DNA of 43,367 bases, from the NCBI GenBank assembly GCA_000996245.1, contig LBYP01000009.1, positions 1-43,367 on the forward strand. Direction: 5' to 3'. The notes beneath the pieces are model-generated. The model was given only the letters and a program-made list of their open reading frames with translations. It did not search any database and was not told the DNA's origin. Positions 1 through 43,367 of this stretch are shown one piece after another (within the stretch, counting starts at the first letter, position 1; each line of letters starts with the position of its first letter). The translations under genes and the position numbers were made by a program. The DNA comes from Parcubacteria group bacterium GW2011_GWA2_40_23 (GTDB taxonomy: Bacteria; Patescibacteriota; Patescibacteriia; UBA11705; JABHMO01).

Positions 1-87
1 ACGATCACGTATATTTAAATTACAACGACTTAACGGTAACCTTTTAACTGACTGAGCTTGTTGATTTCGGTAACACTTATTTATTAT

Positions 88-1242
88 CTATTGCGGTTTA
101 GCTATTTCTCGCTGACGTTTATACAAATAAGCTAAAATTAGCATGAATACAATAAAAACCGCGAGAGTAACGCCCAGCACACTCCAACCCAAATCCTGTA
201 AATAATAGGCCACCAAGCCAAAAATCACAGTAATGGCGTAGAGGCTCAAAACCGCTCTTTTTACGGTAAAACCAGCATCAAGAAGCCGATGATGCAGATG
301 CTTCTTATCTGCGGTGGCAAAGGGCGATTTGCCCTCCATAATGCGCCTAATTATAGTCCAAAGGAAGTCCAAAGCTGGTATGCTTAAAAGCATCAAAGTC
401 ACCCCTACTTTACTACCACTGATTATCGAAATTGAACCCAGAAGAAAGCCAGCCATAGTACTGCCGCCCTCGCCTAAAAAGATAGATGCTGGATTGAAAT
501 TGAAGACTAAAAATCCCAGAAAAACTCCAATCAATAAGATCGCGATCAAGGCCACATCATATTGCACAATGTCGCCTTTGTTCAAAGCCACAAAAAACAT
601 GAAGACAGCTCCAATCAAAGTTATCCCAGAAACCAAACCATCAAGTCCATCCAATAATTTTGTCGTATACATCATGCCAAGTAACCAAAAGAATGTAAAG
701 AAATCAGCCAATAAAGTAATTTTATAAAGCAAACCATCGTACCAAAAAAGGTTTAACACATATTTATCTAGATGCCATAAACCCTCGCCGACTGGGTTCG
801 TGATTGAGTCAATTCCCACACCAGAGATTATGACAACTAAAACAGCCAAAATTGGAAATAGAATTTGATAACGTGGTCGTAAATTATATTTATCATCTAA
901 AAATCCACCAACCGCTAAGAACAAAGTACCAATCATGATGCCAAAAAGATTTTTGAGAAATATAGTTCCGCCGATCAAATCTTTAGTATAAAGAGCATAA
1001 AACAAAACCACGAGATTAAAACTAAAAAAAATCGCCAATCCGCCAAGTAAAGGAATTGGTTTTTTATGAATCTTGCGTTCTGAATTTGGGATATCAACAA
1101 CTTTTAGTTTCTTGGCCACGAACTGAATCAAACCTGTCATTATGACTGAGAGGAAAAAGGAAAATAAGAGGGCGATGATGTAGTCGGAGGAAGTCATAGT
1201 CTTGCAATTTGGGGTAAGTATTATGGGGTAAGGGGTAAGCAA
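88..1242 (-). CDS. Glycosyltransferase family 4 / MraY-WecA-like undecaprenyl-phosphate sugar-phosphate transferase
   Basis: Multi-TM ORF with KxLDGLDGLVSG, NFNPASIFLGEGGS and HLHHRLLDAG motifs typical of the family. Confidence 0.92.
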   Translation of the reverse strand: MLTPYPIILTPNCKTMTSSDYIIALLFSFFLSVIMTGLIQFVAKKLKVVDIPNSERKIHKKPIPLLGGLAIFFSFNLVVLFYALYTKDLIGGTIFLKNLFGIMIGTLFLAVGGFLDDKYNLRPRYQILFPILAVLVVIISGVGIDSITNPVGEGLWHLDKYVLNLFWYDGLLYKITLLADFFTFFWLLGMMYTTKLLDGLDGLVSGITLIGAVFMFFVALNKGDIVQYDVALIAILLIGVFLGFLVFNFNPASIFLGEGGSTMAGFLLGSISIISGSKVGVTLMLLSIPALDFLWTIIRRIMEGKSPFATADKKHLHHRLLDAGFTVKRAVLSLYAITVIFGLVAYYLQDLGWSVLGVTLAVFIVFMLILAYLYKRQREIAKPQ

Positions 1243-1310
1243 AAACCCTTAATGCTTATCCCTTTTCCCTTTATACAAATTCTACCCGATCTTAACACAT
1301 TTATCAATCA

Positions 1311-1336
1311 AAAAAGGAGCATTGAAGCTCCTTTTT
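1311..1336. terminator. Bidirectional intrinsic terminator
   Basis: AAAAAAGGAGC-ATTGAA-GCTCCTTTTT just downstream of the minus-strand Clp ORF. Confidence 0.8.
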
Positions 1337-4108
1337 CTATATCAACTCTGCTTTTTTAATATTGATAACCCCACCTGGTTCCAAAGTAATAACATCGCGA
1401 CGACCGACTTCCCCACGTAAAATCTTATCAGCCAAAACATCATCAATTCGTTCTTGGATAACACGACGTAATGGTCGGGCACCAAACTTTGGATCATAGC
1501 CCAACTCAGCGAGCTCAGCAATGGCCTCGTCTGTAACCTTGAAAATAATTCCCTTTTCGTCCAAATTCTTAGAAATCTTACCAACCATAATGTGAGCGAT
1601 TTTGACAACATCAATTAAACTCAAAGGTTTGAAAACAATGACACCATCAAAACGATTCAAAAACTCTGGGCGGTAATATGTTTTCAACTCTTCGTTCAAT
1701 AAATAAGTTTTAATCTGTTCAATAGCTGTGCCCTTATTAATTTCATCTTGAATATATTGAGCACCAGCATTTGAAGTCATGATGATAATCGTATTGGTAA
1801 AATCAATGGTGCGTCCTTGAGCATCAGTCAAACGTCCGTCGTCCATGACTTGCAAAAAAACATTCAAAATATCTTTGTTGGCTTTTTCAACTTCATCAAA
1901 AAGCAATAATGAGAATGGGTTTTTACGTACAGCTTCAGTCAATTGGCCTGGAGTATCGCCATAACCGATTAAACGTTTTATCGAATCTGCTTCCTGATAT
2001 TCTGACATATCAAAACGCAACATACTTTCTTCGCGTCCAAAATAAATTTCTGCAACCGACTTAGTCAATTCTGTTTTTCCAACGCCAGTCGGTCCCAAAA
2101 ACAAGAAACTAGCGATCGGTCTTTTGCCTTCGCGTAGTTCCGCGCGTGCTCTACGCAAACTGGAAGCCACCATGCTAACAGCTTCATTTTGGCCAATCAT
2201 TCGTTCATGAATTCGAGCTTCAAGATTCAACAATTTTTCAGTTTCCTGTTCGGTTACTGAAGTCATGGGGATTTTTGTGATGTTCGACACAATCTCAGCC
2301 ACATCATTACCAGTAATAAGCTGCTTTTCACCACGTGTATTGCGGACTTTAATAGCAGCCTGTTCCATTATTTCTAAAGCCTTATCTGGTAAATAACGAT
2401 CATGAATATAACGCGACGAAAGAAGCGCTGATTTTTCTATCGCTTCATATGAAAAATAAACTTGATTCTGATATTCGATTGGCCCGCTTTTTGCTTCCAT
2501 CACTTGAATCGCATCATTCATTTCTAATTCCTCGATACGCACAATCTGCAATTGCGCATCAAGTCCGCGACCTTCGATGGCTCGACCATAATCTTTTGGC
2601 GAGCTAGTAGCAATAACATAAAATAAATGTCGTGAAACAATTTGCGCAAAAACTTCTGAAAGATCTAAACTGCTTTCTGCACCAGCACTTATGCCAGTTA
2701 AATTATGTAAATTTTCTACAGCCAAAATAATATTACCCGAACGCATAATTTCATCAGTAATCATGAGCAAGCGTTGTTCTGCTTGAGCTGCATCACTACC
2801 GGCTAAAAGTCGTGTAATATCCAAACTGACTAAACGCTTATCATGCAAAGATTCTGGTACATCTTCCATAACCATGCGCTGCGCTAAGCCATTAATGATG
2901 CTCGTGCGGCCAACACCTTGATAACCCAAGAGCAAAACGCCCTCACGGCTACCTTCCATAATACGGAAAATCTTTTCTATTTCTTCTTCTCTTCCAATAC
3001 AAGGAAAAAGATAACCACCAATTGCTTTGACAGTCAGATCTTCACTGAATTGATCTAAAAGCGGCGTGGCCATGGCCGTCATGGCCCTATCCATACCTGA
3101 TTTTGGTTTGTAGCGCGCGCGTCCGCGGAAACGTTGTAAGCCTTCACGCATTTGTTCTTGAATACGAATCCAAGCCACCACATTTTTCAATTTTTGATAA
3201 TCATAACCCATGTCCAAAAGAATTTCTAAGATATCATCTTTTTCATTTTTTTCAAGGATTTTTTCCGGCGACGACAAGGACAAAACTATTTCTGGCAAAT
3301 CAACTTTACTATTATTGGTTAAATACGCTTCCGCATAAGCCAAAAGCAAAGTCTTGTGTAATTCAACGGTCAGTTCTAGATCCCCACCTCTTTGTAAAAT
3401 GCTTTTTCCTAAATAACGACTCAACTTTTGCTTAAAATCTTCAAAATTAATACCTAGACGAACTAAAATAACTCCTGATTTATTAAATTGACCAAGCACA
3501 CTAAATAAATGCACGCGCAAAATTTGATGATGTCCAAAATGTTTGGCTAATTCCCAACTGGCTTGAATAGCTTTTTCAGCTTCCTCAGAAAATGCCAGTG
3601 AAGCATCTAAAACCTGATTCTTTTTTAAACGCCAAATATCTGGCCAACTTAAACCAGACAAAGTTGAGGCTATTTCTTTTCTAAAGACACGTGGAACAAC
3701 TTGATATTTAGGATTGCTTAAATCGCTTAAACGGTAATACAAATACAAATCAATTAATAAAGTAAACCAAAAATATAATTTTTCATTTGTGGGTGTTAAC
3801 CAATAATTCAGACTAAATAATGTTGAAAAATTATCTTGATAACCATAATAACCAATTAAAATTAATCCAGATAAGCCGATAATTGCCAAAAGACCGTTAA
3901 AAACTAATTTTATACGACTAATTATTTTATCAAAAAGAATATCGCTTGGTTCTAATGACTTTCCCCAAAAAATAATTTTTTCTTCCAAAATCAAACCAAC
4001 GCCAGCGCCTTTGCAATCTGGGCAGAGTGCCAAGTCAATATGCCCAGTGCCTTTACACTTGGGACAAACTACAAATTCAAATTTTCTGTCTCCTCCTGTT
4101 AAGCTCAT
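1337..4108 (-). CDS. Membrane-anchored ClpC/ClpB-like AAA+ ATPase with N-terminal DnaJ-type zinc ribbon
   Basis: N-terminal CPKCKGTG...CPDCKGAG, hydrophobic segments, Clp-N-like region, D1 and D2 AAA modules; D2 has GPTGVGKT and LLLFDEVEKA. Confidence 0.9.
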   Translation of the reverse strand: MSLTGGDRKFEFVVCPKCKGTGHIDLALCPDCKGAGVGLILEEKIIFWGKSLEPSDILFDKIISRIKLVFNGLLAIIGLSGLILIGYYGYQDNFSTLFSLNYWLTPTNEKLYFWFTLLIDLYLYYRLSDLSNPKYQVVPRVFRKEIASTLSGLSWPDIWRLKKNQVLDASLAFSEEAEKAIQASWELAKHFGHHQILRVHLFSVLGQFNKSGVILVRLGINFEDFKQKLSRYLGKSILQRGGDLELTVELHKTLLLAYAEAYLTNNSKVDLPEIVLSLSSPEKILEKNEKDDILEILLDMGYDYQKLKNVVAWIRIQEQMREGLQRFRGRARYKPKSGMDRAMTAMATPLLDQFSEDLTVKAIGGYLFPCIGREEEIEKIFRIMEGSREGVLLLGYQGVGRTSIINGLAQRMVMEDVPESLHDKRLVSLDITRLLAGSDAAQAEQRLLMITDEIMRSGNIILAVENLHNLTGISAGAESSLDLSEVFAQIVSRHLFYVIATSSPKDYGRAIEGRGLDAQLQIVRIEELEMNDAIQVMEAKSGPIEYQNQVYFSYEAIEKSALLSSRYIHDRYLPDKALEIMEQAAIKVRNTRGEKQLITGNDVAEIVSNITKIPMTSVTEQETEKLLNLEARIHERMIGQNEAVSMVASSLRRARAELREGKRPIASFLFLGPTGVGKTELTKSVAEIYFGREESMLRFDMSEYQEADSIKRLIGYGDTPGQLTEAVRKNPFSLLLFDEVEKANKDILNVFLQVMDDGRLTDAQGRTIDFTNTIIIMTSNAGAQYIQDEINKGTAIEQIKTYLLNEELKTYYRPEFLNRFDGVIVFKPLSLIDVVKIAHIMVGKISKNLDEKGIIFKVTDEAIAELAELGYDPKFGARPLRRVIQERIDDVLADKILRGEVGRRDVITLEPGGVINIKKAELI

Positions 4109-4512
4109 AACAAACTTTTGAATAGACCGAAGTTAAATAATATCTCGTAGATAATTGCAATTGGAAGTGCTAACCAAACAATAAAGCCGATAAAGGCTAT
4201 TAATATCCACAACACAAAGACAATTGAGCGGAAAATAATCTGAAAGACGCGCATGAAGAAGCTAATTATTCGTCCTTGCCAATCGTATTGACCAAACATG
4301 GGAGTAAAAAGATTTTTTGTCCAAACAGAAAGAGATAATTCTTGATTACCTTGAGAAATAACACGTCCCATTTTTTTTATAGCATTAACAGCGCCGGAGG
4401 TATACCACCAAACTGGCCAGGAAAGAATATCAAAAACAATATCTTTAAAAATAAATTTAATTGACCTGTAAGCCAAGTTTTCTTTTATCATACAAAATAT
4501 ATTATACCACAA
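4105..4512 (-). CDS. Small membrane protein, hypothetical
   Basis: ORF overlapping the Clp start by 4 nt (translational coupling); C-terminal hydrophobic helices. Confidence 0.65.
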   Translation of the reverse strand: MWYNIFCMIKENLAYRSIKFIFKDIVFDILSWPVWWYTSGAVNAIKKMGRVISQGNQELSLSVWTKNLFTPMFGQYDWQGRIISFFMRVFQIIFRSIVFVLWILIAFIGFIVWLALPIAIIYEILFNFGLFKSLL

Positions 4513-4526
4513 ATCTATTTATTTGA

Positions 4527-4566
4527 TAAAAAAACCGGCACGCTCGTGTGAGAAGACGTACCGGTG
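4527..4566 (-). terminator. Intrinsic terminator of the small Cys-rich ORF
   Basis: ACCGGCACG...CGTACCGGT stem (one mismatch) followed by a T tract on the minus strand. Confidence 0.75.
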
Positions 4567-4609
4567 CACTGGGGATTGCGAACTTTTCGCTGTGTGAGGT
4601 CGTCCGCGG

Positions 4610-4738
4610 TTAACGGCAACCGTGACAGCCAGAGCACTGGCGACAGGTGTACATGGACGAAATGGCCCTCAACTGCCGCAGAACCAAATCCGAACTACGA
4701 ACACGCTTGATCGTCGGTCTTGCGTACTTTTTCTGCAT
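4610..4738 (-). CDS. 42-aa Cys-rich small protein MQKKYARPTIKRVRSSDLVLRQLRAISSMYTCRQCSGCHGCR
   Basis: Manual translation (below ORF-track cutoff); AGGAAGG Shine-Dalgarno upstream of ATG, terminator downstream, GC-rich. Confidence 0.6.
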   Translation of the reverse strand: MQKKYARPTIKRVRSSDLVLRQLRAISSMYTCRQCSGCHGCR

Positions 4739-4841
4739 CTTCACCTTCCTTTTGTCCTCGATAAACGCAAACCCCAGCGTTGTTGAGTATCTAATCTCAA
4801 TTTAACATAAAAGCTAATAGATAACAATTTGTATTCTGCAT

Positions 4842-4879
4842 AAAAAATTACCGGCACGCTCAATGAAGAACGTGCCGGC
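4842..4879 (-). terminator. Intrinsic terminator of the candidate ncRNA unit
   Basis: CCGGCACG...CGTGCCGG stem followed by TAATTTTTT on the minus strand. Confidence 0.85.
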
Positions 4880-5510
4880 TGCAATTTCGCTAGGGCTCAG
4901 TTGAGTTACTTTGCCCGGGTTCACGATACATCAAGAACGTACTTGGCTTCAGAGAGTAATCCGCGCTTTAGGATGTAGGTCCTTGGCAAAAGCCTTTGGG
5001 GCAAACGCCGCTGGACTTGGTCTGTCTCTTTCGAGCTTCCCGAGGGAAGAGGAAAGCAGTCGGCGAACCGATCTACCCCCAACAGATATCCGTTGCTGTG
5101 GACACTCGACGTTAGCAAGACAACTTGCGCTGTCTTTTCACCACGTCACCGATGGGGTCGGTCAGCCTACGCCTTTCGTTGAGTGTTGACCCAACTACTT
5201 AGCGGCGCTATGCCTACTCCCACGTCTTGACCTGCTCACTGGTGTCTTTGGCGTCACCCCTGGGGATGCACCGACCTGCCCCTCCTTGTGGGAACGAACC
5301 GCCGAAACGGTCCTGGGACATACCAGCTGCAGAACGTTGGTCACTGCCAAGTCAAGAGCACTACTGTCAGATGACGCCGAAGCTTCACCCTATCATCGTG
5401 ATTGACGTTCGATGGCTTCAAGGCTTTCACCTTGGCAATCGGCCGTGGCAGAACCTCAGAGCGGCCCGTGCCGCAACGTTGTATCGCGTGCGAACCTTTT
5501 CGCGAACGCA
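4842..5510 (-). ncRNA. Candidate large structured non-coding RNA (~660 nt), class unknown
   Basis: Bounded by a promoter (5517-5545) and a terminator; GC-rich, many local hairpins (AAGACA/TGTCTT, CTTCCC/GGGAAG, ACCG/CGGT), no SD-preceded ORF of useful length. Confidence 0.5.
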
Positions 5511-5516
5511 AAGAAT

Positions 5517-5545
5517 ATATTACTCTCATTATTTAAATACGTCAA
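5517..5545 (-). promoter_or_regulatory. sigma70-like promoter TTGACG-N17-TAATAT
   Basis: Near-consensus hexamers with 17-nt spacing upstream of the ncRNA unit. Confidence 0.75.
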
Positions 5546-5629
5546 TAGTCAAAATAAAGCACTGTGGATAATTATCAATTATATGCAAATTTAAACAAAA
5601 AAATTACGAATAATACAACTAGTTAGAAA

Positions 5630-5667
5630 TTACGAATTACTACTAAGTCCAAAAAAGTAATTCGTAA
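5630..5667. repeat. Inverted repeat of the dispersed ATTACGAATTACT motif
   Basis: TTACGAATTACT (5630-5641) and perfect reverse complement AGTAATTCGTAA (5656-5667). Confidence 0.8.
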
Positions 5668-5712
5668 CATCATGACTATGTTGCTATTCGTAACCTACGT
5701 ATCCACAAACAC

Positions 5713-6324
5713 TCATTTTAAATATTTCTTTGTTTCTGCCAAAAATGATTCAAAGTCGATATTATTGTTTTTCAGGTCTAAATCATCATAGCTTAAAGTT
5801 ATAACCTGACATTGATTAAAATTTCCGACCCATTTGTCGTATAAATTGTTCAAATCATGAATATATTTAGGACTAATGGATTTTTCAAAATCGCGACCGC
5901 GGATGGCGATACGTTCCATAATCTTTTCAGTTGAAGCTTTTAAATAAATAACTAAATCTGGTGGTGGCAGTATTTGGACACAGGTTTTATAAATTTGTTG
6001 GTAAACCTGCCAATCGCGTTTATTGATTAAACCTTTTAAATGTAAATTCTTAGCAAAAATTTCAGCATTTTCATAAATACTTCTATCTTGCACCACTGAA
6101 TGTTTTTCTTGAAGAATTTGGTAATGATCTTGTAAACGTTTACCTAAAAAGAACATTTGCGAATGGAAGGCCCATTTTTTCATGTCCTTATAAAAATCCT
6201 CCAAATATGGATTTTGCGTTACTGGTTCTTGATAAGCCTTGAACTTTAAATGCTCGGCTAACTTTTTAGTGAGCGTTGATTTGCCTACGCCGATATTACC
6301 GGCAATGGCGATGAAGTTTTTCAT
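5713..6324 (-). CDS. Deoxynucleoside kinase family protein
   Basis: GNIGVGKSTL P-loop, YQEPV, QDRSIYENAEIFAKNL motifs. Confidence 0.88.
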   Translation of the reverse strand: MKNFIAIAGNIGVGKSTLTKKLAEHLKFKAYQEPVTQNPYLEDFYKDMKKWAFHSQMFFLGKRLQDHYQILQEKHSVVQDRSIYENAEIFAKNLHLKGLINKRDWQVYQQIYKTCVQILPPPDLVIYLKASTEKIMERIAIRGRDFEKSISPKYIHDLNNLYDKWVGNFNQCQVITLSYDDLDLKNNNIDFESFLAETKKYLK

Positions 6325-6402
6325 AAATTACTAATTACGAATCCAATACTAATCTACGAATAATTACGAATTATATTAGATCATTTTACCACAAAACAGC
6401 TA

Positions 6403-8379
6403 CTAATCATAATAAACAACATCATTCCCCTCATCATCCTTTTCTTTCATATAACTACGCTGATTGGCTTCGACAACGTAGCGAGTCGGGTCAAGTTCTT
6501 GAATAAACATGGATGGCTTTGAATAAACTTCGCCAAATTTATAACTGAAAGAGCGAATCGGATACAACATATTAAGTTCATCTTTGGCGCGCGTGGCAGC
6601 CACATAGAACAAACGCCGCTCTTCCTCCAATTCTTTTGGATTTTCTAAACTTTTGTGGTGCGGGAAATGTCCATTGCGCAAACCAACAATGAAAACCACA
6701 CTCCATTCCAAACCCTTGGCTTGATGGATAGTGGATAACACAACTGCTTTTTGGTCATGTTCGTGTGCATCAGCAAAACTTTCACTGAGCATCACGTCTG
6801 CCAGTAACTTATCGAGGTCAGAATATAGTGCAACAAAGTTTATAAGTTGAGAAAGATCATCGAGCCGATCACGATAATTTTCGTAAGCATTTTTTAAATG
6901 ATCTTCGTAGCCAGCTTCCATAATAAGCTCAATCGCTTCACCGAGATTGCCTTTTTGCTGTACATCCAAGCTTTTTAATCGAACAAATAATTGCACAATG
7001 CGTTGCCAGCTAATATCAGCGCCGCCTTTTAGTTCAAGATTGCCCTTGAGCAACTCATCCAAGTCAGTAAAGCTTTTGATTCGGTTCCAGATTTTCTCTG
7101 CGCCCTTTTCGCCAATTCCAGCATAGAGCAACAAGATACGTTTCCAAGCTATTTCATCTTGAAAATTAGCTAAAACTTTCAAATAGGACACCACGTCTTT
7201 GACATGAGCTTGTTCAAAATAGCGCATACCGCCACGAACCACAAAAGGAATATTATATTTACTAAGTTCAAGTTGAATTTCAGCTGATTGATAAGTCGCA
7301 CGATAAAGCACAGCCATGTTTTGATAATCCCGTCCCCCACGATATAACTCCATAATTCTTTTAACAACTAAATTTGCTTGCTGATGTTCATCTCGAGCCG
7401 GGATTAATGCGGGGAGAGATTCGCCTTCGCGCGCCGGCTTCAACTTTTTTTGAAACTGATCAACATTGTGTTTGATAATTTCATTCGCTAAATTCAAAAT
7501 CTGTGGCGTACTACGATAATTTGTCTCAATACGAAAAACCTTGGCGTTAGAAAATAATTTTGGAAAATTTAGAATATTGCGCACATCTGCGGCGCGAAAA
7601 GAATAAATACTTTGAGAATCATCCCCGACGACTAAAACATTATTGTGAAAAGTCGAAAGATCTTGAATAATTTGCGCTTGGATATAGTTGGTGTCTTGAT
7701 ATTCATCAACCAGAATATATTGAAACTGTTCCGAGAATCTTTGCTTAACTTCAGGCACCATTTCGAGTAAACGCAACCAATTAACTAATAAATCATCAAA
7801 GTCCATGACATTGCTGGCTTTTTTCTTTTGTTCATAAAGACTAGAAACTTCAACAAATTTATCAGCAATAAAATCTGGATAACCATAAACCATTTCTGCG
7901 GTTTCTTTAACATCTTGATTCGTATTGCGGCTATAACTAATTGCGGATTGGACTATACTTGGCTTTGGAAAACTTTGCCCCTTAGTATTTAAACCAAGAC
8001 TGTCCATAGCGTGTTTAATAAGTGAAACACTATCATCTTGATCTAAAATATTAAAATTTCTTTCGTAGCCAAGCTGGTTGGCATATTTTCGCAAAATCAA
8101 ATTGCCGATGCGATGGAAAGTTCCGCCCCATAAATCTTCTGGTTTAACGCCCAGCAAATTTTTTACGCGCTCCATCATTTCATTGGCAGCACGATTGGTA
8201 AAGGTAACTAATAAAATATTTTCAGGCTTAATGCCTTTTTCTAATAAATAGGCCACGCGATAAACCAAAGTGCGAGTTTTACCGCTGCCAGCACCAGCCA
8301 AAACTAAACAGGGACCATCGCCCTCTGTGACAACCTGGTACTGTTCAGGATTCAATTCTTTTTTATAATCTATGAGCAT
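6403..8379 (-). CDS. UvrD/PcrA/Rep-type SF1A DNA helicase
   Basis: LAGAGSGKT, VDEYQDTN, VGDDSQSIYSFR, STIHQAKGLEW motifs. Confidence 0.93.
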   Translation of the reverse strand: MLIDYKKELNPEQYQVVTEGDGPCLVLAGAGSGKTRTLVYRVAYLLEKGIKPENILLVTFTNRAANEMMERVKNLLGVKPEDLWGGTFHRIGNLILRKYANQLGYERNFNILDQDDSVSLIKHAMDSLGLNTKGQSFPKPSIVQSAISYSRNTNQDVKETAEMVYGYPDFIADKFVEVSSLYEQKKKASNVMDFDDLLVNWLRLLEMVPEVKQRFSEQFQYILVDEYQDTNYIQAQIIQDLSTFHNNVLVVGDDSQSIYSFRAADVRNILNFPKLFSNAKVFRIETNYRSTPQILNLANEIIKHNVDQFQKKLKPAREGESLPALIPARDEHQQANLVVKRIMELYRGGRDYQNMAVLYRATYQSAEIQLELSKYNIPFVVRGGMRYFEQAHVKDVVSYLKVLANFQDEIAWKRILLLYAGIGEKGAEKIWNRIKSFTDLDELLKGNLELKGGADISWQRIVQLFVRLKSLDVQQKGNLGEAIELIMEAGYEDHLKNAYENYRDRLDDLSQLINFVALYSDLDKLLADVMLSESFADAHEHDQKAVVLSTIHQAKGLEWSVVFIVGLRNGHFPHHKSLENPKELEEERRLFYVAATRAKDELNMLYPIRSFSYKFGEVYSKPSMFIQELDPTRYVVEANQRSYMKEKDDEGNDVVYYD

Positions 8380-8423
8380 AATAGGTCTATTTTAGCACAT
8401 TTCAGATTGGATCGCATTTACGC

Positions 8424-8451
8424 TTGACAAAACATTGAATTATGGTAATCT
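8424..8451 (+). promoter_or_regulatory. sigma70-like promoter TTGACA-N16-TAATCT
   Basis: Consensus -35 and a good -10 upstream of the GC-rich ORF at 8501. Confidence 0.7.
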
Positions 8452-8500
8452 TGCGGTATCCTAAGTGGAAGTGCGTCTGACTCACAACTTGGAGGACTCC

Positions 8501-8857
8501 ATGGACATCAACCTCGAGCGCGACCAAGAAAAGTTGATCAAGCACTGCAACGTCGTCGGTACGGTCACCAAGCAGGAACAGCTCGGACCCAACCTCTGGG
8601 CCGTCACCCTGAACTTCGGACTGCTCGCAGACCTCTTCGGAAAGACTCCCTCCAGGCGGGTGTACTTCGACCAGCAGATCATGTTCAAGCTGGACAAGAA
8701 AGCCCCCACAACTGAAGGTTTCCAGATCATCATCCGCCACGCCTACTCATGCCGCAACCCAGAAAGGAAGTTCTTCATCCACATCGCCGCTGTCGCTATC
8801 CTCGAACGCAATGGGCGTCAGCAGTCCTTCAAGGCCGCCTGCTACAGCGGCCGCTAG
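8501..8857 (+). CDS. GC-rich orphan protein, hypothetical (118 aa)
   Basis: GGAGG SD before ATG (8501); strongly C-ending codons; MDINLERDQEKLIKHCNVVGTV... Confidence 0.75.
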   Translation: MDINLERDQEKLIKHCNVVGTVTKQEQLGPNLWAVTLNFGLLADLFGKTPSRRVYFDQQIMFKLDKKAPTTEGFQIIIRHAYSCRNPERKFFIHIAAVAILERNGRQQSFKAACYSGR

Positions 8858-8884
8858 AACCCAGCAACTGAATCGAGGCTACAA

Positions 8885-9133
8885 ATGGCTACGCCAGATC
8901 CGTTCTGGGACAAACTGCTTGGTAGTGTTCTTCGGGTCGAAGCTGCCCCGATCGTCAAGTCCGAAGTACTCGCTCCCCTGGGAGAAGATGACTTCTGGAA
9001 TCAGATGGTCAAGCCCGAAGTGCCACCAGGACATCGGCTGGCCGAAATGGATAATGCACAGCTGACTCGACTCCAAGAGACCTGTGCCCGTTGGTCGCTG
9101 CTGCGTCACGTTGCGGCCAGCATGGTTTCCTGA
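8885..9133 (+). CDS. GC-rich orphan protein, hypothetical (82 aa)
   Basis: GAGG SD before ATG; follows the 8501 ORF and precedes a strong terminator. Confidence 0.7.
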   Translation: MATPDPFWDKLLGSVLRVEAAPIVKSEVLAPLGEDDFWNQMVKPEVPPGHRLAEMDNAQLTRLQETCARWSLLRHVAASMVS

Positions 9134-9139
9134 CAATCC

Positions 9140-9176
9140 CGCCGCGAGCTCCTAGAGCTCGCGGCGTATTTTTTTA
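9140..9176 (+). terminator. Strong intrinsic terminator
   Basis: CGCCGCGAGCTC-CTA-GAGCTCGCGGCG followed by TATTTTTTT. Confidence 0.92.
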
Positions 9177-9932
9177 TTCTTTTTCTTCTAATTTTACTAA
9201 ATCGCCATATTCTACCTCAAATCCTTCTGCATTCATTGGATTTCTAGCTTCTTTTTCTGCAGGCGAAGCCCCATGAAAAAATGGTAACCTCGCAATTTGA
9301 TGTTTTGGCCAATGCCACAAACTACGTTTCAATGCACTAACAACTGGATTCCCACGTTTATGTCTTATTCTTTGAGCAACATGCAACAAATGGTGCGCTA
9401 AGTCTTTGGTAAAATCCATTAAATTGCCTTGGTTTACTTGTACTTCAACATTATTCATAAATAACTTCACAGTAGAATCACTTAACGTCTGCGTCCGTGT
9501 GAATATTTCTTTTATACGATAATGTGGTAAATTCTTGGCAATTCTTCGAGTTATCTCGGTACTCCAAAATAAATTTCCTTTTTTAAATATTGGTTGATCG
9601 TCGACATTATTATCTAAAGAAACTTCAATTTCAACCCTTTCTGCTTCGTCTTCAGTCAAACCTCCTTTTTCTATCAACAACTTTTTGACCAATCTTTTAT
9701 CGATATTCAATGTAAAGTTAGTTACTTCAAATGAAAGATAATCCACCACCTCCAATTGCTGCTTAGATTGAGATGATCCAATCTTTTCACGAACAGCAGT
9801 CAAAGAAATATCGGCCACACCTTTATATTTGGCTAATTCCACAACTAATTGACCGGCTTCGCCAGAAGTTACGTCTCGATCAATATCTGGGAGTGAAATT
9901 ATTTGATTAGGTTGTTCTACTTTTGATAACAT
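9174..9932 (-). CDS. Hypothetical protein
   Basis: 252-aa ORF with native AT-rich codon usage; no family recognised. Confidence 0.7.
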   Translation of the reverse strand: MLSKVEQPNQIISLPDIDRDVTSGEAGQLVVELAKYKGVADISLTAVREKIGSSQSKQQLEVVDYLSFEVTNFTLNIDKRLVKKLLIEKGGLTEDEAERVEIEVSLDNNVDDQPIFKKGNLFWSTEITRRIAKNLPHYRIKEIFTRTQTLSDSTVKLFMNNVEVQVNQGNLMDFTKDLAHHLLHVAQRIRHKRGNPVVSALKRSLWHWPKHQIARLPFFHGASPAEKEARNPMNAEGFEVEYGDLVKLEEKE

Positions 9933-9935
9933 AAT

Positions 9936-10469
9936 TTATCCTCTTATTGAGAACTCACACCCGCAATAATTCTGCCTGTGGAAACCTTCTTCAGAACTTA
10001 TCTGACAAGACTTTTTATAACCTTCATTCTTGCGCCAAACAGTATCGATGAATTTCAGACCATAAAAATCCGCCAGTTCGTGACCAATACTATTAATCAC
10101 TTCCGCGTTTTTGTGCGGGCTGATAGTCAATGTTGTGGCAAAAGCTTCGAAATTTTCTTCTTTAGACTTTTGTGCCACTTCAGCTAAACGTTTTTGAAAA
10201 CATTTTTCGCAACGTTTTCCGCCCTCTGGTTCTTTTTCGTAACCGCGGACATTCTCTGACCATTCATCATGTTCATATTTACCAACGATAAGCGGAGTTT
10301 TAGTCTTAGCACAATATCGCTTCATCTCAGCAAGGCGCAAATTATATTCATCTTTTGGAAAAATATTGGGATTGTAAAAATAAACTGTGACTTCGTGTCC
10401 TTCATCTCTCAATTCTTTTACAACCTGAGCCCCGCACGGAGCGCAACAATCGTGTAACAAAACTTTCAT
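9936..10469 (-). CDS. queH: Epoxyqueuosine reductase QueH-like (DUF208)
   Basis: MKVLLHDCCAPCG, FYNPNIFPKDEYNLR, CEKCFQKRL, CQISSEEGFHRQNYCGC motifs. Confidence 0.88.
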   Translation of the reverse strand: MKVLLHDCCAPCGAQVVKELRDEGHEVTVYFYNPNIFPKDEYNLRLAEMKRYCAKTKTPLIVGKYEHDEWSENVRGYEKEPEGGKRCEKCFQKRLAEVAQKSKEENFEAFATTLTISPHKNAEVINSIGHELADFYGLKFIDTVWRKNEGYKKSCQISSEEGFHRQNYCGCEFSIRG

Positions 10470-10472
10470 AAA

Positions 10473-10982
10473 TTACTTTTGATCAATCCACTTAAAAGAG
10501 GCTATAATTTCATCGACCTGACTACGTCTAACTCTATTGGCTTCACTCGCATCTTGACTTCCAGCCCAACCCAGAACAAGACCTTCAAATTCACCTAAAT
10601 ACGTTGGGACCGGTCCCTCTGAAGCTTGAATCTTTTTCCACTGCACCACGGAATGGATGCTAATATTAAATAATGATTCCAATTCTTTGTTTTTAATGAA
10701 ACCATAGTCTATGGAATCGCTCTTGCCCAAATCGCCCCAGTCCAAAACTCTTTCTCCGCTGGCATAGCCTTCCCACTCTCCAGGAAACTTCAATTCAAAA
10801 CCATACTTTTTATTCGTGTATGGAATAAACTTGCGAGTTAAAGGATCTTCTGCTTTTTGAATTTGTGGTTCTTCTGCCTTAACCTTCTCGTCATTTGTTG
10901 GCAAAACAGTATTCGGCACTTGAGTAAATAAAGTACAGCCGGAGAGAACAACCAACAGCAAAGCGATTACTAAATAACGCAT
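10473..10982 (-). CDS. Putative lipoprotein
   Basis: Signal peptide with lipobox LVVLSGC. Confidence 0.7.
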   Translation of the reverse strand: MRYLVIALLLVVLSGCTLFTQVPNTVLPTNDEKVKAEEPQIQKAEDPLTRKFIPYTNKKYGFELKFPGEWEGYASGERVLDWGDLGKSDSIDYGFIKNKELESLFNISIHSVVQWKKIQASEGPVPTYLGEFEGLVLGWAGSQDASEANRVRRSQVDEIIASFKWIDQK

Positions 10983-10996
10983 ACTTTTATAAATTA

Positions 10997-11398
10997 TTAA
11001 TCAAACAAACTTCCCCGCAAGCAATTAACCGCCGCATCATTTTTTGAACGATCGCACAGACCCAAATCGTCATAAGTATTTGTTAAATATGGACGACAAA
11101 ACCCCGCCGTCGCCGAACCATTTTTATAAGCGCAACTTTTATTGCACTCTTCATTAAAAGTACAAGGCTTCAATGCATCTTTAGCTTTAATCTCGCAAGT
11201 ATAGCCCGCCCCGTGCATAATTGACTCTCCCCTTTTTGCACATTTCTTACAATTCATTTCCTGACCCTTTTCATTATAACAAACAGAGTAACGAGTTCCA
11301 TTAGAACCCCTTTCTGAAGCGGCTTTCTGAGTAAAGTAAAAAACCAAAGCAACTATCACAACAATAAATAAAATAATGACTAAACTTTTTCGTCGCAT
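10997..11398 (-). CDS. Hypothetical Cys-rich protein with N-terminal signal anchor
   Basis: N-terminal TM segment followed by many cysteines. Confidence 0.65.
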   Translation of the reverse strand: MRRKSLVIILFIVVIVALVFYFTQKAASERGSNGTRYSVCYNEKGQEMNCKKCAKRGESIMHGAGYTCEIKAKDALKPCTFNEECNKSCAYKNGSATAGFCRPYLTNTYDDLGLCDRSKNDAAVNCLRGSLFD

Positions 11399-11405
11399 AT
11401 TTTTA

Positions 11406-11756
11406 TTAGTGCATGTATGATTCCTTATAAAGCCAAGAACTGAAAGTAGTCACAATCGTATATATGACAGCCCCTAAAACAGCCGCCCACCACACCTGGA
11501 TATCAAAACCTTGAATATACTTGGCGACAAGAGCAAAGATGATTGCATTGATTACTAAGTTCGATAGACCCAGTGTTAAAATGTTAATGGGCCAAGTAAT
11601 GAGCTTGAGTATCATGCCCAAAACCGAGTTAACCAAACCAATAGCAATAACCAAAACCATCGCTATGTATAAACTTTCAACCTCAATTCCTGGAATAAAA
11701 TAACCGATAGCGAGTAACCCTATGGCATTAATAAGCCAACGCAGTATCATGTACAT
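11406..11756 (-). CDS. Phage holin family 4 / YvlD-like membrane protein
   Basis: Four hydrophobic helices with WPINILTLGLSNLVINA motif. Confidence 0.8.
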   Translation of the reverse strand: MYMILRWLINAIGLLAIGYFIPGIEVESLYIAMVLVIAIGLVNSVLGMILKLITWPINILTLGLSNLVINAIIFALVAKYIQGFDIQVWWAAVLGAVIYTIVTTFSSWLYKESYMH

Positions 11757-11772
11757 AAAAATATATTATGAT

Positions 11773-12318
11773 TTATTTTTTCCCAACTTTTTTGGAGTCA
11801 CCTTCAATAATTCGCTCCACCCAACCATGCTCATCTAACAAATCCATAAATTCACGCACTTGGCGGGAAACCTTTTTGCGATTTACCAAATAAACAATTT
11901 TCACAACCCAATAATAAACAATAACGCAGACCACAATAAGATACAATAACCACCAGAGCCAGTTGTTGTGCAAAGACCAGAATCGGATATCGAGACGAAC
12001 ATTGTCATAAACGACATTACCGTATTTATCTTCAATACGTATTTTTATAACGTGTTCTCCCTGTGACAAAAAAATTTTTAGTGTTTCTGTTTCGTATGTT
12101 TCCCGTTCGTCGATTGTCCATTGGTATTTCAAATCCGTTGGAGGCAAATTGGCAGCAACAGAAAAAGAATAATTTTGCCAGCTGGTTTGTTCATATTTGA
12201 TATATGCCTCAACTAGGGGCAATGCTTGCTTTGTAGCTGCTTGAACTTTTTTTGCAGCCAAAGTCTGCGGCGCAAAAAGGACAAACGCTAAACAAAAAAT
12301 TGTAAATATTTTATTCAT
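11773..12318 (-). CDS. Signal-peptide protein with PKD-like domain and C-terminal TM
   Basis: Signal peptide; YQWTIDERETYET...IRIEDKYGNVVYDNVRLDI; C-terminal TM helix. Confidence 0.65.
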   Translation of the reverse strand: MNKIFTIFCLAFVLFAPQTLAAKKVQAATKQALPLVEAYIKYEQTSWQNYSFSVAANLPPTDLKYQWTIDERETYETETLKIFLSQGEHVIKIRIEDKYGNVVYDNVRLDIRFWSLHNNWLWWLLYLIVVCVIVYYWVVKIVYLVNRKKVSRQVREFMDLLDEHGWVERIIEGDSKKVGKK

Positions 12319-12321
12319 TAT

Positions 12322-13497
12322 CTAGCTTTCTTTTTTGTTTTTAGGTTCTTTCTTTATTCTCTTAGCAATTGTTCTTTCTTCCTCGACTATGGTTCGGTCG
12401 CAATGTTTAAAACTTGTTCCGAATAACACTACAGCCAAAGCAATTGCTAAAACAAATAACCACAACCAATAGTTATAAACAGACCAAAAATCGACTGTTA
12501 CTTTTACATTATCATAAAAATAGCTATCCCAGGGGCCTTTAACTTTTAGGGTGGCATAATAATCACCAGTTTTCTTAAAGGTATGTTGCCCATTTACTGT
12601 CCCCTCGCTACCATCGCCATAAGTCCAGACAAATTGTAAATTTTTAGTATCCAAGTCAGGTAAATTGGTCGAAAAAGAAAAATCAAAAGTATTCCAATTT
12701 ACTTGTTGAGCGTGAATATTTATTTGATTCAGCAAGGTTACCTGTGCTGATTGATAAAAGTCACTTACAATTTCTTTCTTGCCAATGTCAGGATCCTTAG
12801 TTTCCGTTGTTGCTGCTGGCTTTGTGACTGGCACAGTTTCTTTGACTGGAGCTTTTGTTTGAGCTGGCGCCTCCTTTTTCACTTCTTTTGGTGGCTCAAC
12901 TTTTGGAGGTTCAACCTTGGGTGCCTCTTTTTTACTCTTTGTTGGATCAAGTGGAAAAGCATCTAACAAATCATTGACACCGTCACCATCTGTATCCCAC
13001 TTCAATGGATCAGTACCGATACTATCTTCTGCAATATCCTTTAGGCCATCGCTATCATCATCATCGTCAACTTTATTTCCTATGCCATCACGATCAGTGT
13101 CAACATCAACATCATAAAGCGCTGCCAATAATTGGTTGTTCGATTCATTATTGTCGGCTGGATCAATGCCTTTTAATTCAAAATAAATCCGAAATGGATG
13201 ATCAGGCACAATAAAATCAACAAAAACTTCATCTTCAAAACTTTGAGCTGGTATGGAAACAGGTTTTTCGCCAATTATCTGGACGTCACGATAAAAAATA
13301 ACCGTACCCGAAGCATCCTCCGTCCCATAATTAGCGACAGCGACATAGATACGTTCCTTTGCACCACTGATAAAATTCTCATTATTGTCAGCAAAACGAA
13401 CAGAAGTCGGTTTTAAACCAAGGTCAACTGTAGCCAATGAAGCTTGAAAAGGAAAAATAAACAAGCAAAGAAATGCAAAGACCACGATTTTTTTCAT
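12322..13497 (-). CDS. Surface protein: CARDB-like domain, thrombospondin type-3 Asp-rich repeats, Pro/Lys linker, PKD domain, TM
   Basis: DVDTDRDGIGNKVDDDDDSDGLKD...WDTDGDGVNDLLDAFPLDP; FVWTYGDGSEGTVNGQHTFKKTGDYYATLKV; TM. Confidence 0.8.
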   Translation of the reverse strand: MKKIVVFAFLCLFIFPFQASLATVDLGLKPTSVRFADNNENFISGAKERIYVAVANYGTEDASGTVIFYRDVQIIGEKPVSIPAQSFEDEVFVDFIVPDHPFRIYFELKGIDPADNNESNNQLLAALYDVDVDTDRDGIGNKVDDDDDSDGLKDIAEDSIGTDPLKWDTDGDGVNDLLDAFPLDPTKSKKEAPKVEPPKVEPPKEVKKEAPAQTKAPVKETVPVTKPAATTETKDPDIGKKEIVSDFYQSAQVTLLNQINIHAQQVNWNTFDFSFSTNLPDLDTKNLQFVWTYGDGSEGTVNGQHTFKKTGDYYATLKVKGPWDSYFYDNVKVTVDFWSVYNYWLWLFVLAIALAVVLFGTSFKHCDRTIVEEERTIAKRIKKEPKNKKES

Positions 13498-13506
13498 ATT
13501 TATTTT

Positions 13507-13950
13507 TTATAAACAATCAAGCGTTTTTAAAGCTCTTTTAAATAAACTAATTACTTTTCTGGTTGAACCAGAATTTATCTCATATTTAACTTCGTGAACA
13601 ACCATATTCCGCACTTTATGTGCCCACCAAACATGTTTCAAGTCCGCATGCTTATACGTTGCAAATTGCAAACGTTCAGCCGTTGTCTTCCCAGGGAAAT
13701 TTAATATTGTTAATGCATGATCAAGCAATTTATCAGCTTCAATAATGGCCAATTTATAATTCATTTCATTCCCTTTTTTCAAAAGAAGGTCTTCAATCTG
13801 TTGCCATCGTTCCTTAAAAAACTTATGATCTATCTCCAAGCGATGTAAACGTCGTGATAGATAAAATGAAACCACAAACAAAGCGATCACTATTACAATG
13901 CCCACAATAACCGCCACATCAACTACTGAAAACTCCCATGTTAATTGCAT
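13507..13950 (-). CDS. Hypothetical membrane-anchored protein
   Basis: N-terminal TM and soluble helical region; co-directional with gatCA. Confidence 0.65.
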   Translation of the reverse strand: MQLTWEFSVVDVAVIVGIVIVIALFVVSFYLSRRLHRLEIDHKFFKERWQQIEDLLLKKGNEMNYKLAIIEADKLLDHALTILNFPGKTTAERLQFATYKHADLKHVWWAHKVRNMVVHEVKYEINSGSTRKVISLFKRALKTLDCL

Positions 13951-13954
13951 GGTA

Positions 13955-15382
13955 TTATAATTTCTTTTCTAATTGCTCGGCTATGTTAAATAAGGTCGAC
14001 TCATCAAACTGTTTTCCGATTAGCTGCACCCCGACGGGTAACTTATTTACTAAACCTGCCGGCAAAGAAAGGGCGGGTAAGCCAGCCACGTTAACTGAAA
14101 CTGTAAAAACATCTGCTAAATACATGGTTAACGGATCATTGAACTTTTCACCTAAAGAAAAAGCAGTTGTGGGTGAGGTTGGAGTTAAAAGTAAATCAAC
14201 TTTTTTAAACACATCTTCAAAATCCTGCTGAATGAGGCGCCGAACCTGTTGCGCCTTTTTATAATAAGCATCGTAATAGCCAGAAGACAAAACATAAGTC
14301 CCAAGCATAATACGACGACGAACTTCATCACCCAAACCTTGCTGACGAGTTTTTAAGTACATTTCTAAAAGATTGGCCGATTCAGCACGATAACCATAAC
14401 GGACGCCATCAAAGCGAGCCATGTTTGATGAAACTTCAGCTGGAACTAAAACATAATAAATCGCTAACGCATATTTTGTCCGAGGCAAAGAAACCTCAAC
14501 GACTTCTGCGCCAAGTGCTTCTAACTTAGCCACGGCTTTTAAAACAAGCTCTTTTACTTCAGAATCCATGCCTTCGATAAAAAACTCTTTGGGTAAACCA
14601 ATTCTTTTCCCCTTGATGTCTTTATCTATATCTTCAAAAACATTGATTTTTTGTTTTCTTGTTGTTGAATCAAACTTGTCGATCCCAGCCAAGGCTTCAT
14701 AAACATAAGCTGAATCTTTGACTGTTTTACTGAGAACGCCAATTTGGTCAAAACTAGAAGCCATGGCAATTAAACCATGACGCGAGATTGATCCGTATGA
14801 TGGTTTAAAACCCACGACACCACAGAAAGATGCCGGCAATCGAACTGAACCACCAGTATCAGACCCCAAAGCAAACAATGCTTCGTGACTAGCAACTGCT
14901 ACAGTTGAACCACTAGATGTGCCCCCCGCGACACGAGTTAAATCGTGTGGATTTTTTGTTGATCCAAAGTATGACGTTTCCCCAGACGAGCCCATAGCAA
15001 ACTCGTCCATATTTGTTTTGCCGACTATGATTGAGCCAGCGGCTTTCAACTTTTCGACGACAGTGGCATCATAAGTAGCGATATAACTTTCTAAAATTTT
15101 AGACCCAGCACTACATTTAATGTCCTCAACTAAAATATTATCTTTCAACGCTACCGGGATGCCTTCTAAAATATTTAACTCTTGATGTGAGTTTTTAATT
15201 TTATTATCAACTTTTTCAGCTTGAGCTAAAGCTTGATCTTCAGTGATGGTAATAAAAGCATTTAATTTTTCATCTTGCTTACGAATAGAATCAAAACAAG
15301 CTTCTGTCAGTTCGACTGCCGAGAATTCTTTGTTTTTTAAGCCCCGATGAGCTTCTTCTATTGTGAGTTTATTTAACTGCAT
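13955..15382 (-). CDS. gatA: Glutamyl-/aspartyl-tRNA amidotransferase subunit A
   Basis: Amidase signature: VGKTNMDEFAMGSSGETSYFG, GGTSSGSTVAVASHEALFALGSDTGGSVRLPASFCGVVGFKPSYG. Confidence 0.95.
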   Translation of the reverse strand: MQLNKLTIEEAHRGLKNKEFSAVELTEACFDSIRKQDEKLNAFITITEDQALAQAEKVDNKIKNSHQELNILEGIPVALKDNILVEDIKCSAGSKILESYIATYDATVVEKLKAAGSIIVGKTNMDEFAMGSSGETSYFGSTKNPHDLTRVAGGTSSGSTVAVASHEALFALGSDTGGSVRLPASFCGVVGFKPSYGSISRHGLIAMASSFDQIGVLSKTVKDSAYVYEALAGIDKFDSTTRKQKINVFEDIDKDIKGKRIGLPKEFFIEGMDSEVKELVLKAVAKLEALGAEVVEVSLPRTKYALAIYYVLVPAEVSSNMARFDGVRYGYRAESANLLEMYLKTRQQGLGDEVRRRIMLGTYVLSSGYYDAYYKKAQQVRRLIQQDFEDVFKKVDLLLTPTSPTTAFSLGEKFNDPLTMYLADVFTVSVNVAGLPALSLPAGLVNKLPVGVQLIGKQFDESTLFNIAEQLEKKL

Positions 15383-15676
15383 TTATTTATGCTCAAAAAC
15401 TTTTTTAACTTTAATTTGACGTTTTTCTAAATCCGGAACCTCGGCTAAAACTTTTTCCTGAGAAAAACATTGTTTAACAACATCTGGTCGCAGAACATCA
15501 ATAGCGCCACTAACCTGAGACAATGGTTCAATGTTCTTGGTGTCAATCTCATTTAACTTATCGACATACTCCAAAATAGAAGAAAGTTGTTCAGCATACT
15601 TTTCTTTTTCTTCTTCTGAAATATCTAATTTAGCCAAATTAGCTAAATGCTCGATTTGCGCTTTGTCTAATTTCAT
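15383..15676 (-). CDS. gatC: Glutamyl-/aspartyl-tRNA amidotransferase subunit C
   Basis: HLANLAKLDISEEEKEKYAEQLSSILEYVDKLNEIDT; adjacent to gatA. Confidence 0.92.
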   Translation of the reverse strand: MKLDKAQIEHLANLAKLDISEEEKEKYAEQLSSILEYVDKLNEIDTKNIEPLSQVSGAIDVLRPDVVKQCFSQEKVLAEVPDLEKRQIKVKKVFEHK

Positions 15677-15805
15677 AAATCAAGTAAATTATAGCAAAAA
15701 ATAACACTTCTCACAATTTTATAGTAATTTCTTATTTACAAAAAATTTGCCTACCCAAATCTAAAGTGCTAACGTTTTATCAGACAATCTCGTTTGAGGC
15801 AGACT

Positions 15806-16045
15806 ATGGCTTGTGCAATCTGTCAACACGCTGATCGAAGCTACGACGAGAGACCATTCCGACCGCCAAACGGCAGTGTACACGACCTGACTTACCGTTG
15901 CACCTGTGGCCAAAGATGGTGGCAGTACAACGATTACTACCACCTCTGGAGCAGGGTTGAAGATGACGCTACCTGGGACAACATCCGTGGCGGTTGCCAC
16001 AAACCGGTCGCCATCGGCAACCCGAGTCGAAACTTGAATCCCTAG
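15806..16045 (+). CDS. GC-rich orphan zinc-ribbon-like small protein (79 aa)
   Basis: MACAICQHADRS...RCTCGQRWWQ; GAGG SD; TTGCCT-N17-TAACGT upstream; terminator downstream. Confidence 0.7.
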   Translation: MACAICQHADRSYDERPFRPPNGSVHDLTYRCTCGQRWWQYNDYYHLWSRVEDDATWDNIRGGCHKPVAIGNPSRNLNP

Positions 16046-16054
16046 TCCGAACAA

Positions 16055-16090
16055 AGCTGGTTCTTTCACGAGGAACCGGCTTTTTAATTT
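16055..16090 (+). terminator. Intrinsic terminator
   Basis: AGCTGGTTC...GAACCGGCT followed by TTTTAATTT. Confidence 0.82.
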
Positions 16091-16114
16091 AAAATAACTG
16101 AAAAAAACTCGGCA

Positions 16115-16143
16115 TTGACAAAATAGATAAAATATCCTATTAT
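16115..16143 (+). promoter_or_regulatory. sigma70-like promoter TTGACA-N17-TATTAT
   Basis: Consensus -35, near-consensus -10, 17-nt spacer; places the start codon at 16175 rather than 16142. Confidence 0.82.
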
Positions 16144-16174
16144 GAAAGGTCCACTAAGCGCCCGGAGGTTTACC

Positions 16175-16600
16175 ATGGACGCCAATCGCTGGATCGATCT
16201 GAAGTTGCACAAATCTCTCGAGTTCTTCTTCTTTGTCGGTAGCCTGGCCTGGACGGTGTATAGCTTTATCACCTTCATTCTGGTGTTCAAAGGCTCTTGC
16301 ACCCTCCAGGAATACAGCGCGGTCAACACGTTCTATTGGCCGACCGTCCTGCTGTACGCCTCGGCGCGCAAACTCACGCGTGCTCTGGCTCCTGGCGAGA
16401 TTCCGCACCGGAAGACCGAACTCATCATGGTCTTCTGGATGTTCGTGGGGCTCGTCGCTATGGGCATCACCCTCATGAATCGACGGGACATGATGCCTCT
16501 CATGCAGGAGTTAGGTGTTCTGTACCTGATCCTGCTCGGTATCTTGATCGGCGGCAAAGCCCTGGAAAAGATGGCCGAAGCCGTCTTCGGCAAACGCTGA
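16175..16600 (+). CDS. GC-rich orphan multi-TM membrane protein (141 aa)
   Basis: GGAGG SD before ATG; about four hydrophobic segments; promoter and terminator flank it. Confidence 0.78.
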   Translation: MDANRWIDLKLHKSLEFFFFVGSLAWTVYSFITFILVFKGSCTLQEYSAVNTFYWPTVLLYASARKLTRALAPGEIPHRKTELIMVFWMFVGLVAMGITLMNRRDMMPLMQELGVLYLILLGILIGGKALEKMAEAVFGKR

Positions 16601-16606
16601 ACAGTC

Positions 16607-16643
16607 CCGGCGCACCTACCTGTAGGTGCGCCGGCTATTTTTT
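16607..16643 (+). terminator. Strong intrinsic terminator
   Basis: CCGGCGCACCTA-CCTG-TAGGTGCGCCGG followed by CTATTTTTT. Confidence 0.93.
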
Positions 16644-16723
16644 ATAAAATACGAATTACTAATCTATACAAATCTACTAATACAGATACAACAGAGCTCA
16701 TTAGTAGCTTAGTAGCTTATTCG

Positions 16724-16743
16724 CCTGCCTGCCGGCAGGCAGG
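16724..16743. repeat. 20-bp perfect palindrome CCTGCCTGCCGGCAGGCAGG
   Basis: Perfect self-complement in an otherwise AT-rich intergenic stretch. Confidence 0.85.
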
Positions 16744-16761
16744 TAATTCGTAGTAATAAAA

Positions 16762-16785
16762 AAATGACCTTACTCAGGTCAAAAT
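16762..16785 (-). terminator. Intrinsic terminator of the small Trp-rich ORF
   Basis: TGACCTGAGTAAGGTCA followed by TTTTTTT on the minus strand. Confidence 0.75.
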
Positions 16786-16822
16786 CATAAAAAGGCTCAG
16801 GGGTTAACTGAACATTCGAGTT

Positions 16823-16954
16823 TTAGTTCGCCAAGCCTGTGTAGAGGCTAAAAGCGAAAAATCCGATAGCGCAAAATGTGATAAGGGCATTTACGACTGG
16901 CTTTTGAAGCCACCAATCTAGCCACCAGTAGAGAACCTCTCTGATTGCTTCCAT
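16823..16954 (-). CDS. 43-aa Trp-rich single-TM peptide MEAIREVLYWWLDWWLQKPVVNALITFCAIGFFAFSLYTGLAN
   Basis: Manual translation (below ORF-track cutoff); amphipathic Trp-rich start then TM; terminator downstream. Confidence 0.55.
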   Translation of the reverse strand: MEAIREVLYWWLDWWLQKPVVNALITFCAIGFFAFSLYTGLAN

Positions 16955-17065
16955 ATTTTTAGATTGGTTAACTGGGGATGTTTTGCTAAACGCAAAATAA
17001 ACCTAGTTAGTTATTTATTATTTCAAGGGACATCTCTATTATGCCAGTTTGACGTCTTTTGTCAA

Positions 17066-17100
17066 CCATGCAGTATAAAGTATTCTCTTTAACTGCATGG
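17066..17100 (+). repeat. 35-nt palindromic element, family 1, copy A
   Basis: CCATGCAGTATAAAGTATTCTCTTTAACTGCATGG; aligns over 35 nt with the copies at 25765 and 39168. Confidence 0.8.
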
Positions 17101-17155
17101 CAAGTCCCGCTAACTGCAGGATAAACAGAAAAAGTTACGCTAATTTTAAACAAAT

Positions 17156-20055
<2,900 letters not shown>

Positions 20056-20056
20056 A

Positions 20057-20839
20057 TTAAGACAATAAACTTAAATACCAACTCAAAATTTTCTGTCCCC
20101 AAAACATAGCAATAAATGTCCCCAGAGTTAGAAAAACTCCAAAAGGAACTTGCGATTTCAATTGTTTTTTCTTCCTTAGTAAAAGAATAATACTAACAAT
20201 AGCACCAAGAATATAAGCAAAAAATAAGGCGACCATTAAATTCTTTGGTCCAAGCAACAAACCCATCAATAATCCTAAATAAATATCTCCCTGCCCGACC
20301 CAAGAGCCGCGAGAAAGCGCATGTTGTAACCAGAAAAACAAAGCTCCGGCGATTCCTGCCAAGCCAAAATCCCATAGACTTGTTTGCCAGCTAACCGACA
20401 TAACCGAAAGGACAAAATTGCTAATAACTGCAACGATGACTAAAAACCAAGTCACTGCATCAAAAAGCAAAAAGTGTTTCAAGTCAGTCATGAAAACAAC
20501 TATCAATCCCGCAACAATAATCAAATTGCGCCAAAACATAATATCACCAAAATCCATGTTTATTTGATGATAATAAGCGACAAACACAAACAAAACTCCG
20601 GTGACAAATTCAATTATCGGATATTGCCACGAAATATTTTTTTGACAATAACGGCATTTCCCTTTCAAGAATAAAAAACTAAGTAAAGGAATCAAATCCT
20701 TAGCTTTGAGAACATGATTACATTTAGGACAAATAGAACCGCCGCGTACAAATTGTTCTTGGCGCGGCAAACGGTAAATTAGGACATTTAAAAAACTACC
20801 AATAACACTGCCCAAAATAAACCAGAGGATATAAAGCAT
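20057..20839 (-). CDS. Prepilin peptidase (A24, PilD/GspO)
   Basis: GSFLNVLIYRLPR, CPKCNH...CRYCQKNISWQYPIIE, GQGDIYLG motifs. Confidence 0.93.
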   Translation of the reverse strand: MLYILWFILGSVIGSFLNVLIYRLPRQEQFVRGGSICPKCNHVLKAKDLIPLLSFLFLKGKCRYCQKNISWQYPIIEFVTGVLFVFVAYYHQINMDFGDIMFWRNLIIVAGLIVVFMTDLKHFLLFDAVTWFLVIVAVISNFVLSVMSVSWQTSLWDFGLAGIAGALFFWLQHALSRGSWVGQGDIYLGLLMGLLLGPKNLMVALFFAYILGAIVSIILLLRKKKQLKSQVPFGVFLTLGTFIAMFWGQKILSWYLSLLS

Positions 20840-20841
20840 AA

Positions 20842-21834
20842 TTAAATTTTGCTTATCATTTCTACTAAACGGTTAGCATAGCCCCATTCATTATCATACC
20901 AAGCGAGAACTTTAACTAAATTACCACCAATAACTCGAGTGAATTGAAGGTCGACAATCGCCGAAGCTGTTGTTCCAAGAATGTCAGAAGAAACAAGTTC
21001 GTCTTCACTGACCTCAATAATTCCTTTGAATCGTGGCGACTTGGCAGCCTTAATAAAAGCCTTATTTACTTCTTCAACCGTTGTCTTTTTCTCGGTGATT
21101 AAGACAATATCTGAAATTGATCCGCAAAGAATTGGTACGCGCAAAGAAATTCCATCGAATTTGTCTTTTAATTGCGGCAATGTTAAAGCAGTGGCAATAG
21201 CAGCTCCCGTTGTTGAGGGAATAATGTTTCCGCTGACAGCACGACCTTCGCGCCAATCCTTAGCACTCGTCAAATCAACTGTACGTTGACTAGCTGTGGT
21301 CGCATGAACTGTAGTTAACAACGATTTTTCTACACCAAAATTTTCATCAAGAACCGCCATAAGTGGCGCCACACAATTAGTGGTGCAGGAAGCATTCGCA
21401 ACAATCTTTTGATTCTTGGCTTTGCTGTCGTTGACGCCACGAACAACCGTCACGACGCCTTCACTCTTACTCATAGCCGAAATAATCACCTTTTTGGCGC
21501 CAGCTTTTAAATGTTTTTCAGCATCTTCTTTTTTGGTAAAAACTCCAGTACATTCTAGAACAACATCAACCTTAATTTTTTTCCAAGGAAGTTTTGCTGG
21601 ATCCATTTCTTTAGAAACGGGGATCTTTGTTATGCCAACGACTAAATTATCACCGACGATTTTAACTTGTTTTTCGTAACGGCCTTGAACTGAGTCAAAC
21701 TTCAATAAATAAGCCAGGTTATTAATATCACCAAGATCGTTTATGGCGACAAGACGTAATTTTTTGTTCTGGAGAATGAGTTTTAAGGCTGAACGGCCAA
21801 TACGGCCAAAGCCATTAATAGCGACATTGAGCAT
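20842..21834 (-). CDS. gap: Glyceraldehyde-3-phosphate dehydrogenase, type I
   Basis: NGFGRIGR, NASCTTNCVAPL, WYDNEWGYANRLVEM. Confidence 0.96.
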   Translation of the reverse strand: MLNVAINGFGRIGRSALKLILQNKKLRLVAINDLGDINNLAYLLKFDSVQGRYEKQVKIVGDNLVVGITKIPVSKEMDPAKLPWKKIKVDVVLECTGVFTKKEDAEKHLKAGAKKVIISAMSKSEGVVTVVRGVNDSKAKNQKIVANASCTTNCVAPLMAVLDENFGVEKSLLTTVHATTASQRTVDLTSAKDWREGRAVSGNIIPSTTGAAIATALTLPQLKDKFDGISLRVPILCGSISDIVLITEKKTTVEEVNKAFIKAAKSPRFKGIIEVSEDELVSSDILGTTASAIVDLQFTRVIGGNLVKVLAWYDNEWGYANRLVEMISKI

Positions 21835-21896
21835 AAATTTGTGAAATTAAGATATTTTTATACTTAAATTATAGCAAATCTAAAGATTTTTGCCTA

Positions 21897-21924
21897 ACAA
21901 AAACCGTCCCGCGGAACGGGACGG
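21897..21924 (-). terminator. Intrinsic terminator
   Basis: ACCGTCCCG-TTCCG-CGGGACGGT followed by TTTTG on the minus strand. Confidence 0.82.
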
Positions 21925-21938
21925 TAACGTCTCTTAAT

Positions 21939-22703
21939 CTATTTTGTAAATTCTAAAGTTTCCCAGATTTGATCCATAATCTCTCGACCAGCCTCTGTGG
22001 CTAAATGAATATAATAGTATTTTCCATTAATATTAGCCGCCCAAACAGATTCACTTGTTATTGGCAACTCATATATCGTGGTTCCATCTGAAGACTTGGT
22101 AGAATAGGTGTCCCAATTATCATCTACACTCTTAGACACATATTGATCGTCAAAAACAATTTCTTTGTCAGATACTTCGATATAAATATCACCTTTTTCT
22201 CCTTGATTTATATCGTGGACTTTACCATCTGCAAAGATTCTAATAGCTTTAACTTTTGCAGGTACAGCCATGTTCGTTTGAGCATATGGATCATCAGCAA
22301 AAGTCCATTCTTTGGGGAAGAAAACTTTGACACCATATTTCTCAAAGGATCGCCAATCTGCTGTCGATATTTTTTCAGTTACAACTTGATTTGGACCATA
22401 AGCACTAGATACAACAGGAGTAGCGATCGTTTCAACATTATTTTCAACTTTGCTAGTCAAATACTGATGCGTGTCTACAATATATTGTCGCATAGACTGA
22501 CTCATCAATCTAACCTCCATATAAAGAGCTACGAACAAACAACCAAAGGTAAAAAAAACGACCACAATTAAAACCGTGATCATAATAGAAAGCCCTTTAA
22601 AGTAATGCAATTCCGATTGAATATGTGCATCATCTTTTTTGACAAGAGTTTCTAATTCTTGAATGGGTGTTTCTTTTTTCTTTTTTGTTTTTGCGACTGC
22701 CAT
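21939..22703 (-). CDS. Hypothetical membrane-anchored protein
   Basis: N-terminal TM; extracytoplasmic domain with YGVKVFFPKEWTFADDPYAQ. Confidence 0.7.
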   Translation of the reverse strand: MAVAKTKKKKETPIQELETLVKKDDAHIQSELHYFKGLSIMITVLIVVVFFTFGCLFVALYMEVRLMSQSMRQYIVDTHQYLTSKVENNVETIATPVVSSAYGPNQVVTEKISTADWRSFEKYGVKVFFPKEWTFADDPYAQTNMAVPAKVKAIRIFADGKVHDINQGEKGDIYIEVSDKEIVFDDQYVSKSVDDNWDTYSTKSSDGTTIYELPITSESVWAANINGKYYYIHLATEAGREIMDQIWETLEFTK

Positions 22704-22783
22704 ACTTTTTCTTTTTTGTTTTCTTGTTTTCTTGCTTTTTTGATTATAGTTTACTTATTTGTTTTTATTATAACACAAAACTT

Positions 22784-23533
22784 CTATTTCATGAAAATAA
22801 TACTCTGAATAAAGTAATCCACTTCGTCCACAACATCATCAGGTAAATTAACTTTTATAAAAAAATCGTTTTCCGGATAAATCGCCACTAAGCGATTGGT
22901 AATTACTTTATCGACTGTTTTTACGTAACGATAAAGAACAAATCTTTGTTTTAAAATATTTTCGCGTACCTGGCAGCTGCGAATTTCCCCTAAATTATAT
23001 GTTTTTAAGATCTCAAAAAGAGAATTCTGACACTCACCAAGCTTATTTTTGTTTGCTTCAGCGCCAAGATCGCTACTAGCAAACTTAGCATTAACAGCAA
23101 CTTGCTGTAGCGCTTCGTCATAAGGTAACACGACAAAATCAAGATAGTCAGTATTTAATAAATTACTAAACTTACCTTCTAAAATTGTTGCTTTTTTATC
23201 TAATGACTCCACGCTTCTGAAATTTGCAGCTACTGTTCCCCAGCTAACTGGGCTCTTGAGTTGAAAACCAAAATCATTGTCTTGATATGGTTGCCAATTC
23301 TTGGTGGCTTCAGTAAATTTTATTGATTGCTGAACAAGTTTCTCGTCGGAAAGACTAATTTTGTCCATTTTAACATTTTGGGTTTTGACCTGATTGTAAA
23401 GATTGAAAACATTATTCTCAACGTTCTTCAAATCTTGATAAATATAGACAATAACAATAAAAAAAACAATGACGAGAATACTCAAAACCAAGATAAAGGT
23501 TCCTTTCAGAATTGTTTTGGTACTACGACGCAT
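22784..23533 (-). CDS. Hypothetical membrane-anchored protein
   Basis: N-terminal TM; overlaps the upstream ORF (operon). Confidence 0.68.
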   Translation of the reverse strand: MRRSTKTILKGTFILVLSILVIVFFIVIVYIYQDLKNVENNVFNLYNQVKTQNVKMDKISLSDEKLVQQSIKFTEATKNWQPYQDNDFGFQLKSPVSWGTVAANFRSVESLDKKATILEGKFSNLLNTDYLDFVVLPYDEALQQVAVNAKFASSDLGAEANKNKLGECQNSLFEILKTYNLGEIRSCQVRENILKQRFVLYRYVKTVDKVITNRLVAIYPENDFFIKVNLPDDVVDEVDYFIQSIIFMK

Positions 23534-24062
23534 ATTTTTTTTGTAAATCAGCCAAACTTCTTTTTAGAACAAATTCCACAGCTTGAACCAATTTTGTTTT
23601 TGCTTCAACAAACTGCGGTGCTAAATCGTGCTTAATTTCTTTTAACCTTTGGATCAAAGCAACTGAATCTGAAAAATCTAGCTTTTCCTTAGCTAAAACT
23701 AACTTGGTTTGCTGAGCCTCTGCTAGAAGTAATGCTTGAAAATCTTTCTTAAGATTCGCTAAAACCGCGGGGTCAGTACCCAAAATGTCTTGACTCGTCT
23801 CCAAACGTGCAAAAGAAAGAGAAAACCAGGTTGTACGCAATTTATTTTTCGCTTTTTGTTCTAATTCTGCTGAAGCATAATCTGCTGGCATCAAAAAAGA
23901 ATCTGGCATGATTGAATACTCGTTTAGAAGTTCATTTATTTGATCAGCCAATTGTTCAATTTCTTCGCGACTAACTTCAATAGATGCGCTTCTTTTTTCT
24001 TCTAAAGGAGCCGTATTTGATCCAACTTGAGATTGTTGTTCTATCCGATTATCCTGTCCCAT
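23523..24062 (-). CDS. Hypothetical helical protein
   Basis: ORF overlapping the RseP-like gene; ATG at 24062 chosen as the likely start. Confidence 0.62.
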   Translation of the reverse strand: MGQDNRIEQQSQVGSNTAPLEEKRSASIEVSREEIEQLADQINELLNEYSIMPDSFLMPADYASAELEQKAKNKLRTTWFSLSFARLETSQDILGTDPAVLANLKKDFQALLLAEAQQTKLVLAKEKLDFSDSVALIQRLKEIKHDLAPQFVEAKTKLVQAVEFVLKRSLADLQKKYAS

Positions 24063-25360
24063 ATATTTACAAACCAATCTTTATAACCCCAAATGTCACT
24101 CCCAGTAACAACAACCACCAAGAGCATCAAAAGAGAAAAACCAACTGTATGAATAACTTGTTCAACTTTTTGGTTAATGGCACGTCCACGAAGCTTTTCT
24201 ATGATTAGGAAGAGTACTCGACCACCATCTAAAGCAGGTATGGGTAAAAAATTGATAATTGCTAAATTTAATGAAAGCATAGCAGTGAATTGAAGGATGT
24301 ATACAAAACCCATACGAGCAATACGCCCAGTCATAACAGCAATACCAACTGGTCCAGCAACATCCACGCCCAAGGGTTGATGAATGACAGCATTCTTAAT
24401 AACCATAGCCAAGCCAACAATAATTTGGATAAACATCAAATAGGTTCCCTTTAAACCCAACCAAACAGCTTCGTACCAAGGATAGGAAACAATGCCTGTC
24501 TTTGAAAGTGCAACTCCAATACCGGTAAGTCCTGTTTCTTTGAGGATCGTCGGTTTCAACGTGAATTCCTTTTTTACTCCCAATCGTTCATATTGGACTG
24601 TTATATCCTGCCCCGCCTTGCCTGCAATATATGTTTGGACATCTTTGACTTGCATTAATTGCTGATTATCAATTGCAATAAGAACATCACCCATCATAAA
24701 GCCAGCGTCAGCTGCTGGTGTTTTATCTAAAATAGACACAATTTGTATTTTTACATCACGGGCTGCGACGGCTGGACCATTTTCATCAATTGCTTGCGGC
24801 GCACCAAAACCATAGGCAAACATTAATAGAACTGCACATAAAACAACATTCATCGTTACCCCAGCGCTGAGGATAAGCGCACGCTTCCAAATTTTTTGAT
24901 ATGCAAAACTATCGGTTTCTTCTTTGCCTTCTCCATTTTCTCCTTTGATTTGTACAAAACCACCGAGCGGAATCCAATTCAATGAATAAATAGTATCCTG
25001 CTTCATGTCGAGTTCGTCTTCTTTTAGTTCTGGTTCTGTAGATCCCCAAAAAAAGCGCCACTTAGTATATGTTACGTATTCATCAATCTCGATTATTTTT
25101 TCTGTGATGGTTTCTTTGATTATTTCTGTATTGTCGCCAATTTGCAAATCATCTATTTTAACTGTTACTTTGTCTGATTCACCAATTTTTCTAAGTTTCT
25201 TTCCAGTTAACTTTTGAATACCACAAATGCGTGGTGGAAAACCAAAACCAAATTCATTGCATTTGACTCCCAATTTACGAGCAGTAAAAAAATGTCCACA
25301 TTCGTGCACAAAAACCATTAAACCAAGTATGAGAAGAAAGATAACAAGAGTTAATAACAT
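24041..25360 (-). CDS. Site-2 protease RseP-like (M50, PDZ)
   Basis: HECGHFFTARKLG, PDZ region, NFLPIPALDGGR. Confidence 0.93.
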   Translation of the reverse strand: MLLTLVIFLLILGLMVFVHECGHFFTARKLGVKCNEFGFGFPPRICGIQKLTGKKLRKIGESDKVTVKIDDLQIGDNTEIIKETITEKIIEIDEYVTYTKWRFFWGSTEPELKEDELDMKQDTIYSLNWIPLGGFVQIKGENGEGKEETDSFAYQKIWKRALILSAGVTMNVVLCAVLLMFAYGFGAPQAIDENGPAVAARDVKIQIVSILDKTPAADAGFMMGDVLIAIDNQQLMQVKDVQTYIAGKAGQDITVQYERLGVKKEFTLKPTILKETGLTGIGVALSKTGIVSYPWYEAVWLGLKGTYLMFIQIIVGLAMVIKNAVIHQPLGVDVAGPVGIAVMTGRIARMGFVYILQFTAMLSLNLAIINFLPIPALDGGRVLFLIIEKLRGRAINQKVEQVIHTVGFSLLMLLVVVVTGSDIWGYKDWFVNIWDRIIG

Positions 25361-25365
25361 AAAAT

Positions 25366-26217
25366 CTAAATTTCTATTTTGTTAATTTTAATTTTTTCTT
25401 TTAAAAATTGTTCTGCCAGAGTCTGGAAATTTTCTGACAAATCAGTGACAAAATATTCGACTTTCGATTCACTCTCAGAGCTTGAATATTCCGGATGTCG
25501 AACCAGATACGCCTTCAAAGAATCTGCGACAATCTCACCTGGATTCGGCACAAAACATTTAGCCGACATTTTGAGGCGAAACTTATCAATCAGCAGAGGA
25601 TAATGTGTACAACCAAGGATCAAAGTGTCGATTGCCTTTTCTTTGAGTGCTTGCAAATATTTATCTAAAATTGAATCCATTTCGGCTGAATCTGCCCAGC
25701 CCTCCTCAATTAGGGGAACTAATAACGGAGTCTCTTGTTGGAACACTTCAATTTTAAAGGCTTGCCCCGCATTTAAAGGGGACACTTTATAGTGCGGGGA
25801 CTCTTTTTGGTTATTTAATTCTACCACATAAGCACCTGAATTAACAGTACCTCGAGTACCAATAACCCCAATACGACCAGAACTTTTTTGCGCCATAAAT
25901 TCAGCGACTGGACGTATCACACCTAGAATATTCAGATTATTCTCGACTGTGGATATTGTTGGCAAATATTCTTGTTGCAAACGACGTAATGCTTTGGCCG
26001 TGGCAGTATTACAGGCAAGGATAATCAGTCGACAACCTCGCTTGAATAAAAAATCACAAGCTTTCCGCGTCAAATCGTAAACAGCTTCGTCCGAACGATT
26101 GCCATAAGGCACATGCAAAGTGTCGCCCAGATAAATATAACTTTCATCAGGAAGTTGTTTCTTGATTTCTTTTAGGACAGTTAATCCGCCGAGACCTGAA
26201 TCAAAGATGCCGATCAT
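25366..26217 (-). CDS. murI: Glutamate racemase with in-frame palindromic-element insertion
   Basis: FDSGLGGLTVL, ACNTATA, GVIGTRGTVNSGAY, LGCTHYPLL. Confidence 0.93.
   Translation of the reverse strand: MIGIFDSGLGGLTVLKEIKKQLPDESYIYLGDTLHVPYGNRSDEAVYDLTRKACDFLFKRGCRLIILACNTATAKALRRLQQEYLPTISTVENNLNILGVIRPVAEFMAQKSSGRIGVIGTRGTVNSGAYVVELNNQKESPHYKVSPLNAGQAFKIEVFQQETPLLVPLIEEGWADSAEMDSILDKYLQALKEKAIDTLILGCTHYPLLIDKFRLKMSAKCFVPNPGEIVADSLKAYLVRHPEYSSSESESKVEYFVTDLSENFQTLAEQFLKEKIKINKIEI
25765..25799 (-). repeat. 35-nt palindromic element, family 1, copy B, inside murI
   Basis: Minus strand CCCCGCACTATAAAGTGTCCCCTTTAAATGCGGGG; encodes SPHYKVSPLNAG in the MurI frame. Confidence 0.85.
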
Positions 26218-26238
26218 AGTTACTTGATTACATTTTTA

Positions 26239-26262
26239 GCCATTGCCAAAGTTGGCAATGGC
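26239..26262. repeat. Perfect hairpin GCCATTGCCA-AAGT-TGGCAATGGC
   Basis: 10-bp perfect stem between murI and the BRO gene. Confidence 0.8.
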
Positions 26263-26305
26263 GTTACAAAGTTTTCTTTTTTACCATATCATAATTTTCG
26301 CCTTT

Positions 26306-27136
26306 TTATTTTGATGGAAGATATTTACTTTTAGAGATAATTGATCGCTTTAAACGTTTTTCTAATTGTTTTCTGGCCCCTCCGGCAATATCTCCGCCAG
26401 CTTTGGCGTCAGCCTTCAATTTGGGAATTCCTTGCGAATCCTCGGTGCGATGGATCTCGGTGGTGGAACGCTCTCCAAGCATAGTAAAAATTAATTCAAA
26501 ATCATCCATGTGGTCACGTAAATTCTCTCGTTTCAGTCCTTTTAACTTTTTATATTCATTGGGAGTGACGCCAAAAGAAGCCTTAGAAATTTCTGCGGTT
26601 AAAATTTCGTAATCCTTTTTCTCTTGCGCACCTCTTTTATCCCATTCACCCGTTAGTTCTTCGCGAATAGCAATACCACGCATTCGTTTTTCGATCCAAG
26701 ACTCTGGATAACCTTTTAATTTATACAATACTCGTGTTCTTTTTGTTGCTAATTCTGGGTTTTCTATTTCTTGGATGCGTTCATAGCCTGTCTTCGCCAA
26801 CCAACGTTTTAATGGCTCGACATTGGGAGATGGTATTGATTGAATAATTCGAAATAAAGTTTCAGTATCAGCACAGTCAGTCATATAATACTTGCCATCA
26901 ATAGCCATTAATTCCAGTTGTCCGATTTTTTCGGACAACTCAAGATACCCTTCATTCGTCAATTTCTTCTTTAAGTCACTCCAATATTTTCTAGCCCTCT
27001 TGGTCCTAGTCAAAACCTCAATTACATCCACGATAGAAAACCACCATTCATCACGAAAAAAGATTTTTCGTATTTCCTTTCCCTTAAATAAAACGACTTT
27101 GACCATTTCCGTACTACTGTTTTGTTTGTTTTTCAT
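26306..27136 (-). CDS. BRO-N domain / DinD-like protein
   Basis: FKGKEIRKIFFRDEWWFSIVDVIEVLT BRO-N motif, DinD-like C-terminal half; start likely MKNKQN (27136) rather than 27187. Confidence 0.8.
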   Translation of the reverse strand: MKNKQNSSTEMVKVVLFKGKEIRKIFFRDEWWFSIVDVIEVLTRTKRARKYWSDLKKKLTNEGYLELSEKIGQLELMAIDGKYYMTDCADTETLFRIIQSIPSPNVEPLKRWLAKTGYERIQEIENPELATKRTRVLYKLKGYPESWIEKRMRGIAIREELTGEWDKRGAQEKKDYEILTAEISKASFGVTPNEYKKLKGLKRENLRDHMDDFELIFTMLGERSTTEIHRTEDSQGIPKLKADAKAGGDIAGGARKQLEKRLKRSIISKSKYLPSK

Positions 27137-27188
27137 ATACATCCATTGTACTGAATAAAAAGAAAGACTGTCTAATCTAGGTAACAAC

Positions 27189-28619
27189 TTAACTCAAAGC
27201 CTCCACATTCACATTATTGGCTGAATCCCAATCAACCTCTGGATAACGATGCAAGAGCTCATCCAAATATTTTCTGAGGGTTTGATATTGCTCCTGCGTT
27301 TTGGCTTCGTATTTTATTGTTAGATATGGACCATTTTGAGAATAACGAATGACGAACATGCTATCGGGCATATCGAGACGAACCCCATCGCCGGCACGTT
27401 CGTCGGATATGACTTCTGCTTGCGGAAAATCCACACGCAAAACTTCGCTAATCACGTCCATCAGTGCAACCTTTTTATCATCCGCACAAAAAACTTTTAT
27501 CTCTGGACTAGAAATATATTGCGGTAATTTTTGCAAAGCTTCATTTAGGGTTTGATTCGAATCTGAAAGATATTTGAGAAGACGCAACGCTGCATACAAA
27601 CCATCATCATGATTATAAAAATCTTTTGAGAAAAAGAAATGTCCGGAGAGTTCACCAATAAAAGCAGCACCAACTTCCTGATTTTTCTTTTTAAGAAATG
27701 AATGACCTGTACGCCACATAAAGGGCACGCCACCATTTAACAAAATTGTTTCTGGAACAACTTTTGAACAAAGAGTATTAAACATTATTTTGGAACCTGG
27801 ATGTTCTTTCAACACCGAAACCGCAAACAACGCCACCAAAACATCATTCCAAATAATCGTGCCTTTGTTATCGACAATACCAATGCGATCGCCATCAGCA
27901 TCATAAGAAAAGCCGACATCAGCCCCCACCTTCAAAACCTCTTCTCGCAAGCGGTTGGCCACAATACTTTCGGTTGGATCAGGCGTACCAAGAGGAAAAG
28001 TTGGATCAATCTTACAATTACTTTCGATTACTTCGCAACCAGCTTGACGGAAAAAAGCTGGTGCGATTACACCGGCAGTGGAGCAACTTGGATCGATAAC
28101 AACCTTAAATTTTTTATTCAATGGCAACCGAGCCACAATATCTGAATAATACGCGGCTAAAATGTCCTGCGTCTCAATCTTTCCAGGTTCGGAAGATAAA
28201 TCATAATCTTCAGCTTCAACCATTTCGCGAAGTTTTTGAATTCCCTCACTAACCAAAGTCTCTGAATAATTAATGGCAAACTTAAAACCATTATACTGAG
28301 CCGGGTTATGAGAGGCTGTGACAAAAGCACCACCCGGAACCTTCAAATAATATTGGGCCCAATAGAAAACACCAACCAAACATAGTCCCATATCAATCAC
28401 ATCAACGCCGACCTGATTATATCCACGTGCTAAAGCTTCAGAATACTCTTGACTAGTAGCACGTGAATCGCGTCCGATTAATGCTTTTGCAATTCCAGCT
28501 CGTTTCATCATGGTCCCATGGGCGCGACCCAAATGCTCTACAATTTCCGGAGTTAAATCTTCATTCACAATTCCGCGCAGATCATAACCACGGAACATAA
28601 ATTTGTTTACTTGAGGCAT
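27189..28619 (-). CDS. Phosphomannomutase/phosphoglucomutase
   Basis: FRGYDLRGIVNEDLTPE, TASHNPAQYNGFK, DADGDRIGIVD, GELSGHFFF. Confidence 0.95.
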   Translation of the reverse strand: MPQVNKFMFRGYDLRGIVNEDLTPEIVEHLGRAHGTMMKRAGIAKALIGRDSRATSQEYSEALARGYNQVGVDVIDMGLCLVGVFYWAQYYLKVPGGAFVTASHNPAQYNGFKFAINYSETLVSEGIQKLREMVEAEDYDLSSEPGKIETQDILAAYYSDIVARLPLNKKFKVVIDPSCSTAGVIAPAFFRQAGCEVIESNCKIDPTFPLGTPDPTESIVANRLREEVLKVGADVGFSYDADGDRIGIVDNKGTIIWNDVLVALFAVSVLKEHPGSKIMFNTLCSKVVPETILLNGGVPFMWRTGHSFLKKKNQEVGAAFIGELSGHFFFSKDFYNHDDGLYAALRLLKYLSDSNQTLNEALQKLPQYISSPEIKVFCADDKKVALMDVISEVLRVDFPQAEVISDERAGDGVRLDMPDSMFVIRYSQNGPYLTIKYEAKTQEQYQTLRKYLDELLHRYPEVDWDSANNVNVEALS

Positions 28620-28743
28620 AAAATTTACTATTTAATTGTTCAAAATGTTGTAGATGTTCAAATTGTTGATTGTATAGAAATGAATGAAAGTAAAAGAAAT
28701 GAGTGCTTAAAGTTTATACTACCAGTAAAATTGCGCAACTTCT

Positions 28744-28772
28744 TTGACGTTAGAGCAGATATATTATACAAT
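28744..28772 (+). promoter_or_regulatory. sigma70-like promoter TTGACG-N17-TACAAT
   Basis: Good hexamers at 17-nt spacing upstream of the plus-strand cell-surface operon. Confidence 0.65.
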
Positions 28773-28836
28773 AATTAGAGAAAATTAACGAAAATTTCGT
28801 CAAAAAACGAAATGTTTTTCGCTATTTAGCTTATAT

Positions 28837-30273
28837 ATGGCTACACAAGATCCAAATCAAGATCAAGACGCAGAGGAACCAGAAAAACAAGAAGACCCAA
28901 AGCTTGAAAACATGGACAAACTTACTGATGATGTTGAAAAGAGTCTCGGTTCTGATATAAAAAGAATTCTTCAAGACAAAAAACAAAAAGCACAACAAGG
29001 ACAAAGGCTTAAAAGTGCTAATATTGATTTTGAGGTTGATACTGTAACCCCAACATCTAAAGCTAATCCTAAAACTGGTGAAGATAAAGAAGACCATAAG
29101 GATGCAACAAAAGAATCAGATTCAGGCCCCCAACCTCAAGCCGACAAATCTGCACCACAAGCAACAGAAAGTAAAAAAACCGAACCAACTGAAGACGATG
29201 AAAACATCCCTACTATCGATAGCGACGCACCACCTATATACGACCATCCTCAGGGCGGGACTGGAAAGCAAGAAACACCGTCTGTTGATGAACCACAAGA
29301 TAGTGAAGGAGATTTCCCCACCGTCGATAGTGACGCTCCTCCAATATACGACTTTCCTCAAGACGGAAACGTAGAAGGTGGCGACGGAGAAGTTGTTGAA
29401 GGAGAAGAAGATGCCGGGGACAATCCACTAGACGCGACCAAACAAGGTCGCGGAGCCACTGCTACTGGAGAAAATCCACCAGGTGGTGACGCTGGAGATA
29501 TGGGCGATAAATCAGTTATAGATGCCCATAATGAGGATAAGTTAGCCGAAAAACCAGATCTGCGTGATGAAGAAACCAAACAACTAGAAAAAGCGCATCT
29601 CAATGAATTAAAGCCAGGAAATAAGCCGGATGATAATAAGTATAAATCACCTGGAGTTCTGAACCCTAGCGATTTAGCTAATGACATGTCCGGCGGCGGA
29701 AACACCCCCAAACCCAATGCAATGGGAGGTGGTAAACCAGGTCAGGGCAAGGATTTCCAACCAGGGGGAGGACAAGTTCCACCACCAGAAGGAGAACCAG
29801 GAAAACCAACTGCACCGGAAGCTGAAGGCGACGGTAGTGCCGAAAAAAAACCTGGTGGCATGGCCCAAGGAGCCATGGACAAAGGACGTCAAGCCGCTGA
29901 TGCTGTAAAAGCAGAAGTTGCTGCAGTTAAAAAGGCAGCCCAAAACGTCAAAGATAAACTTGGCGCTCCTGGACGAAAGTTAGCCGAAGCAAAAGAAGCT
30001 ATCAGCGACTTCATGGATGACATGAACCCCATTAAAAAGCTTAAAAAACTTTTTAAAAGTGTTTCTGTACCCCAATTAGTAGGTGGTTTAGTAAGAGTCT
30101 ATTTAACTGCTCAAGGCATGGGCACTTTTGTGAGTATGTTAGACAAAATGCTTAAGGAAGAAAACACCAATAAACTATATACTTGTTGTCTTTGCTCAAG
30201 TTGTTGCTGTGCCTGCCTTTTTCCCTTTCTCCCTTTAATTATTGCCATTCTTGCCATTGCAGCTGCAGCATAA
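28837..30273 (+). CDS. Large low-complexity acidic protein with Cys-rich, hydrophobic C-terminal anchor
   Basis: Repeated TIDSDAPPIYDHPQ / TVDSDAPPIYDFPQ; C-terminus CCLCSSCCCACLFPFLPLIIAILAIAAAA. Confidence 0.8.
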   Translation: MATQDPNQDQDAEEPEKQEDPKLENMDKLTDDVEKSLGSDIKRILQDKKQKAQQGQRLKSANIDFEVDTVTPTSKANPKTGEDKEDHKDATKESDSGPQPQADKSAPQATESKKTEPTEDDENIPTIDSDAPPIYDHPQGGTGKQETPSVDEPQDSEGDFPTVDSDAPPIYDFPQDGNVEGGDGEVVEGEEDAGDNPLDATKQGRGATATGENPPGGDAGDMGDKSVIDAHNEDKLAEKPDLRDEETKQLEKAHLNELKPGNKPDDNKYKSPGVLNPSDLANDMSGGGNTPKPNAMGGGKPGQGKDFQPGGGQVPPPEGEPGKPTAPEAEGDGSAEKKPGGMAQGAMDKGRQAADAVKAEVAAVKKAAQNVKDKLGAPGRKLAEAKEAISDFMDDMNPIKKLKKLFKSVSVPQLVGGLVRVYLTAQGMGTFVSMLDKMLKEENTNKLYTCCLCSSCCCACLFPFLPLIIAILAIAAAA

Positions 30274-30315
30274 TAACCGACATTGAATTCAAAAAATTAA
30301 ATATTAAAAATAAAT

Positions 30316-31578
30316 ATGCTTAATCTCCAAAATGTTAATTGGAAAAAACTCGCACTTGTAGTAATTTTTATTGTCATTGTGCTTGTCGTTGGTTATTTAA
30401 TGTATACACTCTTTTTTAAAGGACCCACACCAATTACAGAAGAAAAAGGAAAGGCGGGAGAAATTGGACAATTACCCGGCGCTGAAAAAGGTCTTCAACC
30501 TGGCGTTGTGACTCCAGGGGAAGAAGGTGGAGCCAAATTACCTACAGAAAAAATTACTAAAATTGAAGCTGTAAAAACATCTGCCCCAGATGCAACCGCC
30601 CAAGGTGGCATTACAAAAGTTTATGATCTTGATTATGAAAAAAACTCTTCTTTCACGCTTGACGCGACTGGTAACAATATTGTGAGCTATCAAAAAGAAA
30701 CTGGTCTTTTTTATAAAATAAATCCTGATGGTACTAGAGAAAAATTATCTGAGCGTGTTTATAAAGATGTTGAAGAGGTTGCCTGGGCACCAGGCGCGGA
30801 TAAAGCAATTTTAGAATTTCCAGACGGCAGCAACATTCTTTTTGATATTAAAAGTGACAAACAAATTTCCTTGCCCAAAGATTGGACTGAATTTGATTTT
30901 AATGGAACTGGAGATAAAATTGGCTTTAAGGATATGAATCCCAACCCCGATTTACAATGGGTCGCTATGGCTAACCCGGATGGTTCGGGGCAAAAATATT
31001 TGGAACCACTCGGCACCAAGGCCAAACAATTTGAAGTGGATTGGTCACCGGCCGGAGATAAAGTAGCTCAGTACAATCCGGGTGGTTCTGCCGCCACCAG
31101 TCGACTTTTATTTGTAGGTTTAAATGGCGAAAATTTCCGCGACATTGATATGCGCGGCTATGGCGTAGAAACAAAATGGACCCCTGACGGTACACGCGTT
31201 TTGTACAGCGCCCATGCTATTAGCACTGATCACAAACCTCTCTTACACATTGTTAACGCTTCGGGTGACACTATTGGCTACGATCACCAAGATATCAACT
31301 TAAACACTTGGCCAGAGAAATGCACCTTTGCGGACACTGATACTGTTTATTGCGCTGTGCCAAAAGAACTTCCTTACGGCGCCGATTTCGCCCCAGAAGT
31401 TGCTGATACCATACCCGACTATATTTATAAAATTAATTTAAAAACCGGATCCAAAAGTTTTGTAGCTGAACCAGAACTTGATTATACAATTGATTTCATG
31501 CAAATTTCTGAAGATGGAACAAACCTATTCTTCACTGACAAATTATCTGGCAACATTCACACCATTAAATTAAAATAA
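30316..31578 (+). CDS. Membrane-anchored TolB/WD40-like beta-propeller protein
   Basis: N-terminal TM; repeated WAPGADKAIL, WSPAGDKVAQ, WTPDGTRVLY blades. Confidence 0.8.
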   Translation: MLNLQNVNWKKLALVVIFIVIVLVVGYLMYTLFFKGPTPITEEKGKAGEIGQLPGAEKGLQPGVVTPGEEGGAKLPTEKITKIEAVKTSAPDATAQGGITKVYDLDYEKNSSFTLDATGNNIVSYQKETGLFYKINPDGTREKLSERVYKDVEEVAWAPGADKAILEFPDGSNILFDIKSDKQISLPKDWTEFDFNGTGDKIGFKDMNPNPDLQWVAMANPDGSGQKYLEPLGTKAKQFEVDWSPAGDKVAQYNPGGSAATSRLLFVGLNGENFRDIDMRGYGVETKWTPDGTRVLYSAHAISTDHKPLLHIVNASGDTIGYDHQDINLNTWPEKCTFADTDTVYCAVPKELPYGADFAPEVADTIPDYIYKINLKTGSKSFVAEPELDYTIDFMQISEDGTNLFFTDKLSGNIHTIKLK

Positions 31579-31585
31579 AATATTC

Positions 31586-32845
31586 ATGGCTTCAAAAAAC
31601 AAAATATTTTTATTATTAACTCTGTTTTTATTTTTCCCGCCAGCCAGCTTTGCAGCAGTTATCCCCTTCGGACAACCCTGCGCCACTGGTGATTACTGCA
31701 CCAATGGTTTTTGCGAACAAAGTACCCTCTCGATACCTCAAAATAAATTTTGTGTTTGTGCCAGCGATAGCCAATGCGAGACTCAATTTACCAAAAGTTC
31801 TCCGCAAGAAACTTGGACCTGCAAACCTGGAGAAGATAAAACTAAAAACTTACACTACTGCGTTAGTACGACTCGAGGCACGCAAGAGCCAATCCCAGCT
31901 GGTGCCGCTCCGACTGCCACACCCCCAGAAGCTACTGGCACAACCGAAAAAAAAGAAAAACTGACACCACCAGTGGTTTCTGTTCCTATACCAGGTCTAG
32001 CCGCTTTTTCAGAGATTGAATATACACAAGGAGAAAAGGTTGATGTCCCTTATATTGCTCAATACATCGTGGCTATTTATAAATATGGTTTAGTTATTGG
32101 TGCACTATTGGCTGTTGTGATGATAATGATAGGCGGAATTATTTACTTGACAGCCGCAGGAGCACAAGGACTTATTGGAACTGGCAAAACTCTCATCTAT
32201 GGGGCAATAAGTGGACTTGTACTTTTACTTGGATCTTACCTCTTACTCATGACCATAAATCCCAACCTTGTTAATCCACAGGCAATTTCACTGGACACAA
32301 TAAAAGGATTAAACATTGAACCAGGAAATGAGACTTCAGAAATAGTTTATGAATCAATACAAAAATTGCCACCAAGTCAGCAATCACAAGGTATGAATTG
32401 TTATTTTAGCGAATTTGGACAAGATAAAGCAGCCGTAAGCTCACAAATAACCCAGGTCACTATCCTTGGTCACAAATATAGTGTGCACAAAAAAATGGCT
32501 CCCGCTATGCAGGCAGCAGCACAAGAAATAACTGCGTTGAATTCTCCGTATCTTGTAAAAAATGATGGGGGGTCAGGTGCGTTTAACTGGCGTCAAAATG
32601 TTAATAATCCAACTCAACTAAGCTTACATTCATTTGGTATTGCTTTTGATATAAACCCTTCAAAAAACCCAAATTACAAACGCCCTGAAGCATGCAAGCC
32701 CAATCAACCCTGCCCAGCATGTAATAGCGATATTCCAAAAGAAATAATCGATATCCTGAAAAAGAATGGTTTCCGTTGGGGTGGAGACTACAAATCCGTT
32801 TGCGATGCCATGCATTTTGAATGGTTAGGACCATGTGCAAAATAA
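31586..32845 (+). CDS. Cys-rich envelope protein with VirB2/TrbC pilin-like TM pair and M15 (VanY/DD-carboxypeptidase-like) domain
   Basis: Signal peptide, Cys-rich module, MIMIGGIIYLTAAG...LLGSYLLLMTINPNLV, SLHSFGIAFDIN...FRWGGDYKSVCDAMHFEW. Confidence 0.82.
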   Translation: MASKNKIFLLLTLFLFFPPASFAAVIPFGQPCATGDYCTNGFCEQSTLSIPQNKFCVCASDSQCETQFTKSSPQETWTCKPGEDKTKNLHYCVSTTRGTQEPIPAGAAPTATPPEATGTTEKKEKLTPPVVSVPIPGLAAFSEIEYTQGEKVDVPYIAQYIVAIYKYGLVIGALLAVVMIMIGGIIYLTAAGAQGLIGTGKTLIYGAISGLVLLLGSYLLLMTINPNLVNPQAISLDTIKGLNIEPGNETSEIVYESIQKLPPSQQSQGMNCYFSEFGQDKAAVSSQITQVTILGHKYSVHKKMAPAMQAAAQEITALNSPYLVKNDGGSGAFNWRQNVNNPTQLSLHSFGIAFDINPSKNPNYKRPEACKPNQPCPACNSDIPKEIIDILKKNGFRWGGDYKSVCDAMHFEWLGPCAK

Positions 32846-32860
32846 TTTAATAGTACTAAA

Positions 32861-34282
32861 ATGATTTCAAAAGTAAAAACAAATTCACTTCTTCTTACAA
32901 TACTTTTCTGTTTCTTATTTTTCCCTCTCGTTACTTTTGCGGCAGTTATACCTTTTGGCCAACCCTGCGCAACAGGTGACTACTGCACCAACGGTGTTTG
33001 TGAACAAAGCACCCTCACTGTACCTCAAAATAAATTTTGTGTTTGTGCAAGTGATAGTCAATGCGAAACTCAATTTACCAAGAGTACTACGCAAGAAACC
33101 TGGACCTGCAAACCTGGAGAAGATAAAACGAAAGGCTTACATTATTGTCTCAGCACTACTAGAGGAACAAAAGATCCTATACCAGCTACTTCCGCTCCAG
33201 CGCCAGAAACAGCACCAGCAGCTGCAGGCTCTTCTGAAGAAAAAATAAAACTGACAGCACCACTCATATCAATACCTATACCTGGACTGCCTAGTTTTGC
33301 TGAGCTAGAAGTCTCGCCAGGAGAAACAGTTAATGTGCCGTACATAGCAGAATATGTTATTGCGATTTACAAATATGGTTTAACCTTAGCTTCTATTTTA
33401 GCGGTCGTGATGATTATGATCGGTGGCGCCATGTATATCATCTCGAGTGCAGATCCTGGCAAAGTAGCGCTAGCCAAACAATTGATCTTTGGCTCCATCA
33501 CTGGTATAACTGTCTTACTCTGTTCATATTTAATGCTTAAAGTTATCAACCCCAACTTAGTAAATCTTGCGCCGATCTCTGTTGAAACAGTAAAAAAAGA
33601 TATCCAATATCTTGGCCCAGAGGCATATGAAGCCATTACTGGAACCACACTGCTTCCCACCGGGGAATATCAAATAATGGCCGTGGCAGCTGGTCGTGTA
33701 GTTGGTTTTACTGACGATTGCATAATGGTTAGTCTCTTAAAACAAGAATCCGGTGGTAGACCAGACGCTATTGGTCATGACGAAAATGTCCACTGGAATA
33801 TTCCGTCTCGTCGAGCTTTTCTGAAAAGTGGGGTAAAATATTCAGGGGCTACTTTTCCGGCTATAGCCAACATCGACACTAAAAGTGCTGACCAAAAAAT
33901 CATTAAAAATGATGACCCCACAAAAGATATAGAACATTTAGATTGGCGCTTTTCGCACGGCTTGGGCTTAACACAAATTACAATTTTCCCAACCGAAAAA
34001 TGTAATGGCGGAGTTGGTAAAAAAAATCCCTTTACTGGAGTTTGTTACACTCCGGCCCAACTACTCCAAGCACAAAACAGCCTTGATTACGGTGCCGCTC
34101 TACTTAAATCCCTCTATGTTCAAGCTGGGAAAAAGGGCATGACTGGCGAAGATCAAATCTTAGGCGCTTTCCTAGGATATAATGCTGGTGGTGGAAATAT
34201 GAAAAAAGAAAGCTTAACTACACACCATTATCCAGTAAGTGTTAAAAAGCTTCTTGACGCCTGCCACGCTCAAAACCCTTAA
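32861..34282 (+). CDS. Paralogous envelope protein with pilin-like TM pair and lytic transglycosylase-like domain
   Basis: N-terminus nearly identical to 31586 ORF; LLKQESGGRPDAIGHDE...HGLGLTQI...LGYNAGGGN. Confidence 0.82.
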   Translation: MISKVKTNSLLLTILFCFLFFPLVTFAAVIPFGQPCATGDYCTNGVCEQSTLTVPQNKFCVCASDSQCETQFTKSTTQETWTCKPGEDKTKGLHYCLSTTRGTKDPIPATSAPAPETAPAAAGSSEEKIKLTAPLISIPIPGLPSFAELEVSPGETVNVPYIAEYVIAIYKYGLTLASILAVVMIMIGGAMYIISSADPGKVALAKQLIFGSITGITVLLCSYLMLKVINPNLVNLAPISVETVKKDIQYLGPEAYEAITGTTLLPTGEYQIMAVAAGRVVGFTDDCIMVSLLKQESGGRPDAIGHDENVHWNIPSRRAFLKSGVKYSGATFPAIANIDTKSADQKIIKNDDPTKDIEHLDWRFSHGLGLTQITIFPTEKCNGGVGKKNPFTGVCYTPAQLLQAQNSLDYGAALLKSLYVQAGKKGMTGEDQILGAFLGYNAGGGNMKKESLTTHHYPVSVKKLLDACHAQNP

Positions 34283-34290
34283 TACAAAAC

Positions 34291-35640
34291 ATGGACAAAA
34301 ATAAAACAATTTTCACCTGCTCCAAATGCGATGCGCAATTCCCCAAGTGGTCTGGACGATGTTCAGAGTGCGGAGCTTGGGGTACAGTTGTAGAAGGCGC
34401 TCCAACGCCTAAAAACAGCCACAAGAGCTCGCCTCTACCCAAGTTTAACCAGGATAAGCTGATTGATTTTAATCAGATAGATTCGCGTCATTTTGAAAGA
34501 TTGACTTTAGCGTCGAACGAAATAAATCAAATCTTTGGTGGGGGCATAGTCAAAGGCAGCTTGACCTTGATTGGTGGCGAACCAGGAATTGGTAAATCAA
34601 CTTTATCATTGCAGATATTACGCGAACTTGAAACAAAGAATGCTCCATTACTTTATGTTTCGGGTGAAGAATCTGCAGAACAGATCAAATTAAGAATTGA
34701 CCGACTTGGATACAAACCTCAAAATTTAAAATTCCTTTCCGAAACTAATGTCGAGACCATCATTTCCGCAATTGCTGACCTCAAACCTCAAATAACCATT
34801 ATTGATTCTATTCAAACTCTTTATTCATCTGATGTTGAGAGTGAAAGTGGCAACATCAATCAAATCCGTGCCTGTACGGTCAAACTTGTGGAAGTGGCTA
34901 AGTCAACGCATGTGCCGATTATTATTACTGGGCATGTGACAAAGGATGGAACCATGGCTGGACCAAAAACCTTGGAACATCTAGTGGACGTAGTAATGTA
35001 TTTAGAAGGTGATAAATATCATGAATATCGCCTCCTTCGTTGTTCCAAAAACAGATTTGGATCGACTAATGAAGTTGCTGTGCTGGAGATGACACAAAAA
35101 GGCTTGGAAGAAGTTAAAAATCCAACGACGATATTTTTGCAACAAATGGAAAGCAATACCGCCGGTACTGTCATCAGTTGCTTTATGGAAGGCACTCGCG
35201 CATTCCTCGTTGAAGTCCAAGCGCTGGTGACGCCAACGATCTTTGGATTCCCTCAGCGCAAAACTTCTGGCTACGACAGCAATCGTTTACAAATGATTAC
35301 AGCGGTTTTGTTTAAACGAGCCAAGTTGAATTTACAAAATCAAGATATTCACCTAAATATAGTTGGCGGTGTCAAAATAACTGAGCCTGCCATTGATTTA
35401 GCCGTCGCCCTCGCCATTTATTCGGCTTTTAAAAACAAACCAATCAAATCAACCCAAGTTGTTTTTGGAGAGTTGGGCCTCGGCGGCGAAATTCGTCCAG
35501 TTCCACAACTTGATAAACGTCTAAAAGCAGCAGAGAAACTGGGCTTCGAATCAGTCCTTATTCCAAATCAGAAGAATGAGACAAAAACGAGGTTAAATTG
35601 TCAAATAATAAAAAATATTAGTGAGATAGAAAAGATATAA
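34291..35640 (+). CDS. radA: DNA repair protein RadA
   Basis: Zinc finger CSKCDAQFPKWSGRCSECGAWGT, GGEPGIGKSTL, KNRFGSTNE, Lon-like C-terminal domain. Confidence 0.96.
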   Translation: MDKNKTIFTCSKCDAQFPKWSGRCSECGAWGTVVEGAPTPKNSHKSSPLPKFNQDKLIDFNQIDSRHFERLTLASNEINQIFGGGIVKGSLTLIGGEPGIGKSTLSLQILRELETKNAPLLYVSGEESAEQIKLRIDRLGYKPQNLKFLSETNVETIISAIADLKPQITIIDSIQTLYSSDVESESGNINQIRACTVKLVEVAKSTHVPIIITGHVTKDGTMAGPKTLEHLVDVVMYLEGDKYHEYRLLRCSKNRFGSTNEVAVLEMTQKGLEEVKNPTTIFLQQMESNTAGTVISCFMEGTRAFLVEVQALVTPTIFGFPQRKTSGYDSNRLQMITAVLFKRAKLNLQNQDIHLNIVGGVKITEPAIDLAVALAIYSAFKNKPIKSTQVVFGELGLGGEIRPVPQLDKRLKAAEKLGFESVLIPNQKNETKTRLNCQIIKNISEIEKI

Positions 35641-35683
35641 AAAAACCGCTCATGATTCGAACGACTTTTTTAAAAACAAACTT

Positions 35684-37744
35684 TTATTCGAAATGCATGG
35701 CCAGTTTTAGTTGTTTTATCTTATTTAGTAAAGACTGACTTATCTCCTTTTTTTCAATTAAAGTTTTAGCCTCAAGCTGAACTTTTTTTAATAATTCAAC
35801 ATCAGTGAGGCTAGCAATTTTCAAATCTGGCAAACCAGATTGACGCACACCACAGACTTCACCTGGGCCACGAAGTTCAAGATCTTTTTCCGCTAGTTTA
35901 AAACCATCTGAGCAACTCTCGAGATATTTCAGTCTTTTCTGAGTCAACTCAGACCAATTATCAGAAAACAAAAAGCAATATGATTGATGCTCACCACGTC
36001 CAACTCTACCGCGGAATTGATGCAGTTGTGCGAGACCAAAACGGTCAGCACCTTCTATCATCATAATGGTAGCGTTCGGCACGTCGATACCGACTTCGAT
36101 AACAGAAGTAGAAACTAAAATGCTAAATTCTTTATTTAAAAATTTTTGCATGACTTCTTCTTTTTCTTTTGATTTTAGTCGTCCATGCATTAAACCGATT
36201 TTTATCTCTGGGAAAATACGTTGATCCAATTTCTCGAATTCCTGTTTAACTGATTTGTAGCCAAATTTATCGGACGGATCAATTAACGGACAGATGACGA
36301 AAACCTGACGTCCACTTTTAACTTGCTCTTCAATAAAATTATAAGCATCTTGTCTTTGTGCTTCGCCAACTAACTTCGTCACTATTGTTTTACGATTCGG
36401 CGGTAGATGTTTAATGATCGATAAGTCCAAATCTCCGTAAAGCGCGAGGACGAGCGACCGCGGAATGGGCGTTGCAGTCATAGAAAGGAAGTGCGGAGTC
36501 AATCCTTTGTTATCACGAAGCATTAACGATTTACGTTGGTGGACACCAAAGCGATGCTGTTCGTCGACAACAACGAGAGCCAGATCTTTTACTTGAACGG
36601 AATCTTGAATCACTGCGTGCGTTCCGATGATTAAATCTGCTTCGCCGAAATTAATTTTGCTTAATATTTCGACTTTACTCAGTTTCTCTCCATCGATTTC
36701 TCGTTTATTACCAGTGAGAAGTACGATTCTAAATTTCTGTTTTAAGAATAACTTTCGCATTGTCTTATAATGTTGCTCGGCGAGTATCTCTGTCGGTGCC
36801 ATAAGAATTGCTTTGTACCCATTTGCTAAAACATTGAGCAAAGCTAAGGCGACGACAATGGTTTTTCCTGAACCGACATCACCTTCAAGCAAGCGATTCA
36901 TTAATTTCGGTTTCTCGAGATCCTGGATAATTTCCCAAGAACATTTTTTTTGATCGTCCGTCAATTTGAATGGCAACTCGGCGACAAAATCCTTAGTCAG
37001 TTTTTCGATGAAAGCAACAGGCAAACCAGCGCTGTTGTCCATTTCTTTCTTCGACAAAAGGATTGCGAGTTGGACTAAAAAAAGTTCCTCAAATTGAAAA
37101 CGCTCACGCGACTTTTTTGCCAACTTATCATTATCAGGAAAATGAATATTCTTTAAAGCAACACTGAGAGTTGGGAAAGCATACTTCTTAATAATTTCTG
37201 ACGGCAGATATTCTTCGAGGCTATCAAATATCGGTACTGTCAAACTTAATAAGAAACGAATTTGTTTTTGAGTCACACCATTCGTCGCATGATAGACTGG
37301 AACAAGTCGAGCTGTGTGAATAGTTTCTCCTGGTTTTCTGGCAAAAGTAATTTTTTCATAATCAGGACTGACCATTTGGGTGCCAGTCTCGTCGACTTTG
37401 CCGGAAAGATAAATCTCATCTCCAGTTTTTAAGGCTTTAATTAAAAATGGTTGGTTGAACCAAACAACTTTTAGAACCCCAGAATCATCACCTATCAAAG
37501 CCTCTGTCACATTTGTTCTTTTACGAAAAGAGCGTCGATTGGCAATCAACTGAATTTTACCGTGTATCGAGACAGCTTCATTCGGTTGCAAATCAACAAT
37601 ATTTTTTACTGAACTATAATCTTCGTATCTAAATGGAAAATAAAAAATAAGATCAGCGACAGTGTTAATGTCCAATAATTTTAAGCGCGCCGCCGTTGTC
37701 TTGCCGACGCGCGATAATTCGCTGATGGGTGTGTCGAGTTGCAT
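35684..37744 (-). CDS. recG: ATP-dependent DNA helicase RecG
   Basis: LLEGDVGSGKT, VVDEQHRFGVHQR, MTATPIPRSL, QFRGRVGRGEHQSYC. Confidence 0.96.
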   Translation of the reverse strand: MQLDTPISELSRVGKTTAARLKLLDINTVADLIFYFPFRYEDYSSVKNIVDLQPNEAVSIHGKIQLIANRRSFRKRTNVTEALIGDDSGVLKVVWFNQPFLIKALKTGDEIYLSGKVDETGTQMVSPDYEKITFARKPGETIHTARLVPVYHATNGVTQKQIRFLLSLTVPIFDSLEEYLPSEIIKKYAFPTLSVALKNIHFPDNDKLAKKSRERFQFEELFLVQLAILLSKKEMDNSAGLPVAFIEKLTKDFVAELPFKLTDDQKKCSWEIIQDLEKPKLMNRLLEGDVGSGKTIVVALALLNVLANGYKAILMAPTEILAEQHYKTMRKLFLKQKFRIVLLTGNKREIDGEKLSKVEILSKINFGEADLIIGTHAVIQDSVQVKDLALVVVDEQHRFGVHQRKSLMLRDNKGLTPHFLSMTATPIPRSLVLALYGDLDLSIIKHLPPNRKTIVTKLVGEAQRQDAYNFIEEQVKSGRQVFVICPLIDPSDKFGYKSVKQEFEKLDQRIFPEIKIGLMHGRLKSKEKEEVMQKFLNKEFSILVSTSVIEVGIDVPNATIMMIEGADRFGLAQLHQFRGRVGRGEHQSYCFLFSDNWSELTQKRLKYLESCSDGFKLAEKDLELRGPGEVCGVRQSGLPDLKIASLTDVELLKKVQLEAKTLIEKKEISQSLLNKIKQLKLAMHFE

Positions 37745-37781
37745 ATACTTTATTTTAGCATAAAGTTACGAATTACCACTT

Positions 37782-37835
37782 GTCATGGTGAGGTGCGCTT
37801 CCGGATTTCATAAAAGTGAAGCCTCGAACCATGAC
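37782..37835. repeat. Imperfect ~54-nt palindrome
   Basis: GTCATGGT...GCTTC / GAAGC...ACCATGAC between recG and the GC-rich cassette. Confidence 0.65.
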
Positions 37836-37838
37836 GCA

Positions 37839-37870
37839 ATTAAAAAACCCCGAGCAGTAGACTGCAAGGG
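37839..37870 (-). terminator. Intrinsic terminator of the GC-rich cassette
   Basis: CCCCTTGCAG-TCTA-CTGCTCGGGG (two mismatches) followed by TTTTTT on the minus strand. Confidence 0.78.
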
Positions 37871-37918
37871 GCTTTTGGCGGACTTGTGTGTCCGCCTAGA
37901 ACAGAGGGACTGATGTCA

Positions 37919-38182
37919 TCAGGCGCAGATGCCGATCGGGATACCCTGGTCGTTGTAGATGTACAGCTTGATCTGAGGGATGCCAGGACGCCCCTTCCGA
38001 GCGCAACGTTGCGCTGACGGGACGTCGTCGACGACGTTAGAGTCATGAGACGGAATTCGCACATAACGGCCCTCGGTTTGCCTTTCCCTTGGTTTTTCTG
38101 GCGCTGCTGCACCGGCAAATATAGCTCGTGCTCTTTCCGCCCGTCTATCCGCCGCTTCCCCGGGTAATGGATCATACTGCAT
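37919..38182 (-). CDS. GC-rich orphan protein, hypothetical (87 aa)
   Basis: GGAGG SD 8 nt before ATG at 38182; MQYDPLPGEAADRRAERARAIFAG... Confidence 0.72.
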   Translation of the reverse strand: MQYDPLPGEAADRRAERARAIFAGAAAPEKPRERQTEGRYVRIPSHDSNVVDDVPSAQRCARKGRPGIPQIKLYIYNDQGIPIGICA

Positions 38183-38217
38183 TCTCAAGTCCTCCGTTAG
38201 CACTGCACCTTAATTTA

Positions 38218-38245
38218 AGGTTATCATCTTTCCTTTTTTTGTCAA
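38218..38245 (-). promoter_or_regulatory. sigma70-like promoter TTGACA-N16-TAACCT with overlapping palindrome
   Basis: Consensus -35; ACCTTAA-T-TTAAGGT inverted repeat (38207-38221) overlaps the -10. Confidence 0.7.
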
Positions 38246-38310
38246 CCCGGAATACAAAAAAAGAAGTCCTTTTAGACTCCTCTGTTACATAGCTCACTAT
38301 TAAAAACAAA

Positions 38311-38745
38311 TTATCTATTATGATCTACTTTATTATCATTTAACACTCCAACAGCTCTCGAAAGCCGTTTATATTCTGCATTCAATCTTTCATATTCCGC
38401 AGCAGAAATATTTGTTTCATCTTTTAAACTATTTCGCTTTGCGATAATCAGTTTTAACGCCAATCTCGCAGGTTCTCGTATTGGATGACTTTGAGCTTCT
38501 GCCAACGTTAAATCAATAATAGATAATAACTCTAGTAAAGAATGTTCCGACTCAAACGACGCAATCATAGCTTCGAATTCTGCAATTTCTGGACCACATT
38601 CACGTAAATTTTCTGGAGCAATTGTTGTTTCAGAATAAACACTCAACCAATAGGCTTCATATTCTGCCTTTTCTGCTTTTAACTTTTGTTCTTCAGATGT
38701 CAGTTCGTTCTGTAATTCCTTCATAAACTTATTATATGCACTCAA
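38311..38745 (-). CDS. Hypothetical helical/coiled-coil protein
   Basis: 144-aa ORF rich in Glu/Lys/Ala/Leu. Confidence 0.6.
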   Translation of the reverse strand: MSAYNKFMKELQNELTSEEQKLKAEKAEYEAYWLSVYSETTIAPENLRECGPEIAEFEAMIASFESEHSLLELLSIIDLTLAEAQSHPIREPARLALKLIIAKRNSLKDETNISAAEYERLNAEYKRLSRAVGVLNDNKVDHNR

Positions 38746-38752
38746 TTGTCTA

Positions 38753-39014
38753 TTGAATGGCTTGCCATAAAGTCATGCGAAGCATGTACTTTGGACTAGA
38801 TTGAATGGCTTGCCATAAAGTCATGCGAAGCGTGTACTTTGGACTAGATTGAATGGCTTGCCATAAAGTCACGCGTAGCGTGTACTTTGGACTAGATTGA
38901 ATGGCTTGCCATAAAGTCACGCGTAGCTGAATGGCTTGCCATAAAGTCACGCGTAGCGTGTACTTTGGACTAGATTGAATGGCTTGCCATAAAGTCACGC
39001 GTAGCGTGTACTTT
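38753..39014 (-). repeat. Tandem array of a 48-bp palindrome-containing unit (six copies, one truncated)
   Basis: Units start at 38753, 38801, 38849, 38897 (31 nt, truncated), 38928, 38975: TTGAATGGCTTGCCATAAAGTCAYGCGWAGCRTGTACTTTGGACTAGA. Confidence 0.93.
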
Positions 39015-39015
39015 A

Positions 39016-39090
39016 TGGTGCCCCCGCCAAGAATCGAACTTGGATCACAAGGTCCGCAACCTTGCGTTCTATCCGTTGAACTACGAGGAC
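39016..39090 (-). tRNA. tRNA-Arg, anticodon GCG, CCA encoded
   Basis: Full cloverleaf: GTCCTCG/CGGGGGC acceptor, GTTC/GAAC D-stem, CAAGG-TTGCGGA-CCTTG anticodon arm, CCAAG-TTCGATT-CTTGG T-arm, A-CCA. Confidence 0.93.
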
Positions 39091-39121
39091 CCCGAAGTAG
39101 AAGCTACGCTTCACTTCGGGG
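39090..39121. repeat. 32-nt palindromic element, family 2, on the 5' side of the tRNA
   Basis: CCCCGAAGT-A-GAAGC-TAC-GCTTC-ACTTCGGGG; same architecture as 38987-39018 on the other side of the tRNA. Confidence 0.85.
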
Positions 39122-39167
39122 CAAGCCCAGAGTGAAACATATCCTTACTTTTTTGCTTTCTTGTTTA

Positions 39168-39202
39168 CCCTGCACTTTAAGGGAACACTTAATAGTGCGG
39201 GG
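39168..39202 (-). repeat. 35-nt palindromic element, family 1, copy C
   Basis: Minus strand CCCCGCACTATTAAGTGTTCCCTTAAAGTGCAGGG; aligns with the murI copy, inner stem covaries. Confidence 0.83.
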
Positions 39203-39230
39203 CTTTTTTGATTAAACCTCAACTAATCCT

Positions 39231-39752
39231 TTAATGGATGTTGATCATTCTTGAAAAAGTTTCATTAAAATCTTCGACATCTTTTTCATAATTTTCTGTT
39301 ATATAATTCAATAACATTTCACGAACTTTGATAGGATTAACGTCATTCAACGGGATCGGCATATTATTGCGTACTGAGGTTTTGAAATTCAGATATAAAT
39401 ATTTAACATCTGGTGGTTCATAAATGATCCAAAAACTCTTTAGCACTTTATAGGGATAATAGGTTTTATCAAGAATAACACCATCTTCACCAATCACAAC
39501 TGGAACTTGTCTGGCTGGCTGGTATGTCTGGAAAACAATGATAAACACACCCAGGACCAAAATCACAGCAAACAATATATTCATGGTCCAAATCGCATAG
39601 AGAAGCGCTAACCCCACCAAAACACCAACTACAAGATACCAAGTCTTTCCACGTTTGCGTTGAATATACTCGGGGAAAGTCCATTCTATTAAAACTGATC
39701 CAATGTTCTCTGGTATCTGTGGCGATACAAGTGCCTTTAAAAAAGTTTTCAT
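39231..39752 (-). CDS. Hypothetical membrane protein (two TM)
   Basis: TM hairpin followed by soluble domain; TGGACA-N17-TATAAT upstream. Confidence 0.72.
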   Translation of the reverse strand: MKTFLKALVSPQIPENIGSVLIEWTFPEYIQRKRGKTWYLVVGVLVGLALLYAIWTMNILFAVILVLGVFIIVFQTYQPARQVPVVIGEDGVILDKTYYPYKVLKSFWIIYEPPDVKYLYLNFKTSVRNNMPIPLNDVNPIKVREMLLNYITENYEKDVEDFNETFSRMINIH

Positions 39753-39851
39753 ATTTTTTGTTTATTTTTGTGAGGTAGTCTTCCTCAAAGAGAATTGATC
39801 AGCAATTGCAGTAATTATAGTGTTTTTTATGAGATTTGTCCAGTTCGGAAA

Positions 39852-42026
39852 TTAAGAGTCCTTCAAAGATTCTTCCACTGATAAATTAGCATGTTTTAAG
39901 TGATTAATTACAGCTTTGATTTCTCCATAGTTAACGTTCTCTCCTAACGCGTCTTTCAAAGTTCCCAAAGGATAATCACCATATTTCTTAATAACCTCGA
40001 TAATTTGAGGGATCTTTTCAGCTCGAACAAGATCCGTTACTTTTAATTGACCGCTTTGCACATAAAATGCCAAATGACCTTCTATCGTCGAAGGAGCAAA
40101 CCCACGAATCTCGGCAATCTCGGCAATTGTTTTGCCTTCTTTAAATAAATTATATGAAAGAGCTTTAGTTTCATTCTCAACTTCTTGATTCACTTTTACA
40201 GGACGAACGTGCTTTGCAATTTTATCAGCGATTTTGGACGCTAATTGCTTCTTTGCGCAATATGCAATTACAGCAGCTAGAAATGACTGGCCATATTTAT
40301 TTAACTTAACCTCTCCGAAACCAACGATTTGACTAATCTCCGCTTTACTTTGAGGTAAATATGTTGCCAATTCCAATAACGTCGCGTCAGAGAAAATAAT
40401 ATAAGCCGGAACATTTTCTTGTTGTGCGATATTATTGCGAACAATTTTAAGTTCGTCAAACAGTTCTTTTTCAAAAGGCTTTTCTGAAAATGATTTTTCT
40501 CTTTTAAAACTATTTTTAACCAAGAGAACCCGTTCTTTACCTCCAAGCACTGCCAAACCTTTTTCAGTCACAGATAGAACTGGATATTCGCTACCAATTT
40601 GTTTAAGAAATCCAAACGAAATCAAATCTTGAAAATATTTATACCATTCATCTTGGGATATATCCTTGCCAATGCCGTAGACACTTAGAGATTTGTGTGC
40701 TGATTTTATTTTAATTGATTTTGAACCACGCAAAACATTAATGACATAATTTAAGCCATATCTATTCTCGAGTCGCGCAACTGCAGAAAGTGCTTTTTGA
40801 GCAATAGTAGTACCATCAAATTTTTCTTGAGTATTGAGACAAATATCACAACTATCGCAACTCTCAGAAGTTTCCTCACCAAAATAATTCAAGATGCTTT
40901 TACGACGGCAATTATTCGCTTCACATAAAGCCGACATCTGAGCCAATTTTTGGAGCATGATGCGTGTTTGTTCCGGATTCCCCTCTACCATAGCAAAATT
41001 TTTAAGCTTGATTACATCGCCACCACTATAATATAATATGGCATCACTTTTTAAACCATCACGGCCGGCACGACCGGTTTCTTGATAATAACTTTCAATG
41101 TTTTTTGGCAAATCAGTGTGAATCACAAAACGCACATTTGATTTATTAATCCCCATGCCAAAAGCGATTGTAGCCACTACAATCTTGACCTCGTCTCTGG
41201 AGAAAAGATCTTGATTCGTTTTACGTGCTTCGGTCGTCATCCCAGCGTGGTATGACACAGCCGAAAAACCATCTAGTCTGAGCTTCTCGACCAAAGATTC
41301 AGTGGAATTACGCGACAAAGCATAGATTATTCCCGAGTCATCACGATGTTCGCTTAAATAATCTACAAGTTGATCATACATCCCGCGCTTAGGAAGAATT
41401 GTGTAATGAATATTCGGTCGGTTAAAACTGGAAATGAAGGTTTGTGCATTCTTGAGTTGCAATTTATCAAGGATGTCATCACGAGTAAGTTTATCGGCCG
41501 TGGCAGTCAAGGCGATAATTGGAACTGCTGAAAATTCTTTTTTTAATGCCGAGAGCAATCTATACTCAGGACGGAAATCATGCCCCCAATGAGAGATACA
41601 ATGAGCTTCATCAATAGCAAATAGAGAAATGTCTAAAGTTTTTAAAAAATTCAAAAATTGATCACCTCCATTAAATAACCTTTCAGGTGCGATATATAAA
41701 AGTTTTAAATTACCCTGCCGGAGCTCATCGTAAACTGACGAGGATTCGGACGCACTGAGTGATGAATTTAAAAATTCAGCTTTAATACCATTTATTTTAA
41801 GCGCATCAACTTGATCTTTCATTAAAGCAATAAGCGGAGAAATAACGACTGTCAAACCCGAAAGAATTAACGCTGGAATTTGGTAGCAAAGTGATTTTCC
41901 CCCTCCGGTTGGCATCAAAACAAAAGCATCTTGCTTATTTAAAACTGTCTCGATAATCTGTTCTTGATTAAAACGAAAAGCCTCGTAACCAAACTTATCC
42001 TTTAGGATTTGTAGCGCTGTAGCCAT
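39852..42026 (-). CDS. recQ: ATP-dependent DNA helicase RecQ
   Basis: LMPTGGGKSLCYQIPAL, DEAHCISHWGHDFRPEY, QETGRAGRDG, CDSCDIC zinc site, HRDC/HTH C-terminus. Confidence 0.95.
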   Translation of the reverse strand: MATALQILKDKFGYEAFRFNQEQIIETVLNKQDAFVLMPTGGGKSLCYQIPALILSGLTVVISPLIALMKDQVDALKINGIKAEFLNSSLSASESSSVYDELRQGNLKLLYIAPERLFNGGDQFLNFLKTLDISLFAIDEAHCISHWGHDFRPEYRLLSALKKEFSAVPIIALTATADKLTRDDILDKLQLKNAQTFISSFNRPNIHYTILPKRGMYDQLVDYLSEHRDDSGIIYALSRNSTESLVEKLRLDGFSAVSYHAGMTTEARKTNQDLFSRDEVKIVVATIAFGMGINKSNVRFVIHTDLPKNIESYYQETGRAGRDGLKSDAILYYSGGDVIKLKNFAMVEGNPEQTRIMLQKLAQMSALCEANNCRRKSILNYFGEETSESCDSCDICLNTQEKFDGTTIAQKALSAVARLENRYGLNYVINVLRGSKSIKIKSAHKSLSVYGIGKDISQDEWYKYFQDLISFGFLKQIGSEYPVLSVTEKGLAVLGGKERVLLVKNSFKREKSFSEKPFEKELFDELKIVRNNIAQQENVPAYIIFSDATLLELATYLPQSKAEISQIVGFGEVKLNKYGQSFLAAVIAYCAKKQLASKIADKIAKHVRPVKVNQEVENETKALSYNLFKEGKTIAEIAEIRGFAPSTIEGHLAFYVQSGQLKVTDLVRAEKIPQIIEVIKKYGDYPLGTLKDALGENVNYGEIKAVINHLKHANLSVEESLKDS

Positions 42027-42103
42027 AAAAAAAAGACAATTACTTAATAATTATCTAATTATACTTCATCTTGCATTATAACAACAAAAGAAGGTGAACA
42101 CCA

Positions 42104-42132
42104 TTGACAAAACCAATATAATCATATATAAT
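42104..42132 (+). promoter_or_regulatory. Perfect consensus sigma70 promoter TTGACA-N17-TATAAT
   Basis: Exact consensus hexamers and spacing 30 nt upstream of the Fic ORF. Confidence 0.88.
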
Positions 42133-42161
42133 CGCATATAGTTAATATATAAGATAAAAAT

Positions 42162-43226
42162 ATGTCTAAATTTAGTAAAAGATTGTCATTTTCGCCGAAA
42201 ATTACCCACAGAATCTATGGGCTAATTTCACAAATTGACGAATTAAAAGGCCAATGGAAAATGGGGACTAATTTGTCACCTCAAACTTTGGGTATGCTGA
42301 AAAGGTCAGTAATTGTTACTTCTTCAGGTGCATCTACCCGTATTGAGGGTGCACGGTTGACTGATGAACAAGTTGCAAAACTATTGAAAGGATTGAAAAT
42401 TAAAAAATTAATCACTCGCGACGAACAAGAAGTGGCCGGCTATGCTGAACTGCTAACTAATGTTTTTGATTCATATAATAAATTGGTATTATCTGAAAGT
42501 ACTGTTAAACATTTTCATAGTGAGCTTTTAAAATATTCAGAAAAAGACACTCGTCATCGCGGTGAGTACAAACTTGGAAGTAACCGCGTGGAAGCCAAAG
42601 ATGAGGGGGGCAATCTGATTGGCGTTTTATTTGACCCCACTCCGCCACATTTGGTTGGTAAAGAAATGAATGAGCTGTTAGAAGCCGCACAGGATCTTTT
42701 GGATAGAAAAGAAATCCATCCGCTGATCATCATTGGTAATTTTATTTTTGAATTTTTGTCCATCCACCCATTCCAAGACGGTAATGGTCGTACCTCTCGT
42801 GTACTTACTAATTTGCTACTCCTCAAAAACGGTTATGAATATGTGCCGTATGTTTCGCATGAAAAATTGATTGAGGATAATAAAAATGAATACTACATTG
42901 CCCTAAATAAGTCGCAAAAAACTTGGAAAACAAATAAGGAAGATATTAGTCCGTGGCTATTGTTTTTTTTAAGCATTTTATTAAAACAAACACACATAGC
43001 TATTGGGTTATTATCTAAAGAATCAATTGAAAATTTGTTATCAGAAAAGCAATTAGCCGTATGGCACTATATGAGTGGACACGAAATCAGCACCCCTAAA
43101 GAATTGCGAGGTAAACTTAAAATTGCCGGCCCAACGGTCGTACAAATATTAAATAAATTATTGGAAATGAAAAAAATAGAACGAATCGGAAGGGGGCGGG
43201 CGACGAGGTATAAATTAGTAAAATAA
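42162..43226 (+). CDS. Fic/DOC family protein with N-terminal inhibitory motif and C-terminal winged HTH
   Basis: HPFQDGNGRTSR Fic motif; STRIEG matches (S/T)xxxE(G/N); C-terminal wHTH-like KELRGKLKIAGPTVVQILNKLLEMKKIERIGRGRATRYKL. Confidence 0.92.
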   Translation: MSKFSKRLSFSPKITHRIYGLISQIDELKGQWKMGTNLSPQTLGMLKRSVIVTSSGASTRIEGARLTDEQVAKLLKGLKIKKLITRDEQEVAGYAELLTNVFDSYNKLVLSESTVKHFHSELLKYSEKDTRHRGEYKLGSNRVEAKDEGGNLIGVLFDPTPPHLVGKEMNELLEAAQDLLDRKEIHPLIIIGNFIFEFLSIHPFQDGNGRTSRVLTNLLLLKNGYEYVPYVSHEKLIEDNKNEYYIALNKSQKTWKTNKEDISPWLLFFLSILLKQTHIAIGLLSKESIENLLSEKQLAVWHYMSGHEISTPKELRGKLKIAGPTVVQILNKLLEMKKIERIGRGRATRYKLVK

Positions 43227-43229
43227 CTT

Positions 43230-43367
43230 GTGTCAATTTTAACTCCTCAAGAAAAAGTTTATTTATTTAAATCCCTCTTTCGCGGACGTGAGGATGTTTT
43301 TGCCGTACGCTGGGAGAAAAAAGACGGCTCGACTTCTGGCTATACACCAGTTTGTTTGAATGAATGG
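43230..43367 (+). CDS. Partial CDS: N-terminus of TOTE-conflict-system-like AEP primase protein, truncated by window end
   Basis: GTG start 3 nt after the Fic stop; MSILTPQEKVYLFKSLFRGREDVFAVRWEKKDGSTSGYTPVCLNEW resembles the recalled LFRSLFRGREDVY..RWE...GYSPACxNEW signature. Confidence 0.75.
   Translation, partial: MSILTPQEKVYLFKSLFRGREDVFAVRWEKKDGSTSGYTPVCLNEW

Follow-up and report, generated by a model that had tools for sequence, protein, structure and literature searches.

The glutamate racemase gene murI (25366..26217, minus strand; 283 aa) lies within the window, that is, the whole stretch of DNA analysed here, which comprises the 43,367 nucleotides of contig C9, and it is read through a palindrome that recurs elsewhere in the same DNA. 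The question raised by this locus is how a dispersed palindrome comes to lie in frame within an enzyme gene, and, if it was inserted, where the borders of the inserted unit fall and what kind of element it represents. The draft genome to which the window belongs (G000) amounts to 1.22 Mb in 37 contigs, with a completeness of 99.8%, and the listed relatives in the same class all have genomes of 0.7–1.3 Mb; together with the gene content, these sizes point to a probable member of the Patescibacteria/CPR. For comparison we used relatives that include G001, G002 and G003, which represent sister genera in the same family. The analysis indicates that the element is very probably a REP-like, non-autonomous mobile DNA hairpin, bearing a CTTG tag at its foot, and lying in frame in murI.

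The extended loop of MurI

The gene was identified as murI from its match to family PF01177, from the presence of both catalytic-cysteine motifs, and from the predicted fold, the AlphaFold model being matched by Foldseek to MurI crystal structures with a TM score of ~0.84. The translation, the in-frame status of the palindrome and the intact motifs ACNTA and GCTHYP, as recorded in the initial annotation, all proved correct when the gene was read again, and judged from its sequence murI appears to be a normal, full-length gene apart from the in-frame unit. Between the tyrosine of SGAY and the PLLVP block there are 34 residues in this MurI, while in relatives other than G001 and G003 the same stretch comprises 19–25 residues, and exactly 19 in 19 of 22. 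The stretch is thus 15 residues (45 nt) longer than usual, which bears out the earlier estimate of an in-frame gain of about 45 nt, and 13 of the 15 are contributed by the element, which occupies residues 140–152. The element had been described as 35 nt long; this is right for the palindrome (25765-25799), but the mobile unit also takes in a CAAG tail (25761-25764) and is 39 nt in length (25761..25799, minus strand), with the sequence CCCCGCACTATAAAGTGTCCCCTTTAAATGCGGGG CAAG. It is translated as S-PHYKVSPLNAGQ-A, that is, PHYKVSPLNAGQ plus split codons, and the peptide across the insertion is SPHYKVSPLNAGQAFK. Excision of the exact 39-nt unit keeps the frame open and yields a MurI of 270 aa with a loop of 21 residues.

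A surface location for the extra peptide had been anticipated, and the structural model agrees. The AlphaFold model was built from a five-sequence alignment with sequences from Bacteroidaceae, the sole group returned by the contig-collection search for relatives, and has a mean pLDDT of 85. Values below 50 are confined to residues 141–153, the element peptide, which is placed in a surface loop between the helix at 129–139 and the strand at 157–162.

A dispersed family of hairpins

That the palindrome is a copy of a dispersed family, as originally proposed, is confirmed by searches of its own genome and by a covarying stem. The murI copy used as a BLASTN query gave 22 matches at E<=1e-3; the copy census was made by covariance-model searches, whose counts are lower bounds, and gave at least 69 copies with the first model, at least 79 at E<=0.05 over fetched loci, and likewise at least 79 with a second model applied genome-wide. 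The copy in murI, at 67.2 bits, is the third best match in the genome. The hairpin has a 9-bp basal stem, a 1-nt bulge, a 5-bp upper stem and a 6-nt loop, followed by a tail YAAR(C), which on the opposite strand reads as a CTTG tag placed 5' to the hairpin foot; CTTG at the foot (CAAG on the other strand) is present in nearly all copies. The fold z-score is -3.7, compensatory changes are found in 6 of 14 stem pairs, the observed covariation score was reached by none of 500 shuffles, and when the pairing partner was slid the share of paired cells, otherwise 92.9%, never exceeded 52%. Subfamilies are distinguished by the upper stem, and in most copies the unit measures either 39 nt (45 of them) or 36 nt (18). 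The window holds, among others, a second full copy of the 39-nt subfamily, which is intergenic (39163..39202, minus strand; 60.8 bits), and an intergenic copy of the CCATG subfamily (17066..17105, plus strand; 45.6 bits), this being the subfamily found nested in loops elsewhere.

Beyond this genome, hairpins that share the outer stem and end in a CAAGC tail are present in further genera, both of the same family and of the same order; a search with model R2 of eleven genomes of other orders found nothing at E<=0.001. The Rfam search of the window returned only tRNA and no known RNA family for the element; an exact match to its core was not found among IMG/VR viral contigs, and the viral structure library gave no useful match. 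A-rich sequence that is itself dispersed, and is of two kinds (AAGCAAGAAAACAA; GAACAATTTGAACAA/GCGAAGCGATA), often surrounds copies (for example at loci L046, L050, L045 and L053), as if the hairpins had been inserted into, or were travelling with, other repeats.

Borders of the mobile unit

The extent of the unit can be read from copies that have entered other copies. Five copies are nested in this way, each in the loop of a different outer copy (L158, L167, L157, L058 and L155), and removal of 39 nt from each composite restores an outer copy that is within 1–4 mismatches of an uninterrupted copy elsewhere. Each insertion measures exactly 39 nt and has the form CC...CAAG; precise units of this length have thus reached new places by copying, with no duplication of the target. 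Placement of the unit is ambiguous by 2 nt, because both unit and target start with CC. These paralogous empty sites set the borders independently of murI or of any other gene, and the same borders, applied to murI, are those whose excision preserves the reading frame. As four of the five inner copies come from one subfamily, composites may have spread whole, and the number of nesting events is possibly smaller than five.

The murI loop in sister genera

The presumed empty site of murI is that of relatives more distant than the genus, and their comparison gave a mixed result for the initial annotation. The expectation that relatives would have a shorter loop was borne out in most; in G001 and G003, however, the loop comprises 35 and 31 residues of unrelated sequence, and a region of similar length but unrelated sequence in close relatives was the very observation which the annotation had named as telling against an insertion. 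These long loops do not refute it, since the 40 nt in murI match dozens of dispersed copies at ~80–93%, and since the excision described above leaves a loop of only 21 residues. The element sequence in murI is explained by insertion only.

The same loops nevertheless raise the possibility that the loop had already been extended in a common ancestor of G000, G001 and G003, and that the element, rather than entering a loop of normal length, came later to overwrite or replace some of this extension. The long loops of these three genomes, set against 19 residues in G002 and most others, speak for such a history, as does a tree of MurI alone, in which G000, G001 and G003 fall outside G002 with moderate support. 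The grouping is not resolved in a tree of concatenated MurI and UvrB, however, and exact excision leaves little remainder in G000 that could be ancestral. Moreover, the long loop of G003 includes a repeat of its own, GTCAAATGTCAAAAG, which is dispersed in the G003 genome, while that of G001 is G-rich and gave at best one weak match. An ancestral extension is accordingly improbable, though it is the strongest of the alternatives to be considered, and it is better to regard the loop as a permissive site, which a different sequence has filled in each of the three genera.

A second site in the gene tells a similar story. Near residue 90 of MurI, G001 (L010) has the peptide EIPDQVRND, encoded in frame by ATTCCGGATCAAGTCCGGAATGACG, a sequence with ~20 matches in the G001 genome and a CGTC tag at its end; near the same residue, MurI of G002 (L036) has ~28 extra residues, partly encoded in frame by the palindrome GTAGTGGCGGGTCTAGACCCGCCACTAC, which is of GTAG type and is found at several further places in the G002 genome. 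With REPs of CGTC type in G001 and of GTAG type in G002 both in frame at this second site, murI is a recurrent landing site in the family, and on sequence comparison it appears to have two permissive sites, entered by different repeats in different genera.

Copies in other protein genes

The initial annotation had compared the element with Rickettsia palindromic elements (RPEs), which insert into coding genes, and had suggested that the proteome be searched for similar peptides. Four protein genes unrelated to one another, murI, uvrB, yidC and a DUF4012 gene, do indeed hold in-frame copies of the family, which contribute 12–13 aa each. The uvrB copy (G000:C6) is read on the same strand and in the same frame as that in murI, and adds the peptide SRHYKVSPLSAGQ to the variable linker that precedes the UVR motif; with 39 nt removed, the frame remains open and the linker has 34 residues, as against 33–40 in relatives. 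The sister subfamily of 36 nt is represented in the C-terminal tail of YidC by two tandem copies and a probable remnant (QHHSPNSGAGQA), repeats which are absent from the YidC tails of the relatives examined, and also in the N-terminal region of the DUF4012 protein (TQHHSLLSDAGQ). The sites thus comprise a surface loop in MurI, a linker in UvrB, and tails in YidC and the DUF4012 protein. All four genes read the element in one common, stop-free frame. Given the number of frames without stops in each copy, such agreement would arise by chance with a probability of ~1/2 x 1/5 x 1/3, so the shared frame is modest evidence.

Open reading frames make up ~90% of the window, and yet only ~5 of the 79 copies lie within convincing genes, those ORFs which overlap copies near the N-terminus (L040, L047 and L051) having been left out as probable wrong starts. 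Such scarcity is as expected if most insertions into genes are eliminated or avoided. Since both usual unit lengths, 39 and 36 nt, are divisible by three, and one frame is free of stops, an insertion in the right phase adds only 12–13 mostly polar residues. It may be supposed that selection removes most gene insertions, and that the survivors would be near-neutral passengers rather than adaptations.

The common frame might alternatively be taken to mean that the peptide or the mRNA hairpin has been kept for the benefit of MurI, in regulation or partner binding, or for control of murI mRNA. The copies in murI and uvrB, which are undecayed and among the four best-scoring members of the family, would fit such a role, but recent insertion predicts equally high similarity. 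The same peptide is also found in functionally unrelated proteins, at disordered sites, and other repeats occupy murI in sister genera; domestication is improbable, and slightly more so than an ancestral long loop. That there was no insertion at all, the loop having arisen by ordinary divergence, or the match by chance or from misassembly, can hardly be entertained: repeats can mislead assembly in a draft of 37 contigs, and loop length does vary in two relatives, but both flanks form one colinear racemase gene, the 40-nt covariance-model match (E ~1e-15) is beyond chance, and the pattern is repeated in three other genes.

Comparison with known palindromic elements

In the accounts given by PMC10969869 and PMC3733652 of the work of Ogata et al. 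(2000, 2002), RPEs are palindromes that lie in frame in genes unrelated to one another and apparently still functional, among them uvrB of R. conorii; they were ~150 bp long as first reported, according to one of these accounts. R. conorii RPEs have CGTC ends, and for some RPE-1 proteins the tagged product is expressed (PMC3733652). Compared by description, the likeness is close: dispersed palindromes lie in frame in unrelated genes that again include uvrB, the peptide is recurrent, and the sites are tolerated by the fold, so that the comparison first drawn holds well. The present element differs in its host lineage, its 39-nt unit, its CTTG tag and the location of most copies outside genes. 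Membership of the RPE family is not claimed, given the different foot tag, and the likeness would seem to lie in the in-frame habit.

REPs with GTAG and CGTC tags are hairpins of 20–40 nt, some of them wholly inside ORFs of repair and other genes, and in recB of two Xanthomonas species different REPs have reused approximately one site (PMC3733652). Tagged short hairpins within ORFs are thus common to both, and the reuse in recB is a precedent for murI. The CTTG tag, which is unreported in PMC3733652 and comes from a phylum outside that paper's coverage, places the element in neither the GTAG- nor the CGTC-tagged superfamily. REPs have been defined as short hairpins with a basal stem of at least 7 bp and an optional second stem after a bulge of 1–3 nt, with GTAG or GTGG 5' to the foot (PMC6006769). 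The stems and bulge of the present hairpin conform to this definition, with a 6-nt loop slightly above the rule for short hairpins, whereas its tetranucleotide is CTTG. With REPINs, RAYT-associated REPs and the ends of IS200/IS605 elements (PMC3116915, PMC6006769) it shares a bulged hairpin, a tetranucleotide 5' to the foot and insertion into existing copies, and insertion without target duplication is as expected of HUH transposition (PMC3116915, PMC6006769). REPINs differ in being inverted pairs, while the moving unit here is a single hairpin.

Among the open-access papers searched, none was found to describe such elements in CPR bacteria or to report a CTTG tag. In-frame palindromic repeats were first thought peculiar to Rickettsia and were later met with in a scattering of genomes rich in REPs. 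The present family, whose tag is different, acts likewise in an unrelated reduced genome, and its exact unit is readable from nested copies. As an event the case is ordinary in kind; the tag and the lineage are new, and the recurrence in one gene is unusual. The presence of different repeats in one enzyme gene across sister genera offers a natural test of how conserved proteins come to be lengthened by selfish DNA, and of which loops are tolerant.

Proposed mode of transposition and possible insertion targets

By analogy with REPs and IS200/IS605 elements (PMC6006769, PMC3116915), the unit would be copied as a single-stranded hairpin by a HUH/Y1 transposase acting in trans. The genome encodes two candidates, an IS200-type TnpA (C26) and a RAYT-like Y1 protein (C8). 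Within the stretches read, no copy of the element flanks either gene, so that the neighbourhood typical of RAYT-associated REPs was not seen, and other palindromes are found there instead; nor was any transposase-like ORF recognised between the clustered copies that were read. The RAYT-like gene itself (L101 1090-1644, on C8) contains two in-frame copies of a different palindrome, of the type GTACGTG.AAGTCGCGACTT.CACGTAC, giving the peptides GTCRSRPARTD and RTCKSRLTRTD, and more copies of this palindrome lie nearby.

On the CAAG strand, the nested, tRNA-adjacent, tandem and murI insertions are followed directly by CC (on the CTTG strand, they come just after GG). This rule is only a lead, since it fails for the uvrB copy and for many intergenic copies.

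Related hairpins abut tRNA genes exactly in the window (38754-39126), at L152 (1333-1442) and L176 (1514-1622), and at L186 (G002:C47, ~1690-2905), where four to five consecutive tRNAs of G002 are flanked in this way. Hairpins at the 5' side share the leading Gs of the tRNA, and those at the 3' side start at CCA. In the window, tRNA-Arg (39016-39090, minus strand) has a single copy of the 36-nt class abutting its 5' end (39090..39126, plus strand; 27.7 bits), and at its CCA end there starts a tandem array of related hairpins (38754..39018, minus strand; CCAWAAAGTAC..GTGACTTTATGGCAAGCC, repeat family D2), with a period of mostly 48 nt. These arrangements may hint at an insertion target, or at a role in tRNA processing.

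It is tempting to go further, and to suggest that CTTG marks a third tagged REP superfamily, typical of a single order of bacteria with small genomes; that the enzyme of this superfamily would prefer single-stranded targets ending in GG, such as the ends of tRNAs and the loops within existing copies of the element; that units of 39 and 36 nt would make gene insertions potentially harmless; and that murI in this bacterial family would have been entered by at least three families of repeats. Taken as a whole this proposal is tentative, and we think it somewhat more apt to fail than to hold.

Other features of the window

Beside murI, in chromosomal surroundings, lies an ORF with a phage-type BRO-N domain (PF02498; 26306-27187). 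Further along there are three successive ORFs (30316-31578, 31586-32845 and 32861-34282), and a direct repeat of 287 nt with 82% identity (31625-31911 and 32912-33198) falls in two adjacent ORFs of ~420 aa, which suggests a recent duplication.
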